64,000 bases of DNA from NCBI RefSeq assembly GCF_000247645.1, contig NZ_AHWA01000004.1:744001-808000 (forward strand), written 5' to 3'. The first letter of the stretch is position 1. Each line of letters opens with the position of its first letter. This document shows positions 1 to 64,000 of this stretch, one piece after another. Below the pieces are notes generated by a model. It was given only the letters and a program-made list of their open reading frames with translations. It did no database searches and was not told the origin of the DNA. Source of the stretch: Salinibacterium sp. PAMC 21357 (GTDB lineage: Bacteria; Actinomycetota; Actinomycetes; Actinomycetales; Microbacteriaceae). The translations under genes were made by a program, and so were the position numbers.

Positions 1-3000
1 AGGAGAGGCTCGAGCGAACACTCGAGGAGATCTTCTCTACGGTTTGTGCGTCAGACTCAGCCACGCCATCGGAGTAGCCATCCTTGCTGGCCGTGACTTG
101 CACGCTCAGCTCGGTGCCGATGTCCTCGGTCGTGATGCGGTAGCGGCTGTCAGTCGCATCAGCGATCGGCTCACCATCGCGCAGCCACTGGTAGCTGTAG
201 TCAGGTGACTTCACGCTCCAGTTGCCATGCGTTGCCTTGACCGTCTTGCCAACCTGCACGTTGCCTCGGATGCCCGGAGCCTTCGTGTTCTCGATGGCCT
301 CAGCCGTGGTGACGACCTCAATCGGTACGACAATCGCGGTGTCCGTTCCCGGAACCGTGACGGTCAACGCGAGCGTGCCCGCAGCCGTACCGGCCGGAAT
401 CGTGACGGTCACTGATGCGCGACCCTGCTCATCCGTGGTGTCGACAATGGTGCGGTCGATCGTTGCTGAACCGAGCACCGTTCCGTCAGCCGAAACCTCG
501 ACCGTGGTGGCGTCTGAGCCGCCACGGCTGAAGGTAAGCGACGACAGGTCGAGCGTGACGTCATCTCCGGGGTTGTAGCCGTCTGCATCCGGAGCCGAAA
601 CAACAGCACCAATGGCGCGCTGCTCGAGCGGCGGGTCAGCGACCGTGTTCGCTTCGAACCACTCGACCATTGACTGCAGGTCGACGCGGCCGCTGTCGGC
701 GCGGTTGGTTCCCTCAGCAAGAGTGGCGAAGTTGTCGCCACCGGCTGCGAGGAAGGAGTTAGCGACCACCTTGTAGGTGGCTGCGACATCCACGGCAACA
801 CCGTTGAGGTACATCGCGGTCACTCGCTCGCCCTGGGCTGCGGTGGGGTCGTAGGAGTACGTCAACCCTTCCGAAATGCCGAGCTTGAGGAACGGACGCT
901 GTGCACCAGCCGGCTGCCACTGCTCTTCGAGCACCGACTTGATTTGCGCACCCGTCAACGACATCGTCGTGAGCGTGTTGCCGAAGGGCTGCACGTTCGC
1001 AGCCTCGCGGTACGTGACGTTTCCGTCAGGGTCGCTCGCACTCGACGACTCGTAGACGAGGTCCGTGCGCAAACCGCCGGGGTTCATGAAGGCGATCTCT
1101 GCACCCGAATCTGATGCTGCCCAGAGCTGAACATCAGCAACAAAGTTGCCGAGGGTCGACTCTCCACCGCGGTTCTCAGGGAATGGAGTTCCGTCGACCG
1201 GAGTCTGCACTGCACGGAACATGCTGTCGGAGATCTCTCCGACCTTGGCGTTACCAAGCTCGGCTGCCGCCGCAGTAGCGGCATCAACGATGGCCTGCAC
1301 CGCGAGATCTGGCTCGAAGCCGACAATCGGTAGAACCTCGGCGCTGAAGGAGATAATCTCCTGCGTTGCCGGGTCGACCGTGAGGTCGAAGTGACCGTAG
1401 TTGGCGCCGTATTGTCCAGCTGAAACGACCAAACGAGGGCGGTCCATACCGGGCACCGTGACTTCGTGGTCGTAGGCGAGGTGAGTGTGACCCGAGACAA
1501 TCGCTTCAACCTTCGGGCTCAGGCCCGTGACGATCTGGCCAAAGGCCGAGTCGTCGGTCGATGCCGAAATATCGACGGATGCCGCACCTTCGTGAACGAG
1601 CAGAACGAGAACATCTGCTTCGCCGTTGGCGTCATTACCGTCGGTGAGGTAGTCCGCAACGCGGTCAACCTCGGTCACGATGCTGCGAATTTCCAGCGAG
1701 GCGATGCCAGCGGGGCTGACCAACTCGTTGAGGTCTTCGGTAACAGCACCGATGAAGCCGACGGTCACGCCATCGAACTCCTGCAGGAAGTACTCGTCGT
1801 AGGCTGGAGCGTTGGTGTCCCGGTCGTAGAGGTTCGCTGCAAGGTACGGCCAGTCGGCGGCATCCAGGATGCGGTCGTCAACATCGGCACGACCCTGATC
1901 GAATTCGTGGTTACCGATGAGCTCGTGTCGAGCCCGATTTCGTTGAGCACGTCGATCGTGGGCTGGTCGTTCTGGATGAACGAGGTGAAGGTAGTTGCAC
2001 CAACAAAGTCGCCAGCACCAACAAACGTGGTGTTGGGGTTCAGTGCTTCCCAGTAGTTCACCATTCCGCCGAGCTGAGCTGCGCCGGGAACTCCGCCGCC
2101 TGCTTCGATTCGACCGTGGAAGTCGTTCGTCGTGAGAATTTCGATCTCAACCGGCACCGCTTCGGTGCTGAGGCCAATGCTGATCGGGTCGTGGTCGCTC
2201 GAACGGAACACGGTGCCCGCTTCGGTTGCCCCGAAGGCATAGCCACGATCGCCCCACTCAGGCGAATTGATGTTCCAGACAGCGGCATTAGTGACGTTGT
2301 CGGCAAGCGACGGCGAAACAATGATGTGGTCGAGCGAGCCCAATTCACCATCAAACGTGTAGGTGTACTGGTCACCGGTCAGCGCTGCGAGGGTGTCAAC
2401 GTAGCCCGCCGAAGTGAAGACCTGAACCGGATCTTCTTCAGAGTAGGCATTAAAGTCACCGACGAGCACAACCTGGTCACTCTTGGCGGGATCGGCTGAG
2501 ATCGAGTCAACGAGAGCCTTGACGGCGTTGGCCTGCTCAACACGCTCGGTGTTGAAAAAACCTTGACCATCAGTTGGTTCGGTGCCGGATCCGCCCTTCG
2601 ACTTGAAGTGGTTAGCGACCACCGTAATCAGTTCGCCGTTCGACTCAAAAGTTTGAGCGATCGGCTCGCGCGCGATGTCCCACACCGTCTCATCAACCTG
2701 CGTGAAGCTATCGCCTACCGGAGTAGCTGCAGCCGGCTTGAAGATGATCGCGTTTGTGATGAAGTCGGTGATGACTGCATCGTTCAGGTCTGCTGGCGTG
2801 CGAACGTAGTCCCACGTTCCCGCACCGGCAGCCGCGTTGAGCGCACCGACGAGATCCATGAGCGCTTCGTCGAGTTCTCCGCGCAGTTTGACCGAGTTCT
2901 CGATCTCCATGAGACCAACAACATCCGCGTCGAGCGAGTTGATTGCTGCGACGATTTTCGACTGCTGGATAGCGAATTCTTCAGAGGTGTCAGCACCGCG

Positions 3001-4011
3001 AGCATCCGGATCTTCACTCGTCAGTGTTGTGAAGTAGTTGTAGACGTTGAAGGCCGAAACCTTGAAGTCTCCACCGACGACAGGAGCCGACTCTTCGCGC
3101 GGGTTCGTCGGCGCGAACGTTGGACGATACTCTGCCGGGCTCGAGTCGTTTATCGCGATCGTCGGTTGCAAACGCCAGTCATCAAAGCCGTAGCTCAGAA
3201 TGTAAGGGTTCGCCGGGAAATCAACGGTGTCGCCGTTGCGAACAACAGTGTCAGCCGAGAAATACGGCTGCTCACCCGGGTGCGACCCGTTGGAAATTTG
3301 GATGCTATAGCCATCATCGAGGAAGATGCGGCTGGCACGGTTGGCGGCGGCGATCGCATTAGCGGCGTCTCCGGCATCCGTGGTTTCGGTGCTCTTGACT
3401 GCTAGCTCACTCGGGCTGAGCCAGAGGGTGCCGAAGTTGTAGAGCTGGTGGCTCGAGCTGACGAGGTAGTCACCGGTGGGGGCGACGAGCATCGACTCGA
3501 GGGATTCGCGGTCGTTGCCGACAACGCTCGCATCGAGAGCGGATGCCTGAACCAGATCAGCCGGGTCGAGGTTCGCCGCTGCGGTGACAAGTTCAACCGT
3601 GGCTGGCGTTGCGCCTGCACCGAGCTGGGTTTGGCCGAAGCGCTCATCGACAGGACCTGTTGCCGTGACTTTGTCACCGAGAGCAACGGGTGGGTTCTCG
3701 TTGTTGAGGTAGAGGAAGATTCCATCGGAAGCGCCGGGGGTAGCGTCGTTAGCCCCACCCGATCCGGGAGTCTGGATGACAATGCCGCGGTAGCCAGAGG
3801 CCCCACGGTAGTCAGCGGTAACGACACCTTCTACGGTTACAGTCGAGCCCGCCATTGGGCTCGATGCTGTTGTGCCTTGAACTTCGGCGATGGTCGCCGT
3901 TACATCGGCTGCGAATGCGGCCGGAGCGGTAAGCGTAGCCAGCGCGATGGCACAGGAGGTGGCAATAGCCCCTACTGAGAATCGCGTCGACCTGCTGCGG
4001 TGATTATGCAT
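1..4011 (-). pseudogene. Secreted ExeM/NucH-type endonuclease fused to 5'-nucleotidase, frameshifted, 3' end off window
   Basis: The protein starts with a signal peptide (about residues 1-35, ending AFA-AD) and an OB-like nuclease-associated region. An endonuclease/exonuclease/phosphatase domain follows, with motifs MEIENS, NHFKSKGG, VGDFNAYS, LDHI and SDHDP. A 5'-nucleotidase metallophosphatase then begins (TTNDFHGR, GAGDF). The first frame is lost near position 1920, just before the expected GNHEFD motif. The neighbouring minus-strand frame continues with IGNHEFDQG, SGHTH and NPGGLR (5'-nucleotidase C-terminal domain) and an Ig-like tail containing GNW and SYQWLRDG. It stays open to base 1, so the stop lies outside. 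One missing base explains the break. The family releases phosphate and nucleosides from extracellular DNA. The call is firm; whether the break is real is not. Confidence 0.85.
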
Positions 4012-4176
4012 AGCGGGCAGTCCCCTCGAGAATTGTGAAATCTGCGGTCTACCCCCTTAACAGGGGTATCTGAGACGATAGCCCTGCTCACAGCCCATTC
4101 CAAGGGTTTAAATCAATTGCTCATCTGCGCGTAACCCATTGTTATTGTGCGCATTTTCCGGCTGGTGCGTGCTGGC
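4012..4176. other. Intergenic region with small hairpin, upstream of nuclease gene
   Basis: This gap separates the end of the PaaX-like gene from the nuclease start. It holds a short inverted repeat, TACCCC/GGGGTA at 4050-4068. A GAGGGGAC Shine-Dalgarno-like stretch lies a few bases before the nuclease ATG. The hairpin lacks a T tract, so a terminator or operator role cannot be decided. Confidence 0.4.
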
Positions 4177-4995
4177 TCAGTGAGCGGCCGACCGCGCAAA
4201 AGCATGCGCGCGGGCCGCCAAAGAACGCGACAGGCGGCCAAAAAGTTCCAGACTGGCCTGTCCCGGCCAGTCAGCCGGCAACGCCGAATTCGGCAAACCC
4301 GGATCGAGGTACGGAATAACCCGCCACTGATCCAGAGCAAGAATGTACCGGGCAAACGCCTCAGAGTCGGTCGCAGCCGGGCCAACCTGGGCAGAGTGCT
4401 GATCAAGAAAACGATCATGCAGATTACGCAGACGATCCAGATCCCACCACTGGGACACGGCATCCACCAAGGGACGATTCGCCTCAGGGCGACCCGCGAT
4501 AAAGAGAGTGGCGCAGTCCCGCAAATCAAGATCATCGAGAATGACGAGCACCTCATCCTTGAGCACTGCAGGACAAATCCAGAGCCCGGTCGCGACCGTG
4601 CCGCACCCGATCCAGCCCAGCCGACGACGCAACTGGTGGCGGGCATCCCGGCGCGACTCCGGGATGGAAAACGAAATCAGACACCACTGGTCATCTTCAC
4701 GCTGCTGCCGAAAGTTGAAAATACGGCGGTCACCACTCTCAAGCATCGGCACCGCTTCTTCATTGACGCGATAGCCGTGATGCCCATCGACCGCCTCAGG
4801 GATCAGCAGACCCTTTGACTTGACCCGAGCTATCGCGCTGCGAGCGCCATTAGCAGGAACTCCCAGCGCCTCCATGATGCGCACGAGATGCGCCGACGAG
4901 ATCCAACCCCCCAACTGACGCAGCTGCGAACCGACAAAGGTGCGCAGCAGTGACGTGGCACTGCCGGGGCGAGAGTCGAAGTCATCCAGAATCAC
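4177..4995 (-). CDS. PaaX-family transcriptional regulator
   Basis: The 272-aa length fits PaaX-like repressors. An N-terminal winged helix-turn-helix is visible (LGGWISSAHLVRIMEALGV, then the ARSAIARVKSKGLL recognition region), followed by the PaaX central domain (WCLISFSIPE, RRRLGWIGCGTV) and C-terminal domain (FARYILALDQWRVIPYLDPGLP). It begins 6 bp after kynU ends and is the last gene of the kynA-amidohydrolase-kynU operon, so it very likely controls that operon. PaaX regulators classically sense aryl-CoA thioesters in phenylacetate catabolism. The ligand here is more likely a tryptophan-pathway intermediate, which is inference from position only. Confidence 0.85.
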   Translation of the reverse strand: MILDDFDSRPGSATSLLRTFVGSQLRQLGGWISSAHLVRIMEALGVPANGARSAIARVKSKGLLIPEAVDGHHGYRVNEEAVPMLESGDRRIFNFRQQREDDQWCLISFSIPESRRDARHQLRRRLGWIGCGTVATGLWICPAVLKDEVLVILDDLDLRDCATLFIAGRPEANRPLVDAVSQWWDLDRLRNLHDRFLDQHSAQVGPAATDSEAFARYILALDQWRVIPYLDPGLPNSALPADWPGQASLELFGRLSRSLAARAHAFARSAAH

Positions 4996-5001
4996 AGTCG
5001 G

Positions 5002-6219
5002 CTACTTCACAAGTTGAGCGTGAATGGCCTCAATGCCCAGCTGGACTTCAGCGTACGTGGTGCTGAGCGGCGACAGCCCGAGACGGATGCCGTTGGGCCT
5101 CCGAAAATCAGGAATGATCCCCTGCTTCCATAGCGCCGCATTCACTTCTGCGAAGCTTTCGTGGTCGATCGTGACGTGGCTGCCCCGTTCGTCAGCATTG
5201 CGCGGCGAGCTCACCGTGACACCAAGCGGAGTCAGCAGTTCGTCGACAAGCTCGAGCGCATATTCGGTCATCGCGACAGACTTGGCCCGAATTGCTGGAA
5301 TGCCCGCCTGCTCAATGAGGCCGAGCATGTCTTGCATCGCGAGCGATCCCACGATCGACGGCGTGCCACTGATGAAGCGCCGGATGCCGTGATGCGGCGC
5401 GTACCCTGGCCCCATTTCAAAGGGACTGCTGCTGCCCATCCACCCCTGTATTGGTTGGGTCATGCTCTCGATGTGTTCTGAGCGCACATACCCGAAGGCT
5501 GGAGAGCCGGGCCCGCCGTTGAGGTATTTGTAGGTGCAGCCAGCGGCGAGGTCAACGCCCCACTCGTCGAGTTGGGTGTCGACGACTCCGGCGGAGTGGC
5601 ACAGGTCCCACAGCACGAGGGCCCCGGCGTCGTGGGCGATGGCCGTGATACCGGGCATATCGGCGAGGTAGCCGGAACGGTAGGCGACGTGGCTGATCAC
5701 GACGAGGGCGGTGTTTTCGGTAAGGGCGGCTTGTACTGCGTTGGCGGTGACTCCCCCCTCGATGGGTGGGTCGATCCAGCGCAGGGTCTTGCCTAGTTCG
5801 GCGGCGATGCCTTCAACGATGTAGCGATCGGTAGGAAAGTTGCCGGTGTCGATGACGATTTCGCTGCGGTCGGGGCGGGCGGTGAGTGCGGCCCGAATGA
5901 GTTTGTAAAGGACCACCGTGGTGGAATCTCCGATAAAGGTTTGGCCGGGCGCAGCACCGAGAGTGGCGGCACCGAGACGGTCACCGAGAGTGAGAGGCAG
6001 GTCGTACCAGGACTCATCCCAACCACGGATGAGGCGCCCGCCCCACTGTTCGTCGACGAATTCGGCGAGGCGAGCCGCACTCGCGATGGTCGGACGACCG
6101 AGCGAGTTGCCATCGAGATACGCCCGCACTTCTGGCGAACGCACAAACTTGGCAGGGAAGGCAGCGAGCGAGTCGGCGCCATCGAGGGACTCTGCGGCAT
6201 TAACGCTGGTATCGGTCAT
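5002..6219 (-). CDS. kynU: Kynureninase
   Basis: PLP enzyme of aminotransferase fold class I that cleaves kynurenine (or 3-hydroxykynurenine) to anthranilate (or its 3-hydroxy form) and alanine. Family features: YLDGNSLG near the N-terminus, FPTDRYI, the LWDLCHSAGV region around the PLP aspartate, and CTYKYLNGGPGSPAF containing the PLP lysine. I choose the ATG at 6219 over an upstream ATG at 6234. It gives a 4-bp ATGA overlap with the preceding amidohydrolase gene and has a GGAGAG Shine-Dalgarno 7 nt upstream. The 405-aa length is normal. It is the third gene of the kyn operon. Confidence 0.95.
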   Translation of the reverse strand: MTDTSVNAAESLDGADSLAAFPAKFVRSPEVRAYLDGNSLGRPTIASAARLAEFVDEQWGGRLIRGWDESWYDLPLTLGDRLGAATLGAAPGQTFIGDSTTVVLYKLIRAALTARPDRSEIVIDTGNFPTDRYIVEGIAAELGKTLRWIDPPIEGGVTANAVQAALTENTALVVISHVAYRSGYLADMPGITAIAHDAGALVLWDLCHSAGVVDTQLDEWGVDLAAGCTYKYLNGGPGSPAFGYVRSEHIESMTQPIQGWMGSSSPFEMGPGYAPHHGIRRFISGTPSIVGSLAMQDMLGLIEQAGIPAIRAKSVAMTEYALELVDELLTPLGVTVSSPRNADERGSHVTIDHESFAEVNAALWKQGIIPDFRRPNGIRLGLSPLSTTYAEVQLGIEAIHAQLVK

Positions 6220-7385
6220 GAGATATCTCTCCACTGAATCGGGATCGGGGTGGTTTCAAGCGAAACGCCGACATCAGTCACCTCAGTGTTCTGGGTTACC
6301 GAGTCAGCAAATTGGGGATTCAACAGTTCGCGCGCGGTCACGACTGTTGCGCTCATCAGCCACGTGGCGAGGTCGGTATCGACTCGCGGAACTGTCGGCA
6401 GATAACTCACGGTGCTACCAAAGCTAGGCAGGCAGAGCGCCCTCAATAGCGAATCGTTTCGCACTCCCGCATCCTGAAGGGCTGACAGCTCGCGCCCATT
6501 TAGCCCGAGAGGCAGATCGCCATTACCCATATCGGTGCCGTAACGCACAGTTCCCCCGGCGCAGTGAAAGCGGCGCAGGTTATCACTGGCGATCTCAAAG
6601 TCGTGGCCGCGCTGACCATAACCATGGATGTCGAGGGTACTGATCCACGAGTGGCGTCCCGCCAAAAAACGAGAGTTTGGCTGCGCCATCTTCTCGATCA
6701 GGGAATCATCGAGCCGCTCAGTCCACGGCGTGTGCGCCAAACGATCGACGCCAGCGGCGAAGGCGCGCTGCGTTTGCCCAGCCCCCTGCACGTGGGCAAC
6801 AACTTCGCGCCCCCGACTGTGCGCGTATTCCACCAGTGCACTCAATGTTTCGTCATCAATCACTGGGCCATCATCAGCGTTCAGCGCAACTTTGATCATG
6901 CTGGCGCCGGCCTGAATTTGCTCAGCGACCGCCGCCATCGCCTGCTCGTCCGTCGACACCTCGCACACCGCAAGATTCACGGCCCACGCACGGTTCACCG
7001 GATAGCCACCGGGAGCCGCAATAAATGCTCCCGCGAAATTTAGGGCAGCAACAGCGTCATCGGCGCCCCACTCCGCCAAACGCCCCGGGTCACCGCCCAA
7101 ATCGTCAACCGCAGCAAGACCACCAGCGACAAGAGCGCGCGGCTCGATCAGCCCGAGATGCACGTGCGAGTCGCGAAAGCCCGGAAGTAGCACTCCCGGA
7201 AGACGGCGGGCGGTCAGCGCAGCGTCATCCGCAATCGCTCGAATGCCGTGGATGCTGACGCGCACGGTTGCCGGACCGTGCCATTCGCGCATCCAATAGG
7301 CATCGACCCGGTAGTCGTGAGTGGGGGCGGCCTCAGGGTTTGACGCGGCGGCGCTAGCGGCTGCTGGGGTCTCGGGTTCGCTCAC
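6216..7385 (-). CDS. Metal-dependent amidohydrolase in kyn operon, candidate formylkynurenine formamidase
   Basis: A 389-aa amidohydrolase-superfamily protein. The metal site looks complete: H74-x-H76 ([10 protein letters not shown]), K165 (ASMIKVAL), H198 (VVAHVQG), H218 (RLAHTPW) and D285 (YGTDMGN). It resembles the imidazolonepropionase/prolidase-like branch. It is joined to the tryptophan dioxygenase gene and to kynU by 4-bp ATGA overlaps on both sides, so all three are probably translationally coupled. The step between those enzymes is hydrolysis of N-formylkynurenine, and no KynB-type cyclase or alpha/beta-hydrolase formamidase is nearby. The family assignment is solid; the formamidase role is inference from context. 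Confidence 0.8.
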
Positions 7386-8239
7386 GAGCGGCCGATCTCG
7401 GTGCGCACGGCGAAGAGTTCAGGAAAGAAAGTGAGGTCGAGGGCTTTCTGGAGAAAGCCGACACCGCTGGATCCGCCGGTGCCGCGCTTCATGCCGATGA
7501 TGCGCATGACTGTTTTCATGTGCCGGAAGCGCCACAGTTGAAAGTTGTCTTCGAGATCAACGAACTCTTCGCAGGCTTCGTAGGCGAGCCAGTGTTCGCT
7601 CTCGTTGTCGTAAATGTGGCGGAAAGTCTCGATGAGCTCGTCATTTTGCTCGTAGCCGCGTGTGACATCACGGTTGAGTACCGCATCCGGAATCTTGTAA
7701 CCGTGGCGGCTGAGGTAGCGCAAGAACTCGTCATAGACGCTCGGCTCGGCCAGCAACTTACTGAGCAGGGCGTGAGCTTCGGGGTGCGATTCGAAGACTT
7801 TGAGCATGCCCGCGTTCTTGTTGCCGAGCAGAAACTCGACCGCTCGGTATTGATATGACTGGAACCCGGATGAGCTACCCAGATAGTCGCGGAACTGCGA
7901 GTACTCACTCGGGGTCAGCGTCGCGAGCACCGACCACTGTTCGGTGAGGGTGCGCTGGATGTGCTTGACGCGGGCAATGCGCTTGAGCGCAATAGAGAGG
8001 TTGTCGCTCGCCATCAAATCGCGGGCCGAGGTCAGTTCGTGAATCACGAGTTTGAGCCACAGCTCGGTGGTCTGATGCTGGATAATGAACAGCATCTCGT
8101 CGTGATGCTCAGGTGTGCTTTGCGGAGTCTGGGCGCTCAACAGGGTGTCGAGTTCTAGGTACGCGCCGTACGACATCCGCTTACTGAAGTCGGTGACGAT
8201 CTCATCTTCAATGGCACGTTCGTTGTGAGTATCCGACAT
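7382..8239 (-). CDS. kynA: Tryptophan 2,3-dioxygenase
   Basis: Heme dioxygenase that opens the indole ring of tryptophan to give N-formylkynurenine. Hallmarks are [30 protein letters not shown] (distal histidine region), [24 protein letters not shown] (proximal heme histidine) and KRGTGGSSG near the C-terminus. At 285 aa it has the usual bacterial length. It is the first gene of the operon. The start codon follows a TAGGGT -10 element by 6 nt, consistent with a leaderless transcript. Confidence 0.96.
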
Positions 8240-8245
8240 GCCGAT

Positions 8246-8263
8246 ACCCTATTGCACTATTGC
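8246..8263 (-). promoter_or_regulatory. kynA leaderless promoter with overlapping direct repeat
   Basis: On the minus strand TAGGGT (8246-8251) ends 6 nt before the kynA ATG, which fits a leaderless start. The direct repeat GCAATAG occurs at 8257-8263 and 8249-8255, 8 bp apart, the second copy overlapping the -10. This is a candidate site for the operon's PaaX-like regulator, inferred from position only. Confidence 0.45.
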
Positions 8264-8375
8264 GACGACCGCCACACTTCTGTTCGATTCGGGACGCACT
8301 GGCGTGGCTCTCGCGCACACGAGCATGCGCGAACGGCCACTTGAGCAACGCGCACCCGACCTCTATACGCGGGCT

Positions 8376-8600
8376 CTACTCAGCATCTGCGCTTTCTGCA
8401 GTCCGATCTTCGCCGACCGCACGAACACTGCGAACGCTGTCTTCAAGCGCGGCGTCTTCGAGAGCGCCGCCTTCGACTGCACTGTCGCGCGCGGCGTCAG
8501 CCTCCACCTGGTCTCTCTTACCCTGCTGCTTTTCGCTCGCGGAAGCTTCGGTAGCACCATCCATCATCGGCTGGTCTTGAGTTTCATCATGAGAAGTCAT
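8376..8600 (-). CDS. Small acidic hypothetical protein
   Basis: A 74-aa open frame rich in Asp, Glu, Ala, Ser and Gln with no hydrophobic core, so probably disordered if made. It lies alone in the 480-bp gap between kynA and the divergent NUDIX gene. There is no clear Shine-Dalgarno. TAATGT sits 5-6 nt before the ATG and could be a -10 for a leaderless start. I recognise no family. The frame could be a chance open frame in GC-rich DNA. Confidence 0.3.
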   Translation of the reverse strand: MTSHDETQDQPMMDGATEASASEKQQGKRDQVEADAARDSAVEGGALEDAALEDSVRSVRAVGEDRTAESADAE

Positions 8601-8721
8601 GATCGAACATTACGACCGGTCCCTGACAAAGCTCCGCGACAGAATCCCCAAAAAAGTGACGTCGACAGCACTTGCGCCCGGTTGTTGCAGACCGAGCGCG
8701 GCAACCACGGATAATGGCTGA

Positions 8722-9315
8722 GTGATCGCCGATGACTTTCTGACCGACTTGGCCGCCCTTCCTGCGACTCCCGCCCGCGAGCGCTACCTCGCTTTCGTCG
8801 CTGCCGGAGGAGCGGATGCCCTCAAGCGAGACGGCGGTCCCGAACACGTCACCGCCTCCTGCTTCGTGTTCTCCCCCGACTATGAGAACGTGCTGTTGTG
8901 CTTTCACCGCAAGGGGCAGTTCTGGGTGCAGTTCGGTGGCCACCTCGAACCCCAGGATGCGTCAGTCGCGGATGCCGCCCTGCGCGAAGCACGCGAGGAG
9001 TCCGGCATCACCGACCTCACCCTGCGCTCGGACGCCATCGTCGATCTCGACCGCCACGAGTTGCACGGCGGCTTCGCGTGCGCCGCCCACTGGGATGTCG
9101 GTTTCCTCGCTTTCGCCGCCCCGGATGTCGAGGTTGCGGTCAGCGACGAAAGCGAAGCCGTCCGCTGGTTTCCCACCAATGCGCTGCCTGCCGAGGTGCC
9201 CGACGGCTTCGCGGAGCGCCTTGCCGCTACCCTGACGACGTTGCGTGCCACGCAACAAGCTGAGACGGAAAACATGTGGCCTCGGCATCAGAAAGCGAAA
9301 TCAACCGATGATTAA
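8722..9315 (+). CDS. NUDIX hydrolase
   Basis: A 197-aa protein with a full Nudix box: GGHLEPQD followed by ALREAREESGI, matching GX5EX7REUXEEXGU. It should hydrolyse a nucleoside diphosphate linked to another moiety, with Mg2+ bound by the REXXEE glutamates; the substrate cannot be told. The GTG start follows GATAAT by 6 nt, a leaderless arrangement. Its last 8 bp overlap the start of the M24 peptidase gene, so the two form an operon. Confidence 0.9.
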   Translation: MIADDFLTDLAALPATPARERYLAFVAAGGADALKRDGGPEHVTASCFVFSPDYENVLLCFHRKGQFWVQFGGHLEPQDASVADAALREAREESGITDLTLRSDAIVDLDRHELHGGFACAAHWDVGFLAFAAPDVEVAVSDESEAVRWFPTNALPAEVPDGFAERLAATLTTLRATQQAETENMWPRHQKAKSTDD

Positions 9316-10000
9316 CAACCGAGCCATGCAGTCGATCGCGCGACAGACCATGGACATCGCGCGCCAGAATATCCGCGCCGGCCACACCCTCGCATCAGTG
9401 CGACAACTCTGCGAAGACACCCTGCGGGAGTTAGGCGCCGACTCCTTTTGGTACTGGGGAATCGGAGCCCTTGTGTTGTGCGGGGAAGACACCATCAGCT
9501 CGGTGTCCGGGCGCGAATACACCACAGCCGACCGTGTCATCCGAGACGAAGAGATCATCACGATCGACCTGAGTCCACAGCGCGGTGGTTTCTGGGGCGA
9601 CTTCGCACGCACGATCATCGTGGAGAACGGTTCGGCTATCGAGGATGCGCGGCTTGCGACTCGCGAGGAATGGCGCGAAGGAGTGCTCGCCGAAGCCCAG
9701 CTGCATAGCGACCTGATCGAAGTCGCAAGACCTTCCATGACTTTCGAAGAACTTCACGGCGAGATGAACTCGCGCATTCGCGAGTTGGGATTCGAGAATC
9801 TCGACTTTCTCGGCAACGTCGGCCACTCCATCCAACGCCGGAGCGCCGATCGCATCTACCTAGAGAAGGGCAACGCCGCACGGATTGGTGACACAGCTCT
9901 CTTCACGTTCGAGCCTCACATCCGTCGCCCCGGAGGTCTCGACGGTTTCAAGCACGAAAATATTTACTACTTCACGAACGACCGGCTAGTGGAGCTGTAG
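9308..10000 (+). CDS. M24-family metallopeptidase / creatinase-fold protein
   Basis: A 230-aa pita-bread-fold protein. The five metal ligands of the family are visible: Asp in ITIDLSP, Asp in GDFART, His in GNVGHSIQ, Glu in FTFEPH and Glu in HENIYYF. It lacks the N-terminal creatinase domain of prolidases. The start at ATG 9308 (MINNRAM) is preferred to ATG 9245 because the latter lies deep inside the NUDIX gene; it overlaps that gene by 8 bp. The 3' end overlaps the convergent PGPGW gene by 29 bp. It is probably an aminopeptidase or proline-type peptidase; the substrate is unknown. Confidence 0.85.
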   Translation: MINNRAMQSIARQTMDIARQNIRAGHTLASVRQLCEDTLRELGADSFWYWGIGALVLCGEDTISSVSGREYTTADRVIRDEEIITIDLSPQRGGFWGDFARTIIVENGSAIEDARLATREEWREGVLAEAQLHSDLIEVARPSMTFEELHGEMNSRIRELGFENLDFLGNVGHSIQRRSADRIYLEKGNAARIGDTALFTFEPHIRRPGGLDGFKHENIYYFTNDRLVEL

Positions 10001-10367
10001 CGTCGCTGTCGGCTTCGGCATCGGCATCGGCTCGCCGAGTCGCTCGTCGCTTGCGCTTCTCATTTGCAGCCGCAAGAGCCTTGCGGGCGAGGGCATTCGC
10101 TTTGGCGCTAGCTTTCGTCGCTGGTTCAAATTCGGTACCGAGAAGGGCCAACCCACCAATAGCGACGAGAGAGCCGGGCCCAGGCAGCGGGATCAGCACC
10201 ACACCGAGTGCAACGGTCGTTCCGCCCACGACACCAACGGTGGTGCGATAAACACGGTTCGCCGTGGGGTTCTTGCGGATCGCGTCACGCGTTCCGTGCG
10301 CTGCGGAGCTAGTGGCGTGCCCCAGCGCTGAACCCGCGCGTGCGGCGAGTGATGGTTTCTCGTTCAT
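9972..10367 (-). CDS. PGPGW-type small membrane protein (TIGR02611-like)
   Basis: A 131-aa protein with a central hydrophobic segment around the PLPGPGSLVAIGGLALLG motif, typical of actinobacterial PGPGW/TIGR02611 proteins. Two membrane passes are likely (TTVGVVGGTTVALGVVLIP and the following glycine-rich stretch). The C-terminal tail is very basic (KRKRRATRR) and ends in an acidic Ala/Asp run. The function of the family is unknown. It is convergent with, and overlaps, the M24 gene. Confidence 0.75.
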   Translation of the reverse strand: MNEKPSLAARAGSALGHATSSAAHGTRDAIRKNPTANRVYRTTVGVVGGTTVALGVVLIPLPGPGSLVAIGGLALLGTEFEPATKASAKANALARKALAAANEKRKRRATRRADADAEADSDATAPLAGRS

Positions 10368-10394
10368 GCTGCGATTCTACGAGAGAGCGGTCGC

Positions 10395-10727
10395 TCACGA
10401 AACGAGGCGGCTCGCGGCGAGGCGATTGAGTGAGACGTTCTGTTCGGCGGCCTCGATCACGAGCCGACGGTGCGATTCAGGAGTCACGCGCACCATGAAT
10501 TTTCCCGAGTAGGTTCGGTCCGCGATTGCTCGTGGTGGGGTCTCACCCGTTTCGAGCATGTCCTCGAGTACGCTTTTCGCCAAGTTTCTAATGCCGGCAA
10601 AGGCGCCATCTGAAAGGTGATCGAGCCAGGATAGAGATGGCATTTCTGCCACCGTTCCCACGAATGCTTCATCTTCTGGAGACCATCGCACGCGGTAGGT
10701 GTAGTGCTCCGCACTCGAAGTATTCAC
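10395..10727 (-). CDS. HicB-family antitoxin-like protein without adjacent HicA
   Basis: A 110-aa protein with an N-terminal HicB partial-RNase-H-like fold (YRVRWSPEDEAFVGTVAEMP) and a C-terminal ribbon-helix-helix (KFMVRVTPESHRRLVIEAAEQNVSLNRLA). A GTG start at 10727 is chosen because a purine-rich Shine-Dalgarno, GGAGGGAGAAG, lies just upstream; the longer frame from 10775 would read through the operator. No HicA dsRNA-binding toxin is encoded on either side, so this is a solitary regulator or a toxin-less remnant. A perfect palindrome upstream suggests autoregulation. Confidence 0.8.
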   Translation of the reverse strand: MNTSSAEHYTYRVRWSPEDEAFVGTVAEMPSLSWLDHLSDGAFAGIRNLAKSVLEDMLETGETPPRAIADRTYSGKFMVRVTPESHRRLVIEAAEQNVSLNRLAASRLVS

Positions 10728-10767
10728 AGCTCTTCTCCCTCCAATTTCGCAATCGCCGCCAATTTTT

Positions 10768-10785
10768 AGTATCACTATTGATACT
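10768..10785. promoter_or_regulatory. Palindromic operator upstream of hicB-like gene
   Basis: AGTATCA-CTAT-TGATACT is a perfect inverted repeat of 7-bp arms. It lies 41 bp upstream of the chosen GTG and, on the minus strand, includes the -10-like element GATACT. Ribbon-helix-helix proteins usually bind short palindromes over their own promoter, so this is the likely autoregulatory site. Confidence 0.6.
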
Positions 10786-10820
10786 ACACACGCCGAAACT
10801 TTTCCACACCCAATGAACGC

Positions 10821-10868
10821 AGAAAGCCCCAGCTGCCGACCACGTGAGTGGGGCGACCGAGGCTTTCT
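10821..10868 (-). terminator. Probable terminator after DEAD-box helicase gene
   Basis: AGAAAGCC at 10821-10828 pairs with GGCTTTCT at 10861-10868, enclosing a second GC-rich partial stem around CCAC/GTGG. It lies directly downstream of the helicase stop. The T run is short, so efficiency is uncertain. Confidence 0.45.
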
Positions 10869-10893
10869 TATGCTCGAGTGAGCTGCGCGCTAG

Positions 10894-13245
10894 TTACAGC
10901 GCAGCCAGCTTGTCGATGAACGTGTCACCAGGCGCTACGTCGACCGACTCTGCGTCGATCTCGGCGCGACCAAGCAGTTCGTCCATCTTGCGACGACGGT
11001 TGCGCGGGATGAGCGTGACAACGGTTCCCGCCTTGCCGGCGCGACCGGTGCGGCCAGAACGGTGCAGGTACGTCTTGTATTCCTCGGGAGCGTCAGCCTG
11101 AATAACGAGACTGATGTCATCCACGTGGATGCCGCGGGCTGCAACGTCGGTCGCGACGAGCACGTTGACCTTGCCGCTCGTGAGCATCTGCAGATTGCGG
11201 GTACGACGTGACTGGTTGAGGTCACCGTGAAGGCTCGTGGCCGGAGTGCCGCCCATGCTCAAGAATTCAGCCATCTCTTCAGCGAATGCACGCGTGCGGG
11301 TGAAGACGAGAGTCTTGCCCGTGCCTGCAGAGAGCTGCTTGATGATGGCGCGCTTGTCGCGCTGTTCGATGAGGAGAACCTTGTGGTCGATCGTCGAAGA
11401 AGCCTGGTCTTCACCAGCAACCTCGTGTACGGCCGGGTCAACCAGGAACTCCTTGACGAGAGTGGCAACACCCTTGTCGAGGGTTGCCGAGAACAGCAAC
11501 TTCTGGCCGCCTTCGCTGGTTTCACGCAGGATGCGTTGAACGGGCTCAAGGAACCCGAGGTCGCACATGTGGTCTGCTTCGTCGAGAACAGTAACCTTCA
11601 CCTGGCTGAGGTCGAGGCGACCCTGCTCGATGAGGTCTTCAATGCGACCCGGGGTGGCGATGATGACATCGACGCCACGGGTGAGGGCTGCAACCTGCTT
11701 GTACTGAGGAACGCCACCCACGATGGTCGTGGTGAACAGACCAACGCTGCGAGCGATGGGCTGAATGGTGCGATCGATCTGCTGAGCAAGCTCGCGGGTC
11801 GGAGCCAGGATGAGGGCGCGCGGCTTGCGGCCCATCTGACGGTCCTTGCCACCATTGTTTTCCATGAGGCGCTCAACGAGGGGCGCACCGAAAGCAATGG
11901 TCTTGCCCGATCCGGTCTTTCCGCGGCCAAGAACATCCTTGCCGGCGAGAACGTCGGGGATGGTTGCTGCCTGGATGGGGAACGGCGACTCTGCACCCAT
12001 GGATGCGAGCTGACGCGAAATGTTTGAACCGATGCCGAGGTCGATGAAGGACTTGCCTTCAACGTCGCTGGCGGTAACGGCCTTCGCTACGAGACGCTCA
12101 AGAACAACGTCTTCCTGTTGCGAGTGCGACGACTTACCGTCACGGGCCGGGTAGTACGCGCTCTCGCGCGGCTCGGAACGCTGCGCGCGGTCGTTGTACG
12201 ACGGGCGCTCTGAACGGCCACCGGCATTGCGGTCGCTGTACGAGGGACGCTCGGTTCGCTCGGTGCGCTGAGCGCGATCGTTGTAGGCGGGACGCTCGGT
12301 GCGCTGCGGGCGGTCGTTGTAGGCCGGACGCTCAGTGCGCTGGGCACGGTCGTTGTAGGCCGGACGCTCCGTTCGACCAGCGGATGCACCACGGTCGTTG
12401 TACGAGGGACGCTCTGAACGGCCACCGGAGTTGCGGTCGCTGTACGAGGGGCGTTCGCTGCGGCCAGCGTTGCCGCCACGGTCGGGACGGTCACCATACG
12501 AAGGACGCTCTGAACGGCCACCGGCATTGCGGTCATTGTACGAAGGGCGCTCGGTGCGACCGCTCGAATTGTGATCGTTGTAGGAGGGACGCTCGGTACG
12601 GCCGCCTGCGTTGCGATCGTTGTACGAGGGACGCTCTGAACGGCCACCGGAGTTACGGTCGCTGTACGAAGGGCGTTCGCTGCGACCAGCGTTACCCCCA
12701 CGGTCAGGACGGTCACCATACGAAGGACGCTCTGAACGGCCGGCGTAACCGCCGCGCTCGGGACGTGAATCGCGCTGGGGACGATCGCCGTAGCCACCGC
12801 GCTCGGGGCGCGAGTCGCGCTGCGGGCGGTCGTTGCGGTCGTTGCTCGACGGACGGCCTCCACGCTCAGGGCGGTCACCGTAGGAGGGACGCTCGCTGCT
12901 GCGCTGGGGGCGGTCGCCATAAGCACCGCGTTCGTTGCGCTGCGGGCGGTCGCCGTAGGCGGGACGATCGTTGCGGTCGCCGTTTTCGGGGCGTCCGCCA
13001 CGGGCAGGCTTTTCGCGAGGAGTCCAGTCGGGGCGACGCTCGTCGCGTCCGCCACGAGCTCCACCAGTGTTGCGGTCGCCGGTGCGTGCGGCACGGTCAT
13101 CGGCACTCCAGCGACGCTTGGGCGCTTCGCCCTGGTCGGGGCGGAATCCGCGGTGACCTTCGCTGCGTGCTCCGCTGCCACCTTTAGGGGCAGACTTGAA
13201 GTTTTTTCCGCCACGGCCCGTGGCAGGTTTATTGAAATTAGGCAT
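10894..13245 (-). CDS. DEAD-box RNA helicase with long repetitive Arg-rich N-terminal domain
   Basis: The protein has 783 aa from ATG 13245, which follows a GGAAAG Shine-Dalgarno. The C-terminal half is a complete DEAD-box helicase: Q-motif region (FPIQAATIP), Walker A GKTGSGKT, PTRELAQQI, TPGR, VLDEADHM, LFSATL, VATDVAARGIHV and HRSGRTGRAG. The N-terminal ~390 residues are low complexity, built from imperfect copies of ERPSYNDR / RNAGGRS, rich in Arg, Gly, Asn, Ser and Tyr. The usual family length is 450-600 aa, so the extension is unusual. It probably remodels RNA, for example in cold adaptation or ribosome assembly (inference). Confidence 0.93.
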   Translation of the reverse strand: MPNFNKPATGRGGKNFKSAPKGGSGARSEGHRGFRPDQGEAPKRRWSADDRAARTGDRNTGGARGGRDERRPDWTPREKPARGGRPENGDRNDRPAYGDRPQRNERGAYGDRPQRSSERPSYGDRPERGGRPSSNDRNDRPQRDSRPERGGYGDRPQRDSRPERGGYAGRSERPSYGDRPDRGGNAGRSERPSYSDRNSGGRSERPSYNDRNAGGRTERPSYNDHNSSGRTERPSYNDRNAGGRSERPSYGDRPDRGGNAGRSERPSYSDRNSGGRSERPSYNDRGASAGRTERPAYNDRAQRTERPAYNDRPQRTERPAYNDRAQRTERTERPSYSDRNAGGRSERPSYNDRAQRSEPRESAYYPARDGKSSHSQQEDVVLERLVAKAVTASDVEGKSFIDLGIGSNISRQLASMGAESPFPIQAATIPDVLAGKDVLGRGKTGSGKTIAFGAPLVERLMENNGGKDRQMGRKPRALILAPTRELAQQIDRTIQPIARSVGLFTTTIVGGVPQYKQVAALTRGVDVIIATPGRIEDLIEQGRLDLSQVKVTVLDEADHMCDLGFLEPVQRILRETSEGGQKLLFSATLDKGVATLVKEFLVDPAVHEVAGEDQASSTIDHKVLLIEQRDKRAIIKQLSAGTGKTLVFTRTRAFAEEMAEFLSMGGTPATSLHGDLNQSRRTRNLQMLTSGKVNVLVATDVAARGIHVDDISLVIQADAPEEYKTYLHRSGRTGRAGKAGTVVTLIPRNRRRKMDELLGRAEIDAESVDVAPGDTFIDKLAAL
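12150..12960 (-). repeat. Tandem imperfect coding repeats in helicase N-terminus
   Basis: The DNA is made of repeated 24-45-bp units, seen on the plus strand as GGACGCTC... alternating with CGGTCGTTGTA or CGGTCACCATA. They encode ERPSY(N/S/G)DR and GGRSERPSY. Unit types recur in blocks, for example the RPDRGGNAGRSERPSYSDR block appears at about 12450-12500 and again at 12660-12720. This points to expansion by slippage or unequal recombination. Confidence 0.8.
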
Positions 13246-13588
13246 TGTACTTTCCGGGTTATTCGTAGATGGAACACATCTAGTGCGTGGAGCACGCGCG
13301 CACGCCAACGCTCACCATTTAATTAGCGAGAAACCGATTAGCTAGATACCTACTAGGTGTCTTCTAATTAGCTTGAGCGTTCGTGCGCTGCACTTCTGAA
13401 CCCGGGCAGTCTTTGACCGAGGCCGTCACATACATTCGTGTGATTGTCACCAGCTGGATTGGCTGGCAAACCGGCCCGCAAGACTTACAAACCCATACGC
13501 GAGATTTCGCGCTGTCTTGAGCCGACCTATCTACGATACCCGATCGAGGCTGCAATAGCGAGGATCGACGGATGCCGCAGCCCTGTCT
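13246..13588. other. Intergenic region, AT-rich helicase promoter area
   Basis: About 340 bp without a convincing gene. It contains an AT-rich patch at 13318-13375, unlike the rest of the window, with ATTAGC at 13322, 13337 and 13367 (spacings of 15 and 30 bp) and the small palindrome ACCTA-C-TAGGT. It probably holds the promoter and leader of the helicase gene. I see no conserved RNA element. Confidence 0.4.
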
Positions 13589-13798
13589 CTAGACGTTGTG
13601 GTCGTAGGGAAGGTTGCGATCCGGCCCCGGCTCGGGAGGAAGCGTCTTTTCATCACGACGCCCCAACCACTTGTGGTGGTCGCGTAATCCAGCGGCGACA
13701 GCAGCCCGAATGAGCCAGTAAGCGAGGTACGCACCGACCAGGATCGCCACCAAGAGCATTGCGATCGAGAGGAAAAAGTACGGGGAATTGCCGAGCAT
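13589..13798 (-). CDS. Small single-pass membrane protein
   Basis: A 69-aa protein with one strong N-terminal transmembrane segment (FFLSIAMLLVAILVGAYLAYWL) and a polar, proline-rich C-terminal tail (KTLPPEPGPDRNLPYDHNV). It starts 13 bp after the stop of the upstream membrane/NERD-like gene on the same strand, so they are probably cotranscribed. I recognise no family. Confidence 0.6.
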   Translation of the reverse strand: MLGNSPYFFLSIAMLLVAILVGAYLAYWLIRAAVAAGLRDHHKWLGRRDEKTLPPEPGPDRNLPYDHNV

Positions 13799-13811
13799 AA
13801 GCTCTCCGTTT

Positions 13812-14960
13812 CTATTTGAGGCGTGAATTCACTGCGAACTGCAGCGCAAACGTATCGATCTGATCTCCGACTGGGGCAAGCCACTCGCCCACTTCGCGGA
13901 GCATCTCTTCTGGTGTCACCAACCGCACCGCGTTCTGGGGATCGGTCGTGATCGTGAGCGGAGCATCCGCAAGTCGGTGCACAACAGCCCACGAACGAAT
14001 CGCCAACTGGGGACGATCGGCTGCGTGACGCTGCGCGGCAATCGCAGTGGTCACATTGATGAGTTCATCAATCTTGCCGTCGCGCACAACCCGGCCCCAC
14101 GCATCCAACACATACTGGCCTGGTGCCCACAGCAGGGAGTCAATGAGCGCGACATGATTGCCGGCGACAACCGCGTGACCGATGTGCGCAGTGCGCGAAC
14201 CCGGGATCGAGATGCCGTGAACGATCGTGACGCCCGGCATAAGAAGAAGCTGTTCCAGCAGGGGTGCACTGAGGCGTTCGGCAACGGCGAGGCGACGCTC
14301 GAGCTCACCCGAATTCTCGTTAAGCACAACGGGTTCGCCCGCAAAATAGCGCTCGCGCTGCCCGTTGGGGAATACCGTCTGGCTCGCGGTCACAACATTT
14401 GCGCGCCAGTGCGCAAAACTGCTGACCTGCGTGTTCACTTTCGTCCACACCACAATCGCGAGGACCACAAACACCACTCCAGCAATGAGCAGGTTCAGGT
14501 TGCCCCACTGCGGAATGGTCGTGAATTCGGATGCCAGATCCGGATTCAGGAAGACAACTACACCTCCGGCAGCCAGCCCAAGAATCGCGCTAACGGCAAA
14601 GAAAAGGAACACGAACCCCGCAACGGAGACTGCAGTATTCAGCCGAGCCAAAGTGACGGCGATCAGCACAATGACGAGGTCGGCGGTGATGACACCGAGA
14701 ATCAGTTGTTTACCCAATTGGGTTGCGGGAGCAGCGAGGTACTCGCCAAGGTAGAGCGCGATGCCGCCGACGGCAACAACGAGAAACAGCGCAAACAGCA
14801 CGTGAGTTATGACCGTAAGGGGTGCGAGTGTGGGCGGCATTTTCGGCCAGACCGTCGCGTGGTCAGCCCACCGCTTCTGCGCCCACGCGAACTGTTCGGC
14901 GCGAACACTCGGCAGTGGAATCGACCGCCCGATTGTGTCGTTTTCCCCAGCAGTATTCAT
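13812..14960 (-). CDS. Membrane protein with four TM segments and NERD-like C-terminal domain
   Basis: A 382-aa protein. After a soluble N-terminus come four hydrophobic segments between about residues 45 and 175. The soluble C-terminal half includes PGVTIVHGISIPGSRTAHIGHAVV, then VALIDSLLWAPGQY. This resembles nuclease-related (NERD) domains, in which a short strand with an acidic residue leads to a V(I)DSK-like motif; here the lysine position is Leu, so a nuclease activity is doubtful. The function is unknown. The downstream 69-aa membrane gene is likely in the same operon. Confidence 0.6.
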   Translation of the reverse strand: MNTAGENDTIGRSIPLPSVRAEQFAWAQKRWADHATVWPKMPPTLAPLTVITHVLFALFLVVAVGGIALYLGEYLAAPATQLGKQLILGVITADLVIVLIAVTLARLNTAVSVAGFVFLFFAVSAILGLAAGGVVVFLNPDLASEFTTIPQWGNLNLLIAGVVFVVLAIVVWTKVNTQVSSFAHWRANVVTASQTVFPNGQRERYFAGEPVVLNENSGELERRLAVAERLSAPLLEQLLLMPGVTIVHGISIPGSRTAHIGHAVVAGNHVALIDSLLWAPGQYVLDAWGRVVRDGKIDELINVTTAIAAQRHAADRPQLAIRSWAVVHRLADAPLTITTDPQNAVRLVTPEEMLREVGEWLAPVGDQIDTFALQFAVNSRLK

Positions 14961-15044
14961 GACAGAAGCTCCATTTCCCCCGGGCCAGCCTAGGGCATCC
15001 GAGGGACCGGGCGGTCAAAATTGGAGTCGACTTAGGATGAGTAA

Positions 15045-15518
15045 ATGAGCGCACCCCTGACGATCGAAGAATTCTGGCACGAATGCCGTTCCACAATCCA
15101 GGGATTGCCCGAGGCGATCCCTGAAGCGTGGGCGTTCGGCGCAACACCCGCTCACGCAGATGGCCTTCTCGATCTGGTACTTGCTGGCACGAAGACCGCA
15201 ACCGCTTCATCTCTCTGGGATTATGAGCACGCAGGCGACCCCGTCCCCGAGGTCGGTTGGCTGAACATCATCCTCGACGGGAGCGGAGTTCCCCGTGCGC
15301 TGTTGGAGACGACCGCGATCGACCTCGTCCCGTTCGATGAGGTTACCGAGTCCCACGCGTTCGCCGAGGGCGAAGGCGATCGAAGCCTTTCGCATTGGCG
15401 TGAAGTTCACGAGCGATACTGGCGTGAGCACTCCGAGGGCCCAAAGGGTTTTGAGCCTGACATGCCCGTCGTCTGTGAACGGCTGCGCCTCTTGCACAGT
15501 GGATCGCGCTCAGAGTAG
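15045..15518 (+). CDS. ASCH domain protein
   Basis: A 157-aa protein with the ASCH (PUA-like beta-barrel) signature: FGATPAHADGLLDLVLAGTKTATASS near residues 30-55, LLETTAIDLVPFDEV in the middle and LSHWREVHERYW near the C-terminus. ASCH proteins bind RNA or hydrolyse modified nucleosides such as acetylcytidine; which applies here cannot be told. The ATG follows TAGGAT by 6 nt, a leaderless arrangement, and the gene is divergent from the NERD-like membrane gene. Confidence 0.88.
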   Translation: MSAPLTIEEFWHECRSTIQGLPEAIPEAWAFGATPAHADGLLDLVLAGTKTATASSLWDYEHAGDPVPEVGWLNIILDGSGVPRALLETTAIDLVPFDEVTESHAFAEGEGDRSLSHWREVHERYWREHSEGPKGFEPDMPVVCERLRLLHSGSRSE

Positions 15519-15560
15519 AGAGGATGCTCGGAGCGCTCGAACCGAGCCAATCAGAAATCG

Positions 15561-18500
15561 CTACTCCGCGGTTGCTACCGGCCGCACCTCGCGGCCAGCT
15601 TCTTTCGCTGCGCGACGACTCTTGCGGTCGGTGCCCGCTGCTTTGCGATCTTCGCGACGTTCCTTGGCACCCTCTACGAGGTAGTAGAGAACGGGGAGCA
15701 CCACAAGGGTCAGCAGGGTCGATGAAACAAGGCCACCAATCACGATGATTGCGAGGGGCTGCGAAATGAAACCACCCTCGCCCGTGAGGCCAATGCCGAG
15801 CGGAAGCAGCGCGAAGATTGTCGCCGCCGCCGTCATCAGGATCGGGCGAAGTCGACGCGACGAGCCCTCAATGATGGCTTCGCGAGCACGCATGCCTTTC
15901 ACCCGGTACTGGTTGATGAGGTCGACAAGCACGATCGCGTTCGTCACGACGATACCGATCAGCATGAGCACACCAATCAACGAAGCGACGCCGAGGGGGA
16001 TGCCCGAAATGACCTGGAGCGCGATCGCACCGGTTGCCGCAAACGGCACCGAAACGAGCAAGAGCAGCGGTTGGCGCAGGCTCTTGAAGGTCGCAACCAT
16101 CACAACGTAAACGATCAGAATCGCGATCAGTAGGGCAAGTCCGAGTTGCTGGAACGCATCCGACTGCTCTGTTGCCACGCCACCCAACGATGCTGATGCA
16201 CCAGCCGGCAGATCAGCTTCATCAACAGCGGCAGCAACCAGAGCGGATGCCGTACCCACGTCGTCGCTGCTCGGCGTCACGCTGAGAGTCGCACTGCGCA
16301 CTCCCTTCACCGAGGTGATGCTCGCTGGTCCATCTTCGACGTCGACGGTGGCAACATCCGTGAGAGGAACAAGACCGGCGGCGCTCGGAATTTGGAAGTC
16401 GCGCAACTCTTGAATCGTGACCGGCGCGATCTCGTTCAGGATGTAGATCGACAGAGTCGCTTCATCAATGACTGCGCTGCCAACAGCGCTGGGGTTCATC
16501 GCCCCGGCCACAATTCCTCCGACAGCGATTTCACTGAGACCGAGGGCGGCGGCTTTGTCTCGATCAACCGTGATCGAGATGAACGGCTGCTGCTCCGAGA
16601 GGTTGCTTGTGGCTTCGGCAACCACATCGAGGTCGCGCACCTGCTCGAGCAGGGCATCCGATGCTTCGCGCAGTTCGGAATCGCTTGTTGCGGTGATGTT
16701 GATCTCGATGTCACTCGATGCAAAACCACTGGATGCCGAAGCGAGAGTGACTTCGCCAGCATCGTCAATAGTGGCGACAGCGTCACGCACGGCCTCTTGC
16801 AGCTTGACCTGGTCGACCTCGGGGTCGGTGGTGAGCGAGAAGGTGCTAGCTCCTCCGCCCGAGAATGCGGCGCGCAATGAACCGCCACTGGAACCGATAG
16901 ACAGCTGCACCGTGTCGACACCGTCGAGGTCTATGAGCACTTCTTCGACCTTCTTGGCCGCTTCATCGCGAGCTTCGAGGCTTGCGCCGAGGGGCAACGT
17001 TTGGCTAACGGTAAGGGTATTTTGGCCGCTGTCACCAATGAAGTTGGTCTTCATGAAAGGAACGAGCGCAACAGTTCCGCCGAGCAGAAGTACCGCGGTG
17101 AGAAGGGTGGCTACGGGGCGCTTGAGCGTCCATTTGATTACCGGCAGGTAGCCGCGTTGCAGCGCAGTGATTTTCTCTTCTTGAGGAAGGCCAACAGCGT
17201 GAGCGTGCTCGACGGCGTCTTCGGTGTGACGCGGCACCGCCTTGTTGCCCAAAAACCAGTACGCCAGCACCGGCACGATTGTCAGCGAAACGAACAGCGA
17301 GGCGGCGAGGGCAATCGCGGTCGTGAGCGCGAACGGCCGGAACAGTTCACCGGTGACATCGCCAACCAGCGCGAGCGGCAAGAACACCGCAATCGTCGTG
17401 ACCGTGGATGCCGTAATTGCGCCGGCGACCTCTTTAACCGCGGTCTGGATGGCCTGCAGCTTCGGCTCACCCATCGTCACGTGTCTCTTGATGTTCTCAA
17501 TGACGACGATGGAGTCATCCACCACTCGACCAATAGAAATCGTGAGCGCGCCGAGGGTGATGATGTTGAGCGTGTAGCCCGAAACCTGCATCCCGATGAA
17601 AGTGATGAGCACGGAGGCGGGGATTGAGATCGCGGTAACCAGCGTCGAGCGAATCGACAGCAGGAACACCAGGATCACGATGACGGCAAAGACGAGTCCA
17701 AGCAGGCCCTCGGTCGTGAGGCTGTTGATCGATTCCTGAATGAAGGGCGCCTGATCGAAGACGACGGTGAACTTCGTGTTGCTACCGAGCGCACTCTCGA
17801 GCTCGGGAATCAGATCATTGACGGCCTGTGACACCGAAACCGTGTTGCCGGCAGGACTCTTGGTGATTGCGATCGTGAGAGCATTTTGGCCATCAACGCG
17901 CGATATGCCTGTCTCCGGATCAGAAATCACTTCAACGGTAGCGACATCGCTGAGGGTGACGACTTCAGTGTTCGTTCCCCCGATCAGCGGCAAGGCGTTA
18001 ATCGCGTCGACAGACGTGATGCGGTTGCCCGCCTGCACCGTGAGAGTTTGGCCGTCTTCGGTGATTTCACCGGCGGGCAGCAGCACACCGTTGTCATCGA
18101 GCGCCGCGCGGATTTCTTGGTTGCTCAGCCCGTTGGCAAAGAGTTTCTCAGGATCAGGAGTGATGACCACACGCTGAGTTGACGTGCCCAGCAGGCTGGC
18201 GTCACTAACGCCATCCACCTTCTTGAGGTCAACGAGAGTGGATGCTTCGAGCTTGCGCGACAGTTCGAGAGCGTCGAGATCACTCGAGACCGCAATCTGC
18301 ACGACGGGCAGATCGGTGAAGTTGAAAGTGAAAACTTGAGTGTCAGCGGATTCGGGCAGCTGACCCGAGATGCGGTTGATGGCGAGCTGAATCTTCTGCT
18401 CAGCAGTCGCAATGTTGGTGCCGTAGTCGAATGACGCCGAGATGTTGGAGAAGTTCGAGTTGGAGGTTGCCGTTGTTGACTCGAGACCGGGTACACCCTG

Positions 18501-18716
18501 GATGGCCGCTTCGATCGGCGCAGAAACATCCTTATCAACAACCGCCGGCGATGCCCCCGGGTAGGTCGAGACAATGAAAATTTGTGGCAGCGAGAGCGAA
18601 GGGATGAGCTCTTGCTTGAGCGACGTCAGCGCCACTCCACCAAAAATTCCGATGACGATCGTGACGAGCGCAATGAGGGCTCGGTTGCGCAGAGAGAAGA
18701 CGGAGAGCAGGTGCAC
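15561..18716 (-). CDS. RND-family efflux permease
   Basis: A 1051-aa protein of the AcrB/HAE-RND superfamily. TM1 is near residues 10-30 and is followed by the ELIPSLSLPQI and STYPGASPAVVDKDV porter-domain motifs. Two blocks of six TM helices occur at about 330-540 and 850-1030, with GRVVDDSIVVIENIKRH (TM4 motif with paired acidic residues) and VTNAIVLVDLINQYR. It uses the proton gradient to export a hydrophobic compound or lipid. There is no periplasmic adaptor gene beside it, as is usual for Gram-positive members. The GTG start gives a typical RND N-terminus; no strong Shine-Dalgarno is seen. Confidence 0.93.
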   Translation of the reverse strand: MHLLSVFSLRNRALIALVTIVIGIFGGVALTSLKQELIPSLSLPQIFIVSTYPGASPAVVDKDVSAPIEAAIQGVPGLESTTATSNSNFSNISASFDYGTNIATAEQKIQLAINRISGQLPESADTQVFTFNFTDLPVVQIAVSSDLDALELSRKLEASTLVDLKKVDGVSDASLLGTSTQRVVITPDPEKLFANGLSNQEIRAALDDNGVLLPAGEITEDGQTLTVQAGNRITSVDAINALPLIGGTNTEVVTLSDVATVEVISDPETGISRVDGQNALTIAITKSPAGNTVSVSQAVNDLIPELESALGSNTKFTVVFDQAPFIQESINSLTTEGLLGLVFAVIVILVFLLSIRSTLVTAISIPASVLITFIGMQVSGYTLNIITLGALTISIGRVVDDSIVVIENIKRHVTMGEPKLQAIQTAVKEVAGAITASTVTTIAVFLPLALVGDVTGELFRPFALTTAIALAASLFVSLTIVPVLAYWFLGNKAVPRHTEDAVEHAHAVGLPQEEKITALQRGYLPVIKWTLKRPVATLLTAVLLLGGTVALVPFMKTNFIGDSGQNTLTVSQTLPLGASLEARDEAAKKVEEVLIDLDGVDTVQLSIGSSGGSLRAAFSGGGASTFSLTTDPEVDQVKLQEAVRDAVATIDDAGEVTLASASSGFASSDIEINITATSDSELREASDALLEQVRDLDVVAEATSNLSEQQPFISITVDRDKAAALGLSEIAVGGIVAGAMNPSAVGSAVIDEATLSIYILNEIAPVTIQELRDFQIPSAAGLVPLTDVATVDVEDGPASITSVKGVRSATLSVTPSSDDVGTASALVAAAVDEADLPAGASASLGGVATEQSDAFQQLGLALLIAILIVYVVMVATFKSLRQPLLLLVSVPFAATGAIALQVISGIPLGVASLIGVLMLIGIVVTNAIVLVDLINQYRVKGMRAREAIIEGSSRRLRPILMTAAATIFALLPLGIGLTGEGGFISQPLAIIVIGGLVSSTLLTLVVLPVLYYLVEGAKERREDRKAAGTDRKSRRAAKEAGREVRPVATAE

Positions 18717-18830
18717 GAGGTAACTTTCGTTGCTGTGAAAAGTGGGTGCAGTGAAAAATCCACATACTGGTTGAGCTAATTCTCGCAGGATGCACCAAGG
18801 TGTGCGTACTCTCGCGAGATTATTTGTGCG

Positions 18831-20252
18831 CTAAACGACGTTGGCGAGTTCACTGCTTGCTGGCGAGAACGGATGCCGCATCACGGTCGACCAGGCGGCG
18901 GCGAGCGCCGAGACCCCCTGTTCCAATTCGGCAGCATTTCCGCTGAAGGGAATGCGCAGGAATCGCTCAAACGCCCCGTCCATGCCGAAGCGCGGACCGG
19001 CCGCAATGACGACCCCTTCGTTACGGGCGGCCAAAACGAGTTGCGAGCTGACGGGTTGACCGAGGCCAACCCACGCGGTCATTCCGCCGGGAGTGTGCGG
19101 CATGTGCCAACTGGGCAGTTTCTCAGCGAGCAGAGAGGAGAGGTGCTCGCGGCCGGCGCGCAGTGACGTGCGCCGGTCCTCCAGAATCGACGGGAAGTCT
19201 TTGAGCACGTTGGTGACGACGAGCTGTTCGAGCAGCGGGGTGCCGAGGTCGCCAGCCGAGCGGGCACGAACCAGTTGACGGATGGTGGCGTGGTCGGCGC
19301 GGATCCAACCGGTGCGCAGCCCGCCCCACACTGTTTTTCCCACCGACCCCACCGAGATGGCATTGCCATGAGCGGCGAAGGGAAGGCGGTTGCCGGTGCC
19401 ATCGAGATTAAGTTCGGCCATGGTTTCGTCGGCGATCACTGCCGTGCCGTGGCTGGCAGCAAGTTCGAGCAACTTTCCGCGCAGTTCATCGGGCATCGAC
19501 TGGCCAGTGGGGTTGTGAAAGTCGGGCATAAGGTACGCCAGCGACGGGCTCGTGCGTTGGATGGCCTGCTCGACGGCGAGCGCATCCCAGCCCGTTTCGG
19601 TCGAAACACCGACCGGCACGAGTCGAGCCCCGGCAGCCCGCAGAGCATCGAGGGCGTGCGGGTAGCTCGGGTTCTCCATGAGCGCACGGTCACCGCGAGA
19701 CATGAGGGTGCGGGAGATAAGAGCGATTGCGTGCTGGGCACCAAGCGTGACCATGATCTGGTCAGGACTCGTCGGCAAGCCCCGATCGGCATAACGCTGG
19801 GCGATAGCTTCACGCAGCACCGGGATTCCGACCGGGTCGAAGCCTGACTCCCCCAGATAAGCCGGAAGCTGCTCGGCCGCGAGGCGAGACGCTGCGATCA
19901 CTTCGGGTGCTGCCGACATTGTTGACTTGCTGAAGTCGAGCATCTGCGGCGCCGCAGAGTCCGGGATCAGGGTGGAGCGGTGCGGCAACTGCGCCACACT
20001 GCCCGACCCGCGCGTGCTCTCAACGTAGCCACCATCGCGCAGCGACGAGTATGCCGCCGTCACGGTGGTGCGGCTCACCCCCAGAGCAAGAGCCAATTCG
20101 CGCTCGGCCGGCAAGCGCGTTGAGGTCAGGATGCGGCCATCCATAATAAGGAGCCGGATGCGCTCGGCCACAGCAACATAGGCCGACGATGCCGCAGCGG
20201 GCCGCCATTCCCCCATCATGACAACCAGTGCGCGTGCAGAAAGGCTATTCAT
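18831..20252 (-). CDS. MocR-family regulator (GntR HTH plus aminotransferase domain), YczR-like
   Basis: A 473-aa fusion of an N-terminal GntR winged helix (residues about 25-90, RLPAERELALALGVSRTTV) and a fold-I aminotransferase-like domain. The PLP lysine lies in SVGSVGKTVWGG, preceded by MPDFHNPTGQSMP. It is divergent from a YczE-type membrane protein gene, the same pairing described for Bacillus YczR/YczE, so it likely controls that gene in response to a PLP-linked ligand. The ATG follows TATTCT by 6 nt, a leaderless start. Confidence 0.9.
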   Translation of the reverse strand: MNSLSARALVVMMGEWRPAAASSAYVAVAERIRLLIMDGRILTSTRLPAERELALALGVSRTTVTAAYSSLRDGGYVESTRGSGSVAQLPHRSTLIPDSAAPQMLDFSKSTMSAAPEVIAASRLAAEQLPAYLGESGFDPVGIPVLREAIAQRYADRGLPTSPDQIMVTLGAQHAIALISRTLMSRGDRALMENPSYPHALDALRAAGARLVPVGVSTETGWDALAVEQAIQRTSPSLAYLMPDFHNPTGQSMPDELRGKLLELAASHGTAVIADETMAELNLDGTGNRLPFAAHGNAISVGSVGKTVWGGLRTGWIRADHATIRQLVRARSAGDLGTPLLEQLVVTNVLKDFPSILEDRRTSLRAGREHLSSLLAEKLPSWHMPHTPGGMTAWVGLGQPVSSQLVLAARNEGVVIAAGPRFGMDGAFERFLRIPFSGNAAELEQGVSALAAAWSTVMRHPFSPASSELANVV

Positions 20253-20258
20253 GAGGCC

Positions 20259-20306
20259 AGAATACCCGGATTGGCCTCTTGTTCAGAGTCCAATTACGTA
20301 ATTGGA
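20259..20306. promoter_or_regulatory. MocR/YczE divergent operator-promoter region
   Basis: TCCAATTAC/GTAATTGGA (20289-20306) is a perfect 18-bp palindrome. A third ATTGG core at 20270-20274 gives ATTGG in direct orientation with the one at 20301-20305. The -10 of the regulator gene, TATTCT, is at 20259-20264 on the minus strand. MocR proteins commonly bind repeated short cores in such intergenic regions, so these are candidate operators for the adjacent regulator. Confidence 0.6.
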
Positions 20307-20313
20307 TATCTTT

Positions 20314-20949
20314 ATGACTCCCCGCATCATCATGGCTCGCCGTGTAGCCCAGCTCGCTGCTGGCCTTCTTCTTTACGGCTTCGCCATAGCGCTCATGATT
20401 CGCGCCGAAATCGGAGTCGCCCCCTGGGATGTGCTCGGTCAGGGCGTCTCCCTGACGACTGGCCTCCCCTTTGGCCTCGTCACCAACATTGTTGGACTGG
20501 TTGTTCTGCTCTTGTGGATCCCGATCCGCCAGAAACCGGGAATTGGCACCGTCTTCAACGTCGCTGTCGTCGGCCCGAGCGCGCAGCTCGGGCTCTGGCT
20601 GCTGCCGGAAATCGAAGGCCTGCTGCCCCGCATCCTGCTCTTCGTCGCGGGTCTACTCCTGCTCGGCGTGGCCACCGGCCTCTACCTCGGTGCCCGCTTC
20701 GGCCCGGGACCACGCGATGGCCTGATGACCGGCATCCACCGCAAATATGGCGGCAAGATCTGGGTCGTTCGCAGCACCATTGAACTTGTGGTGCTGACTA
20801 TCGGCGCAGTTCTCGGCGGAAACTTGGGCTGGGGCACGCTGGCGTTCGCGCTACTGATCGGCCCGATTGTGCACTTCACGATTCCGCGGCTGATGGTTCC
20901 GGCAGCGCTCACCCCCACCGCCGAAAGCGCGACCGTAGCGGCGGGCTAA
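20314..20949 (+). CDS. YczE-type integral membrane protein
   Basis: About 211 aa with five to six hydrophobic segments and the family motifs EIGVAPWDVLGQG, GLVTNIVGLVVLLLW, GLYLGARFGPGPRDGLM and GWGTLAFALLIGPIVH. Homologues (YczE/YitT-related, formerly DUF161) are controlled by divergent MocR regulators; their transport substrate is not established. A TTG at 20302 lies inside the palindromic operator, so ATG 20314 is preferred; ATG 20332 is also possible. Confidence 0.85.
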   Translation: MTPRIIMARRVAQLAAGLLLYGFAIALMIRAEIGVAPWDVLGQGVSLTTGLPFGLVTNIVGLVVLLLWIPIRQKPGIGTVFNVAVVGPSAQLGLWLLPEIEGLLPRILLFVAGLLLLGVATGLYLGARFGPGPRDGLMTGIHRKYGGKIWVVRSTIELVVLTIGAVLGGNLGWGTLAFALLIGPIVHFTIPRLMVPAALTPTAESATVAAG

Positions 20950-20951
20950 AA

Positions 20952-21593
20952 CTATTCGGCGAACTGCACCGGAACGTAGACATCCTGTACTCGGTCGTTG
21001 AGCGCAGTGTGGTCGTTGCGGGTGAAGATGCCGCACTTGTTATTGATACAGTCAGCGTCTTCGCCGAGCGGGTCACCCAACTCGAGATAGGCGGTGAAGG
21101 TGCCGGTGGCGGTGTCGTCATAACTGCGAGCGCCAAAAAGCCGCCACGCCCAGTCGGCATTGACCCAGTTACTCGGGGCCCACTGCACGGTGCCCTCGGC
21201 AACATTTTCTTGCTGCTGGCTGGGCACGCCACCGACGCACGGCCCCGGCTTGTCGGCGGGGGACTGCGGGATGACGCACACGGCAACGTAAACACCTTGC
21301 GTTCCGTCATAGCCGGTTCCCGTCACGACTACTCGCTCATCGCGAACGAGCGCCTCGGTGTCGATGGGTTCGCCGTTTTCGCCAGAGACACTGAGGGTGC
21401 GGGTTCGGCCGTCATCCCCCTCAGCGGTGACGGACTGCGGCCATTCTCCGTCGACAAGTTGCTGGCTCGACTGCCCGGCGCTCTCGTGACTGAGGATCGG
21501 CACGATAATGATGGCGATCGGCACGAGCAGAACCACCACAACGATGAGCACAATCCACGGCCAACGACGGCGGCGCGCAGCAGTTCGGGTCAT
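20952..21593 (-). CDS. Membrane-anchored extracellular protein of unknown function
   Basis: A 213-aa protein with a basic N-terminus and one transmembrane anchor (WIVLIVVVVLLVPIAIIIVPIL). The external domain has four cysteines (VAVCVIP, GPCVGG, DCINNKCGIF) likely to form two disulfides. Phrases such as VVVTGTGYDGTQGVYVAVCV and KCGIFTRNDHTA recall actinobacterial HtaA/neocarzinostatin-like beta-sandwich proteins, but I would not assign a function on that basis. Confidence 0.65.
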   Translation of the reverse strand: MTRTAARRRRWPWIVLIVVVVLLVPIAIIIVPILSHESAGQSSQQLVDGEWPQSVTAEGDDGRTRTLSVSGENGEPIDTEALVRDERVVVTGTGYDGTQGVYVAVCVIPQSPADKPGPCVGGVPSQQQENVAEGTVQWAPSNWVNADWAWRLFGARSYDDTATGTFTAYLELGDPLGEDADCINNKCGIFTRNDHTALNDRVQDVYVPVQFAE

Positions 21594-21703
21594 GGCTTCA
21601 GTCTAGGACTGCGCGGGTCGGATGACGCGGAGCATCCACCCATTGCCCTAGGGTGATCGTGTACGCAGCACCCGCTTGAGCATTGGCACACGAAAGGCAG
21701 CAG

Positions 21704-22099
21704 ATGATTCGTGAACTCGCTGCCGTAGCGGTCGGGGGCGCCGTCGGCACCGGACTACGTTTCTCGCTCGACCTTGCGTTCGCCACGGCTGATGGACTCT
21801 TTCCGGTCTCCACCCTGATCGCCAACATTCTGGGCAGCTTCGTTCTCGCGCTTGTGGTCGCCGAGCTATGGGCACCATCGCCCACGTGGGCTCGCGCGGG
21901 ACTGGGCGCCGGACTGCTCGGCTCGTTCACGACGTTCTCCGCCCTCGCGGTCGCCGCTGTTCATCTCATCGGGGCAGACCAGTGGGTCCCCGCGCTCATC
22001 TATGTCACCGCGACTCTGGTGCTCGGTCTTGCGGCTGCCGCCTTCGGGCTCTATCTAGGGCGCGCTCGGCAGAGCCGTCCTGACCTGGTGAACGAATGA
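21704..22099 (+). CDS. crcB: Fluoride channel subunit CrcB (first of pair)
   Basis: A 131-aa four-TM Fluc/CrcB protein that exports fluoride. Signature motifs are GGAVGTGLRF, STLIANILGSFVLAL and GLLGSFTTFSALAV. The start at ATG 21704 follows a GAAAGG Shine-Dalgarno; an upstream in-frame TTG is less likely. It overlaps the second crcB by 4 bp (ATGA). Single-copy channels are homodimers; adjacent pairs like this usually form one heterodimeric channel. Confidence 0.93.
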   Translation: MIRELAAVAVGGAVGTGLRFSLDLAFATADGLFPVSTLIANILGSFVLALVVAELWAPSPTWARAGLGAGLLGSFTTFSALAVAAVHLIGADQWVPALIYVTATLVLGLAAAAFGLYLGRARQSRPDLVNE

Positions 22100-22473
22100 C
22101 GGCCGGCGTCGTTTTCGCGATCCTCGGTGCCGGTGCCGCGGGAGCAGTGCTGCGGTATTTGACTTCGCGGGCGTTTGCGTCGCGTCCGGGTTTTCCGTGG
22201 GCTGTGCTCGTCGTCAACGCCATCGGCTCCGCGCTCGGCGGAACCCTTGCCGGACTCGCTCACCTCGGCACGATCGATGCGAATCTTGAGATCATCCTGT
22301 TGACCGGGCTGTGCGGCGGCCTCACCACCTTCAGCACCCTGAGCGTCGAGACAATGCAGAACGTCACCGTGAAGCGGATGCGCGTTGCTGTCCTTAGCGT
22401 GCTCGCCAACCTCGCGATCGGCATCGGCATCGCAGCCGCAACGTATTTCGGGCTGATCGAGCTCGCGTCCTAA
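22096..22473 (+). CDS. crcB: Fluoride channel subunit CrcB (second of pair)
   Basis: A 125-aa four-TM protein with GAAGAVLRYLTSR, VLVVNAIGSALGG and LCGGLTTFSTLSVET, the CrcB pore motifs. It is translationally coupled to the first crcB through an ATGA overlap and probably assembles with it as an antiparallel heterodimer in the membrane. No fluoride riboswitch is recognisable upstream of the pair. Confidence 0.93.
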   Translation: MTAGVVFAILGAGAAGAVLRYLTSRAFASRPGFPWAVLVVNAIGSALGGTLAGLAHLGTIDANLEIILLTGLCGGLTTFSTLSVETMQNVTVKRMRVAVLSVLANLAIGIGIAAATYFGLIELAS

Positions 22474-22544
22474 AGGGCGCTGCGTGCGCGCTGATTCGCT
22501 GAAGCGGCGCGGCCCGAGCGTTGAGGCACCATGGCCTTGAGCTC

Positions 22545-23162
22545 TTAGACCGAGCGGGCGGCAGCAATAAACTCGCGGATGCGCGCCACATCTTTCACGC
22601 CGCGACTCGCTTCAACGCCGCTCGACACATCCACCCCGCCAGGCTGAAGCTCGCGCACGAGCTCGGCAACGTTGACCGGGGTGAGCCCGCCGGCGAGGAT
22701 CCAGGACTCGGGCAGAGCTGTGCCCTCGAGGAGTGCGGGATCGAACGTTGCCCCCGCACCGGGCTCGACGGCGTCGATGAGAAGCCGATCATCCGCTCGC
22801 AGTTTTCCGGCACGACTGCGGCGGCGATAGTCCTCGACAGAGATCGCCCGAATCGTGCCGAAGCCCTCGGCGCGAAGCCGATCGAAATCCGCATCACCTT
22901 CGTCCCCGTGAAGTTGCACGGTGGCGACGCCGGCCCGGCGAGCAGTGTCGAGCACCTCGTCGAGGGGCTGGTTGCGAAAGACTCCCACGGTCTCAATCTG
23001 CGGCGGCAGCGCCTGCGCGAGCGCACGCGCTCGGTCGGGAGTGACGAATCGCGGGCTGCAGGGAGCGAAAACGAACCCGACCGCGTCAGCACCTGCATCG
23101 GCTACCGCCGCAGCGGCATCCGGCGTACTGATGCCGCAGATCTTTACGAAAAGTCGATTCAC
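22545..23162 (-). CDS. trpF: Phosphoribosylanthranilate isomerase
   Basis: A 205-aa TIM-barrel enzyme that isomerises N-(5'-phosphoribosyl)anthranilate to CdRP in tryptophan biosynthesis. It has the catalytic Cys in VKICGIST, the QLHGDE strand, the catalytic Asp in LLIDAVEPG, and the phosphate-binding ILAGGLTPVNV and GVDVSSGVE motifs. No other trp gene is adjacent. Its neighbours on the minus strand are unrelated. Confidence 0.95.
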   Translation of the reverse strand: MNRLFVKICGISTPDAAAAVADAGADAVGFVFAPCSPRFVTPDRARALAQALPPQIETVGVFRNQPLDEVLDTARRAGVATVQLHGDEGDADFDRLRAEGFGTIRAISVEDYRRRSRAGKLRADDRLLIDAVEPGAGATFDPALLEGTALPESWILAGGLTPVNVAELVRELQPGGVDVSSGVEASRGVKDVARIREFIAAARSV

Positions 23163-23199
23163 TGTGTCTCACTAACGAACGGGACCACGGCCACGATCA

Positions 23200-24321
23200 C
23201 TATCGCCCGTTTTTCATCGCCTGAATCTTGCTCAGGGTGGCGATGACCTGGCGGGCGATCATCCGCCCCGCTCGATTTGCACCGATGGTGGATGCTTGAG
23301 GGCCATAGCCCGCGAAGAAGACGCGGGGATCCTTCCAGGCGATGCCCTGCCCAACCGAAATCCCGCCCTCTTTTTCGCGCAGCTTGAGGGGAGCAAGGTG
23401 GCGAAGTTCTGGGCGGAACCCGGTCGACCAAATGATGGAATCCGCGGGCTGGAAGGCGCCGTCTTTCCAGCGCACGCCGTCTGGCTCGATGCTGGAGAAC
23501 ATGGGCCGCGGCGTCAGCACACCACGTTCGATACCGGCCTGGATGCGGCGGGTGCGAGGAACGCCGGTGCCGCTGACAATGCTGGGAAGCGCTCGCCCCG
23601 CCCGCGCGGCCTCATCCTGCATCTGCACCGCTTCTTTGCGCGCTTCGAGGTTGAGCCCGCCGTCTTCGAGAAAATCGATGGGGCGTCGGCTAACCCAGGT
23701 GAGGTTGCTGGCAAGATTTTCGAGTTCAAGCAAGAACCCGATTGCCGAGGTTCCGCCGCCGACCACGACAACGCTCTGGTCGATGAATTCGCGAGCGCTC
23801 TTATATTCGCTCGTGTGAAGGTGTCGACCCTCGAACGATTTGAGGCCCGGGTACCAAGGAATAAAGGGTGCACCCCACGTGCCTGTCGCGTTGACGACCG
23901 TGGTGGTGGTGACCGATTTCGTTTCTTCGCCATCGAGAGTGAACGTCACCCTGAGGTGTTCGCCCTCGTTTTCGACCGCAATGACGTCAGCGTTGCGCAC
24001 CACTTGAAAACCGTAATGGTTTTCGTATTCGCGGTAATAGTCGGCGACAACTTTTTTGGCGGGCATGTGCTTGTCAGCGGTTTCAAAACTCAAGCCCAGC
24101 TCATCGAGGCCCGGAAGATCGTTGATGCGATGGGCCGAACCGATGCGCAGCGCCTCCCACCGAAATTGCCACGCACCACCCGTGTTGGGGCCCCGATCAA
24201 GCAAAACGAAGTCGTTGCCCGGATCGAGCCCGAGGCGCCGCAAATAGAAGGCAACAGAGAGGCCCGCTTGGCCAGCGCCAATAACGACAACAGAGGTGTC
24301 GGTGTCGGTGGTGGATGTCAC
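23200..24321 (-). CDS. FAD/NAD(P)-dependent flavoprotein (CzcO / flavin monooxygenase-like)
   Basis: A 373-aa two-dinucleotide-fold flavoprotein. The FAD-binding GxGxxG is in VVVIGAGQAGLSVA, the second Rossmann motif in SVVVVGGGTSAIGF, and ATGTWGAPFIP and IIWSTGFRPEL are typical of the CzcO/FMO-like family. The reaction is unknown; relatives oxidise or reduce small organics or thiols. The GTG start follows TAACGT by 6 nt, a leaderless arrangement. Confidence 0.85.
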   Translation of the reverse strand: MTSTTDTDTSVVVIGAGQAGLSVAFYLRRLGLDPGNDFVLLDRGPNTGGAWQFRWEALRIGSAHRINDLPGLDELGLSFETADKHMPAKKVVADYYREYENHYGFQVVRNADVIAVENEGEHLRVTFTLDGEETKSVTTTTVVNATGTWGAPFIPWYPGLKSFEGRHLHTSEYKSAREFIDQSVVVVGGGTSAIGFLLELENLASNLTWVSRRPIDFLEDGGLNLEARKEAVQMQDEAARAGRALPSIVSGTGVPRTRRIQAGIERGVLTPRPMFSSIEPDGVRWKDGAFQPADSIIWSTGFRPELRHLAPLKLREKEGGISVGQGIAWKDPRVFFAGYGPQASTIGANRAGRMIARQVIATLSKIQAMKNGR

Positions 24322-24387
24322 GGGCTAACGTTACCCGTGAACAGCCAACCTGTGCATGCCCCAAGAAAACATAAGTAACCGTCGTGC

Positions 24388-24393
24388 TAAACT
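24388..24393 (+). promoter_or_regulatory. Extended -10 promoter of DUF3073 gene
   Basis: TGC-TAAACT forms an extended -10 element about 84 bp upstream of the DUF3073 ATG, giving a leader of roughly 75 nt. Unlike many neighbours this gene has a true Shine-Dalgarno, AGGGGG, 6 nt before its ATG. Confidence 0.4.
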
Positions 24394-24476
24394 GTGGGTT
24401 AGTTTTCATCCATCCCTGTTCGCTCGTTCGCTGGCCACCGTCAGTGCACCGGGACAGAAGTATGAGGGGGTCTCGC

Positions 24477-24710
24477 ATGGGACGCGGCCGTCAGAAGGCA
24501 AAGCACACCAAGGTTGCTCGGGATTTGAAGTACTTCAGCCCAGACACCAATTACGGTGCGCTTGCTCGAGAATTGAGTGGGTCAGAGAGCGCAGCTCCTG
24601 TCTCCGAAGATAGTGAGAAGTGGCCTGAGTACTCCGCTGAGAGTACCGCTAGCCACCAGTACGATGTCGACGATGACGAAGAAGACGACGAGGAAACTCG
24701 CAGCGCTTAA
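24477..24710 (+). CDS. DUF3073 family protein
   Basis: A 77-aa protein beginning MGRGRQKAKHTKVARDLKYF and containing SPDTNYGALARELSG, the DUF3073 signature found across Actinobacteria. The N-terminus is basic and the C-terminus is a dense acidic run of Asp and Glu, so it is probably extended and charged. Function is unknown. It stands alone with its own promoter and a strong terminator. Confidence 0.9.
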   Translation: MGRGRQKAKHTKVARDLKYFSPDTNYGALARELSGSESAAPVSEDSEKWPEYSAESTASHQYDVDDDEEDDEETRSA

Positions 24711-24765
24711 CAGCCGCCTTCACCGCCCACGTTGCTTCGCAGCAATACAGTTTCTGCACCACAGT

Positions 24766-24807
24766 CGAACGCCCAGCCCTCTTCGGGGCCGGGCGTTCGG
24801 CTTTTTT
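24766..24807 (+). terminator. Rho-independent terminator after DUF3073 gene
   Basis: CGAACGCCC at 24766-24774 pairs with GGGCGTTCG at 24791-24799, with an inner AGCCC/GGGGC stem and a short loop. It is followed by CTTTTTT. This is the clearest intrinsic terminator in the window. Confidence 0.85.
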
Positions 24808-24856
24808 GCGTTGCGCTTCGTCGCGTTGCGTAGCGCTGCAGCGCACATTGTTGGTA

Positions 24857-26247
24857 TTAGCTTTCGCGACTCCACTGGATGAGCGATGGCACAGCGTCTT
24901 CAGCGAATCGTTCGTAGTCGTCTGCCGTGTTGTAGGCGTGAGCGGCAAGGCGCACGTAGCCGGTGTTGCGCCAGCTAGTGATCTGCGTTACAAAGCCGAG
25001 CTCATCGCCGATTCTGTCGCGAAGCTCGCCGGCCGCCGTCGCCGTGGCGCCGAGCGTGCCGGGGAGGCGCAACAGACGCATTCCCGGAGCAGTCATTCCA
25101 ACATCGACCCGTGATTCTTCGCCAGAGGCAGCATCGAGGGCATCCGCAACGATCTCGGTGGAGTAGTCGAGAAGTGACGAGATGTAGGCGCGGATCGCGT
25201 GCCAGCCGATGCGCTCCTCGAGCCCTGTTACGGCATCCACAGTGGCAAATAGGGCGTGTAATCCATCGTGCCTTGGTCATCGAAGCGGCCAGGAAATGGC
25301 TCATCCATTCCCCAGGAGTCGATCAGCGGATAGAGGTTCTTGGCGAACTTCTTCTCGGCGACCAGCACGGCCGTGCCGCGAAATCCGCACGCCCACTTAT
25401 GCAAGTTTCCGACCCAGGCGGACGCCGCACCCCCTTCTGCCGGGCGAGCCTGCACTCCGGGAGCGTGGGCTGCATCCACCAGCAACGGCACCCCGTGCTT
25501 CTGGGCGAGTTCGGCGAGCGCCGCGACCGGAAAGTTCCGGGCGGTGACAGAACTTGTGGAGTCAATCACTAGCCCCGCCGGTTTCTTTGCGAGCGCTTTG
25601 CCCAGAACGGCCAGCACCTCGTCTGAGGTGGCATCGAGTTCCACGGGCACAGTGCGCACTTTGGCGCCGTGCTGGCGGGCTTCGCGCTTGGCAGAGAATG
25701 ACACCGCACCGTAGGCATGGTCGGTGACGATAATTTCATCTCCGGCGCCGAGACCGAGTGCACGGATGGAGGCGGTCATTCCGGCGCTGGCGTTGGGAAC
25801 GAAACCGAAACTGTCGGCATCTACCCCGATGAATTCGGCAAGCTCGGTGCGAGCTTGTGCGACACGCGCTGGGGCAGCCATGAACCAGCGTTGCGGGGCA
25901 CCTTCGGCTTCTTGCAGGTAGGCCATGCGACGAAGTTGGGCGAAAACGGGAACCGCACCGTAGGAGCCGTGGTTGATGTGGCGCCAGCGAGAGTTGAGAC
26001 TCCAGAGTGCCGCCGCGGGCGAGCCGTCGCGCGCTTCCAGCGGCTCCGGGCGGGCCGGCTGCTCGGAGTCCGGGTGTTCGAGGTCCGGCTGCTCGGAGTC
26101 CTCGCGATCACCGTGTTGTTCGGCTGCCTCCCTCTGCTCAGCCCCGGCATTGCTGGCGTCTGTGTCTGAATCGTTGTGCTCATCAGGTTGTGGGGACTGC
26201 TCGTCGTGGTTGACGTCTACCGAAAGATCGGGCTTCTTAGTTGCCAT
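24857..26247 (-). pseudogene. Class V aminotransferase-fold PLP enzyme, single-base frame break
   Basis: The first frame (26247 down to 25228) encodes a PLP enzyme of the class V / isopenicillin-N-epimerase-like group: NHGSYGAVP, FVPNASAGMTASI, VIDSTSSVTARNFPV, LLVDAAHAPG and the PLP lysine in GNLHKWACGFRG. It reads into a stop at TMDYTPYLPLW. The next frame continues at once with ATVDAVTGLEERIGWHAI and runs to 24857 (GMRLLRLPG, GYVRLAAHAYNT), the expected C-terminal domain. Restoring one base in TTTGCC (probably TTTGGCC, about 25246) rejoins them. The N-terminal ~65 residues are an unusual acidic Glu/Asp/Gln-rich extension. Confidence 0.85.
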
Positions 26248-26317
26248 AGCGCCCATTCAAGCGCACGCCACCACCATTAAGCCGTTTGGCGCCCTGTCGC
26301 GAGGAAATCTGCTCGCT

Positions 26318-27265
26318 CTAGAGGGGATTCTCAACAGGGTCCGCAGAGGCGGCGACCTCACCAGACGGGGTGTGGCGCTGGCGCCGCCTGCGACCAAGAA
26401 CACCGGTCGTGATCGCGACACCGAGGAGCAGCATCACACCCCCAACGATTTCGATGGTCGTCGGCACCTCGCCGAGTGCCAACCAGGCGGTCGTCATGCC
26501 GACCGGGGGAACGAGCATCGTGAAGGGAACGACGGCGGAGGCTGCGTGCCGGGCGAGCAACGTGTTCCAGATGCCGTACCCGACCAGGCTGGCGAGCCAC
26601 GCGGTGTAGAGAGTTGAGAGGAGCTGCGGCACGGTGAGGTGCGTGAGGGCGAAGCCGACAGCATCCGCCCCATTGATCACGAAGGCGAGGCCCAACATCG
26701 GGATGGGCACGACCAGAGCCGACCAGACCGTGAGCGACAGCCCGGCCAAAGGTGAGAACGTGGAGCCGATGCGCCCGACGCGGCGTGCGATCACGTTGCC
26801 GATCGCCCAGGACGCGGCGGCGGCGAGCGTCACGAAGAAAGCGAGAACGGGCGTTTCTACCCCGCGCCCGCTTCCGACGACGACCAGTCCTGCGGCGCCG
26901 AGCGCGACTCCGACCAGTTGACTGCGAGTGGGAGTTTCGCGCAGCGCGAGGGCGGCGAATACCACCGTCAGAACCACCTGCGCTTGCAACACGAGCGAGG
27001 CAAGGCCGGGCGGCATCCCGATTGCGAGTGCCGTGTACAGCAGGCCGAACTGCCCGAGGCTCATGAATGACCCAATGAGTACTACGTCGCGAAACCGTGA
27101 CTTGGGCCGCGGTACGAAGAAGATCGCGGGAACGATCACCACCATGAAGCGCAGCGCCAGAAACAGCGTCGGAGGCATGCCTTCGAGGCCAACGTCGATC
27201 ACGACGAAATTGAGGCCCCAAATGACGGCGACGAGCACTGCGGCGAGGATGGAACGAAGGGGCAT
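26318..27265 (-). CDS. EamA/DMT-family transporter
   Basis: A 315-aa protein with ten predicted TM helices in two EamA repeats: AVIWGLNFVVIDVGLEGMPP and LALRFMVV in the first, ASWAIGNVIARRVG and TLLARHAASAVVPFTMLVPPVGM in the second. Drug/metabolite transporters of this type export amino acids or other small metabolites; the substrate is unknown. It lies between the aminotransferase and purM on the same strand. Confidence 0.88.
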   Translation of the reverse strand: MPLRSILAAVLVAVIWGLNFVVIDVGLEGMPPTLFLALRFMVVIVPAIFFVPRPKSRFRDVVLIGSFMSLGQFGLLYTALAIGMPPGLASLVLQAQVVLTVVFAALALRETPTRSQLVGVALGAAGLVVVGSGRGVETPVLAFFVTLAAAASWAIGNVIARRVGRIGSTFSPLAGLSLTVWSALVVPIPMLGLAFVINGADAVGFALTHLTVPQLLSTLYTAWLASLVGYGIWNTLLARHAASAVVPFTMLVPPVGMTTAWLALGEVPTTIEIVGGVMLLLGVAITTGVLGRRRRQRHTPSGEVAASADPVENPL

Positions 27266-27335
27266 AGTGTCAACGCCTCAGAACAACGTCAGGATCATGG
27301 GTGGTGGGCACTGCGGGCACCCACCGAGAGCAGCG

Positions 27336-28442
27336 CTAGTTCGCGTACGAACCGCTCAGACGAACAGCGCCACCGTTGACGCCCTTGGCACCCTGTTCGA
27401 AGCCGGTGAAATCGCGAGCGGCCATGGAGACTCGACCGACTTCCCACGAGGGGATGCCGTCGGCGGTGAGGGCGGCGATGGTGGCGTCGGCAGCATCCGC
27501 GGCCACGATCGCGATCATGCCGATCCCGAGGTTCCAGGTTCCTTCGGCACTTTCGAGGCTGGAACCAGCCAGGTCAGACAGCACGCGGAACACGGTGGGC
27601 GGCGACCAGGTCGAGCGCTCAACTTCAACCCACGAGCCGACAGGCAGCACGCGCGCGAGGTTAGCGGCGATGCCACCACCGGTGACGTGGCTGAGCGAGT
27701 GCACAGCACCGGGCTGGGCGTCGAGCAGGTTGAGCAGCGGCATTGTGTAGAGGCGGGTCGGCTCGAGGAGCACTTCGCCGACAACTCCACCGAGTTCGTT
27801 GAGGTGGTCGCTGTAGCCGACCTTGTTGTTGGCCAGAATGTGGCGAACAAGCGAGAAACCGTTCGAGTGGATGCCCGAGGACTCCATCGCGATCACCACA
27901 TCGCCATCGGCCACGAGGTGCGGGCCCAGCTGCGATCCGGCTTCGACCACACCAGTTGCCGCACCGGCTACGTCGTAATCGTCTGGCCCGAGAAGACCGG
28001 GGTGTTCTGCCGTTTCGCCGCCGACCAGCGCGGTGCCGGTAGCCGAGCATCCACGAGCAATGCCCGCAACGATGTCAGCGATGCGCGAGGGAACGACCTT
28101 GCCGCACGCAATGTAGTCCGTCATGAAGAGGGGCTTGGCGCCGACCACGATGATGTCGTCAACCACCATGCCGACGAGGTCTTGGCCGATCGTGTCGTGC
28201 TTGTCGAGAGCCTGAGCGATCGCAACCTTCGTGCCCACGCCATCCGTCGACGTGGCCATCAGCGGGTGCGTGTAGTCCTTGAGGAACGAGGCGTCATAGA
28301 GGCCTGCGAAGCCGCCGAACCCTCCCACAACGTTGGGCCCATGAGTGGCACTGACGGCCGCCTTCATGAGTTCGACGGCACGGTCGCCAGCGGCGGTGTC
28401 AACACCGGCTGCGGCATAGCTGGAAGAAGAGTTCTCGGTCAC
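27336..28442 (-). CDS. purM: Phosphoribosylformylglycinamidine cyclo-ligase
   Basis: AIR synthetase; it closes FGAM to AIR using ATP in purine biosynthesis. Features are SYAAAGVDTAAGDRAVE at the N-terminus, DGVGTKVAIAQ, the GMVVDDIIVVGAKPLFMTDYI block and SHVTGGGIAANLARVLP. The start at GTG 28442 (VTENSSSSYAAAGVD) is preferred because TACGCT lies 6 nt upstream, a leaderless arrangement, and the longer frame lacks family similarity. It is divergent from purF, whereas in many actinobacteria the two are codirectional. Confidence 0.95.
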   Translation of the reverse strand: MTENSSSSYAAAGVDTAAGDRAVELMKAAVSATHGPNVVGGFGGFAGLYDASFLKDYTHPLMATSTDGVGTKVAIAQALDKHDTIGQDLVGMVVDDIIVVGAKPLFMTDYIACGKVVPSRIADIVAGIARGCSATGTALVGGETAEHPGLLGPDDYDVAGAATGVVEAGSQLGPHLVADGDVVIAMESSGIHSNGFSLVRHILANNKVGYSDHLNELGGVVGEVLLEPTRLYTMPLLNLLDAQPGAVHSLSHVTGGGIAANLARVLPVGSWVEVERSTWSPPTVFRVLSDLAGSSLESAEGTWNLGIGMIAIVAADAADATIAALTADGIPSWEVGRVSMAARDFTGFEQGAKGVNGGAVRLSGSYAN

Positions 28443-28561
28443 GGCTCCAGCGTACCGGTCTGCGGGTTGCCGCACGCAGCAGCAGAACGGCCGGATGTGA
28501 GAAGCTAGACCGTACTCACACCGGGTACGCGCTCTACGACCTCAGGGAGCCACGCGAAAGC
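28443..28561. promoter_or_regulatory. purM/purF divergent promoter region
   Basis: The 119-bp gap carries the purM -10 (TACGCT on the minus strand, 28449-28454). It should also carry the purF promoter, for which I see no clear hexamers. No purine riboswitch is evident. Confidence 0.4.
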
Positions 28562-30019
28562 ATGTGCGGCATTGTCGGTATCGTCTCTTCTCAACCCGTC
28601 AACCAGCAAGTTTATGACGCTCTGCTGCTTCTGCAGCACCGCGGTCAAGACTCCACGGGTATCGCCACTTCCGACGGCAGCACTCTGCACTTGCAGAAGG
28701 CCAATGGCCAAGTTCGTGAGGCGTACCGCACTCGCGATATGCGCAACCTCGTCGGAACCTCGGGCCTCGGCCACGTGCGTTACGCCACCAAGGGCAATGC
28801 CTTCAATGAGAATGAAGCGCAGCCGTTCTATGTGAACGCGCCCTACGGCATCATCCTCGTTCACAACGGCAACCTCACGAACACGCAGCAGCTCACCGAC
28901 GAACTGTTCCGCATCGACCGCCGTCACCTCAACACCACGAGTGACACCGAACTGCTCGTGAATGTTCTCGCCAACGAACTTCAAGAGCAGGTCTCGGGAA
29001 ACGACCTCGACCCCGAGCAAGTTTTCACCGCCATCTCGCGCGTGCACGACCGCGTCGAGGGCTCCTACGCCGCGATCGCACTGATCGCCGGGCACGGCTT
29101 GCTCGCCTTTCGCGACCCCTACGGCATCCGCCCGCTCGTATTGGGCCGCCGCCAGACTGGCTTGGTCGGTAACGAGTGGATCGTGGCATCCGAATCTCTC
29201 GTGCTCGAAAGTGCCGGCTACGAACTGGTGCGGGATGTTGAGCCCGGCGAAGCGATCTTCATTACGCCCGATGGCGAAATGTTCTCCAAGCAGTGCGCCA
29301 AAGCACCGGTGCTGATTCCGTGCTCGTTCGAATACGTCTACCTGGCTCGCCCCGACTCGATCATGAACGGCATCTCCGTTTACGAAGCTCGTCTGCGTTT
29401 GGGCAACAAGCTCGCCGACACGATCGCCAAGTACACCCCCATGGGCGACATCGACGTAGTGATGCCCATCCCGGATTCGTCACGCCCCGCCGCCATGCAG
29501 GTTGCGCAGAAGCTCGGCGTTGAATACCGCGAAGGTTTCTACAAGAACCGCTACGTCGGTCGCACCTTCATCATGCCCGGCCAGGCCGAGCGCAAGAAGA
29601 GCGTGAAGCAGAAGCTGAACGCGATGGGCACCGAGTTCAAGGGCAAGAACATCCTGATTGTGGATGACTCCATCGTGCGGGGCACCACCTCGAAAGAGAT
29701 CGTGCAGATGGCGCGCGAAGCCGGTGCCAACAAGGTCACCTTCACGTCGGCCGCCCCACCAGTGCGCTACCCCCACGTGTACGGCATCAACATGCCGAGC
29801 CGTGCCGAGCTCGTTGCCCACGGTCGCAAGATTCCCGAGATCGCCATGGAAATGGGTGCTGACGCCCTCATCTACCAAGAGGTCGCCGACATGCAAGCCG
29901 CGATCGTCGAGGGATCAAACGTGACAGCGCTCGAAATGAGCTGCTTCACCGGCGAATACATCTCCGGCAACATCACGCCCGAATACCTCGACTGGCTCGA
30001 AAAAAGCCAACTGAGCTAG
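28562..30019 (+). CDS. purF: Amidophosphoribosyltransferase
   Basis: First committed step of purine synthesis: PRPP + glutamine to phosphoribosylamine. The N-terminal nucleophile hydrolase glutaminase starts directly with Met-Cys (MCGIVGIVSS), so no propeptide is needed. LLLQHRGQDSTGI, GHVRYATKG and LVHNGNLTN follow. The C-terminal phosphoribosyltransferase has the PRPP loop ILIVDDSIVRGTTS and the FIMPGQAERKKSVKQKLN flexible loop. The length, 485 aa, is normal. The iron-sulfur cysteines of Bacillus-type PurF may be present in part (C-terminal SCFTGEY). Confidence 0.97.
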   Translation: MCGIVGIVSSQPVNQQVYDALLLLQHRGQDSTGIATSDGSTLHLQKANGQVREAYRTRDMRNLVGTSGLGHVRYATKGNAFNENEAQPFYVNAPYGIILVHNGNLTNTQQLTDELFRIDRRHLNTTSDTELLVNVLANELQEQVSGNDLDPEQVFTAISRVHDRVEGSYAAIALIAGHGLLAFRDPYGIRPLVLGRRQTGLVGNEWIVASESLVLESAGYELVRDVEPGEAIFITPDGEMFSKQCAKAPVLIPCSFEYVYLARPDSIMNGISVYEARLRLGNKLADTIAKYTPMGDIDVVMPIPDSSRPAAMQVAQKLGVEYREGFYKNRYVGRTFIMPGQAERKKSVKQKLNAMGTEFKGKNILIVDDSIVRGTTSKEIVQMAREAGANKVTFTSAAPPVRYPHVYGINMPSRAELVAHGRKIPEIAMEMGADALIYQEVADMQAAIVEGSNVTALEMSCFTGEYISGNITPEYLDWLEKSQLS

Positions 30020-30062
30020 CACCGCTGCGGCTCGGGCCGCGGTGACATAGCCGCCGACCGAG

Positions 30063-30500
30063 CTAGTTCTCGAGGGTGCCTTCGTAGGCTTCTGGCTCGA
30101 CAGTTTCGTGTTCGACCGTTGCCGCACGTGCGCGACGAATTGAGACACGGTCAAGGATGAGCACGACGAGTGCCCCCAGCGCGACACCAGCGGGAACGCC
30201 AAAAAGACTGAAGTAGCCGAAGAGTGCCCCGAACCCGACAACGGGGTCGACCGGGAATGACATCGTGAGAATGAACGTCACGATCGCCCCAACGCCACCA
30301 CCGATGATCAGGAACGGCCCGAACTTGGGGGCGCGGCGAATTCTTACGTCGCCAGACTCCACCGAGCTAATGAGCGCGGGTGAGCGAAGCTGGGCGGCCT
30401 GGGGCTGCGCGGCATGCTCAGCCTGCTCGGCCTGCGAAATCTGCTGCTCAGGCTGCTGCGGTTCGGATGCCGCTGGCTCGTGTTCTGGCGTAATACTCAC
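30063..30500 (-). CDS. Two-TM membrane protein of unknown function
   Basis: A 145-aa protein with a Gln/Glu/Ala-rich cytosolic N-terminus and two TM helices (FGPFLIIGGGVGAIVTFILTMSF and a Gly-rich ALFGYFSLFGVPAGVALGALVVLIL). A short basic-acidic tail follows. The GTG start at 30500 overlaps the SCP gene stop (GTGA), implying translational coupling and a shared function or regulation. Homologues in this position near purF/purD are common in actinobacteria, but no role is known to me. Confidence 0.7.
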   Translation of the reverse strand: MSITPEHEPAASEPQQPEQQISQAEQAEHAAQPQAAQLRSPALISSVESGDVRIRRAPKFGPFLIIGGGVGAIVTFILTMSFPVDPVVGFGALFGYFSLFGVPAGVALGALVVLILDRVSIRRARAATVEHETVEPEAYEGTLEN

Positions 30501-30868
30501 GGGACTATTCTCTCCCACGTCAGCGGCAAGTATTCGCTGAGGTCGGCACGCGACCCCGAGGCGCTGATATCTCCGGAGTCGAGGGCCTCGGCCCACTCTC
30601 GCGTTCCGGTGGCCAGCGCAATCCAGGTGGCGGCATCCATCTCAACAACATTGGGCGGGGTGCCGCGGGTGTGGTTGGGCCCTTCGATAGCTTGAACGGC
30701 GCCGTAGGGCGGAACCCGCACCTCGACGGAGTTGCCTTCGGCATCGCGCCCCAATACCTGCAAGAGGTAGCGAACTGCGGTGGCCGTCGCATCGCGATCG
30801 GCTCGACCATCGTTAACCATTCGGATGCTTGCTTCGCCAGCAATTGCGGCAATCTTCAGCTGCGCCAT
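30497..30868 (-). CDS. SCP-like (sterol carrier family) protein
   Basis: A 123-aa protein resembling the actinobacterial sterol-carrier-family / MDMPI C-terminal-like proteins: EVRVPPYGAVQAIEGPNHTRGTPPNVVEMD and ATWIALATGTREWAEAL. The family is often found next to purF and purD. The ATG is 6 nt after TAGCGT (leaderless). It is divergent from purD with only 47 bp between start codons and is coupled to the membrane protein gene downstream. Confidence 0.8.
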   Translation of the reverse strand: MAQLKIAAIAGEASIRMVNDGRADRDATATAVRYLLQVLGRDAEGNSVEVRVPPYGAVQAIEGPNHTRGTPPNVVEMDAATWIALATGTREWAEALDSGDISASGSRADLSEYLPLTWERIVP

Positions 30869-30915
30869 ACCTAAACGCTAGCAAGGAACACTGAACGCTT
30901 GGTTAGGCTGTGCTT
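30869..30915. promoter_or_regulatory. Compact divergent leaderless promoters of SCP gene and purD
   Basis: TAGCGT (minus strand, 30875-30880) lies 6 nt from the SCP-like ATG, and TAGGCT (plus strand, 30904-30909) lies 6 nt from the purD GTG at 30916. Only 23 bp separate the two -10 elements, so their -35 regions must overlap. Confidence 0.55.
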
Positions 30916-32166
30916 GTGCGAATTCTTGTTCTTGGATCCGGTGCCCGCGAGCACGCCATCGTTACGTCTCTTCTCAGCGAGGAGGAGGCGCACGAAATAA
31001 CGGCTGCGCCCGGCAACGCCGGCATTGCGTCAGTCGTTGAGACGGTGGCGCTCGACCCCACACGCGGAAGCGTTGTGACCGAGTACGCCCTCGACAACGA
31101 CATTGAGTTGGTCATCATCGGGCCAGAGGCTCCGCTCGTTGCTGGGGTTGCTGATGATCTGCGCCGCCGCGGCATTGCCGTGTTCGGCCCGGGCAAGGCT
31201 GCCGCTGCACTTGAGGGCAGCAAGACGTTTGCGAAGCGCATCATGGATGCCGCCAACGTGCCGACGGGTCGTGCCCACCGGGCGGGCTCGATGGAAGAGG
31301 CCCTCGAGGCTCTCGACGAGTTCGGTGCCCCTTATGTCGTGAAGGCCGATGGTCTGGCGGCAGGTAAGGGCGTTCTCGTGACGGGCGACCGCAATGCGGC
31401 CGTCGACCACGCGAAGTATTGGCTGGGCCAGGGCAGCGTGCTTATCGAAGAATACCTCGCGGGTGAAGAGGTTTCTCTCTTCTTGCTCAGCGATGGCCAC
31501 AACGTTGTTCCGCTCTCACCGGCGCAGGATTACAAGCTTGCCTATGACGGCGACAACGGCCCCAACACTGGCGGAATGGGTGCCTACTCCCCGCTCAATT
31601 GGCTGCCAGACAACTTTGTTGATGAAGTGATCGACACCATCGCGATCCCCACGATCCGTCAGCTCGCTGCGGAACAAACCCCTTTTATCGGCCTCCTCTA
31701 CTGCGGGCTCATTGTCACGAAGGACGGCATCCGCGTTATCGAGTTCAACGCCCGTTTCGGTGACCCCGAGACTCAGGTTGTCTTGCCTCGCCTCGTGACG
31801 CCGCTGAGCTCGCTGCTCTATGCGGCCGCTACCGGCGGTCTGCCCGACCATGCAACGCCCGTCTTCACCGACGATGTTGCAGTGACGGTTGTGCTGGCCA
31901 GCGAGGGCTACCCCGAGAACCCAAAGATTGGTCGCCCCATTACTGGTTTGGATGCGGCACTCGCCGTTCCCGGAATCACTATCGCCCATGCGGCCACCGC
32001 CAAAAAGGGGGATGAGTTTGTCGCTACTGGCGGACGCGTGCTCAGCGTTGTCGCCACCGGCGCAACTTTCGCCATCGCCCGCGAACGCGCCTATGAAGCA
32101 CTCGGCCACATCACGCTTGAGGGCGGCCATTACCGCACCGATATCGCACTTCGTGTTGCCCAGTGA
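30916..32166 (+). CDS. purD: Phosphoribosylamine-glycine ligase
   Basis: GARS; an ATP-grasp enzyme joining phosphoribosylamine and glycine. It has the N-terminal LVLGSGAREHAI, GPEAPLVAGVAD, the ATP-grasp YVVKADGLAAGKGV and GGMGAYSP, and FNARFGDPETQV. The start at GTG 30916 is preferred to GTG 30910 because it sits 6 nt after TAGGCT and gives the usual RILVLGSG N-terminus. It overlaps purC by 4 bp (GTGA). Confidence 0.96.
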   Translation: MRILVLGSGAREHAIVTSLLSEEEAHEITAAPGNAGIASVVETVALDPTRGSVVTEYALDNDIELVIIGPEAPLVAGVADDLRRRGIAVFGPGKAAAALEGSKTFAKRIMDAANVPTGRAHRAGSMEEALEALDEFGAPYVVKADGLAAGKGVLVTGDRNAAVDHAKYWLGQGSVLIEEYLAGEEVSLFLLSDGHNVVPLSPAQDYKLAYDGDNGPNTGGMGAYSPLNWLPDNFVDEVIDTIAIPTIRQLAAEQTPFIGLLYCGLIVTKDGIRVIEFNARFGDPETQVVLPRLVTPLSSLLYAAATGGLPDHATPVFTDDVAVTVVLASEGYPENPKIGRPITGLDAALAVPGITIAHAATAKKGDEFVATGGRVLSVVATGATFAIARERAYEALGHITLEGGHYRTDIALRVAQ

Positions 32167-33104
32167 GTGACACCGTGAACGACGCTGCTGGTGCGGATGC
32201 TGGGTCGGGTGCGGCTGCGGATGCTGCTGTGAACGATGCCGCGAGCGCCTGGACGTTGACGTATTCCGGAAAAGTCCGCGATCTGTATGTCCGGGCCGAC
32301 GAGCCACAGCTTGTACTCATGGTTGCCAGTGATCGGGTCAGCGCGTTTGACCATGTGCTTGAGCCGGGCATCCCCGGCAAGGGTGCTTTACTGACGCAGT
32401 TGAGCAAGTGGTGGTTCGCGCAGTTGTCGGACATGCCCAATCATTTGGCGGATGCCGCTGGCGGCGTGAATCTCGACGTAGAGGCCCCCGCGGAACTCGC
32501 AGACCGGTCGATGATTGTGAAGCGGCTAGAGATGTATCCGGTGGAGTGCGTCGTTCGCGGCTACCTGTCGGGCAGTGGCTGGCTGGAGTATCAGGAATCG
32601 CAGAGCGTGTGCGGAATCGCGCTGCCCGCAGGTTTGAGCGATGGCGACCGCCTGCCCGATCCCATTTACACGCCGGCGTGGAAAGCGCCAATGGGTGAGC
32701 ACGACGAGAACATCAGCTTTGAGCGCACCGTCGAACTCGTCGGTGCTGAGGTTGCAACTGCGCTTCGGGATGCTTCGCTCGACATCTTCGCCAGGGCCTC
32801 CGCCATTGCAGAAACTCGTGGCGTGATTCTCGCTGACACCAAGTTCGAGTTCGGCGCTGACCCCGAGACCGGTGCTCTTGTGCTGGCCGACGAGGTTCTG
32901 ACGAGCGACTCGAGTCGTTACTGGGATGCCGAACTCTATGCCGCCGGCGGCCCTAGCCGGCTGGCAAGTTTCGACAAGCAAATCGTGCGCAACTGGCTTA
33001 TCGAGAACTGGGACAAGCAGGGCGTTCCGCCCGAGCTGCCGGCCGAGATCGTCGAGCAGACAGCTGCGCGCTATCGCGAGTTGATTGAGCGGCTTACGGC
33101 GTAG
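32163..33104 (+). CDS. purC: SAICAR synthetase
   Basis: It converts CAIR, aspartate and ATP to SAICAR. Family motifs are YSGKVRDLY, VASDRVSAFD, RLEMYPVECVVRGYLSGSGW, GVILADTKFEFG, DEVLTSDSSRYWD and SFDKQIVRNWL. The N-terminal ~28 residues are an Ala/Asp/Gly-rich extension with VNDAA twice, absent from most PurC proteins and possibly untranslated if a later start is used. The GTGA overlap with purD supports the given start. Confidence 0.95.
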   Translation: MSDTVNDAAGADAGSGAAADAAVNDAASAWTLTYSGKVRDLYVRADEPQLVLMVASDRVSAFDHVLEPGIPGKGALLTQLSKWWFAQLSDMPNHLADAAGGVNLDVEAPAELADRSMIVKRLEMYPVECVVRGYLSGSGWLEYQESQSVCGIALPAGLSDGDRLPDPIYTPAWKAPMGEHDENISFERTVELVGAEVATALRDASLDIFARASAIAETRGVILADTKFEFGADPETGALVLADEVLTSDSSRYWDAELYAAGGPSRLASFDKQIVRNWLIENWDKQGVPPELPAEIVEQTAARYRELIERLTA

Positions 33105-33133
33105 TTGAGCGATACTGACGATAAAGTCGGGCC

Positions 33134-33679
33134 ATGGGCAAACTCTTCGACAGCATTGACGACAGCCTGAAAACGTGGGTTGAAGCGCAACCATTGTGGT
33201 TCGTTTCCACTGCCCCGCTCTCGACTGACGGCCACGTCAACATGTCACCGCGGGGCCACGATTCGTTTTCGGTGCTGGGCCCCAATTCTGTGGGGTGGGT
33301 CGACTACACGGGCAGTGGAGTCGAGACTATTGCGCACCTGCGAGAAAACGGCCGCGTCTGCGTCATGTTCCTGTCATTCGAGGAGCGGCCCCGCATCGTG
33401 CGGTTTCACGGCACCGGGAGCGTCCATCTTCCCGGTGATGCAACCTTCGACGATGTCGTGGCGCGACATCCGGAACACCCCAGCACCCGTGCCGTAATCA
33501 CCGTCGACGTCACGAGAATTAGCGACTCCTGCGGATGGGGAGTGCCCCTCATGCAGATGACCGGCGAACGCGATCTTCTCCGACTGCAAGCAGAGAAAAA
33601 GGGGCCGGCGGGACTGGCTGATTATCGTGCTGAGAAAAACACTCTGAGCATCGATGGGCTTCCGGGGCTCGCCTCGTAG
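33134..33679 (+). CDS. Pyridoxamine 5'-phosphate oxidase-family flavin protein
   Basis: A 181-aa split-barrel FMN protein: WFVSTAPLSTDGHVNMSPRG near residues 22-41, WVDYTGSGVETIAHLRENGRVCVMF, and SCGWGVPLM near the C-terminus. It resembles the general stress/PNPOx-like group rather than true PdxH. It follows purC by 30 bp but has its own TAAAGT 6 nt before the ATG, so it can be transcribed independently as a leaderless mRNA. The substrate is unknown. Confidence 0.85.
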   Translation: MGKLFDSIDDSLKTWVEAQPLWFVSTAPLSTDGHVNMSPRGHDSFSVLGPNSVGWVDYTGSGVETIAHLRENGRVCVMFLSFEERPRIVRFHGTGSVHLPGDATFDDVVARHPEHPSTRAVITVDVTRISDSCGWGVPLMQMTGERDLLRLQAEKKGPAGLADYRAEKNTLSIDGLPGLAS

Positions 33680-33815
33680 GTGCTCTCGTAGGCGTTCGCG
33701 CCCACGGCGTTAGGTGTCGACAGGCCCCGCTGGCGTGATCGGAGTTCGCCACGATCATCGCGAGGCGGAACGGCGGATTATGCGGAAGGCGCTGATCTAG
33801 CCGTGAAATGAAGCA

Positions 33816-33837
33816 GGCCCCTGATCCCTCAGGGGCC
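33816..33837. terminator. Perfect hairpin between convergent genes
   Basis: GGCCCCTGA-TCCC-TCAGGGGCC is a perfect 9-bp stem with a 4-nt loop, placed between the convergent PNPOx-like and GNAT genes. There is no T run on either side, so it may end transcription inefficiently or act with Rho. Confidence 0.5.
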
Positions 33838-33907
33838 GCGCCCGGTAGCCGGAGCATCCGGGTGGTTGTGACTCGATGCTAGTCCGCGCGGCTACCCCGC
33901 GCGAGCC

Positions 33908-34390
33908 TTAGAGCGCAGGCAATCGCAGCAGCATCGTGTCGGAGTCACCGGAGCGACCGACCACCTGAAACCCGAGTCGCGAATACAACGAGCGGGCGTG
34001 GTTGCCATCTTCCACGCTCAGGCTGATGCCGGCCACGCCTCTCGCTGTGGCTTCCGCGAGGAGTTGCTCGAGAAGCCCCGAGCCGACGCCTTGGCCGCGA
34101 AATCCCTCGAACGTCGTGATGCTCAGCTCGGGGATGGCCGCATCGACGAAACCGTAGCCGGGGTGCTCTGCGGAAAAGAAGACCAGCCAGGCGACGGCGC
34201 GGGTGACACCGTCAGCTTCATCCAGCATCCCGAAGTCGGTTCCGCTCGGGAAGCCAGAATAGTAGTGCGCGAGTTCTGCTGACTGGTCGAGGTCGTCGAA
34301 GCTGAAACGCGGCCCACACCAGTTCATGTTGGCCAGCGTTGCCTCTCTCAGAAGCGGTCGGTCAGCTTCAGTCAGGAGGCGGGTCGGCAT
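33908..34390 (-). CDS. GNAT-family N-acetyltransferase
   Basis: A 160-aa GNAT fold with acetyl-CoA binding motif A (ITTFEGFRGQGVGSGLLEQLL) and motif B (GISLSVEDGNHARSLYSRLGFQVV). ATG 34390 is chosen because TACACT sits 6 nt upstream (leaderless) and the protein starts at the usual MPTRLLTEAD. The acceptor is unknown. Confidence 0.85.
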   Translation of the reverse strand: MPTRLLTEADRPLLREATLANMNWCGPRFSFDDLDQSAELAHYYSGFPSGTDFGMLDEADGVTRAVAWLVFFSAEHPGYGFVDAAIPELSITTFEGFRGQGVGSGLLEQLLAEATARGVAGISLSVEDGNHARSLYSRLGFQVVGRSGDSDTMLLRLPAL

Positions 34391-34479
34391 TCGCCCAGTG
34401 TAGGACGCTGACACTCGGCTTGCCACGACGAGGACCCGAGAAAGCACAGCTTTTTACTTAGGTTGACGTTGGCGACTTG

Positions 34480-35010
34480 ATGCGCTTGTGCCGAGGGTCG
34501 TGCCACAGTACTCACACGACGACCGTCCTTCGCGACCCAGTGCCTGCCGACGCCGGCGCTCTCGCTCAATTGCATGTCGCGAGCTGGCGGGAAGCGTATT
34601 CGCACCTGCTGCCGGAGGACTTCTTCACCGCCGAGTTTCTGGCCAAGCGACAGAAGATGTGGGATCACATTCTCAATAGTCCGAGCGAGGAGTTGAGCAT
34701 CCAGCTCGCTGAGCACGCTGGCTCGATCATCGGATTCGCCTGCGTTCAGCGCACCACCTCGACCAAACAAACCGGGTCATCGGACGATACCGAATTTAAC
34801 GCGATCTATGTCTTGGAAGCACACCATGGCAGCGGCGTGGGCCAGGCCTTGCTCGACGCGACCTTGGGCCACTCTCCCGCATCACTCTGGGTAGCCAAGA
34901 ACAATCCTCGCGCTGAAGCCTTTTACCGCTGCAATGGCTTCGAGCTCAATGGAGCTGAAGACATCGACCCTGCGACGCCCCTGTTCATCGGCGTTCGGAC
35001 GGTGCGCTAG
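34480..35010 (+). CDS. GNAT-family N-acetyltransferase
   Basis: About 176 aa, with LRDPVPADAGALAQLHVASWREAY, then IYVLEAHHGSGVGQALLDATL (acetyl-CoA loop) and LWVAKNNPRAEAFYRCNGFELNG. The first ~15 residues (RLCRGSCHSTHTTT) look atypical, so the real start may be slightly downstream. It is divergent from the previous GNAT but not closely similar to it. The substrate is unknown. Confidence 0.8.
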   Translation: MRLCRGSCHSTHTTTVLRDPVPADAGALAQLHVASWREAYSHLLPEDFFTAEFLAKRQKMWDHILNSPSEELSIQLAEHAGSIIGFACVQRTTSTKQTGSSDDTEFNAIYVLEAHHGSGVGQALLDATLGHSPASLWVAKNNPRAEAFYRCNGFELNGAEDIDPATPLFIGVRTVR

Positions 35011-35055
35011 CGTCACGGGCATCCGATCTTAAAGGCGGCCCGTGACGCTTCGGCA

Positions 35056-35529
35056 TTAGCGCAGAGCGGTGATCCCGAAGGTGGCGAGCACACCGAAGGC
35101 GACGCCCCAGATGATGATCGAGATGATTTGCCACTGGATCACGGCGTTGCGCGAAGCACCGAATGAAACCATCGCCGCCGAGGTGATCTGGCTGGGCAGC
35201 AGGGTTTGGCCGAGAAGGCTGACTCCGACAACCCCGTAGCGGTCGAAACGCTCGCGCAGTTTCTGGCGACGCGGCGTTTCCGGCTTGGGCTCACGACCCG
35301 CCGCCACCTTGGCGCGAACCCGGTGGGCGACGAACACGAAGATCAGCATCGAGATCACGTTTCCGACGATCGCAGCGATGATCGCCACGACCGGATTCAC
35401 GCCGGCGACAATCCCGATCACCGAGCCGCCATACGACTCCACGTACGGGATCGCCGCGATCAACATCACGCCCACCCACTGCAGCAGTTCGGGGAGTCCA
35501 GAAGTGAAAGAGGTGAAAGCGTCGTACAT
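35056..35529 (-). CDS. Putative small multidrug export membrane protein
   Basis: A 157-aa membrane protein with four or five TM helices. It begins with LPELLQWVGVMLIAAIPYVESYGGSVIG and contains NPVVAIIAAIVGNVISML and a basic loop RQKLRERFDRYGVVGVSLLG, typical of the Sm_multidrug_ex (COG2426-like) family. Actual drug export is not established for the family. Confidence 0.75.
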   Translation of the reverse strand: MYDAFTSFTSGLPELLQWVGVMLIAAIPYVESYGGSVIGIVAGVNPVVAIIAAIVGNVISMLIFVFVAHRVRAKVAAGREPKPETPRRQKLRERFDRYGVVGVSLLGQTLLPSQITSAAMVSFGASRNAVIQWQIISIIIWGVAFGVLATFGITALR

Positions 35530-35675
35530 GAGGTGCCTTTCGTGAGGTGATGACGTGAATCGCCCGGCTCGTCATCGGCTGGGGTGCCGGGGATGATTCA
35601 ATCTTCGCTGCGGCTGACGCGGCCCGGCAGTGTCGCCGTGTCACGGCATCCGCAGCACTTTCGCACCCGCGACCA

Positions 35676-35699
35676 TGACAAATGTCACTGCTCTACGCT
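35676..35699 (+). promoter_or_regulatory. Promoter and palindrome of the histidine kinase gene
   Basis: TGACA-AA-TGTCA (35676-35687) is a perfect short palindrome. TACGCT (35694-35699) follows, 7 nt before the kinase ATG at 35707, consistent with a leaderless transcript and an operator just upstream. Confidence 0.4.
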
Positions 35700-35706
35700 G
35701 GAGGCC

Positions 35707-36912
35707 ATGCCTGCCTCGACTGCCCTTGCGCCTGTTCGCGGAGTGCGCGCCACTTGGAACTACACGCTCGGCTCTATTGTGTTCTTCTACGTCGTCTTGA
35801 ACGCGGTCGTGGTGCTAAATCTGTTGGCGGTTCTCGCGCTCAACCGCTCACCGGTCGACGCGCTTCTTATCGCGCTCACTCTGGTTGCGGCTGCGGCCCA
35901 GATACGCGGATGCTGGTTCCTGCGCACGGGTCGCGGAGAGGGCATCCCGAACGCTGTCTGGCTGATTACGTTGGTGGCGCCCGCCGCTGCAGTGTGGGCG
36001 ATAGGGCTTTTCCGGCCTGAGGTCGGGTTCTTGGCAGCAGTTCCGCTCTGGATGGCCGCCTGCGTGATCGCGCCTCTCTTTCCTCGACGCCAACGCTGGA
36101 GCCTCTTGGCGGGCGGGCTCGCAGTATCGATCGCCCACCCCGTGCTCGCGGCCGCCATTTTTGGCAACCCCGTCAGCGCCGAATCGACTGCCGATGCCTG
36201 GCTCGTGCTTTTCTACGGGCTACTCCTGCCACTCATGGTGCTGTCTGGCCTCTGGTGGTGGGATGTCGTTGTCACCCTCGACCGCCTGCGCACGAGTGCC
36301 GCCGCCCTTGCGGTCGCCGAGGAACGACTACGTTTCGCCTCTGACCTGCACGACATTCAGGGGCATCATTTGCAGGTAATTGCGCTCAAGTCTGAGTTGG
36401 CCGAACGGATGCTCGCCATCGACCCTGAAGCCGCCCGCGAACACATTCATGAGACGCGGATGATCGCCAAGCAGGCCATGGAAGAGACTCGCTCACTCGT
36501 GGCCGGGTATCGAGAAGTCGAGCTCGGCAACGAGTTGGAGAACGCGCGCGAAGTACTGACCGCAGCAGGCGCCGCGTGCGAGCTCCGCGTCGGCGAGCTG
36601 CCAGCGCACGCCGATGCGCGCCGCGTGCTCGGGTTGGTCGTGCGAGAAGCAACCACGAACATCCTGCGTCACAGCGAAGCGACTCAGGTGTCGATTCACC
36701 TCGACGCCACTGACACAGAAAGCACTCTCGCGATCAGCAACGACGCAGTGCAGAGCGGTGTCTCGTCGAGCGGTACTCCCGGCAGCGGGCTCGCCGGCTT
36801 GCGGGATCGGGTTGCCGCGCTTGAGGGCGAACTTGTGGCCGCGGTTGACCCCAGCGGAGAACGCTTCGAGTTGAGCGTGCGGATTCCGGCCCGTGCGGGA
36901 GCAGAGGCATGA
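35707..36912 (+). CDS. Sensor histidine kinase (HisKA_3 / DesK type)
   Basis: About 401 aa. Five or six TM helices occupy residues 20-185. The cytoplasmic dimerisation/phosphoacceptor region RLRFASDLHDIQGHHLQVIALK carries the phosphorylated His of the HisKA_3 class. The HATPase has the N box VREATTNILRHS and the G box GSGLAGLRDRVAALEG. It overlaps the response regulator gene by 4 bp. It probably senses a membrane state, as DesK does, but no target gene such as a desaturase is adjacent. Confidence 0.93.
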   Translation: MPASTALAPVRGVRATWNYTLGSIVFFYVVLNAVVVLNLLAVLALNRSPVDALLIALTLVAAAAQIRGCWFLRTGRGEGIPNAVWLITLVAPAAAVWAIGLFRPEVGFLAAVPLWMAACVIAPLFPRRQRWSLLAGGLAVSIAHPVLAAAIFGNPVSAESTADAWLVLFYGLLLPLMVLSGLWWWDVVVTLDRLRTSAAALAVAEERLRFASDLHDIQGHHLQVIALKSELAERMLAIDPEAAREHIHETRMIAKQAMEETRSLVAGYREVELGNELENAREVLTAAGAACELRVGELPAHADARRVLGLVVREATTNILRHSEATQVSIHLDATDTESTLAISNDAVQSGVSSSGTPGSGLAGLRDRVAALEGELVAAVDPSGERFELSVRIPARAGAEA

Positions 36913-37568
36913 GCGAGGCTGGCATGAGCGAAATTGGCGTGACTGAAACCCCAGCCCCGGCCCGCGTCATCCGCCTCCTGATCGCCGACGACGAGCATCT
37001 CATTCGCGGCGCCCTCAGCGCGCTGCTGAATCTTGAGCCCGACATCGAGGTCGTCGCGAGCGTCGACAACGGTGTGGCCGCGGCCGAGCAAGCCCTTGAG
37101 CTGCAACCGGATGTCTGCCTGCTCGATCTCGAAATGCCCCAGGCCGACGGGATTGAGGCGGCCACGCGCATCCTCTCGACCGTCGCGACGAAGGTGGTTA
37201 TCGTGACCCGTCACGCGCGCCCCGGTGTGCTGCGTCGCGCTCTCGCCGCGCGCGTCTCAGGCTTCGTTCCCAAGTCGACGCCTGCCGAAGATTTGGCCAC
37301 CGTGATTCGGGATGTCGTGGCCGGCAAACGCTACATCGATGCCGAAATAGCGGCGACAGCCCTCACCGCCGAACGCTGCCCCCTCACCGACCGCGAACTA
37401 GACGCTCTGCGGTTCAGCCGCTCCACGATGAGCGTGCAAGAGATCGCCGACGCACTGCACCTCGCACCCGGGACTGTGCGCAACTATCTGTCCTCGGCGA
37501 TGACGAAGCTCGACGCGCAGTCACGGCACGACGCCGCCGACAAGGCCTGGCAGCAGGGGTGGATTTAG
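36909..37568 (+). CDS. LuxR/NarL-type response regulator
   Basis: A 219-aa protein with an N-terminal receiver (LLIADDEHLIRGAL acidic pair, LLDLEMPQADG phosphoacceptor Asp, conserved Lys in GFVPKSTP) and a C-terminal LuxR helix-turn-helix (LTDRELDALRFSRSTMSVQEIADALHLAPGTVRNYLSSAMTKL). It is coupled to the kinase gene by an ATGA overlap, so the pair is cognate. The 3' end overlaps the convergent gene by 4 bp. Confidence 0.93.
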   Translation: MSEAGMSEIGVTETPAPARVIRLLIADDEHLIRGALSALLNLEPDIEVVASVDNGVAAAEQALELQPDVCLLDLEMPQADGIEAATRILSTVATKVVIVTRHARPGVLRRALAARVSGFVPKSTPAEDLATVIRDVVAGKRYIDAEIAATALTAERCPLTDRELDALRFSRSTMSVQEIADALHLAPGTVRNYLSSAMTKLDAQSRHDAADKAWQQGWI

Positions 37569-37921
37569 CGGGGTTCCTCGGCGGCAGGGGCGACCTCTGA
37601 ACGCGAGAACGTGAGCGCCCAGGACTGCTCGCCCTGGGCGGTCTCGACCCAGCCATCCGCTTCGATCTCGTGGCGAAGCTTCGCCAAGGTCTCCGCCATG
37701 CGGGGCGCGTAAGCGGCATCCGGGTTCATCGGATCGAACATGTGATTCGACGAGAACGAGCCACTCGTATAGCGGGTTTCGCCGCCGACGCGACCGATAA
37801 AGCGCAGCGTTTGGTTCGGGACACCGGTGCTGAGCGTGGTGAGCATACGTGCCAAGCCGGAGATCTCTACTTCCTCGATCTCGATCTGAAGCGACTCGCG
37901 CTGTGGGCTCATGAGTCCCAT
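37565..37921 (-). CDS. Hypothetical protein beside DUF4166 gene
   Basis: A 118-aa soluble protein without TM segments: IEEVEISGLARMLTTLSTGV, TLRFIGRVGGETRYTSGSF, LAKLRHEIEADGWVETAQG. I do not recognise the family. It ends 4 bp inside the convergent response regulator gene and is 57 bp downstream of the DUF4166 gene on the same strand. An internal ATG at 37912 is an equally possible start. Confidence 0.6.
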   Translation of the reverse strand: MGLMSPQRESLQIEIEEVEISGLARMLTTLSTGVPNQTLRFIGRVGGETRYTSGSFSSNHMFDPMNPDAAYAPRMAETLAKLRHEIEADGWVETAQGEQSWALTFSRSEVAPAAEEPR

Positions 37922-37978
37922 AGTGCGCCTGAAGTGCGCCTTTGTAAACGGGGTCAGCGAGGGAACTCAGAGGTAGAG

Positions 37979-38560
37979 CTATCTGTAGCCGTAAGTGAAG
38001 TGCCCGGCGTAGCGGAACCAATCACCGAGCAGCGGGGTGGTGAGCCGGACATCCACGTGCTGACGGCTATCGGCCCACGATTCGGCGACCGTGACGGTGG
38101 CGAGTGCGGGGATGCGGAGGCGCAGGCCAGCGAGGTGAAGCCACTGGCGGCCGGAACGCAACTGCATGCGGCCATCTGTGACGGTGAGCACCATGCGCAC
38201 TTCGAACCCACCTTGCCGACCAAGAAAGTCGTGCAGGTGACCGTCGACGACGCGCATCTCATCCTGGAGAACACGGTCACGACCAGCGAAGTGGAAGGTG
38301 CGCACGGCGCCAAGGGCACCATCCGCAGTAGGCGTATTGACGACGTCAAAGGGCACATCGCGGGCATATTCCGGAAATAGGATGCGTTGCCACGCCATAA
38401 ACGCCAGCACGGGTTTCAGGATGCGCAGCGGCGAGCCGGCAATCTCGAACAACCCGCTGCCGACGCCGACGCGCTGACCGCCGTCGAAGTAGGGGCGAAG
38501 CTCCGGTGCTAGCTCGTCGAGTTCGGCGCCGAGCACGCGCCGGTAGACCGAGGCGCTCAC
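37979..38560 (-). CDS. DUF4166 domain protein
   Basis: About 193 aa from GTG 38560, which forms a GTGA overlap with the upstream MarR gene and places the start at VSASVYRRVLGAELDELAPELRPYF, the normal beginning of DUF4166. The longer frame from 38626 overlaps marR by 70 bp and is less likely. Other family stretches are GVGSGLFEIAGS and FDVVNTPTADGALGAVRTFHF. Function is unknown; some members are fused to SDR or epimerase domains. Confidence 0.8.
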   Translation of the reverse strand: MSASVYRRVLGAELDELAPELRPYFDGGQRVGVGSGLFEIAGSPLRILKPVLAFMAWQRILFPEYARDVPFDVVNTPTADGALGAVRTFHFAGRDRVLQDEMRVVDGHLHDFLGRQGGFEVRMVLTVTDGRMQLRSGRQWLHLAGLRLRIPALATVTVAESWADSRQHVDVRLTTPLLGDWFRYAGHFTYGYR

Positions 38561-39045
38561 GATTTCGCCGGCGATCCGGCCGGGCGGGCGGCGGATTCCG
38601 GTTGCTCGCGCAACGAACTTACGCACCGCGAGAGGAGATCCCCCAGCATCGCTTGCTCGCCTGCGTTGAGGGTTAGCTTCATCCGGTCTTCCACTTCTTT
38701 GACTGCCGCGCTGGCGGCGGCCAGCTGACGTCGACCACTGGCGGTGAGCTCAACCGGGAGCACCCGACCAGCGACAGGCCGTTCGGGGCGGGTGACGAAA
38801 CCGTCGCGCTCGAGAGCTTGCAGCAGCACGTTCATCGCTTGGCGCGTAACGAAGGCCCCGCGGGCAAGTTCAGAGTTTGAGAGGCCGGGGCGTTGGGCCA
38901 ACAGTTCGAGGCAGGAGTAGTGCGTGATGTTCATCCCGAGCGGACGCAGCACCGCTTCCATCGCAGACCGCAGAGCGCTGGAGGCCTCCTTGAGGAGGTA
39001 CCCCAGCGAGGTTTCGAGATCGATTCCGGCCGACTGTTGCGTCAT
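38557..39045 (-). CDS. MarR-family transcriptional regulator
   Basis: A 162-aa winged-helix protein: ITHYSCLELLAQRPGLSNSELARGAFVTRQAMNVLLQALERDGFVTR is the HTH and wing region. The start at ATG 39045 (MTQQSAGID) is preferred to 39078. It is divergent from a VOC-family gene, and the 60-bp gap contains two inverted repeats, so it likely represses both itself and that gene. The DUF4166 gene is coupled downstream. Confidence 0.9.
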   Translation of the reverse strand: MTQQSAGIDLETSLGYLLKEASSALRSAMEAVLRPLGMNITHYSCLELLAQRPGLSNSELARGAFVTRQAMNVLLQALERDGFVTRPERPVAGRVLPVELTASGRRQLAAASAAVKEVEDRMKLTLNAGEQAMLGDLLSRCVSSLREQPESAARPAGSPAKS

Positions 39046-39088
39046 GTCAATATTCTGACATAGAGTGTGCGGTGTCAACTAATTGACA
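39044..39088. promoter_or_regulatory. Two MarR operator candidates
   Basis: ATGTCA-ATATTC-TGACAT (39044-39061) and TGTCAA-CTAA-TTGACA (39073-39088) share the TGTCA/TGACA half-site, with centres 28 bp apart. They fill the gap between marR and the VOC gene, and the first covers the marR start codon. Confidence 0.7.
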
Positions 39089-39105
39089 TGCACCCAAGGA
39101 GAACA

Positions 39106-39474
39106 ATGACCACCGCATTCGGCCCCGGCTTCATCTCACTTCAGGTTCGCGATCTTGACGCCGCCGGCGCCTTCTACGAAAAGTATCTCGGTCTGACCCG
39201 CCAGCTAGGCCCGCCCCATGCGATCGTTTTCGGCACCACCCCGGCCGCATTCGCCGTGCGTTCTGCCGCCCCCGGCGTTGACCTCGACTCCGTCACGCAG
39301 CTCGGGCTGGGTGTCGGCATCTGGATGCACGCTGCCGACGCCCAAGGCATCCACGACACCCTCGCTGCCGACGGTGTCACGATCACCTCGCCTCCCGTCG
39401 ACGGCCCGTTCGGTCGCACCTTCACGTTCGCCGACCTCGACGGCTACAACATCACGCTGCACGACCGCGCCTAG
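39106..39474 (+). CDS. VOC-family (glyoxalase-like) protein
   Basis: A 122-aa single-domain protein with two beta-alpha-beta-beta-beta modules: FISLQVRDLDAAGAFYEKYLGL, GVGIWMHAADAQGIHDTLAADGV and FGRTFTFADLDGYNITLHD. ATG 39106 is set by an AAGGAG Shine-Dalgarno 6 nt upstream. It probably detoxifies or binds a small electrophile sensed by the divergent MarR regulator; the metal-ligand set is incomplete (Gln in place of the first His), so a binding role is possible. Confidence 0.85.
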   Translation: MTTAFGPGFISLQVRDLDAAGAFYEKYLGLTRQLGPPHAIVFGTTPAAFAVRSAAPGVDLDSVTQLGLGVGIWMHAADAQGIHDTLAADGVTITSPPVDGPFGRTFTFADLDGYNITLHDRA

Positions 39475-39594
39475 CGGGCAGGGGCGCGGCAGAACACCGA
39501 GCTCCGCCCCCCCTCCCCTCCCCAACGAATTCACCGACGCTCTGAAACTGAGCGACCCTTGCTTATCAAATTCCGGCGTGATTCAATCGTAAGC

Positions 39595-39894
39595 ATGTAT
39601 CTCCTTGGCTGGGCCTTAGCGATCGTGGGCGCCGCACTGCTCCTCTGGTCGATCGCTGCAACTGTCCGCTCAAATAGCACCACGCGCATCCCCTACTGGA
39701 CACGTCCAGAAGTGATCCCTCGAGGCTCGCTCATCACGCGCAGCCTGGGCGTCGGGTTGATCATCTTCGGGGTCGTCATCACGATATCGCCGGGCGGCTA
39801 TTGGATTTCCGCCCTCGTGGTCCTCCTGTTTCTTCCGGGCCTCATCATGATCCCTTTGCACAATCGCAGGGTTGCTCGAAGTTATCCCCAGTGA
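39595..39894 (+). CDS. Small membrane protein
   Basis: A 99-aa protein with three hydrophobic segments (MYLLGWALAIVGAALLLWSIAA, LGVGLIIFGVVITISP and ISALVVLLFLPGLIMIPL). I recognise no family. ATG 39595 gives a membrane-inserting N-terminus. The next small gene starts 12 bp further on. Confidence 0.55.
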   Translation: MYLLGWALAIVGAALLLWSIAATVRSNSTTRIPYWTRPEVIPRGSLITRSLGVGLIIFGVVITISPGGYWISALVVLLFLPGLIMIPLHNRRVARSYPQ

Positions 39895-39905
39895 AGGGCG
39901 AACCC

Positions 39906-40106
39906 ATGGGCCATGGCCCGTATGAAGAGTTTCAGGCGGTGGCTTCCCACTGGGATCTCGTTGGATTGCACAGTGAGCTCTCCGCGATCCTTGAGGCCGC
40001 ACCAGACGACCTGCGCCCTGCCGTGCCCTCACGGCTACGGCATGCGCTGCACTGGTTTCTTGAGTCTTACGGCACCGAGCCGATCGATACGGATAACTGC
40101 AACTGA
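39906..40106 (+). CDS. Small soluble hypothetical protein
   Basis: A 66-aa open frame: EEFQAVASHWDLVGLHSELSAILEAAPDDLRPAV and a helical C-terminus, ending CN. Weak Shine-Dalgarno (GAAGGG, about 9 nt). The amphipathic helices and normal amino-acid use suggest a real gene, but no family is recognised. Confidence 0.4.
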   Translation: MGHGPYEEFQAVASHWDLVGLHSELSAILEAAPDDLRPAVPSRLRHALHWFLESYGTEPIDTDNCN

Positions 40107-40215
40107 GTTTCTCGCTATAGCTACTCGCCCGGGCGAATATGCACACGCGCGCTTCCCCGTTGCTGGGCGCAGTTATTGCTACAGCGTCGGATCGACTGGC
40201 ACTAGGAGCGAGCAG

Positions 40216-41868
40216 CTACGAGACCTGCACCCCAACACGGTGCCAGCCCTCGGCACCGTCGGGTACGACGGGCACGGGGTCTCCCGATTGGGTAGTGCCG
40301 CCTGCATCCGTCGCGCGTGATTCGATGATGTGGCTGCCACTGGTGGCTTCCCACGGGTACACCCACTGCACCCACGTGTCGGCGGAGATTGCGGTCGCCA
40401 GCTCGGCAGCCTGCCACTCGCCGCCGTCGATGCGAACTTCGACGCCGGTGATTCCCGTGTGCGGAGCCCAGGCGACACCCGCGACAGCGACGCTGCCTGC
40501 CGTGACCGTGGCACTTGAGCTCGGCACGTCGATGCGTGACTGAGTCTTGACGGGGCCCTTGGCCGACCAACCACGGTCAGTCCAGTAGGCGGTGGCGTCG
40601 GCGAAACGTGTGACTTGCATTTCAACAACCCATTTGGTCGCCGACACGTAGCCATAGAGACCGGGAACGACCATCCGCACCGGAAAGCCGTGCTGTTGCG
40701 GAAGCGGTTCGCCGTTCATCCCGACCGCCAGAATGCTCTCGCGATTCTCGTCTTGCAGCGCTTCGAGCGGCGTGCTCGCGGTGAAGCCATCGATGCTGCG
40801 CGAAAGCACCATGTCGGCGCCGGCCAGCGGCTTCGCCTTCGCCAGCAGATCCCGGATGGGGTAGCCGAGCCACATCGCGTTGCCCACGAGGTTGCCGCCG
40901 ACCACGTTCGATACGCACGAGAGCGTTGCGGCGGTCTCGACGAGGGGAAGTTCGAGCAGTTCGGCGAACGAAATTTCGATCTCGTTCTCGACCATTCCGG
41001 TGATGCGCAGTCGCCACTCCTCCGCATCGACGTTAGGAACGACGAGGGCGGTATCGATGCGGTAGAAGTTGGAGTTCGGAGTGATGACGGATGAGATACC
41101 GGGCACATCGAGACTCGCGCCGGCCGGAATGGGTGGGGCGGCAACCGCGGGCGCGGGCAACTTCAGCGCTGTGCGAACTGCGTCGACGACGGAAGCGCTG
41201 GCGTTGACGACGCGGGCGCCGACTCCCACGAGCACCGCACCAGCGGAGGCGACGCCGACGATGCGCAGAAAGTCACGTCGCGAGGCGGCCGGCACACGAG
41301 TGGGAGTGGCGGATGACCGTTGGGCGCTAGCAGCGCGCGCGGCCGCTGCTGTTCCGGCGGGCGTCGTGGCCGGTGCGACCGGGGCAGAAATCACCCAGCG
41401 GCGCAACCGAATCATCGTGATGCGCAACACGAGTACACCAGCAACCACTCCGAGAACGGTGGGCATTGGCCAGCTTGCGGACGCTTGGGCGCGGGTCGTG
41501 ACCGCGATCGTCGCGACGACGCCGATGAAGACGAGCAGGATGACACCCCAGCTGGGCCGCGCATACTCCACGAGGCCAACTGCCACAGCAAGAATGAGCA
41601 CCAAGAGCCCCACGCAGAGCAACAGCACGATCTTGTCGTTGGTGCCGAAGAGCGCGATCGTGAGGTCTTTCAGCCACGCCGGTGCGAGGTCGATCACGAG
41701 CGAGCCGACGGCAAGCACTGGGCTGCTGGCGGGCGAGATGAATACGGCGAAGAACTCGGCAACGGCGAGCACGACGGCGGCGCTGAGCACGCCCAGAAGA
41801 GCCGACCAGTTGCGGATGCGTTTGACGCTGAGGGCGGCGGGCGGTGCAGTCTTCGTCGCGGAGGTCAC
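40216..41868 (-). CDS. Membrane-anchored molybdopterin oxidoreductase, sulfite oxidase family
   Basis: A 550-aa protein. Residues ~20-155 contain four TM helices. A twin-Arg-like internal signal follows (SRRDFLRIVGVASAGAVLVG), then an external Moco domain (SNFYRIDTALVVPNVDAEEWRLRITGMV; the Moco-ligating Cys in AATLSCVSNVVGG; FPVRMVVPGLYGYVSATKWV) and a C-terminal Ig-like dimerisation domain (GVEVRIDGGEWQAAEL). Relatives act as sulfite or protein-methionine-sulfoxide oxidoreductases. The substrate is unknown, and no heme subunit is adjacent. Confidence 0.9.
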   Translation of the reverse strand: MTSATKTAPPAALSVKRIRNWSALLGVLSAAVVLAVAEFFAVFISPASSPVLAVGSLVIDLAPAWLKDLTIALFGTNDKIVLLLCVGLLVLILAVAVGLVEYARPSWGVILLVFIGVVATIAVTTRAQASASWPMPTVLGVVAGVLVLRITMIRLRRWVISAPVAPATTPAGTAAAARAASAQRSSATPTRVPAASRRDFLRIVGVASAGAVLVGVGARVVNASASVVDAVRTALKLPAPAVAAPPIPAGASLDVPGISSVITPNSNFYRIDTALVVPNVDAEEWRLRITGMVENEIEISFAELLELPLVETAATLSCVSNVVGGNLVGNAMWLGYPIRDLLAKAKPLAGADMVLSRSIDGFTASTPLEALQDENRESILAVGMNGEPLPQQHGFPVRMVVPGLYGYVSATKWVVEMQVTRFADATAYWTDRGWSAKGPVKTQSRIDVPSSSATVTAGSVAVAGVAWAPHTGITGVEVRIDGGEWQAAELATAISADTWVQWVYPWEATSGSHIIESRATDAGGTTQSGDPVPVVPDGAEGWHRVGVQVS

Positions 41869-42035
41869 AGGCGAATCGCTTCTTCCTTAGTAAGACGAGA
41901 GACCGTAGGTCTAGACGCCGGGCTGGAGTTCACCCCTCCATTTCCAGAACCGCGGAAACGGGAGGTCTAACCCAGAGTAGACGCGGCGCCTGTGCGCACG
42001 GCGGTGCGGTTCGAAATGAGTCAAACACGTAAGAT

Positions 42036-42082
42036 GTGTCAGTTTTACTTGACAACAGCCCAGCGTCAAGTGAAACTGACAC
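42036..42082 (+). promoter_or_regulatory. Long inverted repeat over leaderless promoter of HTH/Clp-N operon
   Basis: GTGTCAGTTTTACTTGA (42036-42052) and its near-complement TCAAGTGAAACTGACAC (42066-42082) form 17-bp arms with one mismatch and a 13-bp spacer. A TTGACA -35 (42049-42054) overlaps arm 1, and GAAACT at 17-bp spacing lies in arm 2, 6 nt before the ATG. Regulator binding to both arms would occlude the promoter. Confidence 0.65.
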
Positions 42083-42083
42083 C

Positions 42084-42302
42084 ATGGAATCAGTGAATCT
42101 GGGCGAACAACTCCGCACCGCTAGCTCCGCGACCGGACTGCGTGCCGTCGGGGCTCTTCACCGCCTCGCGGAACACGTCGAAGCGACCCATGTTGCGCAG
42201 GCCCGCCGCGACGGCTGGTCGTGGGAGCAAATTGGCGATGCACTCGGCGTCACGCGACAGTCCGTCCACCTCAAATACGGAAAGCAGGGACACAATGTTT
42301 GA
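42084..42302 (+). CDS. Small helix-turn-helix regulator
   Basis: A 72-aa protein: an N-terminal helix (SVNLGEQLRTASSATGLRAV), then a sigma-like HTH, HVAQARRDGWSWEQIGDALGVTRQSVHLKY. The last residues resemble the helix of region-4-type or AsnC-like DNA-binding domains. It directly follows a long inverted repeat covering the promoter, so autoregulation is likely. It overlaps the Clp-N gene by 8 bp. This pairing recurs in actinobacteria to my knowledge, without an assigned role. Confidence 0.8.
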   Translation: MESVNLGEQLRTASSATGLRAVGALHRLAEHVEATHVAQARRDGWSWEQIGDALGVTRQSVHLKYGKQGHNV

Positions 42303-42756
42303 GAAGTTGGCACAATCTGCGAGAACCACCGTCGAGGATGCCCGGCACGAGGCAGCGCGGCGGGGCGACCGGCGCCTCGGCACCGACCACCTTCTGCTGG
42401 CTCTGCTGCACGAAGAGGAGCTCGCTCGAGCCGTTGGAGTCGACGCTGCGAGCGCCGCGGAAGCCGCGAATGAGCTTGACCGAGAGGCCCTGACGGCGAT
42501 CGGGCTCGACCTCGGCACGTTCCGCCCGACGGCACACGCCGCCGCGTCGAAACGAGTCCCCCTGACCGCCGGCGCTAAAGCCGTTCTTCAAGAGACTCTC
42601 GTCCGCGCCGCCGCCGAAAAGGCGCGAACAGTGACGTCGCGCCACATCTTGCTCGCGCTGCTCGACCGCCGCGAGCCTGACTCGGCGGCTGCCCTGCTCA
42701 CCGCGCTGGCAGTTGACCGCCAAGCTACACGCGACCGACTGAGCACTCTCGGTTAG
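42295..42756 (+). CDS. Stand-alone Clp N-terminal (double-repeat) domain protein
   Basis: A 153-aa protein with two Clp-N repeats: FEKLAQSARTTVEDARHEAARRGDRRLGTDHLLLALLHEE and LTAGAKAVLQETLVRAAAEKARTVTSRHILLALLDRR. It has no AAA+ module, so it cannot itself unfold proteins. ClpC N-domains bind adaptors and phospho-arginine, so this may act as an adaptor, decoy or sensor coupled to the HTH protein encoded just upstream. ATG 42295 is preceded by AGGGA. Confidence 0.85.
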   Translation: MFEKLAQSARTTVEDARHEAARRGDRRLGTDHLLLALLHEEELARAVGVDAASAAEAANELDREALTAIGLDLGTFRPTAHAAASKRVPLTAGAKAVLQETLVRAAAEKARTVTSRHILLALLDRREPDSAAALLTALAVDRQATRDRLSTLG

Positions 42757-42776
42757 CATCGGCCTACGATGGCGGG

Positions 42777-43220
42777 ATGGTCTCTCCTCTCCCTCCTTCC
42801 GCTCGGCCGCTCGATGAGGTCGAGAATTCCCTTGTCGAACTTGCGCGCCAGACCATCGACGCGACCACGGATGCCGGGCCAGGCGAAGACGGAATCCACA
42901 CGATGGGCGCGGCGGTGCGAGCATCTGATGGCCGCACTTTCACGGGAGTGAACCTGTTCCACTTCACCGGCGGCCCCTGTGCCGAACTCGTCGCACTGGG
43001 CGCCGCTCGCGCTGGCGGGGCGACCAGGGTGACGCACATTGTGGCCGTCGGCAATCATGGCCGTGGCGTCAAAAGCCCGTGCGGCCGCGACCGACAAATT
43101 CTCGCCGACCACTACAGCGACGTGCGCGTGATTGTGCCCACGCCGCAAGGGGTCATGAGCGTGCTGGCGGCAGAGCTGCTGCCACTGAGCTTCGACTACA
43201 CAGCGGAGCAGAGCTCATGA
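42777..43220 (+). CDS. Cytidine/blasticidin deaminase-fold protein with altered zinc site
   Basis: A 147-aa CDA-fold protein with HFTGGPCAELVALGAARA (C-x-E motif of blasticidin-S-deaminase-like enzymes) and SPCGRDRQILADHY. The usual second motif is PCxxC; here the second Cys is Asp. TACGAT lies 6 nt before the ATG (leaderless). The gene overlaps the TPR-GNAT gene by 4 bp. Activity and substrate are uncertain given the changed ligand. Confidence 0.8.
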   Translation: MVSPLPPSARPLDEVENSLVELARQTIDATTDAGPGEDGIHTMGAAVRASDGRTFTGVNLFHFTGGPCAELVALGAARAGGATRVTHIVAVGNHGRGVKSPCGRDRQILADHYSDVRVIVPTPQGVMSVLAAELLPLSFDYTAEQSS

Positions 43221-44263
43221 GCACCGACCACAACAATGTCGCCAAAAACTCTGGCGGTGTGGATGCCGAGCTCGACCGCATTTTTGCCGCACGCGACCGC
43301 GACGACATGGCACCGACAATCAGCGCATTGCTTCCGCTGCGCGAACAACACCCCCATAACCCGCGAGTGCTGTACGAGCTTGCAGGCGCTTACGACACGG
43401 CGGGCGACGAGACTGCAGCCGTTGACCTCTATGAGCGAGCCATGGCGGCTGGTCTCGACGGGGACATCCGCCGCCGTTGTTACCTGCAATATGGCAGCAC
43501 CCTGCGCAACCTCGAACGAATCGACGAGTCGGTTGCCGTGTTTGCGCGCGCCCGGCAAGAGTTTCCGCAGTCGGTATCGCTTGGCGTTTTCGAAGCGCTG
43601 ACATTTCATGCTGCCGGGCGTCCGAGCGCAGCATTGGCGAGCGCCCTCTCCCTCCTCGCAGAACATCTTCACAGCGATGAAATCGAACGCTACAAGCCAG
43701 CAATTCGCGGCAACGCCGAATATTTGGCCTCACTCGACGAGACTGAAACACACGCTGTCCGCGGTCGCCCCGACCTTCCCGCGACGCAAGTGACCGTCCG
43801 CCCCATGACCACGAGCGAGTTCGACGCGTGGCAGCACGCAACAACGGCAGAGTTCGCCGCCGAGCAAGTCGCAATCGGGCGCTGGCCGCTCGAAGGTTCG
43901 GTCGAGCGGGCGATCGCAGACAACGCCTCACTCCTGCCGCACGGCATCAGCACTCCGCGCATGCTGTTCCTGCAGGGAACGGATGCCGACGGCGCAACGG
44001 TGGGGCACGCGTGGGTCAGCCTCGACCACCCGCAAGGGTCACCCGACTTGGCCTATCTGTTCGACATCCAAGTGGTGGAAGAGCGCCGCGGAGCGGGCTT
44101 TGGTCGCGCGCTTCTGGCTGCGGTCGAAGCTGCTGTGTTGGATGCTGGGGTGCCAGCACTCGAGCTGAACGTGTTCGGGCACAACACCCCGGCAGTCTCG
44201 CTGTATGGGTCTTCGGGCTACTCCGTCACCACGCAGCAGATGCGCAAGACCCTTCGGTCGTAA
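43217..44263 (+). CDS. TPR-GNAT fusion protein
   Basis: A 348-aa fusion. Residues ~35-150 form tetratricopeptide-like repeats (NPRVLYELAGAYDTAGDETAAVDLYERAMAAGL, CYLQYGSTLRNLERIDESVAVFARARQEFP). Residues ~195-348 are a GNAT domain (TVRPMTTSEFDAW, LFDIQVVEERRGAGFGRALLAAVE, LNVFGHNTPAVSLYGSSGY). It is coupled to the deaminase-fold gene by an ATGA overlap. TPRs probably present a protein or peptide to the acetyltransferase (inference). Confidence 0.85.
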   Translation: MSTDHNNVAKNSGGVDAELDRIFAARDRDDMAPTISALLPLREQHPHNPRVLYELAGAYDTAGDETAAVDLYERAMAAGLDGDIRRRCYLQYGSTLRNLERIDESVAVFARARQEFPQSVSLGVFEALTFHAAGRPSAALASALSLLAEHLHSDEIERYKPAIRGNAEYLASLDETETHAVRGRPDLPATQVTVRPMTTSEFDAWQHATTAEFAAEQVAIGRWPLEGSVERAIADNASLLPHGISTPRMLFLQGTDADGATVGHAWVSLDHPQGSPDLAYLFDIQVVEERRGAGFGRALLAAVEAAVLDAGVPALELNVFGHNTPAVSLYGSSGYSVTTQQMRKTLRS

Positions 44264-44304
44264 TATACGAACCCGCCCGACCTGGTCGCTTTCACAGCGA
44301 CCGC

Positions 44305-45300
44305 CTAGCGCACAGTTGCCGATCGGCGTTGCATGAGCACACTAACCAGCACAGCGACTGCTGCCGCGACCATGAGCGGCGGCACGACAATTTCTGGCAT
44401 CGTCGCTGCTTGCCGAAGTACCCCGAGCCCGGCGCTGGCCATCTCTGGGAGGTCGTTTGCATACACCCGACTCCCGGCGGCATGGCTGATGGCCGTTGTT
44501 AGGGCCGGCACGATCCAGAGCAATCCGAAGCTGACGAGCACAGCGATTACGCGCCCCACCGAGCGGATGCCGCACCATCCCACCGCAAGCCCGACCAGGA
44601 TGGCCGGAACCCACCGCAGTACACTCGCCGCCCAGCGCCGAAAGTCTCCTACCGCCCCAAACTGCTGGTTGGTGAGCGGATGCGCGAGCTCACCCAACCA
44701 CGGCGCCAACGCGACCGCGGCCATCGCGTAGCCGATCAGCGCGCCCGCATGGGGAGCCCGAGCGATCAACCAAAACACGGCAATCCCCACCAGCATCGCG
44801 AGTACCGCAACCCCGGTAACCGCCGCGAGGTAGAACGTTGCCGCACTACGATCTTGCAGCCCGCCCTGCACGACAACATAGGTTTGCACGATCGCGCCAA
44901 GTTGCACCACGATGAGCGAGAGGAACATCACCAGAACACCGCGCCGCGGCATCCGGGATCGCAACAGGCGTGCGAGAAGCCCGGCGACCGCAGCCCCAAC
45001 CACCATCAGCCCAATCTCGGTGGTCAACGCATATTGGCTGAACGGCAGCAACACGAACGGCATTTCATCAGGCGCTGTCTCGAGCGCCCACAAGTTTTGG
45101 AGCGGTAGACGCAAGCCCTGAAGCAGCCACGGCAGCAGGCCGACAAGAGCCGCGCCCACACCGAGGAGGGCGCTCATCCACACAGTCAATCGACGACTAG
45201 CGGATGACTCACCCGCCGTCGCCGCAGAACGATCCACCTCCGCAGCCCTCGTCATTGTGTCTGGCTGCTCGGCCGGGATTTCGCTCGCATTGTCGTCCAC
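44305..45300 (-). CDS. Polytopic membrane protein of unknown function
   Basis: About 331 aa with eight predicted TM helices after a ~45-residue polar N-terminus. No ABC, MFS or enzyme motif is seen. GTG 45300 is chosen because TAGACT lies 7 nt upstream (leaderless); longer frames add a Cys/His/Arg-rich stretch of unlikely composition. ATG 45255 is an alternative. It is convergent with the TPR-GNAT gene and divergent from the old yellow enzyme gene. Confidence 0.7.
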   Translation of the reverse strand: MDDNASEIPAEQPDTMTRAAEVDRSAATAGESSASRRLTVWMSALLGVGAALVGLLPWLLQGLRLPLQNLWALETAPDEMPFVLLPFSQYALTTEIGLMVVGAAVAGLLARLLRSRMPRRGVLVMFLSLIVVQLGAIVQTYVVVQGGLQDRSAATFYLAAVTGVAVLAMLVGIAVFWLIARAPHAGALIGYAMAAVALAPWLGELAHPLTNQQFGAVGDFRRWAASVLRWVPAILVGLAVGWCGIRSVGRVIAVLVSFGLLWIVPALTTAISHAAGSRVYANDLPEMASAGLGVLRQAATMPEIVVPPLMVAAAVAVLVSVLMQRRSATVR

Positions 45301-45407
45301 AACGGTCAGTCTATGAACGTGTACCGCAAGACGGAAGGGCACCGGTGAGAAATCTTCGACACAGCGCAGGGTGGCCAACGCGGCACATTCACAGGGAGGA
45401 ATAGTGC

Positions 45408-46532
45408 GTGCCGGTCGATGTTGACGTTGATACGACCGACAGAAAGAGATCTGCTGTGAACTTGTTTTCCCCCACGACCCTCGGCGAGCTGAACCTCACC
45501 AACCGATTGGTGATGGCACCGCTCACTCGCACCCGCTCGGGACAAGCCGGCGTTCCCGGCCCGATGGTCGTCGAGCACTACGCCCAACGCGCCTCGCTCG
45601 GTCTGATTGTGTCCGAAGGCACCTACCCAAGCCATGCCGGGCAGGGCTTCCCCGGTCAGCCCGGACTGGTCGAGCCTGAGCAGCTCGAGGGCTGGACTCA
45701 CGTCACCGACGCGGTGCACGCGGCGGGCGGCCAGATCGTCGCGCAAGTGATGCACGCCGGGCGAGTAACCCACGAAGCCACCAACGGCGGACACACTGTG
45801 GTCGCCCCGAGCGCGATTGCGATCAACGGCGAAACTCGTACCTACGATGGCAAGCAGCCGTACCCGGTTCCTCATGCGCTCACCGATGACGAGCTCACCG
45901 GCGTAATCGACGAGTTCGTGACTGCCTCGCGTAAGGCCGTCGCGGCAGGCTTCGACGGCGTAGAGCTTCACTCCGCCAACGGCTACCTGTTGCACGAGTT
46001 TCTTTCTCCGGCCTCCAACCAGCGCGAGGGCCAGTACGGCGGCTCGCCCGAAAACCGCGCTCGCTTCGTGATCGAAGTCGCCACCGCGGTCGCCGAGGCG
46101 ATCGGTGCCGGCCGCGTTGGCCTGCGCATTTCGCCGCAACACAACATCCAAGACGCCCTAGAAACAGACGATGCCGATGCCCTCGCGACCTACGGCGCGC
46201 TGGTCGACGGCCTTGCCCCACTAGGGCTTGCGTACCTCAGCGTGCTGAACGCCGACCCCACCGGTGCCTTCGTGCAAGAGCTGCGCGCCCGCTTCGGCGG
46301 ACCGGTGCTGCTCAACAGCGGCTTCCAACAGATGACGACTCGGGATGAGGCCCTCAGCCTGGTACGCGACGGTCACGCCGAGGGTGTCGTCGTGGGCCGC
46401 CCGGCCATCGCAAACCCTGACCTGGCCTACCGCTGGCAAGAAGACCTGCCGTTGAACAGCCCCGATGCCAGCACCTTCTACGGCGCCGGCCCCGAGGGCT
46501 ACACGGACTACCCGACCTTCGAGCCGAGCTAG
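45408..46532 (+). CDS. Old yellow enzyme-family alkene reductase
   Basis: A 374-aa FMN TIM-barrel protein. Motifs are LVMAPLTRTRS, IVAQVMHAGRVTH, GFDGVELHSANGYLLHEFLSP (active-site His-x-x-Asn), NQREGQYGGSPENRARF and GVVVGRPAIANPDL. It reduces activated C=C bonds of enones or nitroalkenes with NAD(P)H. The GTG start is supported by GGGAGGA 7 nt upstream. It is probably a detoxification enzyme; no regulator is adjacent. Confidence 0.94.
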   Translation: MPVDVDVDTTDRKRSAVNLFSPTTLGELNLTNRLVMAPLTRTRSGQAGVPGPMVVEHYAQRASLGLIVSEGTYPSHAGQGFPGQPGLVEPEQLEGWTHVTDAVHAAGGQIVAQVMHAGRVTHEATNGGHTVVAPSAIAINGETRTYDGKQPYPVPHALTDDELTGVIDEFVTASRKAVAAGFDGVELHSANGYLLHEFLSPASNQREGQYGGSPENRARFVIEVATAVAEAIGAGRVGLRISPQHNIQDALETDDADALATYGALVDGLAPLGLAYLSVLNADPTGAFVQELRARFGGPVLLNSGFQQMTTRDEALSLVRDGHAEGVVVGRPAIANPDLAYRWQEDLPLNSPDASTFYGAGPEGYTDYPTFEPS

Positions 46533-46596
46533 CGCGTCACTAGAGCGGCCAGCTGCGAATGACGTTTCTGGCGTCTTGATGTCACCTGGCCGCTCA

Positions 46597-46645
46597 AATG
46601 TACCAAGTGCGTGCTACATTGAATGTACTTCACCACTAGTACATT
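46597..46645. promoter_or_regulatory. YtrA-type operator candidates
   Basis: AATGTA-N12-TACATT (46597-46620) and AATGTACT-N8-AGTACATT (46622-46645) are two adjacent inverted repeats with the same half-site, just upstream of the membrane-protein/GntR operon. They are the likely binding sites of that operon's own regulator. Confidence 0.65.
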
Positions 46646-46667
46646 TATTCTTTACGGAGCCGCCACA

Positions 46668-47594
46668 ATGCCCGATCTCGTCGCACTCATCTGGTTCAGT
46701 TTCCGCTCCATCATCATCGGTCTGGCACTAGCAGTTGTGTGGTGGCTGGCACGAGGACGCAAAAGCCGGCTGCCCGCCGGACTGACCGCTGCAGTCACGA
46801 TGACTGCGACTTCACTGGCCCTGGCCAGCATCCTCTATTTGAATGCGGCCATTGGATTCTCTGTCCTCCGACCCCCGCTGTCGGAGCATCTTCCGCTGTG
46901 GGTATTCGAGATGCGCATCCTCTGGGCTCTCGCGATTGGAATCCTCGCCGTCGCACTCCTCGCCATCCCTATCGGAGCCCACACCCCGCGCGGTCACGCA
47001 AGCCTCACCCGGCGAACACCGTTCAGCTTCGGGCGCCGGCGGTGGTTCGCTGGCATCACGACAATTGTCGGCACTATCGTCACCGTTTCTGCACTGGCCG
47101 GCGCGGCATCCGAACCAGACGAAGAGGGCCTCTGGCGGAATTACACCGTCGATGCCGGGAGCTCAATCTCGTTCGGAACCCGCATCTACGGCTGGTACTA
47201 CTCGGTGCCTGCGTTGATACTTCTCGCCGCTCTTATCGCGGTCATAATCGTCGCACTCTGGCTCATCGCCCGACCTTCGCTCAGCACCAACCACGACGAT
47301 GACGTGCGGATACGTCACCTCAGAACCCGGAATATCCTCGCAATCGCGAGCGGAGCTCTCCTGATTCACCTCGGCTCGATATTCACATCCCTATCAAATA
47401 CAGCGCTGCTGCGGGGCGGAGCGGATATTGGCGAAAGTGGCTGGGGCTCGTGGACGACCCCCTTCGCCGCGATGCAGCCAGCTCTTCTCTATGTCGGCCT
47501 AGCCATAGCGGCCCTCGGTTATGCACTGTGGTTCGGCGTGCTGCTTTCCGCTGCACTCACACGCCGTGCACGCGCAGACACCGATCAATCATGA
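46668..47594 (+). CDS. Membrane protein in YtrA-type operon
   Basis: About 308 aa, seven or eight TM helices, no recognised transporter motif. ATG 46668 follows GGAG by 8 nt; an upstream ATG at 46623 lies within the second operator and is unlikely. It overlaps the GntR gene by 4 bp (ATGA). YtrA regulators normally control ABC exporters; here the only partner is this protein, with no ATPase nearby. Confidence 0.75.
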   Translation: MPDLVALIWFSFRSIIIGLALAVVWWLARGRKSRLPAGLTAAVTMTATSLALASILYLNAAIGFSVLRPPLSEHLPLWVFEMRILWALAIGILAVALLAIPIGAHTPRGHASLTRRTPFSFGRRRWFAGITTIVGTIVTVSALAGAASEPDEEGLWRNYTVDAGSSISFGTRIYGWYYSVPALILLAALIAVIIVALWLIARPSLSTNHDDDVRIRHLRTRNILAIASGALLIHLGSIFTSLSNTALLRGGADIGESGWGSWTTPFAAMQPALLYVGLAIAALGYALWFGVLLSAALTRRARADTDQS

Positions 47595-47956
47595 TGATTA
47601 GTCTGGCGGGATCAGCCCCCGCCGCCGACCAGATAAGCGATCAAATACGCGGCCTTATTGCTGCCGGAACCCTGGCAGCGGGCGAGAGAATCCCCTCGGT
47701 TCGACAGCTCGCAAAAGACCTCGGTGTTGCCCCCGGAACGGTCGCGAAAGCCTACAAAGCCCTCGAATCTGAAGGACACCTTCGTACCCACACCGGAGGA
47801 GGAACCCGCGTCAGCGCAACGGCGTCGGCCACACCCCTCGCCGTTGTCGAAGCCGCCCGCATCCTCGCCGATACCAGCCTTCGTAGCGGTGTTGACCTCG
47901 AAGAAACCACGCGGGTCCTGCGTGCGATCTGGGCCTCGCAGCGAAAAGACAACTAG
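47591..47956 (+). CDS. YtrA-subfamily GntR regulator
   Basis: A 121-aa protein with the GntR winged helix (ADQISDQIRGLIAAGTLAAGERIPSVRQLAKDLGVAPGTVAKAYKALESEGHL) and the short helical C-terminus of the YtrA group (ARILADTSLRSGVDLEETTRVL). It is translationally coupled to the membrane protein and probably binds the AATGTAC repeats upstream. Confidence 0.92.
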   Translation: MMISLAGSAPAADQISDQIRGLIAAGTLAAGERIPSVRQLAKDLGVAPGTVAKAYKALESEGHLRTHTGGGTRVSATASATPLAVVEAARILADTSLRSGVDLEETTRVLRAIWASQRKDN

Positions 47957-47965
47957 GTTCGTCCG

Positions 47966-48949
47966 CTAGCTGCTGAACGGATCCAACCCGGTCGCCTGCA
48001 CCGCGACGGCCCAAAGCTTCTCGGCCGCAGCAGGGTCAACCGCCCACTGCTTGGCACCACCGGTCGTCATATCGGCGTGGTCATCCGCGACGATGCCCTT
48101 GATGGAGCAGTCTTCGCAGTACGCGCCACCACGGTCGACGAGTTCGGGAGCCGTTGCCGCCCAGAGCCCCGTCGATGCGCCCTCGGCCGGCGTCTTGAAG
48201 AGCGGGTTCGGGTTGCCGTCTTCGTCGATCCACTGGCGAGCAAGAAGTTCTTCGCGCGGCATGTTGCGCTGCAGGTCAGTCATGATGCCACCCGGGTGCA
48301 CCGAGTACGCGTGGATGCCGCGGCCGGCCAGGCGAGCATCCAGAGCAACAGCGAACAGGGCATCCGCTGTCTTCGACTGGCCATAGGCAACCCAGGGCTC
48401 GTAGTCGGTGGAGTCAAAGTTGATGTCGTCGAAGTTCACGGGCGAACGCCAGTGGCCAACGGACGAGTACGACACGATTCGCGCGCCATCCTGCAGCAGG
48501 GTTTCGAGACCGGCGACGAGCGCGAAGTGTCCGAGGAGGTTGGTGCCGAATTGCATGTCCCAGCCCTGAGCGGTGCGCGTTTCGGGGGTCGCCATGACGG
48601 CGGCGGCGTTGATCACGAGGTCGACGGGGGTGCCGGCGTCGCGCATCCCGGCGGTGAACGCGGCGACAGAGTCGAGGTCGCTAAGGTCCATCGCTTCGAT
48701 CTGAACGCCAGCAACACCGGCGAGCACTTCGGCGGCCTTCTCAGGGCGACGGGCAGGAACGATCACGGTCATCCCGGCTTCGGCTAGCGCCTTCACGGTT
48801 TCGTAGCCAAGCCCCGAGTAACCACCGGTGACGACAGCGGTCTTGCGGGCGAGATCGAAGCCGGCAATCACTTCGGATGCCGTGCTGCGGTAGCCGAAGT
48901 TCGATTCGAGGGGCTGCTGGCGGGCGGTCATTTCTTCGAGGGAGATCAT
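47966..48949 (-). CDS. SDR-family NAD(P)-dependent oxidoreductase
   Basis: A 327-aa extended SDR of the retinol-dehydrogenase-like group: AVVTGGYSGLGYETVKAL (cofactor loop), NAAAVMATPETRT, SYSSVGHW (catalytic Ser) and YGQSKTADALFAVAL (YxxxK). The ATG at 48949 sits 7 nt after the TAGAGT -10 of a MerR-type promoter. ATG 48931 is an alternative. The substrate is unknown; MerR-type control suggests response to a reactive or xenobiotic compound. Confidence 0.92.
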   Translation of the reverse strand: MISLEEMTARQQPLESNFGYRSTASEVIAGFDLARKTAVVTGGYSGLGYETVKALAEAGMTVIVPARRPEKAAEVLAGVAGVQIEAMDLSDLDSVAAFTAGMRDAGTPVDLVINAAAVMATPETRTAQGWDMQFGTNLLGHFALVAGLETLLQDGARIVSYSSVGHWRSPVNFDDINFDSTDYEPWVAYGQSKTADALFAVALDARLAGRGIHAYSVHPGGIMTDLQRNMPREELLARQWIDEDGNPNPLFKTPAEGASTGLWAATAPELVDRGGAYCEDCSIKGIVADDHADMTTGGAKQWAVDPAAAEKLWAVAVQATGLDPFSS

Positions 48950-48956
48950 GGTTAGG

Positions 48957-48987
48957 ACTCTAAGAGTTGGAGTGCACTCTAGGTCAA
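48957..48987 (-). promoter_or_regulatory. MerR-type promoter with 19-bp spacer
   Basis: On the minus strand TTGACC (48982-48987) and TAGAGT (48957-48962) are separated by 19 bp. The spacer holds the palindrome GAGTGCACTC (48970-48979). This long spacer with a central dyad is the hallmark of MerR-activated promoters. No MerR gene is in the window. Confidence 0.75.
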
Positions 48988-49054
48988 GCTGCTCGGGAGA
49001 CTCACAGCCACGCAGATGCCCGAGCTAGCGTGCAGACCGAAAAGGCGTTCCTGC

Positions 49055-50245
49055 TTACGCCGCAACCACCTTCAGCGGCAGTGACGATAGCCCTTTGAGA
49101 GTGTTGTGGAGATACGGAACTGGCTCGCCACCACGTTCGATCCTCTTCACCCGCGTCGCAAAAGTCGTGAGCAACACGTCCATTTCGAGACGCGAGATGG
49201 GTTGCCCAACACACTGATGGATGCCCATACCGAACGCCAAGTGACCGCCAGCCTGACGCGTCATCTGATACTCGTGCGCATCCTCGCCCCACTGAGCAGG
49301 ATCGCGATTCGCTGCCCCCGGAAAAACGAGCACTTTCTGGCCTTCGTCGAGCTCAAGGCCGTGAAATTCGGTCGCTCGCGACGTAGTTCGATAGAACGAC
49401 TGGAACGGTGACTCGAAGCGCAGCGCTTCATCGATTGCGAACTTCATGAGCGACGGCTTCTCGTGCACGGCCTGCCACGCCCCTGCGCTCCCGCTGAGGC
49501 AGCGAAGCGTATTTCCGATCGCGAGCGCCGTCGTGTCTAGACCAGCCGAAAGCAAGGCCCGCACCAGCAGGGCCGCCTGGTCGCTGGTGATCGCTCCGGC
49601 ATCCGCATGCTCCCAGATTTTTGAGCCGAGACCATCGGTGCTCAGATTTTCGCGCGCACAGTTCGCCATCACCCAGTCGCGGGTGCCATCGCCCTTCGCG
49701 AAGTACTCGCGATAGCGATCATCCTCTGGCCCGAAAGCGCTAAAGTTCATTGCACCGTGCGGCAGCAGGTTCTCCATGCGGCCCTCGCGCGGGATGCCGA
49801 CAGCATCCCCGAAAGCGCGAATGGGAAAGACTTCGGCGACGTCGGTGATCGCATCGAACTCGCCCTGGGCGATAAGCCCATCAAGCAATTCGTCGGCAAA
49901 CTCTTGGAACCCAGCGCGCAGGGATCGCACACCCCGCGGCGAAATGACATCGACCATCGCCGCCCGCATCGGCCCATGAATCGGCGGATCAGATTCGAGG
50001 ATGCCCTGCGGTCGCCACGCGGGTTCCTTATGCAGGTTCTTGGGGCCAACACCAGCACCGTTGATGAAGGTTTCGTGATCGACGAGGATGTCGCGAACTT
50101 CAGTGTGCCGGGTGAACGCGAGCACGTCGTACCGCTCCAGCCAGACGGCAGGGCCAGCCGCGCGCATCCGCTCAAAGAGTGAATACGGGTTAGCGAGGTT
50201 CTCATCCGAGTACGGGTCGTCGCTGAATGAAGAAATGGCAGACAT
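49055..50245 (-). CDS. Cytochrome P450
   Basis: A 396-aa class I bacterial P450. The I-helix is LLSAGLDTTALAIGN, the ExxR motif lies in DEALRFESP, and the heme loop is FGMGIHQCVGQPISRLEM with the axial Cys. An early IHGPMRAAM segment matches the C-helix. It needs an external ferredoxin/reductase; the divergent operon encodes a one-protein FMN/2Fe-2S reductase that may serve. It resembles CYP199/aryl-acid-type P450s, but the substrate is not determinable here. Confidence 0.94.
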   Translation of the reverse strand: MSAISSFSDDPYSDENLANPYSLFERMRAAGPAVWLERYDVLAFTRHTEVRDILVDHETFINGAGVGPKNLHKEPAWRPQGILESDPPIHGPMRAAMVDVISPRGVRSLRAGFQEFADELLDGLIAQGEFDAITDVAEVFPIRAFGDAVGIPREGRMENLLPHGAMNFSAFGPEDDRYREYFAKGDGTRDWVMANCARENLSTDGLGSKIWEHADAGAITSDQAALLVRALLSAGLDTTALAIGNTLRCLSGSAGAWQAVHEKPSLMKFAIDEALRFESPFQSFYRTTSRATEFHGLELDEGQKVLVFPGAANRDPAQWGEDAHEYQMTRQAGGHLAFGMGIHQCVGQPISRLEMDVLLTTFATRVKRIERGGEPVPYLHNTLKGLSSLPLKVVAA

Positions 50246-50288
50246 CGAGGCTCCTCTGGCTCACTACGAAGAATTTGACGGTATCGTT

Positions 50289-50328
50289 CAGTGCAAATCA
50301 CTGCCACTGTAGTTCTCACACAGTGAGA
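50289..50328. promoter_or_regulatory. Candidate IclR operators between P450 and iclR
   Basis: TCTCAC-ACA-GTGAGA (50314-50328) and CAGTG-CAAAT-CACTG (50289-50303) are perfect inverted repeats in the 150-bp divergent promoter region. They are placed to regulate both the P450 and the IclR-led operon. Confidence 0.55.
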
Positions 50329-50395
50329 CAGCTGTTTGTAGGGCAGGGAACGTCGGCGCAATGATGAGTCGACGCTCGAAGGGAGAAACACTGTC

Positions 50396-51160
50396 ATGGA
50401 TTCGTCCCTCGAGCGCGGGCTCGCGCTGCTGAGTGAGATCGCGGCGTCAGGAGACCACACCGCGCACACCCTCGCTGCCTCGGTCGGGCTCCCCACGAGC
50501 ACCACCTACCGATATCTCCGCACGCTCCGCGACACCGGCTACGTGCGAGAAGCCCAAGGCCGCTACGAACCAGGGCGCGAACTGCTGGCCCTCACCGGCC
50601 GCCACAGTGCGCAGTCCGCCCTCGCCGAAGTCGGCCCGGCAGTGCTGAGCAGCATCGTCGACACCCTCGGCGAGACCGCTGTAATGATCGTGCGGGTCGG
50701 CACGCAAGCACTGTGTCTGCGAAAGTCCGAACCAGACAAAGCCCTCAAATACACCTTCGCCGTAAACCAACTGCTGCCGCTGCACGCCGGCGCCGGCCAG
50801 CGAGTCCTCTTGGCGTGGGCCCCCGAAACCGTGATCGAGCGGGTTCTGGCGAGCGAGCGTGAGCACTACACCGATAACACCCTCACTACGGCGCAACTGC
50901 ACCACACCATCCAAAGTGTGCGGCAGACCGGCTGGGCTGTCTCTCGTGGAGAATACGAAGCCGGATCCGTCTCGGTCGCCGTGCCGGTGATGTTTCACGG
51001 CGAGGCCGTGTGCTCGCTCGATGTCGCCGGCCCCGAATCCCGCTGCGGCGACAAAGGCTGGGTGCCTCGAGCTCTCTCCGTGCTGCAAGCAGCGGCCGCT
51101 GACCTCACCGACGCTCTCGAAAATTGGACAACATCCTCCTCGAAGAAAGGGACCTCATGA
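50396..51160 (+). CDS. IclR-family transcriptional regulator
   Basis: A 254-aa protein. The N-terminal winged helix is LERGLALLSEIAASGDHTAHTLAASVGLPTSTTYRYLRTLRDTGYVRE; the C-terminal effector domain has PLHAGAGQRVLLAW and GWAVSRGEYEAGSVSVAVPV. ATG 50396 is preceded by AGGGAGAAA. It is the first gene of the operon with the ammonia lyase and reductase (ATGA overlap) and faces the P450, so it should govern this catabolic cluster in response to the substrate. Confidence 0.94.
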   Translation: MDSSLERGLALLSEIAASGDHTAHTLAASVGLPTSTTYRYLRTLRDTGYVREAQGRYEPGRELLALTGRHSAQSALAEVGPAVLSSIVDTLGETAVMIVRVGTQALCLRKSEPDKALKYTFAVNQLLPLHAGAGQRVLLAWAPETVIERVLASEREHYTDNTLTTAQLHHTIQSVRQTGWAVSRGEYEAGSVSVAVPVMFHGEAVCSLDVAGPESRCGDKGWVPRALSVLQAAAADLTDALENWTTSSSKKGTS

Positions 51161-52911
51161 CCGCGAAACCAGTTCTGTTAATCGGCGACGGGGCCGCCAC
51201 CCTCACTGATCTGATCGACGTGGCACGCGACCGCCGACGCGTTGCCTTCGCCCCTGAGGTGGCCGAGCGCATGGCACCCAGCCGCGACTGGATCGAAGGC
51301 ATCATTGGCGGCATGGAGGCCGGCAAAGACACCCCACCGATCTACAGCATCAACACCGGCTTCGGCTCCCTGGCCGGTCGCCAAGCTTTCGAAGACCCCG
51401 CGGATGCCGCTGAACTGAGTCGCCGTCTGATACTGGCGGATGCCGCGGGCGTGGGTCGCAACGTCGACGAAGAGGTCGTGCGCGCCACCATCTTCATTCG
51501 CATCGTGAGCTTGACCCGGGGATACTCCGGAGTGCAGTTCGCCATCGTGCAGGGCCTCATCGACATGCTCAATAAGGACGTTTTCCCGGCAGTTCCGGAG
51601 TACGGATCCTTGGGCGCCAGCGGTGATCTCATCCCCCTCGCCCACATCGCGATCGTGCTCACCGCGCCACCGAACATTGACGGCAAACCCGTCGACGACG
51701 ACCCGCTCGACTCCGGCGAAGCGTTTATCGACGGCCGCATCGTGAGTGGCGTTGAAGCGATGGCGCACGCAGGCATCCCGCGCATCCCGATATCTGCCAA
51801 GGATGGTTTGGCGCTCTTGAACGGCACCTCATTCTCGGCAGCGCAGGCAGCCTTGGCCCTCTGGGATGCGCAAGTGCTGCTGGACACCGCCACGATTACC
51901 GCCGTCATGTCAATTGAGGCATTGCGCGGTTTCGGCGACGCTTTCATCGCCGAACTGCATGACGCTCGAGGCCAGAAGGGCCAAATTGCGATCGCTTCGC
52001 GCATCCGCCAACTGCTGAGCGACAGCACCTTTGTCACCGGCGATCGCGACAGCAATCCGGACCGCCAACCACCGCAAGACGCCTACTCGCTGCGGTGCGT
52101 TCCGCAAGTATTCGGGCCGGTGAAAGACACGCTCGACTTCGTGGGCGGAATCATCGAAACCGAGATCAACGCGGCCACCGATAACCCCCTCATCATTCCC
52201 GAGTTGCCGTCGAGCAGAAGCCTGAAGGCAGTATCGGGCGGCAACTTCCACGCCGAATATCTCGCGTTCGCCGCCGACTTCCTCTCGATTGTGGTGACTG
52301 AAATCGGCAACATCACCGAACGACGACTGTTCCGCCTCGATGACGGGACTCTCAACCGTGGCCTTCCGGACATGCTCGTCGCGAGCGAAAAAGTTGGGCT
52401 CGACTGCGGCTTCATGCTGCCGCAGTATCTGGCCGCCGCTCTCGTCTCGGATTGCAAGACGCTCGCACATCCCGACAGCGTCGACTCGATCCCCACGAGC
52501 GCGAATCAAGAAGACCACGTCTCCATGGCCAACAACGCCGGCCGCCACGCTCGAACCATCGTCAGCAACATCCAGCAAGTGGTCGCCATTGAACTTCTCA
52601 TGGCCACTCAGGCCCTCGAACTGCGAGAAATCGAGCGAGAGGGAACCGGCCAAACGATGGGGACGGCCAGCCGTGCCGCCGTCGCCCTCGTGCGCGGCAC
52701 TCCCGCGAGCGACGGCCGCCCCAACGGTCACGTGACGAAGGATGCGGTGCTGTATCCCCGCATCCGTGCCGTCGCCGAACTCGTGACCAGCGGTGCCGTG
52801 ATCCGTGCTGCGGATGCCGCCCTCAGCGCCCCCAACGGTGTCGAAGCCGAGACTGACGCCGAGACCACGACCGAGCCTAGAACAGGGTCAGACACCGGGG
52901 CCGCGAAATGA
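51157..52911 (+). CDS. MIO-dependent amino acid ammonia lyase, HAL-like with altered selectivity motif
   Basis: A 584-aa lyase that eliminates ammonia from an amino acid through a methylidene-imidazolone cofactor made from A154-S155-G156 (GSLGASGDLIPLAH). Conserved catalytic features include YSINTGFG, LLNGT, DAYSLRCVPQ, GGNFHAE and NQEDHVSM, the last as in histidine lyases. The selectivity pair, Ser-His in histidine lyases, is A94-D95 (LILADAAG); it is neither the HL of tyrosine lyases nor the FL of phenylalanine lyases. It is longer than HutH (about 510 aa) by a variable acidic tail. Substrate open. ATG 51157 overlaps iclR (ATGA). Confidence 0.9.
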   Translation: MTAKPVLLIGDGAATLTDLIDVARDRRRVAFAPEVAERMAPSRDWIEGIIGGMEAGKDTPPIYSINTGFGSLAGRQAFEDPADAAELSRRLILADAAGVGRNVDEEVVRATIFIRIVSLTRGYSGVQFAIVQGLIDMLNKDVFPAVPEYGSLGASGDLIPLAHIAIVLTAPPNIDGKPVDDDPLDSGEAFIDGRIVSGVEAMAHAGIPRIPISAKDGLALLNGTSFSAAQAALALWDAQVLLDTATITAVMSIEALRGFGDAFIAELHDARGQKGQIAIASRIRQLLSDSTFVTGDRDSNPDRQPPQDAYSLRCVPQVFGPVKDTLDFVGGIIETEINAATDNPLIIPELPSSRSLKAVSGGNFHAEYLAFAADFLSIVVTEIGNITERRLFRLDDGTLNRGLPDMLVASEKVGLDCGFMLPQYLAAALVSDCKTLAHPDSVDSIPTSANQEDHVSMANNAGRHARTIVSNIQQVVAIELLMATQALELREIEREGTGQTMGTASRAAVALVRGTPASDGRPNGHVTKDAVLYPRIRAVAELVTSGAVIRAADAALSAPNGVEAETDAETTTEPRTGSDTGAAK

Positions 52912-53876
52912 GCATCGAACTTCGCGTACTCGCCCGCGACACCGTTGCCAACAGGGTTGACGCGTTCACCCTTGGCCGGCCCGACGGCGGAACGCTTCCC
53001 GCCTGGACCCCTGGTTCACACATCGATCTCACGCTGCCCGGCGGCCTGATCCGACAGTATTCGCTGTGCTCCAATCCGGCCGACTCTCACACGTGGAGGG
53101 TTGCCGTTCTTCATGAGCCGGAGGGACGAGGTGGGTCGGTAGCGGCGCACAAACACCTGCAGGTCGGTGCGCGCGTTCACGCTGACGGGCCGCGCGACAA
53201 CTTCGGCTTCGTGACGGCATCCGCCGAAACGGCAACGGCAGCAGCAGCAGCAGCAGGACCCGACTTGCTCTTCATCGCGGGAGGGATTGGCATCACCCCG
53301 ATCCTGCCCATGGTGCGAGCAGCCGACGCCGCGGGGGCGAACTGGCGTTTGCTCTACCTCGGACGCTCCCACGAATCGATGGGTTTCCTCGACGAACTTG
53401 CTACCTTCAGCGACCGGGTGACAGTGCATCCCGGTCTAGATCGTGGGCGAATCGACTTGGCCAACGCCGTCGATTCCACCGGGCTCCTCACTCCCCAGAT
53501 CTTTGCCTGCGGGCCCGAGCGACTGCTCGACGCCGTGATTGCGTGCTGCCCAGCCGAATTGCTTCACATCGAACGATTCACCGGAAACGGAACCGGAGCC
53601 GAAAGCACCGACACCGCTTTCGTCGTTGAAACCAACGACGGCACCGAGATCGCGGTAGGCGCCGACGAAACGATTCTGGCGGCAATGACGCGCTGCGGAG
53701 TGCCTGCCCTCAACTCCTGCCAAGAAGGCATTTGTGGAACCTGCGAGACCGTCGTGCTCGGCGGAGTGCCCCTCCATCGCGACGAAGTGCTCAGCGACGA
53801 AGAACGCGAGAGCAATGAAACCATGATGATTTGCGTGTCCCGCAGCGTCGGTGAGCGCCTCGTTCTCGACCTATGA
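52908..53876 (+). CDS. VanB/PDR-type oxidoreductase (FMN, NAD, C-terminal 2Fe-2S)
   Basis: A 322-aa single-chain reductase: flavin domain with GLIRQYSLCSNP, NAD domain LLFIAGGIGITPILPMV and CGPERLLDAV, then a plant-type ferredoxin domain with CQEGICGTCETVVL and a fourth Cys in MMICVSR. Such proteins pass NAD(P)H electrons to Rieske oxygenases or P450s. No Rieske oxygenase is nearby, so the divergent P450 is the best partner. The ATGA overlap with the lyase shows the two are coproduced. Confidence 0.94.
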   Translation: MSIELRVLARDTVANRVDAFTLGRPDGGTLPAWTPGSHIDLTLPGGLIRQYSLCSNPADSHTWRVAVLHEPEGRGGSVAAHKHLQVGARVHADGPRDNFGFVTASAETATAAAAAAGPDLLFIAGGIGITPILPMVRAADAAGANWRLLYLGRSHESMGFLDELATFSDRVTVHPGLDRGRIDLANAVDSTGLLTPQIFACGPERLLDAVIACCPAELLHIERFTGNGTGAESTDTAFVVETNDGTEIAVGADETILAAMTRCGVPALNSCQEGICGTCETVVLGGVPLHRDEVLSDEERESNETMMICVSRSVGERLVLDL

Positions 53877-53937
53877 TCCGGTGGCGCGTCGACATCCGCG
53901 ACGGAATACCCGCCGTGGTCGCACGGTTGCACAACTC

Positions 53938-54801
53938 ATGACCGACCTGCTCGCGCCAGATACCGCCATGGGCGCAGTGACGCTCAGCGTTGCCAACTTG
54001 GACGCCCTCACCGCGTATTACCGGGATGCCGTGGCGCTGACAGTGCTGAGAGAGTCTTCTGACACCGTCGTCCTCGGTCGCGGCACCACGCCCGTCGTGA
54101 TCCTCAAGCATTCGCCCGCGCTCAAGCATGCGAGCCCCCGCGATGCCGGACTCTTTCACACCGCCATCCTGTTCGACACTGAAGAAGCGCTGGCGGCAGC
54201 CGTCTACTCGGTGGCCACTCGCTACCCGAAGACGTTCACGGGCAGCGCCGACCATCTCGTGAGCAAGGCCTTCTACTTCACCGACCCCGAGGGCAACGGC
54301 GTTGAACTGTACTGGGATCGCGACCGCACCCAGTGGAGCTGGACTCACGGCGCCGTCGAAATGGCCACCCTCTTTCTCGACCCGAACGGCTTCCTTCAAG
54401 AGAACCTCACCGAAGCAGCCGTCGAGCAGCCCGTCATCGGTGGCGCCCGCGTCGGTCACGTGCACCTGCAAGTCGGCGACGTGAAGACTGCGCGCGAGTT
54501 CTACGTCAACCAACTCGGCTTCGAAGCCACCACCGAAATCCCCGGCAGCGCCGTATTCGTGAGCGCCGGCGGCTACCACCACCACATGGCCATGAACACG
54601 TGGAACTCGAGCGGTGCCGGTCCGCGGCTGCCCGCCCTCGGCCTCGCCCAAGTCGACATTGCGGTGCCGAGCGCCGACGATCTCGGCGCGCTTGGCGAAC
54701 GGATGACGCACCACGGCATCCCGCTACGAAACGATGGCCGAACCCTCACTTTCGAAGACCCGTGGGCCAACACGATTCACGTGACGACCGCCGCACATTA
54801 G
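53938..54801 (+). CDS. Two-domain VOC protein, CatE-like (catechol 2,3-dioxygenase-like)
   Basis: About 287 aa with two VOC domains: AVTLSVANLDALTAYYRDAV ... FYFTDPEGNGVELYWD, and GHVHLQVGDVKTAREFYVNQLGF ... DPWANTIHV. It resembles Bacillus CatE-type extradiol dioxygenases by length and order. A His ligand in GHVHLQ and the Glu of GNGVELY are present; the C-terminal Glu position reads IHV. It lies 61 bp after the reductase gene and could be cotranscribed, but ring cleavage is not proven. Confidence 0.8.
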   Translation: MTDLLAPDTAMGAVTLSVANLDALTAYYRDAVALTVLRESSDTVVLGRGTTPVVILKHSPALKHASPRDAGLFHTAILFDTEEALAAAVYSVATRYPKTFTGSADHLVSKAFYFTDPEGNGVELYWDRDRTQWSWTHGAVEMATLFLDPNGFLQENLTEAAVEQPVIGGARVGHVHLQVGDVKTAREFYVNQLGFEATTEIPGSAVFVSAGGYHHHMAMNTWNSSGAGPRLPALGLAQVDIAVPSADDLGALGERMTHHGIPLRNDGRTLTFEDPWANTIHVTTAAH

Positions 54802-54864
54802 GGCGGCAGCAAGCGCCAAAAACAGTGCTTGCCAAGGCGCGAATCGAGGCGCACACTATCTTGC

Positions 54865-55215
54865 ATGGATGCCGATCCAGTAACCACGAATCCGGAACAC
54901 TACTCAGTGGTGTTCGAGAATGACCGCGTACGAGTGCTTGAGTACATCGATGCGGCCGGCGACAAGACGACACCGCACGAGCATCCCGACAGTGTGATGA
55001 TCACCCTCAGCGATTTTCAGCGTCGCCTCCATGCGGAGGGCAACTTCCGTGATGTCGATCTGCCCGCGGGCAAAGCCATGTGGCTCGCAGCTCAGCGTCA
55101 TGCCGGCGAGAACATTGGGGAGACCCCGACGCACGTTATTTTCGTCGAACTCAAAGACGCCACGCGTGAAAAGTCGACGTCAGGATGGTTGGGCCCGGCC
55201 CAACTCGCGCCTTAG
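54865..55215 (+). CDS. Small cupin-domain protein
   Basis: A 116-aa single cupin: VVFENDRVRVLEYIDAAGDKTTPHEHPDSVMITLSDFQRR holds the metal-binding HEH and the first cupin motif, and ETPTHVIFVELKD the second. It is of the cytoplasmic cupin type with no enzyme assignment. It starts just after a CACTAT/TATCTT -10-like stretch and is convergent with the serine-hydrolase-like gene, overlapping it by 4 bp. Confidence 0.8.
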   Translation: MDADPVTTNPEHYSVVFENDRVRVLEYIDAAGDKTTPHEHPDSVMITLSDFQRRLHAEGNFRDVDLPAGKAMWLAAQRHAGENIGETPTHVIFVELKDATREKSTSGWLGPAQLAP

Positions 55216-56222
55216 CCGCCGAGGAGTTCGTCAATCTCGCGGATGATCGGCCACGCACACTCTTCAGAGTTGGAAAGCACAACAACGTCGAGATCAGCCT
55301 CAAGGTAGTGGCGAACGATTCCGGATGCTCCGGGCCCAACACCGTCAGCGAAATAGCTGCGCACGGTGCCATCTTCGTTCATGTCGAACTCAAGCCCGAA
55401 GCCATACCAAGTCTCTTCGTCGTACTTCACCTGTGGGGTGAGAAACTCTTCCGTGAACTCCGCGTTGAGCAGTTCACCATTGCGCAGAGCCTGGATAAAG
55501 CGAACCAGATCGGCCGCGGTGACATGGGCGCCGCTGTCGGGAAGCCCGATAGGCGGTGCGCTGTAGATGTTGGAAACCCAGCGACCGTCAATGAAGTCCC
55601 AGCCTTCCGCAACGCGTGGCGCAGCATCCCGGCGGTCATAGAAACCAGAATCGATCATGCCGGCAGGCGTGAAAACATCATCAAAGACCAACTGGCGGTA
55701 CTTCTCTTCGGTGACTTTCTCAAGGGCTAGGCCCGCGAGAACATAACCGGCGTTGCTGTACACGCACTCGACTCCGGGCTCGGCCAGAGATTCTTTGTTG
55801 ATGAACAGCGGCAATTGATCGGCCGGTTCCATGATCGTGTAGGTGGGGAACTCGGACCAGAGGGCGGCGTAGCTTTCGCCCTCTTCTTCATCCACATCAT
55901 CCGCAATGCCGCTCGTGTGCGTCAGCACATGCAAGAGCGTGACGGCCGGGTCAATCTCCGACTCGGCCAAATCAACGTAATGGTGAATGGAGGTCTCAAG
56001 ATCGAGCTCGCCCTTCGATACCTGCTGCAACACGGCAACACTCGTGAAGAGCTTCGTAATCGCGTTCGAATCGAAACGGGTGTCTGCCGTGTTCATCACA
56101 TCCCAGCGATGGCTAGCCTTGCCCATGACGGCTTCAAAAATCGTGGCATTGCCGCGCTTGATTAAGACGGTGCCAGAGAAGTCGTTTTGCTCAAGAAAAT
56201 CATTGAGCTCGGTGGTGTCCAT
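55212..56222 (-). CDS. Beta-lactamase/serine hydrolase-family protein lacking nucleophile serine
   Basis: A 336-aa protein of the class C beta-lactamase/DD-peptidase-like fold. LLHVLTHTSGI, the YxN motif in VYSNAGYVLAGLALE and a C-terminal GxG-like segment (GVGPGASGIVRHY) are normal. The SxxK motif reads A54-I-T-K57 (codon GCG at 56061-56063), so the catalytic Ser is Ala. No signal peptide is seen. It may be an inactive ligand-binding paralogue. It is convergent with the cupin gene. Confidence 0.85.
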   Translation of the reverse strand: MDTTELNDFLEQNDFSGTVLIKRGNATIFEAVMGKASHRWDVMNTADTRFDSNAITKLFTSVAVLQQVSKGELDLETSIHHYVDLAESEIDPAVTLLHVLTHTSGIADDVDEEEGESYAALWSEFPTYTIMEPADQLPLFINKESLAEPGVECVYSNAGYVLAGLALEKVTEEKYRQLVFDDVFTPAGMIDSGFYDRRDAAPRVAEGWDFIDGRWVSNIYSAPPIGLPDSGAHVTAADLVRFIQALRNGELLNAEFTEEFLTPQVKYDEETWYGFGLEFDMNEDGTVRSYFADGVGPGASGIVRHYLEADLDVVVLSNSEECAWPIIREIDELLGG

Positions 56223-56359
56223 AGGGCGAGCCTACCGACTGTCACTGACCAAAGGCAGCATGGATGTCGGAGCCGGTTTCAGTCGGTTACTCCACACGCT
56301 CACAGCGAACAGGGCGCGTTCTCGGAATAGTCATCAGCTACCGACAGTTCAACGGATAC

Positions 56360-56917
56360 ATGACTACTTCTCTAGACACCCACACCAACTTCGTCGCCGG
56401 CACTTGGGACATCGATCCCACCCACTCGACCGTCTCCTTCGCTGTCAAGCACCTCATGATTAGCAAGGTCCGCGGCACCTTCGACGGTTTCAGCGGCACC
56501 ATCGTCACGTCGGAGAACGCGGCAGAGAACCAGGTCAACGCCTCCATCGACATGGCAACCATCAACACCAACCAGGCTGACCGTGACGGCCACCTGCGCA
56601 CCAACGACTTCTTCAACGTAGAGGAATTCCCCACAGCAAACTTCACGTCTACCTCGGTCAAGATCGACGGCGACGACATGACTGTCGACGGCGAGCTCAC
56701 TCTCCGCGGCGTCACCAAGCCCGTTACCCTCAAAGGCGAATTCGGCGGCATCGCCACCAGCCCGTACGGCCAGACCATGGCGGCGGCGAGCGTCAGCACC
56801 GTCATCAACCGCACCGACTTCGGCATCAACTACAACGCAGCGCTCGAGACTGGCGGCGTGCTGCTCGGCGAGAACGTGACCCTTACGCTCGAGATTGAGG
56901 CTGCACTTCAGCAGTAG
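56360..56917 (+). CDS. YceI-family lipid-binding protein
   Basis: A 185-aa lipocalin-like barrel: GTWDIDPTHSTVSFAVKHLMISKVRGTF, FFNVEEFPTANFTSTSV, GELTLRGVTKPVTL and GFGINY-like DFGINYNAAL. It has no signal peptide, so it is cytoplasmic, unlike proteobacterial YceI. It probably binds a long isoprenoid or fatty molecule. ATG 56360 gives the standard family N-terminus; longer frames add an unlikely stretch. Confidence 0.93.
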   Translation: MTTSLDTHTNFVAGTWDIDPTHSTVSFAVKHLMISKVRGTFDGFSGTIVTSENAAENQVNASIDMATINTNQADRDGHLRTNDFFNVEEFPTANFTSTSVKIDGDDMTVDGELTLRGVTKPVTLKGEFGGIATSPYGQTMAAASVSTVINRTDFGINYNAALETGGVLLGENVTLTLEIEAALQQ

Positions 56918-56941
56918 CATCACCCCTTCGAATCACTGACG

Positions 56942-56975
56942 AGGCCTCTCTGCGCACTGCGCAGGGAGGCCTTTG
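56942..56975. terminator. Terminator between yceI-like and MFS genes
   Basis: AGGCCTCTCTGCGC pairs with GCGCAGGGAGGCCT across a 3-nt loop with one G-T wobble, followed by TTT on the plus strand. It lies between convergent genes and can serve both. Confidence 0.7.
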
Positions 56976-58226
56976 TCATGACGTGCCAGCTGCAGTGTCG
57001 AGCAACATTTTCTCGGCTGCAGCAACGGCGGCGCTCCGCCACACCACAAGCGCGGCCGCTGCAACGATGAGCACCAAAATTCCGGCACCCCACGCGAGCC
57101 CCGCGTAGCCGACCTGCGCGAGAATTGGTCCGGCAAATCCTCCACCGAGCGCACCAGCAAGGCTCATGATCGTGTCGCTGCGGCCCTGAATTCGCAGCTT
57201 CGTTTTTCCGGTCGCGAGATCAGCGACGAGCGCAGAACCACCAACGGTCGATGCACTCCAGCCGAGGCCAAGCAAGACCAACCCGACGGTGACCGCCGAG
57301 TTACTCAGTTGCCCCAGCGCAACCACAAGCACGGCGGCCGCAAAGAACACCTGCCCAATGAGGATGGTGGGGATGCGGCCGAAACGGTCACTGGCCCATC
57401 CGAAGACCGGCGACAGCGCGTACATTCCCGCGATGTGCAGGCTGATGGTGAAGCCGATGATCGTGAGACTTGCTCCCTGATGGCTCAGGTGCACCGGCGT
57501 CATCGCCATGATCGAGACCATCACCGCATGGCTGATCGCAATGGCAGCGATCGCAAAGACGAGCGGGCCACGACCGCGCACGATTCCGGCATCCGCGACA
57601 GCAGCAGGTTCAACCGGGCGTTGGGCGGCGAGCGTCAGCGGATCAGGTCGCAGCACGACAAGGTACAGAGCCATGGCCGCGAGTTGGGCGGCAATCGCGA
57701 ACACAAACGATCCCGTATTGGTCGGCAGCGACAGCCATTGGGCAACCGCTTCGCCGGGGCCGACGAGGTTGGGGCCAGCAACGGCACCGATTGTGGTGGA
57801 CCAGACAACGAGGGACAGGTCACGTCCCCGATGTTCGGGAGCCGCAACATCCGTCGCCGCAAAGCGCGCCTGAAGGCCGACCGCGGTGCCGACACCGAGC
57901 ATCGCGAAACCCAGAATGAGCAGCGGGAAGAATGCGACGCCCACCGCGATCACCGTGATGAGGGATCCACCCGCGGCAATGCCGGCGCCGAGCGCCAGTG
58001 CCGGTCGTCGACCCCAGCGGGCCGCTAGTCGAGCAAGGGGAATCGACACAAGTGCTGCACCGAGTGTGCTGGATGTTGCCGCTGCTCCCGAGAGCGTCTC
58101 GCCACCCAGATCGGCGGCCAAGATCGCACCGACCGCAACCGTTGCTCCCAGCCCGAGACCGGCGAGCACTTGGCCCGCGACCAACGTTCTGACGATGCGG
58201 GTTTGCACTGCACGATCGATGTCCAT
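56976..58226 (-). CDS. MFS transporter
   Basis: About 416 aa with twelve TM helices. The helix 2-3 loop has the MFS motif A form LAARWGRRPALALGAG and the second half has GWASDRFGRIPTIL. It is similar to drug or sugar exporters of the DHA1 type. ATG 58226 (MDIDRAVQTR) is preferred to the longer frame. It is divergent from purS; the substrate is unknown. Confidence 0.9.
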   Translation of the reverse strand: MDIDRAVQTRIVRTLVAGQVLAGLGLGATVAVGAILAADLGGETLSGAAATSSTLGAALVSIPLARLAARWGRRPALALGAGIAAGGSLITVIAVGVAFFPLLILGFAMLGVGTAVGLQARFAATDVAAPEHRGRDLSLVVWSTTIGAVAGPNLVGPGEAVAQWLSLPTNTGSFVFAIAAQLAAMALYLVVLRPDPLTLAAQRPVEPAAVADAGIVRGRGPLVFAIAAIAISHAVMVSIMAMTPVHLSHQGASLTIIGFTISLHIAGMYALSPVFGWASDRFGRIPTILIGQVFFAAAVLVVALGQLSNSAVTVGLVLLGLGWSASTVGGSALVADLATGKTKLRIQGRSDTIMSLAGALGGGFAGPILAQVGYAGLAWGAGILVLIVAAAALVVWRSAAVAAAEKMLLDTAAGTS

Positions 58227-58301
58227 GAGTACAGTCTGGCGCACCACTAGCCTCCGCTAGACTGGAGGCAATCCGCCCGCGCGAAATCATGGAGTGATTC
58301 G
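58227..58301. promoter_or_regulatory. MFS/purS divergent promoter region
   Basis: TAGACT at 58258-58263 on the plus strand is a likely -10 for purS, giving a leader of about 32 nt that includes GGAGTG before the GTG start. The MFS promoter must lie in the same 75 bp. Confidence 0.4.
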
Positions 58302-58574
58302 GTGCCAATTATTGTCGTCGAGGTAATGCCTAAGGCTGAAATCCTCGATCCTCAGGGTAAGGCCGTAGCCGGCGCCCTCGTCCGTCTCGACAAGAGCGAG
58401 TTCAGCGCGGTGCGCATCGGTAAGCGTTTTGAGCTCACCGTTGAAGGCCCGATCACTGATGAGCTGCTGGCTGAGGCCCGCGAGATCGCCAACGATCTTC
58501 TCGCCAACACGGTTATCGAAGATGTTATTTATGTCGGCGAGGCTCGCCCCGCCGACGACGCTCAGGGCGCATAG
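58302..58574 (+). CDS. purS: Phosphoribosylformylglycinamidine synthase subunit PurS
   Basis: A 90-aa protein: [25 protein letters not shown] and [13 protein letters not shown], then a helical C-terminus, as in PurS. It bridges PurQ and PurL in the FGAM synthase complex. The GTG start has GGAGTG upstream. The stop overlaps the purQ GTG by 1 bp. Confidence 0.95.
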
Positions 58575-59272
58575 TGCGCGTCGGAGTCATCACCTTTCCG
58601 GGTTCGCTCGACGACCGAGACGCTCAGCGTGCGGTCAAGCTGGGTGGCGGTGAGCCGGTAGCCCTGTGGCACGGCGACCACGACCTCAAGAACGTGGATG
58701 CCATCGTTCTGCCCGGTGGTTTTAGCTACGGCGACTACCTTCGTGCCGGCGCGATCGCAGCGCACTCACCCATCATGAGCGAGGTCATCACGGCCGCCAA
58801 CGCCGGAATGCCCGTTCTCGGCATCTGCAACGGTTTCCAGATCTTGGTGGAAGCCCACCTGCTGCCCGGCGGTCTCGTGCGTAACGATCACGGTGACTTT
58901 GTCTGCCGCGACCAGAAGCTGCGCGTCGAGAACGTCAACACCGCGTGGAGCAACGATTTCAAAGAGGGCGAAGAGATCATCATCCCGTTGAAAAACGGCG
59001 AGGGTGGCTACATCGCCGACCAAGACACGCTCGATCGTCTTGAGGGTGAAGGCCAGGTCGTGTTCCGCTACCTTGAGGTCAACCCCAACGGGTCAGCGAA
59101 CGACATTGCCGGCATCTCAAATGCGCGCGGCAACGTCGTGGGGCTTATGCCTCATCCCGAGCACGCGACCGAAGCTGGCTTTGGGCCAGACACTCGCGCC
59201 GCAATGCGTTCGGGCACCGACGGCCTCACGTTCTTCACGAGCGCGATCAGCTCGTTGATGGCCAACGCCTAA
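58574..59272 (+). CDS. purQ: Phosphoribosylformylglycinamidine synthase glutaminase subunit PurQ
   Basis: A 232-aa class I glutamine amidotransferase. The nucleophile Cys is in [11 protein letters not shown], and the His/Glu pair in [29 protein letters not shown] is the PurQ N-terminus. It supplies ammonia to PurL for FGAM synthesis. purL is not downstream; DUF3817 follows 19 bp later. Confidence 0.96.
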
Positions 59273-59290
59273 TACTGAAAGTTCAGCCCC

Positions 59291-59755
59291 ATGTTTGCGA
59301 CCCCCAAGTCACTGTTCCGCGTTTTGGCGTTCGCTGAGGCGGTGACCTGGACTCTGCTCATCACGGGCCTCATCTTGCGCGCTACGGCGGGGCTGGATGT
59401 TGCGGTGTCGATCGGTGGGGCCATTCACGGTTTCGTGTTCCTCGCCTACGGTGCCACCGCCGTGTTGCTGACGGTGAACCAGCGTTGGAGCGTCGGCACC
59501 GCCGTGCTCACCATCGGTAGCGCCGTCGTTCCCTATGCGACGATCCCTGTTGAGTTGTGGCTTGCCCGCTCGGGTCGTCTCACGGGCGGCTGGCGCAAGG
59601 AAGCATCCGATCATCCGCGTGATGCGGGTTGGGTTGACCGCACAATGCGGTGGGCCCTCAATCACCCGGTCCTGCTCGCCAGCGTGATCGTTGCGGCTGT
59701 CGTCGTGCTCTACGTTGTGCTGATCACGCTTGGCCCTCCCGGCGGCGGCGAGTAG
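59291..59755 (+). CDS. DUF3817 membrane protein
   Basis: A 154-aa protein with four TM helices and the DUF3817 signature FRVLAFAEAVTWTLLITGL, GAIHGFVFLAYG and YATIPVELWL. It lies 19 bp after purQ and probably belongs to the same transcript, a position often seen in Actinobacteria. Function is unknown. Confidence 0.88.
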   Translation: MFATPKSLFRVLAFAEAVTWTLLITGLILRATAGLDVAVSIGGAIHGFVFLAYGATAVLLTVNQRWSVGTAVLTIGSAVVPYATIPVELWLARSGRLTGGWRKEASDHPRDAGWVDRTMRWALNHPVLLASVIVAAVVVLYVVLITLGPPGGGE

Positions 59756-59800
59756 CGATCTAGCTTTGCGCGGCCAGCTGCCGCGAACGGTGCCCGCGTT

Positions 59801-60643
59801 TTACAGCAGGAAGAACGGGATGACTCCCGGGTTACGCGCGTGCACGATGACGAGAAACACGACGGCGTCAAACAGTAGGTGCACGCTCAAAACGTAGACG
59901 AGCGATTTGGTCGTCGAGTAAATCCAGCCCTGCAGCAGGGCGAACGGAATCGTCAGCAGCGGCCCCCACGATTGATAACCGAGTTCCCACAGGAACGACA
60001 CGAAGATCACCATTTGCAGCAGGTTTGCCTGCCACACCGGAAAGTGTCTCCGGAAGAGCACGAAGACGGTGAGGATGAAGAACAATTCATCCCACGTGCC
60101 GACAGCGTTCACTCCGACAAATAGCCGACCGATTTCGTCGGGCGTCGTGACAATGGGCCAGTTGAGGTACACACCGCTAGTGATGAAGTAAAAAGGCAGG
60201 ATAAGCCAGCCGAGAAAGAGCACGAGAAACAGGTAGCCCCACTGAACACGGTTCCACGGCCAACCGCCCCGCCAGCGAAAACGGATGAGGCGATCCTTGA
60301 ACACAAAACGTGACAGTGCGTAAGGCACGGCCACGGCCGCAGCCAGCACGAAACCGAGCAGGAAGAAGTTGCCCCAGCTGATGTCAGCGGCCACCGAAAT
60401 GGTCGAGACGATGACCATGCCTGTGGCAATGAGGAACAGATCTTTCGCTAAGCCCTCAGTGAGTTTGCGGCTGTCGGTGAACCAGGCTGCGGCGAGCGCC
60501 AGCGCCACCACGACATAGCCGAGCAGCGGCATCCGCAGGGAGAACAGAAGAACCGCTGACCCGCTCAATAGCGCTGCGGGAACGAGGCCCCAACTTCGTG
60601 AGCTGAGGGGAATTTTGGGTGCAGCGCTATCGAGTGCGGGCAT
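59801..60643 (-). CDS. CPBP-like polytopic membrane protein with degenerate motifs
   Basis: A 280-aa protein with eight or so TM helices. Positions resembling CPBP/Abi intramembrane protease motifs are present but changed: WDELFFILTVFVLFRR in place of EExxxR, FLWELGYQS without the motif-2 His, and HLLFD in place of HxxxN. Proteolytic activity is therefore doubtful. It lies 11 bp after the MscS gene on the same strand, so the two are probably cotranscribed. Confidence 0.65.
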   Translation of the reverse strand: MPALDSAAPKIPLSSRSWGLVPAALLSGSAVLLFSLRMPLLGYVVVALALAAAWFTDSRKLTEGLAKDLFLIATGMVIVSTISVAADISWGNFFLLGFVLAAAVAVPYALSRFVFKDRLIRFRWRGGWPWNRVQWGYLFLVLFLGWLILPFYFITSGVYLNWPIVTTPDEIGRLFVGVNAVGTWDELFFILTVFVLFRRHFPVWQANLLQMVIFVSFLWELGYQSWGPLLTIPFALLQGWIYSTTKSLVYVLSVHLLFDAVVFLVIVHARNPGVIPFFLL

Positions 60644-60654
60644 CGTTGTGGTTC

Positions 60655-61890
60655 CTAGTCGGTGGAAGTGCGCTTGGCGGTGGAGGCCTGCGCTTCGTCG
60701 GCATCGGTTTCTTCTGGGCCAACCAGGTTCTCGGGAACATTTTCTTGAACCGGAATTGCTCCTGTGAACTCTTGGCGACGCGCTTCTGCTTCAGCGCTAC
60801 CGCTGAACAGCCCTCGCTCTTGAGGATCAATAGAGGTTCGACCGCGCGGCCGGGCTTCGTTTTCCACCATGAGCACGCGAGTGCGGGGCAGGGCCGCAGG
60901 GTTCTTCTGCTGCAACCAGCCGACCATCTCTTCGCGAACGAGAGTGCGGAGATCCCACTGCGCGCCAGAGTCTGCCGCACTGATCAGTACGCGGACGCGC
61001 ACGAAGCCACCCGTGGCATCCACGACTTGGATGTTGGCGGTGCGGCCATCCCACAGTTCGGAGTCGGCAACGATCTTTTTGAGCTGCGCCCGCATCTGAT
61101 CGATGTTGACGTGCCAGTCAAGATCGAAGTTGATCTCGCCAAGCAGTTCTGTGGCGTTGCGGGTCCAGTTCTGGAATGGCGTAGTCGTGAAGTAGGTGGA
61201 AGGCAGCACGAGGCGGCGCTGATCCCAGATGCTCACGACAATATAGGTGAGGGTGATTTCTTCAATGCGGCCCCACTCACCATCGGCAATGACGACGTCA
61301 TCCACGCGGATGGCGTCGCTGAAGGCGAGCTGCATTCCCGCGAACACGTTAGCGAGGGCTGATTGCGCGGCGATACCGGCGACAACGCTGACGAGGCCAG
61401 CGGACGCCAGCACACTCGCCCCGAGCGCTTCTGCTCCGGGGAGCGTCAACAGAATGGCACCGATTGTGACAATGATGATGACCGCTCCGAGGACGCGACG
61501 AATCAGCTGAATCTGGGTGCGGATGCGGCGGGCAGCCCGGTTGTCGGGAACATCTGTGGGATAACGAGTGAGCGTTCGATTGAGCAGCAGGTTGATCACA
61601 GCGATCAGTAACCAGCCGCTGACGGCGATCACGAGCACGAGGATTACCCCATCGATAACGTCGCGCAGACTCTCAACGGGGAGCGTAATCGAGATCGCAG
61701 CCCACACCGCGAGGAGAGCCATCAGCACGCGCAAGCGCTGACGAACCGGTCCCAAAGTTTGATACACCCCTGGCCGAAGCCGCGCGATACCGCGAACAAT
61801 GAGAGAGATCACCCCGACAGCGATGACGACTGCGACAAGCGCAATCGCTACAGCGACGGCAAGACCCAGCCACGATACCCATTCAAACAA
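60655..61890 (-). CDS. MscS-family mechanosensitive channel
   Basis: A 411-aa protein. TM helices occupy residues ~1-170, ending in the pore helix GASVLASAGLVSVVAGIAAQSALANVFAGMQLAFSDAIRVDDVV, the MscS TM3 signature. The beta domain contains GRIEEITLTYIVVSIWDQRRLVLPSTYF. The C-terminus (~residues 345-411) is an acidic, Ala/Glu-rich tail. It opens on membrane tension to release osmolytes. Confidence 0.93.
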   Translation of the reverse strand: MFEWVSWLGLAVAVAIALVAVVIAVGVISLIVRGIARLRPGVYQTLGPVRQRLRVLMALLAVWAAISITLPVESLRDVIDGVILVLVIAVSGWLLIAVINLLLNRTLTRYPTDVPDNRAARRIRTQIQLIRRVLGAVIIIVTIGAILLTLPGAEALGASVLASAGLVSVVAGIAAQSALANVFAGMQLAFSDAIRVDDVVIADGEWGRIEEITLTYIVVSIWDQRRLVLPSTYFTTTPFQNWTRNATELLGEINFDLDWHVNIDQMRAQLKKIVADSELWDGRTANIQVVDATGGFVRVRVLISAADSGAQWDLRTLVREEMVGWLQQKNPAALPRTRVLMVENEARPRGRTSIDPQERGLFSGSAEAEARRQEFTGAIPVQENVPENLVGPEETDADEAQASTAKRTSTD

Positions 61891-61986
61891 TCGAGTGATT
61901 TCCTTTCATTGACGTTGTGCCAGCCTACGGGCACTTTCCTTGATGGCGCCTGCCGTGATTAACTAAGGCGATTCGAGAGGGGTGCA

Positions 61987-63369
61987 ATGAGCGAGGCAGC
62001 AACTCACAGTGCACGACGCAGCTCTCTGCGCCGGTGGACGGCAACCATTCGCGAATCGATCGCCACGGAGCTGTGGCCACTACCAACCCTGTTCATCATC
62101 GTTGCGGTTGCTCTGGGGATAGCGCTGCCCCTGATCGATCGCGCCGTCGATTCGTCGCTTGCCCCCGGCTTTGAACGCGTTCTTTTCGCTGGCGGGCCGG
62201 AGGCTGCACGAGCGGTGCTCTCTGCCGTTGCTGGATCATTGATCACGGCAACCTCGCTGACCTTCTCCCTGACCGTTGTTGCATTACAACTGGCCAGCAG
62301 CCAAGCCTCACCGCGCGTGCTCCGCACCTTCCTCAAAGATCCAACGGTGCATTGGACTCTCGCCGTTTTCGTCGGAACTTTTGCGTACTCCTTGACAGTG
62401 CTGCGCACGATTCAAGATGGCTCCGACACTTTCGATCCTGTTGTGCCTCGACTGGCCGTCACTCTTGCATCCTTATTGACTCTCGCTAGCGTTGTCATGC
62501 TCGTACTGTTCTTGGCGCATCTGGCCCGGCAACTGCGCATTGAAACAACGATGCGTCAGGTTTATTTGGAGACCAGCGGCACGATCAACCTAGTGGCCTC
62601 CACTATGGCGGTCGGCCGCACAGAGCTTCCCGAGTGGCCACCAGTCGAACGCATCGAATTCAGCTTGGCCACACGGTCGGGGTTCATCCGGTCCACCGAT
62701 CGTTCGCGGCTACTCACGACTGCCATCAAGCACGACATCGTGGTGCGCGAAGAACACACCGTCGGGCACCACGTCGTCAGCAAAACCCCCGTCGCGCGAT
62801 GGTGGCCTCGCGACCCGATGCGGCATCTGGATGACGAAGAGCGCGACACCATCAACCGTGCGATCGCGGGCGCGGTTGACCTTGCGTATGAACGCACGGC
62901 CAGCCAAGATATCGGTTTTGGCATCCGGCAACTCGTCGACATTACTGCCCGCGCGCTGTCGCCAGGGGTCAACGACCCGACGACCGCGGTACACACCCTC
63001 GGTCACATTTCGGCGACGCTCTGTTCGCTCGCTGAGTTGCCCATCCAATCGATGGGGCTCACCGACGATGACGATCTCGTTCGGGTCATCATCAAGCCCC
63101 ACGACTTCGTGAGCCTGCTCGACCTCGCTATGACCCAGCCGCGCCGCTATGGCGCGAGCGACCCCGGAGTAGTGGAGCGCCTGTTCCAGCTACTGCAAGA
63201 GGTCGGTTACCGCGCAGAACGAAGCGAGCAATCGGAGGCGGTGCTTCAGCAGATCGATCGGTTGGAGGCATCCGTCGCTGCGGAGGCCTACGATTTTGTC
63301 GAGCGTGAACGCTTCGAGAAGTTCGCGGAGGCTGCCCGCGCCGCGACCGAACATCACCGTTGGCTGTGA
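61987..63369 (+). CDS. DUF2254 membrane protein
   Basis: A 460-aa protein of the DUF2254 family. The N-terminal half has four TM helices (LPTLFIIVAVALGIALPLID, LSAVAGSLITATSLTFSLTVVALQLASSQASPRVLRTF, WTLAVFVGTFAYSLTVL, LASVVMLVLFLAHLARQL). The soluble C-terminal half contains DIGFGIRQLVDITARALSPGVNDPTTA, the family's signature. Function is unknown. ATG 61987 is preceded by GAGGGG. Confidence 0.88.
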   Translation: MSEAATHSARRSSLRRWTATIRESIATELWPLPTLFIIVAVALGIALPLIDRAVDSSLAPGFERVLFAGGPEAARAVLSAVAGSLITATSLTFSLTVVALQLASSQASPRVLRTFLKDPTVHWTLAVFVGTFAYSLTVLRTIQDGSDTFDPVVPRLAVTLASLLTLASVVMLVLFLAHLARQLRIETTMRQVYLETSGTINLVASTMAVGRTELPEWPPVERIEFSLATRSGFIRSTDRSRLLTTAIKHDIVVREEHTVGHHVVSKTPVARWWPRDPMRHLDDEERDTINRAIAGAVDLAYERTASQDIGFGIRQLVDITARALSPGVNDPTTAVHTLGHISATLCSLAELPIQSMGLTDDDDLVRVIIKPHDFVSLLDLAMTQPRRYGASDPGVVERLFQLLQEVGYRAERSEQSEAVLQQIDRLEASVAAEAYDFVERERFEKFAEAARAATEHHRWL

Positions 63370-63425
63370 GCGTCGCGCACCGAAAAAGAGCGGGGCGCGG
63401 CAAGTTGTGAAGTGGTTGCCTCGAC

Positions 63426-63431
63426 TATCAT
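63426..63431 (+). promoter_or_regulatory. Leaderless promoter of MGDG-synthase-like gene
   Basis: TATCAT, a near-consensus -10, ends 6 nt before the ATG at 63438. A weak TTGTGA at 63405-63410 may be the -35. Confidence 0.5.
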
Positions 63432-63437
63432 TTCCCC

Positions 63438-64000
63438 ATGTCGCCGACCTCTTCTTCACACCTCCGCACTGCCGGAGCAGAGCGGGTACTGATTTTGTCC
63501 GCCGGGGTCGGATCGGGGCATAACAGCGCGGCTGCAGCAGTGCGCCAAGCCTGTGCGGCGCGCACCGATATCACTGAAGTGCAAGTGCTCGACGTTTTGG
63601 AGGTCAGCAGCGCCCTTTACCGCGACGTGTTGGGCAAGGGGTACTTTGTTCTCGCGAAGGGCTTACCGTGGCTCCTCGACTGGGCTTACGACGTCAGCGA
63701 CGCACCATTTTGGCGCCGAGGACCGATCGACCCCTGGACGCAGGCCAACTCTCTTCCCGTGATTCGGGCGATCAAACGCTTTCAGCCCACCGCGATCGTC
63801 AGCACACACTTCCTTCCCGCCCAACTCATGTCCACGCTCCTCATGCGCGGAGCCATCGATGCCAAAACAGCGGTTGTGACAACCGACTACGACCCTCAAG
63901 GCCTCTGGTTGACCAGCGCATTCCACTCGTTCAACGTGGCGCGAGAGGAAGGGAAGGTTGAACTGATGGCGCTCGGCCTGCCACCTGACCGTGTGGCCGC
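63438..64000 (+). CDS. MGDG synthase-like glycosyltransferase, 3' end off window
   Basis: 187 residues are visible, open to the window end. The N-terminal Rossmann-like domain of GT28/MGDG-synthase-type enzymes is clear: ERVLILSAGVGSGHNSAAAAVRQA (nucleotide-sugar fold Gly-rich loop), VSTHFLPAQL and VVTTDYDPQGLW. It probably glycosylates diacylglycerol at the membrane. The C-terminal GT-B domain is outside. Confidence 0.85.
   Translation, partial: MSPTSSSHLRTAGAERVLILSAGVGSGHNSAAAAVRQACAARTDITEVQVLDVLEVSSALYRDVLGKGYFVLAKGLPWLLDWAYDVSDAPFWRRGPIDPWTQANSLPVIRAIKRFQPTAIVSTHFLPAQLMSTLLMRGAIDAKTAVVTTDYDPQGLWLTSAFHSFNVAREEGKVELMALGLPPDRVA

What the first reader, a model, noticed from the sequence alone, without database searches (positions are those of the whole stretch)
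6216..8239. Amidohydrolase placed as formylkynurenine formamidase
The kynA-?-kynU operon needs a formamidase between the dioxygenase and kynureninase. The slot is filled by a metal-dependent amidohydrolase with a complete HxH-K-H-H-D site, joined by ATGA overlaps on both sides. Known formamidases are KynB (cyclase fold) and alpha/beta hydrolases; neither is here. This would be a non-homologous formamidase. The fold and context are seen; the function is inferred.
Basis: partly seen in the sequence, partly recalled or inferred. Interest (0 to 1): 0.75.

Follow-up and report, generated by a model that had tools for sequence, protein, structure and literature searches.

The report
Unrelated stand-in enzyme for tryptophan breakdown
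In this bacterium and many of its actinobacterial relatives, the second step of tryptophan breakdown appears to be done by a metal enzyme unrelated to the two known kinds that do this job, which a simple assay could test.

Summary
[quoted passage not shown] Its HxH-K-H-H-D site is invariant in 26 of 26 aligned rows. The genome (99.8% complete) has no KynB-family gene and only weak matches to a formamidase-like alpha/beta hydrolase. Of the best 80 of 438 relatives, 67 have the order TDO-AHS-KynU; 37 of 37 sampled family genomes with both AHS and TDO have them adjacent. Of 15 TDO genomes lacking AHS, 6 carry the alpha/beta hydrolase instead (4 beside TDO); none of 80 AHS loci carries it or KynB nearby. 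This replacement pattern fits a third, independently evolved kynurenine formamidase. Activity is inferred, not shown. Limits: nine TDO genomes have neither enzyme; in other families 25 of 30 TDO neighbourhoods showed none of the three; AHS is a minority solution in the class (12 of 296 genomes). My searches found no paper on this family; the nearest precedent is a 513-aa amidohydrolase (MymD/MyeD) proposed for the same step in mycemycin biosynthesis.

The parts
7382..8239 (-). kynA, tryptophan 2,3-dioxygenase (makes N-formylkynurenine)
   Evidence: TIGR03036 404 bits over cut-off 390.7; PF03301 224 bits
6216..7385 (-). AHS, amidohydrolase-superfamily protein, proposed kynurenine formamidase (389 aa; GTG start overlapping the kynA stop)
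7382..7385 (-). kynA/AHS 4-base overlap, GTGA
   Evidence: sequence; a 4-base overlap here in 29 of 70 loci with TDO
6216..6219 (-). AHS/kynU 4-base overlap, ATGA
   Evidence: sequence; a 4-base overlap here in 58 of 74 loci with KynU
5002..6219 (-). kynU, kynureninase-like PLP enzyme (ATG at 6219; ORF list starts at 6234)
   Evidence: TIGR01814 232 bits (cut-off 246), KYNU_C 90.6 bits
4177..4995 (-). PaaX-family transcriptional regulator, last gene of the operon
   Evidence: PaaX_M, PaaX_C, PaaX Pfam hits over cut-off; follows KynU in 31 of 80 related loci
8262..8274 (-). candidate operator TGGCGGTCGTCGC upstream of kynA
   Evidence: motif within 3 mismatches in 27 of 31 loci with the PaaX gene, 5 of 38 without; position read
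8246..8251 (-). candidate -10 element TAGGGT, 6 bases before the kynA ATG (would give a leaderless mRNA)
   Evidence: TANNNT 4-9 bases before the start in 22 of 31 PaaX loci and 7 of 38 others; position read

Best explanation
The amidohydrolase is the kynurenine formamidase of this operon: a third kind, not homologous to bacterial KynB or to the alpha/beta-hydrolase KFase. TDO opens the indole ring of tryptophan to N-formylkynurenine; AHS, a barrel metalloenzyme with an HxH-K-H-H-D site, activates a water on its metal centre to cleave the formamide, giving formate and kynurenine; the kynureninase-like enzyme then gives anthranilate and alanine. A PaaX-family regulator closes the operon and probably represses a promoter just before kynA. 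Shown here: gene order, conserved ligands, barrel fold (predicted model), no match to the KynB family in the genome, and replacement by an alpha/beta hydrolase in some relatives. Inferred: substrate, binuclear metal site with carboxylated lysine, mechanism, regulation.
For: Order TDO-AHS-KynU in 67 of the best 80 of 438 relatives; TDO and/or KynU adjacent in 79 of 80 (in L187 the TDO match is only a fragment at the contig end). In 150 sampled family genomes 42 have the AHS clade (E<=1e-20); 37 of these have TDO, against 15 of 108 without AHS (Fisher p 1e-17, not corrected for kinship); in 37 of 37 the two are adjacent, and 36 of 42 have KynU within 2.5 kb. Four-base overlaps: AHS/KynU 58 of 74, TDO/AHS 29 of 70. 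An alpha/beta hydrolase lies beside TDO or KynU in 10 of 60 neighbourhoods examined; all 10 have an HGG motif and 9 of 10 GHSAG. It was never seen together with AHS: 0 of 80 loci, 0 of 42 genomes at E<=1e-14; among 52 TDO genomes 0 both / 37 AHS / 6 hydrolase / 9 neither, Fisher p 2.5e-4; at the looser E<=1e-6, 4 of 37 against 7 of 15, p 0.008. G075 has TDO-AHS-KynU-PaaX; G138 of the same genus has TDO-KynU-PaaX without AHS and carries the hydrolase elsewhere. No PF04199 or TIGR03035 match in the genome. AHS stays next to KynU where TDO is absent from the locus (8 of 80; in G331 TDO lies on another contig), which places its reaction next to kynureninase. All 12 class-sample genomes with the strong AHS clade have TDO. 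Nearest folds hydrolyse amides (ochratoxinase, ADH3, Lys/Arg carboxypeptidase).
Against: No assay exists. Five of 42 AHS family genomes have no TDO; two of these (G034, G109) have AHS near an ABC transporter and away from KynU. Four more (G064, G051, G121, G041) have TDO-AHS with KynU elsewhere. One of 80 loci (L164) has AHS alone. Nine of 52 TDO genomes have neither AHS nor the hydrolase; six of these also lack PF04199, so a recognisable formamidase does not always accompany TDO (two of the six assemblies are only 78% and 84% complete). Of 30 TDO neighbourhoods fetched outside the AHS operons of other families (L195, L205-L233), 25 showed none of the three enzymes. The hydrolase cut-off of 1e-14 was set after seeing the list; 4 of 42 AHS genomes (G000, G028, G041, G075) have weaker matches (E 4.8e-9 to 8.8e-7). 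25 of 37 AHS+TDO genomes carry some PF04199 gene, none over the TIGR03035 cut-off. KynU scores under the curated kynureninase cut-off. Counts are not corrected for shared ancestry; in the class sample AHS is in 12 of 296 genomes, 11 of them of this family, against TDO in 181.
Confidence: 0.85

Rival explanations
1. AHS hydrolyses another acyl-amide of the pathway, for example N-formylanthranilate (from kynureninase acting on N-formylkynurenine) or an N-acyl-kynurenine, and the formyl group of N-formylkynurenine is lost spontaneously or by a side activity.
For: AHS is linked to KynU even without TDO in 8 of 80 loci and in G004, G035, G110; six TDO genomes seem to do without any of the three formamidase types searched.
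Against: An alpha/beta hydrolase resembling the eukaryotic KFase type takes the same neighbourhood in some relatives without AHS and was not found beside AHS.
Confidence: 0.08
2. AHS is a dipeptidase or N-acyl-amino-acid hydrolase that frees tryptophan (or kynurenine) from peptides to feed the pathway, like the Xaa-Pro and Lys/Arg carboxypeptidases that share its fold.
For: Nearest solved structures include such enzymes; the best NCBIfam profile is an Xaa-Pro dipeptidase, far below cut-off.
Against: Position between TDO and KynU, retention with KynU where TDO is absent from the locus, and replacement by KFase-like hydrolases.
Confidence: 0.04
3. The real formamidase is an unlinked esterase of the genome (for example the alpha/beta-hydrolase frame around G000:C3:27275-27664), and AHS has an accessory role.
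For: Weak match to the KFase-like hydrolase, E 5.8e-7, with an HGGAW motif, which some of the operon-linked hydrolases also have.
Against: The match covers about 120 residues at 34-38% identity and is not near kyn genes; same-genus genomes G082 and G145, which carry the same operon, have no match at E<=1e-6.
Confidence: 0.03

Closest known systems
Bacterial kynurenine formamidase KynB (PF04199, TIGR03035)
   Same: Proposed reaction; metal-dependent amide hydrolysis (binuclear Zn in KynB, PMC4243253); found beside a kynureninase gene (L234, L235)
   Different: Different fold and sequence: KynB is described as a new amidase fold (abstract of PMC4243253); AHS is an amidohydrolase-superfamily barrel with no PF04199 match; BLASTP to one KynB (G019) E 2.2
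Eukaryotic-type kynurenine formamidase (alpha/beta hydrolase, Ser-His-Asp)
   Same: Proposed reaction; HGG/GHSAG hydrolases of this general type take the AHS place in some sister operons
   Different: Serine hydrolase of another fold; best BLASTP of AHS to two such hydrolases E 0.13
Ochratoxinase / ADH3 and Lys/Arg carboxypeptidase group of the amidohydrolase superfamily
   Different: Different known substrates; the AHS family has its own conserved stretches GGYPxxxxWA, TLDIHG and YGTDLGNG
MymD/MyeD 'amidohydrolase' of mycemycin biosynthesis (PMC5867642, passages read)
   Same: An amidohydrolase in a pathway with TDO and kynureninase, proposed to deformylate N-formylkynurenine; deletion of myeD abolished product
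   Different: MymD is 513 aa against 389; secondary metabolism; MymD came out as inclusion bodies and no formylkynurenine assay of it appears in the passages read; sequence relation to AHS not tested here; the same cluster also lists an alpha/beta hydrolase

Membership tests
Amidohydrolase superfamily (PF01979 type, HxH-K-H-H-D) | Profile match over the curated cut-off | tested here: met
   PF01979 26.1 bits vs 25; a narrow pass covering residues 65-227
Amidohydrolase superfamily (PF01979 type, HxH-K-H-H-D) | HxH, Lys, His, His, Asp metal ligands at the ends of barrel strands | tested here: met
   H74, H76, K165, H198, H218, D285 invariant in 26 of 26 and 67 of 67 rows; in the model they lie in or just after strands 70-75, 163-169, 194-200, 215-216 and 279-281. 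The pattern as a family mark is recalled
Amidohydrolase superfamily (PF01979 type, HxH-K-H-H-D) | Barrel fold | tested here: met
Amidohydrolase superfamily (PF01979 type, HxH-K-H-H-D) | Bound metal ions and carboxylated lysine | not testable with these tools
   No metal or coordinates were examined
Bacterial KynB (PF04199 / TIGR03035) | Cyclase-family sequence | tested here: not met
   No PF04199 or TIGR03035 hit for the protein at E<=0.001
Alpha/beta-hydrolase kynurenine formamidase | Alpha/beta-hydrolase sequence | tested here: not met
   Only Amidohydro_1 matched; barrel model
Kynurenine formamidase as an activity (EC 3.5.1.9) | Hydrolysis of N-formyl-L-kynurenine | not testable with these tools
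   Inferred from context and replacement only
Xaa-Pro dipeptidase NF051886 | Score over curated cut-off | tested here: not met
   41.7 bits vs 500
Ochratoxinase / ADH3 / Lys-Arg carboxypeptidase group | Membership of that subgroup by sequence and substrate | tested here: inconclusive

The most novel reading that the evidence does not exclude
A third, independently evolved class of kynurenine formamidase, built on the amidohydrolase barrel, occurs in several actinobacterial families and has traded places with the alpha/beta-hydrolase type more than once; in lineages without a tryptophan dioxygenase (such as G035 and G110, and probably Frigoribacterium) the AHS-kynureninase pair forms a stand-alone module that scavenges N-formylkynurenine made outside the cell.
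Probability: 0.35. Interest if true: 0.75.

Novelty: new variant of a known kind. Interest (0 to 1): 0.62.

Why it matters
The formamidase step of tryptophan catabolism already has two unrelated solutions; a third on another fold would make it a clean case of repeated enzyme invention. It would also name a gene that the curated models used here place no further than the amidohydrolase superfamily, complete a pathway that would look broken in these genomes to tools keyed on KynB or the alpha/beta type, and offer a metal-dependent amide hydrolase for kynurenine and anthranilate production. It can be tested with one purified protein and a spectrophotometer.

Tried and rejected
Rejected or uninformative: a KynB-family gene or a strong alpha/beta formamidase elsewhere in the genome; an indoleamine dioxygenase replacing TDO in AHS-KynU genomes (PF01231, 0 of 11 genomes, but none of the 14 controls rang, so this says little); a fusion of AHS with TDO or KynU as extra proof (none in 79 loci); a TDO substitute beside AHS-KynU in Actinopolyspora, Nocardia and Microbacterium (of seven neighbours scanned there, one DUF389, one Na/H exchanger, five without a family). 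Plasmid collection: one record matched (Embleya, 43.8%), no annotated gene beneath it, so no public product name was learned. Co-inheritance by Mantel test cannot tell shared function from shared ancestry. Literature searches; no listing named a paper on this family as a formamidase; the MymD/MyeD proposal is the nearest. Papers seen in part: PMC5867642 (passages), PMC4243253 (abstract, introduction, mechanism section), PMC5341072 (passages); all others only as search listings. Recalled, not read: an Arthrobacter amidohydrolase-superfamily enzyme (N-substituted formamide deformylase) that cleaves formamides (one search did not list its paper); HGGxW as a KFase mark; PaaX proteins as repressors.

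Limits: the 80 named loci are the best 80 of 438 by similarity to my query, so they lean to close relatives. L145 and L147 come from one assembly; L147 was dropped but both count. One search read 69 of the 71 loci with TDO. L122 ends just after AHS, so its lack of KynU says nothing. The tree used 72 rows: 26 of A1, 24 tier rows and every third of 66 complete loci; some rows repeat, and its 'kynlinked' label includes three A1 rows (L016, L022, L095) without TDO beside them. The family and class samples are drawn from larger groups.
Full report
What is there. On the minus strand, kynA (8239-7382), the amidohydrolase AHS (7385-6216), kynU (6219-5002) and a PaaX-family regulator (4995-4177) run head to tail. 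kynA scores 404 bits to TIGR03036 (cut-off 390.7). kynU scores 232 bits to TIGR01814 (cut-off 246.4) and 90.6 to KYNU_C (cut-off 27): kynureninase-like, a little outside the curated model. AHS matches only Pfam Amidohydro_1, narrowly (26.1 vs 25).

The genome. The window lies in a 3.1 Mb genome, 99.8% complete. Salinibacterium records are nearest by AHS, and G082, listed as of the window's genus, has a contig of the same length as Salinibacterium sp. SWN167, so the genus is probably Salinibacterium. PF04199 (KynB and cyclases) has no match in it, while 8 of 14 control genomes ring. TIGR03035 has none. The alpha/beta hydrolase of a sister operon (L097:7556-8311) hits weakly three times (E 5.8e-7, 2.2e-6, 5.6e-5), the best in a 351-aa esterase-like frame far from the operon, with an HGGAW motif.

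Linkage. A scan of genome contigs found 438 relatives; the best 80 were kept. Of these 31 have TDO-AHS-KynU-PaaX, 36 TDO-AHS-KynU, 4 TDO-AHS (L122 ends just after AHS; in L187 only a piece of TDO is in view), 8 AHS-KynU and 1 AHS alone. Genera with TDO-AHS-KynU include Salinibacterium, Cryobacterium, Leifsonia, Agromyces, Herbiconiux, Oerskovia, Isoptericola, Cellulosimicrobium, Rhodococcus and Saccharopolyspora. Over 79 of them (one duplicate dropped) a 4-base overlap joins AHS to KynU in 58 of 74 and TDO to AHS in 29 of 70; no fusions. AHS distances follow those of TDO and KynU (Mantel r 0.75 and 0.83 over 66 loci), as shared ancestry alone could give. In 150 genomes sampled from the family, 42 have the AHS clade (E<=1e-20) and 52 have TDO; 37 have both, always adjacent, and 36 of the 42 have KynU within 2.5 kb. 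In a class sample of 296 genomes TDO is in 181 and the strong AHS clade (E<1e-90) in 12, all 12 with TDO and 11 of them of this family: AHS is a minority solution.

Replacement. Fifteen TDO genomes of the family lack AHS. Four have an alpha/beta hydrolase directly beside TDO or KynU: G026, G093, G066, G116. Two more carry it elsewhere: G138 and G009. G138 shares its genus with G075, which has TDO-AHS-KynU-PaaX; G138 has TDO-KynU-PaaX with no AHS. The remaining nine have neither; three of these have some PF04199 gene (G084, G131, G095), six have none of the three types, all of them assemblies of 1.1-1.6 Mb, two of them only 78% and 84% complete. Across 52 TDO genomes: both 0, AHS only 37, hydrolase only 6, neither 9 (Fisher p 2.5e-4; across all 150, 0/42/17/91, p 0.003). 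The cut-off here, E<=1e-14, was chosen after seeing the list; at E<=1e-6 the hydrolase is in 4 of 37 AHS+TDO genomes (the window's among them) and 7 of 15 without AHS, p 0.008. None of this is corrected for kinship.

Outside the family. Of 30 TDO neighbourhoods fetched from other families or away from AHS (L195, L205-L233), five have the hydrolase: four of one family and genus (f25, g112: L214-L217, TDO-KynU-hydrolase) and L209 (beside KynU, on the other strand); 25 showed none of the three enzymes. A further AB-KynU pair is L236, and in L234 and L235 a KynB sits beside another KynU clade. All ten hydrolases beside kyn genes have an HGG motif and nine of ten GHSAG. None of the 80 AHS loci holds the hydrolase or KynB. 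In 12 of 37 AHS+TDO family genomes, the window's included, there is no PF04199 gene and no hydrolase at E<=1e-14; the other 25 have some PF04199 gene, none over the TIGR03035 cut-off.

Reading. Between the product of TDO (N-formylkynurenine) and the substrate of kynureninase (kynurenine) there is one reaction, and one gene of fitting chemistry lies there, exchanged in some relatives for a serine hydrolase of the general type that eukaryotes use (PMC4243253, introduction). AHS stays with KynU where TDO is missing from the locus (8 of 80; also G331, where TDO lies on another contig), which ties it to the step before kynureninase rather than to tryptophan supply. I put 0.85 on AHS being the kynurenine formamidase. 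Not shown: the activity, the metals, the mechanism. KynB itself uses two zinc ions (PMC4243253), so if AHS is a formamidase the chemistry was reached twice with metals and once with serine.

Against. AHS without TDO in the genome (5 of 42), away from kyn genes (G034 and G109 near an ABC transporter; L164 alone) or with KynU elsewhere (G064, G051, G121, G041) shows either scavenging of the substrate, looser organisation or a second use. TDO genomes with no formamidase found show that the step can be met otherwise, perhaps spontaneously. A sister clade of AHS ('second tier', nine genomes of three other families) keeps the metal ligands and GGYPS but has a loop one residue shorter, HAL in place of the H-x-(E/Q)-G stretch and no TLDIHG; all nine genomes have TDO, not linked (chance about 0.012 from 181 of 296, kinship not corrected); the tree separates it with 100/100 support (rooted at the midpoint). 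Its role is open.

Print. In ten searches of the held library I saw no paper describing this family as a formamidase. PMC5867642 (passages) proposes a 513-aa amidohydrolase (MymD/MyeD) for deformylation of N-formylkynurenine in mycemycin biosynthesis from predicted function and a deletion that abolishes product; whether it is related to AHS was not tested. Most subscription papers are outside the library, so absence there is weak evidence of novelty.

Regulation. The bases before kynA carry TGGCGGTCGTCGC (8274-8262) and TAGGGT (8251-8246), the latter six bases before the ATG. The first motif is present within three mismatches in 27 of 31 loci that have the PaaX-like gene and 5 of 38 that do not (Fisher p 3e-10; shuffled sequences 5%; kinship not corrected, and the motif was chosen from some of the same loci). 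The likely reading is a PaaX-family repressor acting on a leaderless kyn promoter; inferred.

Noticed in passing
8246-8274 (minus): Candidate operator TGGCGGTCGTCGC plus a -10-like TAGGGT six bases before the kynA ATG, found with the PaaX-like gene across genera; suggests a leaderless, PaaX-regulated kyn promoter.
   Followed up: partly
L140, L153, L157, L165, L167, L170, L182, L190; L091, L092, L093: AHS-KynU pairs without TDO in the locus (Frigoribacterium, Actinopolyspora, Nocardia, Microbacterium); G004, G035 and G110 have no TDO in the genome by PF03301; L091 and L092 have a methyltransferase gene beside the pair.
   Followed up: partly
L196-L204: A sister clade of AHS in nine genomes of three other families, metal ligands kept but other stretches changed, not beside kyn genes in the stretches held although all nine genomes have TDO.
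   Followed up: partly
G010, G013, G067, G081, G104, G144: Small genomes with TDO and KynU but none of the three formamidase types found; perhaps spontaneous hydrolysis, a fourth enzyme, or (G081, G144) incomplete assemblies.
   Followed up: no
L205-L208, L210-L213, L218-L233: TDO neighbourhoods of other actinobacterial families in which none of AHS, KynB or the alpha/beta hydrolase was detected; their formamidase is unknown to me.
   Followed up: no
L234, L235: KynB lies beside a KynU clade that scores over the TIGR01814 cut-off, distinct from the KynU of the AHS operons.
   Followed up: no
L106, L099: KynU matches in two pieces in different frames in G106 and G009; broken genes or sequencing errors. 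Described only.
   Followed up: no
L145, L147: The Lacisediminihabitans changchengi assembly shows two AHS loci with the same match figures on two contigs.
   Followed up: no
1084-4011 (minus): The 748-aa nuclease-like frame ends in a Thr/Ser-rich tail and further minus-strand frames lie below it; possibly an interrupted gene. Described only.
   Followed up: no
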